Shown in pieces: positions 1 through 7,165 of a stretch of 7,165 bases of DNA. The position numbers and the translations under genes are program-made. Each line of letters starts with the position of its first letter. Positions within the stretch are counted from its first letter, which is position 1. Source of the DNA: Candidatus Mcinerneyibacteriota bacterium (lineage in GTDB: Bacteria > AUK180 > JAQVHJ01). The notes under the pieces were generated by a model. It ran no database searches. It saw only the letters and a list, made by a program, of their open reading frames with translations, and was not told the origin of the DNA. Location of the stretch: contig DAOVMD010000151.1 in NCBI GenBank assembly GCA_030630935.1, forward strand, positions 1 to 7,165. The letters run 5' to 3'.

Positions 1-13
1 TATAATTATTCGC

Positions 14-27
14 AGGAATAAATTCCT
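14..27. repeat. Short inverted repeat, AGGAAT/ATTCCT
   Basis: Six-base arms AGGAAT (14-19) and ATTCCT (22-27) are separated by AA. It is short and A+T-rich, and supported mainly by its place at the edge of the palindrome cluster. Confidence 0.45.
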
Positions 28-37
28 TTGAACGAAC

Positions 38-58
38 AACAGTCCCTACGGGACTGTT
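38..58. repeat. Inverted repeat with TCCCTACGGGA core (copy 1)
   Basis: Nine-base perfect arms AACAGTCCC (38-46) and GGGACTGTT (50-58) flank the loop TAC. On the plus strand TTTT continues the right arm and a second T run lies at 65-69, so it resembles an intrinsic terminator for a plus-strand transcript from the left. It is in the wrong orientation to end the cysS operon. The core TCCCTACGGGA recurs at 113-123. Confidence 0.7.
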
Positions 59-78
59 TTGGTCTTTTTGCATTCTAA

Positions 79-98
79 CCCAGCAATGAATTGCTGGG
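79..98. repeat. Inverted repeat, CCCAGCAAT/ATTGCTGGG
   Basis: Nine-base perfect arms (79-87 and 90-98) are separated by GA. No T tract follows on either strand, so a terminator role is unlikely. The very small gap favours a DNA palindrome or repeat-family unit over a stable RNA hairpin, though part of the stem could open to form a loop. Confidence 0.7.
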
Positions 99-108
99 CT
101 ATTATCAC

Positions 109-127
109 TTTATCCCTACGGGATAAA
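109..127. repeat. Inverted repeat with TCCCTACGGGA core (copy 2)
   Basis: Eight-base perfect arms TTTATCCC (109-116) and GGGATAAA (120-127) flank the loop TAC, the same loop and inner four base pairs as the repeat at 38-58. The outer stem bases differ between the copies in a way that keeps pairing, which suggests one repeat family with compensatory change. Confidence 0.7.
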
Positions 128-213
128 TATTGATGACAAATTTTTATTTTTTTTATCTTGCGGATGTTTAAATTCTTCAGTTCTGGATGTTTTTGGTTTT
201 AAATTATATCATC

Positions 214-235
214 GAGACGTGCAATTGCACGTCTC
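214..235. repeat. Perfect 22-bp palindrome
   Basis: The left half GAGACGTGCAA (214-224) is followed at once by its exact complement TTGCACGTCTC (225-235), with no gap. A perfect 11-bp dyad is unlikely by chance in a window this size. On the minus strand it is followed by A/T-rich sequence but no U tract. It could be a repeat-family unit or a protein-binding dyad; position after an operon end favours the former. Confidence 0.75.
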
Positions 236-293
236 TACAATAACACGCATTATCCTGGCTTGCTGGGAGCGAAGCGAGTAGTCCCGTATGTTA

Positions 294-367
294 AGTTCAA
301 CCCGAATTCACTTCGGGGAACGACATCGGGAAACGCATGCAAAGCATGCATTGAACTCTTTAATGCA
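294..367. repeat. Nested set of inverted repeats after cysS
   Basis: An outer pair AGTTCAA (294-300) and TTGAACT (351-357) encloses two small hairpins: CCCGAA (301-306) with TTCGGG (312-317), and GCATGC (335-340) with GCATGC (344-349, loop AAA). An alternative stem TGCATT (347-352) with AATGCA (362-367) overlaps the right side, so the two folds exclude each other. The arrangement may be several short repeat units inserted into one another. I do not recognise it as a known RNA. Confidence 0.55.
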
Positions 368-381
368 GAGCGAAGCAATGC

Positions 382-1800
382 TTAGATTTGTTGGAGCTTC
401 GGTCCTTCAGGTGTATCTTTTATAATATATCCCTTATCTTTCAGGATATTCCGGATCTCATCTGCTCGTTTGAAGTCTTTATTTTTCCTCGCAGTTTGAC
501 GTTCTTGAACTAATCTCTCTAATTCTTCGTCAACCTGCACTGATTCTTCTTTAAAATCCTTAATATTAAATCCCAGGATCTCATCGAATTTATATAGTAA
601 AGAAAGTTTTTCTTTATTCTCAATTTGATTGGCTTTTAATAAATCATAGACTACCGCTAATGCTCTCGGCATATTTAAATCGTCATTAATTGCAGTTAAG
701 AATTCTTTATAATATTTCTGATCTTCATTAACCTCAATCGGGATCTCACCTTGAACTTCATTCTTTAGATTAATAATTCTGGACTTTAAAATTTCAAATG
801 ACTGCTTAGCGCCCAGTAGAGCTTCTTCTGTAAAGACAAGCTGTTTTCTATAGTGGGCCGTAAAACATAGATACCTGTAATGTAAAGGATCAAAACCTCT
901 ATCAATCAAAGTCCGGATTGTAATAAAATTACTTAACGACTTTGACATTTTTTCTTTTTCAAGTACGAGGAACTCCCCGTGTAACCAGAACTTTACCCAT
1001 GGATGTTTTCCAAAAGCAGATTCACTCTGAGCAATTTCATTAGTATGATGAACATTAATATGGTCGATCCCGCCTGAATGAATATCAAACTGTTCCCCGA
1101 GATATTTCGAAGCCATTGCAGAGCATTCAATATGCCACCCCGGCCAACCACGACCCCAAGGTGAATCCCACTTCATTAAGTGGTCTTTAAATTTCTCTGA
1201 TTCAGTAAACCAAAGAACAAAATCCCTTGGATTCTTTTTATTCTTATCAATATTAACTCTGGCCCCGGCTTTCTGATCATCTAATTTCAGCTTTCCAAGG
1301 TCCGAATAATGTTCAAATTTTGAAGTGTCAAAATAAACATTCCCACCTGTTTGATAAGTGAATCCATTCGCTTCAATCCTTTTGATCAGATCAATCATTT
1401 CTGTAATATGATCAGTTGCCTTACACCAAATATCAGGAAATAGAATATTCAAGCTATTCAAATCCTTCTTGAATTCATTTGTATAAAAATCTGTAATATC
1501 TTTTACTGTCTTGCCGAGTTTCTTTGCAGCTTTCTCAACCTTATCCTCACCTGTATCGGCATCACCGAGGTTTTCTCCGGTTAAATGCCCGACATCTGTA
1601 ATATTCATAACATGTTTCAAATCATAGCCATTGAAAAGCAGAACTCTTTTTAAAACATCCTCAAATATATAAGTTCGTAAATTCCCGATATGAGCATAGT
1701 TATAAACTGTTAGCCCGCAAGCATAAAACCTAACCTTATTACTTTCAATTGGCTTGAACTCTTCCTTTTTTCTGGTTAATGTATTAAATAATTTTAGCAT
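382..1800 (-). CDS. cysS: Cysteinyl-tRNA synthetase
   Basis: A 472-residue class I aminoacyl-tRNA synthetase, slightly longer than E. coli CysRS (461), which charges tRNA-Cys in the cytoplasm. Motifs are intact: HIGN at 37-40 and KMSKS at 284-288. The zinc ligands that select cysteine are Cys28, Cys226 (GWHIECS), His251 and Glu255 (HHTNE, same His-to-Glu spacing as E. coli). GARVNIDKNKKNPRDFVLW (179-197) is the usual connecting region. A helical anticodon-binding domain follows (about 320-472) with the typical ARKNKDFKRADEIRNILKDKGY and DTPEGPK ending. The ATG at 1798-1800 lies 3 bases past the gnnA stop with only a weak AAAAG before it, so translation is probably coupled to gnnA. It is the last gene visible in the operon. 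A palindrome-rich spacer begins right after its TAA. Confidence 0.97.
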   Translation of the reverse strand: MLKLFNTLTRKKEEFKPIESNKVRFYACGLTVYNYAHIGNLRTYIFEDVLKRVLLFNGYDLKHVMNITDVGHLTGENLGDADTGEDKVEKAAKKLGKTVKDITDFYTNEFKKDLNSLNILFPDIWCKATDHITEMIDLIKRIEANGFTYQTGGNVYFDTSKFEHYSDLGKLKLDDQKAGARVNIDKNKKNPRDFVLWFTESEKFKDHLMKWDSPWGRGWPGWHIECSAMASKYLGEQFDIHSGGIDHINVHHTNEIAQSESAFGKHPWVKFWLHGEFLVLEKEKMSKSLSNFITIRTLIDRGFDPLHYRYLCFTAHYRKQLVFTEEALLGAKQSFEILKSRIINLKNEVQGEIPIEVNEDQKYYKEFLTAINDDLNMPRALAVVYDLLKANQIENKEKLSLLYKFDEILGFNIKDFKEESVQVDEELERLVQERQTARKNKDFKRADEIRNILKDKGYIIKDTPEGPKLQQI

Positions 1801-1803
1801 CTT

Positions 1804-2754
1804 TTAATTTTGAATTTTATATTTACCGACTATCCTGGTTACTTTAATTGCAATTTCAAGTGCATCTCTTCCATCCTCTGCAGTTACCTTCGGCTTCGTT
1901 CGATTCTGAATTGAAGTAAGAAATGATTTTAACTCTATCTTCAAAGGTTCTTCAACTTTTAATTTGGGATTCTTAAATAAAATCTTGGGTTTATTCTTTG
2001 AAATTTTCTTTTGAAATATCTTTAATTCAGGGATTGTATAATCTAATGAGAAGTAAGTGTCTTCCTGAAAAACCCGAAGCTTGCGCATCTTTTTATCGCT
2101 TACTCTGCTCACGGTAATATTGGCAACACACCCCGATTTAAACCTTACACGTGCATTTGCAATATCCTCATGGTGAGTTAGGATTGGGATACCGGAAGCA
2201 TCAATCGTAGCAATTGGAGATTTTACCAGCTGAAATGCAATATCAATATCATGAATCATCAGATCCAAAACTACACCAACATCTTTGATTCGTGGAGAGA
2301 ATGGGGCAAGCCTATGTGATTCTATAAATAAAGGTTTCGTAATATGTTTCTCTAACTCTATCATACCCGGATTAAATCGTTCAATATGACCAACCTGGAC
2401 TATTAGATTTTTCTTGGCAGCAAGCTTTATTAAGAGATTGGCTTCTTTAACAGTTTGAGTAATAGGTTTTTCAATGAAAACATCCTTCCCTTTTTCAAGG
2501 CATTTCTTTGCAACTTCAAAATGGTTAACAGTTGGAACAACAATACTAATTGCATCGGAATCTTTAATTAACAAATCAAGATCGTCATAAGCTTTTATCT
2601 TAAAAATTTTTGCAACTTCATTAACCCTCTTTGAATCAACATCAAATATACCGGAAAATGAAATGCTCCTGAACCGTGATAAAATTCGAGCATGATGATA
2701 TCCAAGATGACCTACTCCAACAACCCCAACCCTTAGTTTTTTTGATTTAGTCAT
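1804..2754 (-). CDS. gnnA: Gfo/Idh/MocA-family oxidoreductase, probable GnnA (UDP-GlcNAc 3-dehydrogenase)
   Basis: A 316-residue NAD(P)-dependent sugar oxidoreductase. The N-terminal Rossmann domain has GVGHLG (Gly13, Gly15, Gly18) and the family's EKPIT motif with Lys96 at the active site. GHIERFNP (122-129) follows. The C-terminal alpha/beta domain contains RLAPFSPR (148-155) and DLMIHDIDI (164-172), with His168 as likely catalytic residue. In the GnnA/GnnB scheme it would oxidise the 3-hydroxyl of UDP-GlcNAc to a 3-keto sugar for GnnB. The motifs fix the family only; the reaction is inferred from the lpxA-gnnB-gnnA linkage. The start ATG (2752-2754) overlaps the gnnB stop and has AGGAG at 2761-2765 with a 6-base spacer. 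The stop lies 3 bases before cysS. WlbA-like UDP-GlcNAcA 3-dehydrogenase is an alternative, but no WbpA- or WbpD-like partner gene is present here. Confidence 0.8.
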   Translation of the reverse strand: MTKSKKLRVGVVGVGHLGYHHARILSRFRSISFSGIFDVDSKRVNEVAKIFKIKAYDDLDLLIKDSDAISIVVPTVNHFEVAKKCLEKGKDVFIEKPITQTVKEANLLIKLAAKKNLIVQVGHIERFNPGMIELEKHITKPLFIESHRLAPFSPRIKDVGVVLDLMIHDIDIAFQLVKSPIATIDASGIPILTHHEDIANARVRFKSGCVANITVSRVSDKKMRKLRVFQEDTYFSLDYTIPELKIFQKKISKNKPKILFKNPKLKVEEPLKIELKSFLTSIQNRTKPKVTAEDGRDALEIAIKVTRIVGKYKIQN

Positions 2755-3851
2755 TTAAATCTCCTAATTGTATTAATTACCTTTTCCAGATCCTTTCGTG
2801 TAAGACCGGGATGAACCGGTAAGGATACAACTTCTCTGGAGATTAAAACTGATTTCTCCAAACCCTTTGTGGAATAACCAAGTCTCTTATATAATGGTTG
2901 TTCAGGTATTGTTAAGGGATAAATCGTAGCAGCATCAATGCCATTACTAATTAGATAATTAACAAATTTCTTTCTAATTTTCTTGGGTACCCTAATTGTA
3001 TACTGATGAAAAACATGTTTTGTTCCGAGCTGTACTTTCGGAATTGTAATCCAATCAATCCCCGTTAAATTCCTGGATAGGTATTTTGCGTTCTTGATTC
3101 GGAGTTCTGTCATCTTTCGAATTTTCGTCATCTGTACCAGACCAATCCCGGCCTGGAGATTTGTGATTCTAAAATTATACCCAAGAATATCATGGTGAAA
3201 TCGACCAACCCGACCATGATTAATAATTTTTTTGGATAACTCAAAATATTTCTTATTATTTGTCGTTATCATCCCTCCTTCACCGGTTGTCATATTTTTT
3301 GTTGCATAAAATGAAAAGCACCCGGCAAGTCCAAAAGTCCCGATTACTTTACCGTTTACCTCTGCTCCGTGTGATTGGGCACAATCCTCAATTAATTTTA
3401 TCTTATATTTATTGCATAATTTCTTTACCCTCGGCATATCCATAGGGTTCCCGTATAAATGAACAACAATCAAAGCTGCAGGTTTTTTCATCCTGCTGCT
3501 TAACCTTTTCTCTAATAGGTCAATATCAAGATTAAATGAATTCTCATTGATATCTACGAATTCAGGTTTCGCTCCCACGAATAAAATACAATTCGCGGTT
3601 GCAATAAAACTGAATGGTGTAGTCAAGACGATGTCATCCTTTTTAATCCCGGCAGCAATAAGTGCTGCATGTAAAGCAGTGGTTCCGGAAGATGTTGCAA
3701 CAGAATACTTACAATTTAAATATTTTGAAAACTCTTCTTCGAACCTGGCAACATACTTACCGCTTGCAATAATCTTTGTATCAATAACCTCTTTTAAAAT
3801 CTTCTTTTCTTTATCATCTAACTGCGGCTCTGAAATACGAATCCGTTTCAT
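2751..3851 (-). CDS. gnnB: DegT/DnrJ/EryC1-family PLP aminotransferase, probable GnnB (UDP-GlcNAc-3-ulose transaminase)
   Basis: A 366-residue sugar aminotransferase of normal family length. Fold type I features appear in order: phosphate-binding SSGTTALH (54-61), EDCAQSHGA (155-163) with cofactor-contact Asp156 and Gln159, and SFYATKNMTTGEGGM (from Ser180) with the PLP-binding Lys185. GYNFR (224-228) and HQYTIR follow. By analogy with A. ferrooxidans GnnB, it would transfer an amino group from glutamate to the C3 keto group of oxidised UDP-GlcNAc, giving UDP-GlcNAc3N for LpxA. The family is certain from motifs; the substrate is inferred from position between lpxA and the oxidoreductase. Both ends overlap their neighbours by 4 bases (ATGA at 3848-3851 and 2751-2754). 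A GAGGGG-like Shine-Dalgarno (about 3861-3866) lies in the lpxA end. An alternative is a transaminase for an O-antigen 3-amino sugar. Confidence 0.8.
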   Translation of the reverse strand: MKRIRISEPQLDDKEKKILKEVIDTKIIASGKYVARFEEEFSKYLNCKYSVATSSGTTALHAALIAAGIKKDDIVLTTPFSFIATANCILFVGAKPEFVDINENSFNLDIDLLEKRLSSRMKKPAALIVVHLYGNPMDMPRVKKLCNKYKIKLIEDCAQSHGAEVNGKVIGTFGLAGCFSFYATKNMTTGEGGMITTNNKKYFELSKKIINHGRVGRFHHDILGYNFRITNLQAGIGLVQMTKIRKMTELRIKNAKYLSRNLTGIDWITIPKVQLGTKHVFHQYTIRVPKKIRKKFVNYLISNGIDAATIYPLTIPEQPLYKRLGYSTKGLEKSVLISREVVSLPVHPGLTRKDLEKVINTIRRFK

Positions 3852-4621
3852 TTTACTATTCCCCTCTCACTTTCTTTAATGAATTTTACGATATACTTTA
3901 ATTCTTCTGAATCATCAAAGTCTTTATCCAATTTCTCCATAGCTTGTTGAGTATTAAGATTTGAAAAATAAATTATTCGATAAATCTCTTTTACATTCTT
4001 AATAACTTCATTTGAAAAGCCATGACGCTTCAAGCCGATTAAATTTAAACCTCTTACTTTCGCAGGTTCCCCCTGAACCGTTCCATACGGGACCACATCC
4101 TTCCTAATTGCAGTTGCACCACCGACAATTGCAAAGTCTCCAAGTCTGCAGAATTGATGTACACCAACCAGTCCGCCAAGAATAACGTTATTATGTACCA
4201 CGACATGACCTGCTAATGTTGCAACATTTGCAAATATATTCCTGTCACCAACCTGGCAGTTATGTGCAACGTGTGCATACGCCATAAATAAATTATTATT
4301 CCCAATTAATGTACTGGTTTCTGATTCAGTTGAACGGTTAATAGTAACAAATTCCCTGAATGTATTATTATCTCCTATTTTAGTATAACTTTTACATTGA
4401 TCATATTTTAAATCCTGCGGAATTGTTCCGATTGATGAGTAAGGAAAAAACACATTATCTGCACCTATCTCGGTCCAACCATCAACAAAGATATTAGCCA
4501 TTAACTTTGTTCTATCACCTATCTTTACATCATCCCCTAAAATCACATAAGGACCGATTTCTACATCTTCACCAAACTGTGCTTTATTAGTTATTGCTGT
4601 CGGATGTATTATAACTGACAT
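3848..4621 (-). CDS. lpxA: LpxA, UDP-GlcNAc (or UDP-GlcNAc3N) 3-acyltransferase
   Basis: A 257-residue protein, close to the E. coli 262. LpxA starts lipid A synthesis by moving a 3-hydroxyacyl chain from ACP to position 3 of the UDP-sugar. Hexapeptide repeats of a left-handed beta helix span about residues 3-185, and a helical C-terminal domain begins at GLKRHGFS (196-203). PQDLKY includes Gln69 and Asp70 (E. coli Gln73/Asp74). AHVAHNC holds His117 and catalytic His120; TLAGHV holds His139; HQFC starts at His155. The acyl-length 'ruler' position (E. coli Gly173) is Gly168. Two E. coli active-site residues differ: His99 is Asn95 and Glu200 is Ile195. With gnnB and gnnA fused to it by overlap, the likely substrate is the 3-amino sugar, giving an amide, but I cannot prove that from sequence. 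The start ATG (4619-4621) has AGGA at 4630-4633. Confidence 0.95.
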   Translation of the reverse strand: MSVIIHPTAITNKAQFGEDVEIGPYVILGDDVKIGDRTKLMANIFVDGWTEIGADNVFFPYSSIGTIPQDLKYDQCKSYTKIGDNNTFREFVTINRSTESETSTLIGNNNLFMAYAHVAHNCQVGDRNIFANVATLAGHVVVHNNVILGGLVGVHQFCRLGDFAIVGGATAIRKDVVPYGTVQGEPAKVRGLNLIGLKRHGFSNEVIKNVKEIYRIIYFSNLNTQQAMEKLDKDFDDSEELKYIVKFIKESERGIVK

Positions 4622-4642
4622 TATTTCTATCCTGTAATTAAA

Positions 4643-5089
4643 TTATTTATCTACTAAAACCGCCATCATCTCAGCTTGAGTAACAAGTTTATCACCAACA
4701 TAAGTCTTTCCGGAAATTTTACATGATGGTATCTTAGCATCGGCTCTTAAGTTTACAATCGAAACTTCATACCTCAGGACATCTCCCGGTACAACGGGTT
4801 TTCGGAATTTTACCTTATCAATTGACCCAAAATAAACTACCTTATCCTTTGGAACTCCAACCACTTCTAAAAGTAAAATTGCCCCTGCTTGAGCCATACC
4901 TTCTACAACCAACACCCCTGGCATTATAGGGTGTCCCGGAAAATGGCCCTGGAAAAATTGTTCATTGAAAGTGACATTTTTAATTGCAATAATTTTTTCA
5001 TTCTTCTCAATCTTTAGAACTCTGTCAACCATTAGAAATGGATACCTATGCGGTAGAATCTCTAAGATTTGAATAACATCTAATTCCAT
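4643..5089 (-). CDS. fabZ: FabZ, 3-hydroxyacyl-ACP dehydratase
   Basis: I choose the ATG at 5087-5089, giving 148 residues ([18 protein letters not shown]). A longer frame from a TTG at 5111-5113 exists, but AAGGAGGAG (5097-5105) sits just before the ATG and would lie inside that longer frame. FabZ dehydrates 3-hydroxyacyl-ACP in fatty-acid elongation and so competes with LpxA and LpxD for the same substrate. Visible hot-dog-fold signatures are [13 protein letters not shown] near the N-terminus, [11 protein letters not shown] with catalytic His49, and VVEGMAQAG with catalytic Glu63, 14 residues on as in E. coli. The gene starts 4 bases after the lpxD stop and ends 21 bases before lpxA. It is free-standing, with no LpxC domain attached, unlike the LpxC-FabZ fusion common in Bacteroidota and Chlorobiota. 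FabZ is preferred over FabA from length, motif and neighbours. Confidence 0.95.
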
Positions 5090-5093
5090 TACC

Positions 5094-6128
5094 TTACTCC
5101 TCCTTATTTTCAATATTTGAAACTCTTTCCTCTAATTGTTTTACTCTATCTAAAATCTTTGGTAACCCTCTTAGAGTTGCTTTAACTCTTAACTCTTCCG
5201 AAAGTTTTCTGGCAGGAAAACCCGATACAGTTAAACCTTCCGGAATACTTTTCATAACCCCGGATTTCGCACCAACTTTTACATTATTCCCAATCTCAAT
5301 ATGACCGGATACTCCGGCTTTTGCCGCAAGAATAACGTTCTGACCCAACTTCGAACTGCCGGCGATACCAACTTGAGCAACAAGTAATGAGTTCTCGCCT
5401 ACTTCTACATTGTGAGCGATTTGAACTAAGTTATCAATTTTTACACCCTTCTTAATCTTTGTCGATCCAAAAGTTGCCCTGTCAATTGTGACATTTGCTC
5501 CAATCTCTACATCATCCTCAATTATTACTTTTCCAATCTGCGGGATCTTGGAATTTATACCTTCAACTGTTGCAAATCCAAAACCATCACTGCCAATTAC
5601 TGTACCTGAATGAATAATTACTCTGTCACCAATTTCTATAAAATCATAGATCGAAACATTCTGATAAATGATACAATCTCCTCCAACTATTGAATTATCT
5701 CCAATATGTACTCCGGGATATATCACGGAACCTGGACCAATCTCCACGTTCAAACCAATATAAACCAATGGTGCAATTCTAATGTCCTTCCCTAATTTAA
5801 CTCCTTCTGAGATGTATGCATTTTCACTAACCCCGGAAAATGAAACTTTTCGTTCATTAAATAATGCTAATAAAATCCCAACTGCTTTATAAGGTTCATC
5901 AACAAAAATCAAGTTCTTACCTGACACCTCAGAGGCTCCATTCTTAAGAATAAAAGCTGTTGCATTTGATGATTCTAAATATTTCTCATACTTTGGATTT
6001 GTAATGAAACTAATTGAGCCTGGTTCGGCTTCGCGGATATCAGATAATCCATCAACTTCAATGTCAGGGTCTCCCTTTAATTCACCGGAGAGAATTTTAG
6101 TAATTTTGCTTAACTTAAAAGACTTCAT
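5094..6128 (-). CDS. lpxD: LpxD, UDP-3-(3-hydroxyacyl)glucosamine N-acyltransferase
   Basis: A 344-residue cytoplasmic acyltransferase, normal family length. LpxD adds the second 3-hydroxyacyl chain from acyl carrier protein to the 2-amino group of the UDP-sugar, the third step of lipid A synthesis. The N-terminal uridine-binding domain (about residues 1-95) carries [11 protein letters not shown] at 37-47; Phe41, Asn44 and Tyr47 match the uridine-contact residues of known LpxD proteins. Residues about 100-300 are hexapeptide repeats of a left-handed beta helix. GSDGFGF lies at 179-185, and QIAHN contains the expected catalytic base, His239. A charged C-terminal helix (about 310-344) follows. 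The ATG at 6126-6128 gives an N-terminus that lines up with E. coli LpxD. No Shine-Dalgarno sequence is visible in the 34 bases after the skp stop. The last codons (Lys-Glu-Glu) double as the fabZ ribosome-binding site. Confidence 0.96.
5097..5105 (-). promoter_or_regulatory. Shine-Dalgarno of fabZ, embedded in the lpxD 3' end
   Basis: The minus strand reads AAGGAGGAG, a near-perfect anti-16S match, 7 bases before the fabZ ATG at 5089. The same bases encode the last Lys-Glu-Glu of LpxD. It decides the fabZ start, and suggests that fabZ translation is tied to ribosomes finishing lpxD. Confidence 0.85.
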
Positions 6129-6162
6129 TATGTAGTTAATTCAATTAAAGTAAAATATCTAA

Positions 6163-6675
6163 CTATCTGTATAAGCGGTCTTGGACTTTCTTTGTAATAT
6201 CAAGACTTTTATCATAATATAGAGTAGCTTGCTTCTTTAAAACAATAGTATATTTCTCATTCTTTGCAATATCCTCAACTATAAATAAAACTTTCTGCTC
6301 CAACTTCTCAAATAACTGCTTTTCCTGCTCTGAAAGTTCCTGCTGATACTGATTAAATAATGATTGTAATTTCTTGAATTCTGTTTCAAGTTCTTTACGT
6401 AGTTCTTCCTTCTTTGCTTCATCCATTACTGCAAGCTGCTTCTTAAGATTTGCTTCTTTTGCTGCTAATGCCTTCATACGGGTGTCAAGGTCAGTCTGCT
6501 TCTCAATAAATTCTGTTTTTAACTTTTCAAGTCCATCTTTAAACTCTTGATAGTTCTCTACTACTTCATTAACATCAACCACTGCAACTTTAATTGAACC
6601 TGCAAAAGCTGAACTTACAGAAAATAGTGAAATAAAGAAAATTACACCAACGAGAATATTCAAATTCTTTCTCAT
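6163..6675 (-). CDS. skp: Skp/OmpH-family periplasmic chaperone
   Basis: A 170-residue protein, the usual length for the family. Residues 1-25 form a signal peptide: basic MRKN, a hydrophobic core (residues 5-18), and an AFA|G cleavage site after Ala25. The mature protein opens with IKVAVVDVNEVV, the strand-like start typical of OmpH proteins. A long charged, Lys/Glu/Gln-rich coiled coil follows (about residues 45-130), then a short C-terminal segment (about 140-170, KYTIVLKKQATLYYDKSLDIT) that returns to the body domain. Skp trimers hold unfolded outer-membrane proteins in the periplasm and pass them to BamA, which matches its place directly after bamA. The start is the ATG at 6673-6675, supported by GGAGG at 6682-6686 with a 6-base spacer. 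The stop is TAG. The family assignment is firm; that it chaperones barrels in this organism is inferred from family and context. Confidence 0.92.
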   Translation of the reverse strand: MRKNLNILVGVIFFISLFSVSSAFAGSIKVAVVDVNEVVENYQEFKDGLEKLKTEFIEKQTDLDTRMKALAAKEANLKKQLAVMDEAKKEELRKELETEFKKLQSLFNQYQQELSEQEKQLFEKLEQKVLFIVEDIAKNEKYTIVLKKQATLYYDKSLDITKKVQDRLYR

Positions 6676-6689
6676 TTTAAACCTCCAAA

Positions 6690-7165
6690 TTAAAATTCTG
6701 TTCCTATTCTAAAATGCAATCGCCCGGTATCCCAGGTTTTGCCTTCTTCTGATTTTGTCGGATGATTAAGTCCCCAAGCATAATCAATATGTAAAACTCC
6801 GAAGAATGGGACATCAATCATAAAACCGAGACCATAACTTGTATAAAGATCAAAACTATGAATTGACAATGGTTCAACATAAACTTCATCAAGTTTCCCG
6901 TCATTATCAATATCAAAATATATCTTTGACCAGGTATTCCCTGCATCAAAGAAAACCGCACCCCATAACCTATCATAAACAGGGAATTTATATTCGAGTG
7001 TAATGTTTAACATCCTATCCCCACCTATTGGATAAGTGGTAACACCATAAACAATAGTCCCATCCTCGATTAATTCCTGACCGGTAGCGGGGTCAATTAC
7101 AAGACCGGAAATCGGGTCAACCCATTCGCCGGTATAAGGATTAATGATAAAGTTCCTGGTGAAAA
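6690..7165 (-). CDS. bamA: BamA (Omp85 family) outer-membrane assembly protein, C-terminal part, 5' end outside window
   Basis: About 157 residues are visible. The reading frame stays open from the TAA at 6690-6692 to the right edge, so the Met codon at 7011-7013 is internal and the gene begins outside the window. BamA is the barrel that folds and inserts outer-membrane proteins; only the last barrel strands are seen here, and the periplasmic POTRA domains are not. Family signs are PIGGDRM followed by an LEYKFPV strand, then FFDAGNTW, a YGLGF strand, an IDYAWGL strand, and a last strand FRIGTEF ending in the terminal Phe usual for outer-membrane barrels. Two loops are odd: three tandem octapeptides (7071-7142) just before PIGGDRM, and a DIDNDGKLD stretch (6888-6914) after FFDAGNTW. 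The stop lies 14 bases before the skp start. The skp/lpxD neighbours favour BamA over TamA or another Omp85 protein, though the POTRA region would be needed for certainty. Confidence 0.88.
   Translation of the reverse strand, partial: FTRNFIINPYTGEWVDPISGLVIDPATGQELIEDGTIVYGVTTYPIGGDRMLNITLEYKFPVYDRLWGAVFFDAGNTWSKIYFDIDNDGKLDEVYVEPLSIHSFDLYTSYGLGFMIDVPFFGVLHIDYAWGLNHPTKSEEGKTWDTGRLHFRIGTEF

Follow-up and report, generated by a model that had tools for sequence, protein, structure and literature searches.

A GnnA dehydrogenase and a DegT aminotransferase that is not a GnnB orthologue follow lpxA in Candidatus Mcinerneyibacteriota and may supply 2,3-diaminoglucose for lipid A

In a genome of Candidatus Mcinerneyibacteriota (GCA_030630935.1), the lpxA gene is followed by genes encoding a DegT-family aminotransferase and a Gfo/Idh/MocA dehydrogenase, which raises the question of whether these two enzymes make UDP-GlcNAc3N for lipid A, as GnnB and GnnA do. 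The window, i.e. the whole stretch of 7,165 nucleotides analysed, carries eight genes on its minus strand, in the order BamA(C-term)–Skp–LpxD–FabZ–LpxA–DegT–Gfo–CysS. The C-terminal part of bamA (6690..7163) runs off the window; then come skp/ompH, encoding a chaperone (6163..6675), lpxD, encoding the N-acyltransferase of the lipid A pathway (5094..6128), and fabZ (4643..5113), whose listed start is TTG and which overlaps the end of lpxD. They precede lpxA (3848..4621), which codes for a hexapeptide-repeat acyltransferase of 257 residues (PRK05289/TIGR01852), the gene of the DegT/DnrJ/EryC1/StrS aminotransferase (2751..3851; 366 residues, PF01041), which we propose for the GnnB step although it is not a GnnB orthologue, gnnA (1804..2754), encoding a predicted UDP-GlcNAc 3-dehydrogenase of the Gfo/Idh/MocA family (316 residues, PF01408), and cysS (382..1800), which lies 3 bases downstream of gnnA. 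The preliminary description had the DegT and Gfo genes directly following lpxA, each with a 4-base ATGA overlap, and this is exact in the open reading frame coordinates: lpxA and DegT share 3848..3851, and DegT and gnnA share 2751..2754, both on the minus strand and both reading TCAT on the plus strand, so that on the coding strand, with the next base included, each is an ATGA junction.

The arrangement does not result from chance, because a related genome of the same family (G001) keeps the same eight-gene order, with 73%, 64% and 73% identity to the window for GnnA, DegT and LpxA, respectively. The gnnA–cysS neighbourhood is conserved in several genomes of the same class. Downstream of cysS, the window contains two inverted repeats, one at 207–242 (18-nt arms, no loop, 83% complementary) and one at 76–101 (12-nt arms, 92% complementary), which are possibly repeat elements or terminators. 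The source genome (3.16 Mb) is assembled in 471 contigs and is 80% complete; claims of absence are therefore weak for it. The link with the lipid A pathway put forward earlier holds: the two genes belong to an operon overlapping lpxA, and a search for LpxC, LpxB, LpxK and WaaA, the four enzymes covered, found all of them encoded elsewhere in the genome. The lack of lpxC between lpxD and fabZ was considered as a sign of pathway loss, an idea rejected since lpxC lies on another contig (C329). FabZ scores 199 bits against the FabZ part of the LpxC–FabZ fusion model, versus 181 bits against stand-alone FabZ, and the window fabZ and the separate lpxC are possibly a split fusion.

The dehydrogenase matches PF01408 with 103 bits. 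Its best NCBIfam model is that of UDP-GlcNAc 3-dehydrogenase (252 bits, below the 450-bit equivalog cut-off), and among solved structures it matches 7bvj best (E = 5.5e-53, 183 bits), the next chain scoring 73 bits. We take 7bvj to be the Acidithiobacillus ferrooxidans GnnA of Manissorn et al. 2020. When genomes were searched with the 7bvj sequence, the top three matches lay in loci of order lpxA–gnnA–gnnB, followed by lpxB in the highest-scoring locus. Since this is presumably the gene order of Acidithiobacillus (lpxA–gnnA–gnnB, then lpxB), the loci of the top matches support the identification of 7bvj. The study of Manissorn et al. is cited in PMC9132286.

In the phylogenetic tree, the window GnnA forms one group with those of G001 and of genomes of the same class (support 95/88), which is nested in a clade containing 7bvj and every lpxA-linked Gfo (97/98). 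The Gfos that we call WlbA-like, a label that denotes pairing with WlbC-like DegTs rather than likeness to characterised reference sequences, make up a separate and distant clade (branch 4.93, support 100/99). A grouping with O-antigen sugar pathways, raised in the preliminary description as an outcome that would speak against it, is thus not seen for GnnA. Lys96 of the EKP motif and His168 are present, and no second Gfo homologue was detected in the 80% complete assembly at E ≤ 0.001. By similarity and phylogeny, the window Gfo is a genuine GnnA, i.e. a predicted dehydrogenase orthologous to GnnA, as had been claimed for it.

The aminotransferase tells a different story. It matches PF01041 with 366 bits and has a lysine, Lys185, at the position of the PLP lysine. 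The NCBIfam models that it matches best, those of PseC (a C4 transaminase), which ranks first, and LegC, all score below cut-off; this naming is uninformative, for the PseC model also comes top for the canonical GnnB of an Acidithiobacillus-like locus (L191) and for a haloarchaeal DegT. In the tree, 22 canonical gnnA-linked GnnBs, the Acidithiobacillus-like one included, form one clade (100/97), and a branch with 100/99 support separates the window DegT from it. Forcing the window DegT into the clade of gnnA-linked DegTs lowered the log-likelihood by 101 (AU p = 8e-8); as the forced set comprised 13 canonical GnnBs and the G001 DegT, the window's own sister, the test effectively asks whether a placement of the window–G001 pair among the canonical GnnBs is tenable. 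The window DegT is no orthologue of GnnB, and the earlier assignment has to be abandoned. The three other DegTs of the source genome fall in a different group of the tree, and both the window DegT and GnnA lie outside the WlbC-like and WlbA-like clades of same-class genomes. Altogether, the phylogeny of the two enzymes bears out the proposed module for GnnA, which sits in the lpxA-linked clade, but not for DegT, which sits with haloarchaeal DegTs linked to Gfos.

Indeed, the nearest relatives of this DegT outside its own family are haloarchaeal DegTs, together with the DegT of a distant genome (G021). The haloarchaeal genes were the best matches in a plasmid collection (44–45% identity for Haloferax), and a tree including them unites six haloarchaeal DegTs with those of the window, G001 and G021 in one clade (support 100/98). 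In all six haloarchaeal clusters read, DegT is directly followed by a Gfo gene and a nucleotide sugar dehydrogenase gene lies nearby; an acetyl- or acyltransferase is present in four, directly upstream of DegT in three of them. The three haloarchaeal Gfos scanned have UDP-GlcNAc 3-dehydrogenase as their best NCBIfam model, below cut-off, like the window GnnA. These clusters look like routes to diacetamido-uronic acids, and a sugar of this kind is established in archaea, since the glycans of Methanococcus contain GlcNAc3NAcA (PMC2952790). Joint acquisition of DegT and Gfo from haloarchaea is nevertheless disfavoured: with the haloarchaeal Gfos added to the tree, the window GnnA stays in the bacterial lineage, and a tree forced to unite the window and G001 GnnAs with the haloarchaeal Gfos fares worse (AU p = 0.008). 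In G021 (contig C98; L232:7220-8359 + 6365-7162), a DegT of the same clade lies between fabZ and lpxA and no GnnA-family Gfo was found in that genome (best score 75 bits). This fabZ–DegT–lpxA order suggests either that the transaminase of this clade became linked to lpxA repeatedly or that distant lineages shared it.

What the window DegT has in common with GnnBs is a short motif. Its residues 282–284 are HQY. All 43 entries taken from gnnA-linked loci have HQ[YF], a count in which overlapping loci of the same genes are entered separately so that independent genes are fewer, and so do the six haloarchaeal DegTs. Most WlbC-like enzymes and the G021 DegT have NQY at this position, and neither form is present in the paralogues of the source genome, or in the solved structures examined (QdtB, perosamine synthase, 7b0d and 7n63). 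The association was spotted after viewing the alignment and is a lead rather than the outcome of a pre-planned test. Because the window DegT keeps HQ[YF], as do all the gnnA-linked aminotransferases examined, it likely catalyses the same reaction as GnnB while being non-orthologous to it.

We therefore consider it highly probable that GnnA and this non-orthologous DegT, acting at the transamination step, supply UDP-GlcNAc3N for lipid A. GnnA would oxidise C3 of UDP-GlcNAc to give the 3-keto sugar, which the adjacent DegT would transaminate to UDP-GlcNAc3N; LpxA would then place a 3-hydroxyacyl chain on the new 3-amine, and the product would enter the ordinary pathway (LpxC, LpxD, LpxB, LpxK, WaaA). 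We infer this chemistry, including the use of the amine by LpxA, and with it the presence of GlcN3N in at least part of the lipid A. With somewhat less confidence, we regard the route as a likely mosaic, in which a DegT of the haloarchaeal-cluster lineage took over the transaminase step and was paired with a bacterial GnnA and LpxA.

Two other readings concern what the pair makes. The product of DegT and Gfo could be a 3-amino or 3-acetamido sugar destined for a polysaccharide of the cell surface, such as O-antigen or another glycan, their adjacency to lpxA reflecting operon packing. In favour of this, the closest outside relatives of DegT belong to haloarchaeal clusters that encode a UDP-sugar dehydrogenase and, in many cases, an acetyl- or acyltransferase and a 2-epimerase, but genes for a UDP-sugar 6-dehydrogenase, an N-acetyltransferase or a 2-epimerase are all absent from the window (the extent of this search), GnnA belongs to the lpxA-linked bacterial clade and resists being joined with the haloarchaeal Gfos, and the WlbA/WlbC-like pairs of same-class genomes are separate genes in separate clades; we judge this reading very unlikely. 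Equally improbable in our view is that this DegT has nothing to do with the gnnA step and aminates another nucleotide sugar at C4, with the true GnnB encoded elsewhere in the genome. It is true that the C4 transaminase model scores highest, that perosamine synthase and the window DegT both lie outside the half of the tree holding canonical GnnB and QdtB, and that same-class genomes use gnnA without an adjacent DegT. However, PseC also tops the canonical GnnB of L191, which makes the match uninformative, both HQY and the regular association of the clade with 3-dehydrogenase-like Gfos in haloarchaea speak against such a role, and none of the three other DegTs of the genome has the motif, all of them lying in another group.

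If LpxA receives UDP-GlcNAc3N, the next question is whether all primary chains are amide-linked, as the preliminary description proposed. LpxA matches PRK05289/TIGR01852 well above cut-off and keeps the catalytic-type histidine (His120, the position of E. coli H125), and residue 121 is Asn where E. coli has Asp126. All same-class genomes sampled share Asn121, as do several other lineages, whether GnnA is present or not. As an indicator of GlcN3N use it was discarded: a GnnA-negative genome (G006) also has it, and the LpxAs of Acidithiobacillus-like bacteria, Geobacteraceae and Leptospira have Asp there. Nor could sugar selectivity be read from residues more generally, since no column of an alignment of LpxAs from 46 GnnA-positive and 37 GnnA-negative genomes separates the two groups beyond shuffled labels (best column JS 0.34, shuffle mean of maxima 0.34); of the E. 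coli row used for numbering, one of the 83 rows, the key residues were checked against the known numbering. In the structure of Leptospira LpxA, selectivity is reportedly achieved via a backbone carbonyl and not a side chain, which would fit this null result.

Published lipid A structures go both ways. In Leptospira, lipid A has a diaminoglucose backbone with all primary chains amide-linked (PMC10248169), whereas Capnocytophaga canimorsus, an organism with GnnA and GnnB, has a hybrid GlcN3N–GlcN backbone and two LpxA copies (PMC3342949). All-amide primary chains are thus a possible outcome rather than an established one: no LpxA residue separates the groups, and hybrid lipid A exists. A mixed lipid A, in which UDP-GlcNAc3N is made but a single LpxA takes both sugars so that amide- and ester-linked primary chains coexist, is a variant of our preferred reading rather than an exclusive alternative. 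The Capnocytophaga precedent, the lack of any LpxA residue tracking GnnA presence and the single LpxA found in the source genome are consistent with it; the tight coupling of lpxA, DegT and gnnA suggests a matched supply instead, the primary chains on the diaminoglucose backbone of Leptospira are all amide-linked, and the documented hybrid comes with two LpxA copies. On balance, a mixed lipid A is possible but rather doubtful.

That GnnA supplies lipid A precursors in this lineage would be unsurprising, for GnnA is widespread: among the genomes sampled from one class (that of a Methylococcaceae genome), 127 of 369 encode it, and many other lineages have it too. In GnnA-positive genomes, the gene often adjoins lpxA. 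Across most genomes its scores are bimodal (above ~185 or below ~110 bits), with few intermediates (132–169 bits). The gnnA–lpxA adjacency recurs in several lineages, as in L191, where the order is skp–lpxD–fabZ–lpxA–gnnA–gnnB–lpxB; on a plasmid of Legionella adelaidensis, a GnnA-family gene overlaps lpxB (L242:3899-5999). Four same-class genomes (G002–G005) have gnnA without an adjacent DegT. Among loci L197–L200 (of G005, G006, G002 and G004, respectively), gnnA directly follows lpxA in G002 and G004, with no DegT between; in G005, gnnA and cysS are neighbours on the opposite strand, close to lpxA; and G006 has lpxA–cysS and no GnnA at all. Given G002–G005 on the one hand and, on the other, G021, whose DegT occurs without a GnnA-family Gfo, the gnnA/DegT pair is not strictly inseparable.

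The preferred reading, in which DegT and GnnA feed LpxA, would add one more little-known lineage to those with GlcN3N-type lipid A. The transaminase of this lineage would escape an orthology-based search for gnnB, and HQ[YF] in combination with GnnA presence may mark this enzyme better. The preferred reading would also link a step in building bacterial endotoxin with enzymes of haloarchaeal clusters of the surface-glycan type, as a case of non-orthologous replacement.

Compared with known systems, the window resembles the A. ferrooxidans module, in which lpxA likewise has as neighbours the genes of a same-clade GnnA and of a DegT aminotransferase, with the same inferred reactions; the skp–lpxD–fabZ–lpxA order is also of the Acidithiobacillus type, as seen in L191. 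It departs from that module in having DegT–gnnA instead of gnnA–gnnB, in a DegT outside the GnnB clade (AU p = 8e-8) and in cysS, not lpxB, coming next. With the haloarchaeal clusters, such as those on Haloferax gibbonsii and H. mediterranei plasmids, it shares a same-clade DegT (39–45% identity) and the DegT–Gfo order, and in H. gibbonsii and Halobaculum magnesiiphilum the acetyl/acyltransferase gene lying upstream is joined by 4-base overlaps akin to that of the window, where lpxA takes the place of this gene; unlike these clusters, the window has no UDP-sugar dehydrogenase or epimerase gene, and its Gfo is of the bacterial lpxA-linked lineage. The WbpB/WbpE and WlbA/WlbC O-antigen routes also use a Gfo and a DegT to make a 3-amino UDP-sugar, but both window enzymes lie outside the WlbA-like and WlbC-like clades. 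Finally, the LpxA of Leptospira (3hsq) ranks second among the solved relatives of the window LpxA (227 bits) and differs from it in length by one residue after the PQDL motif.
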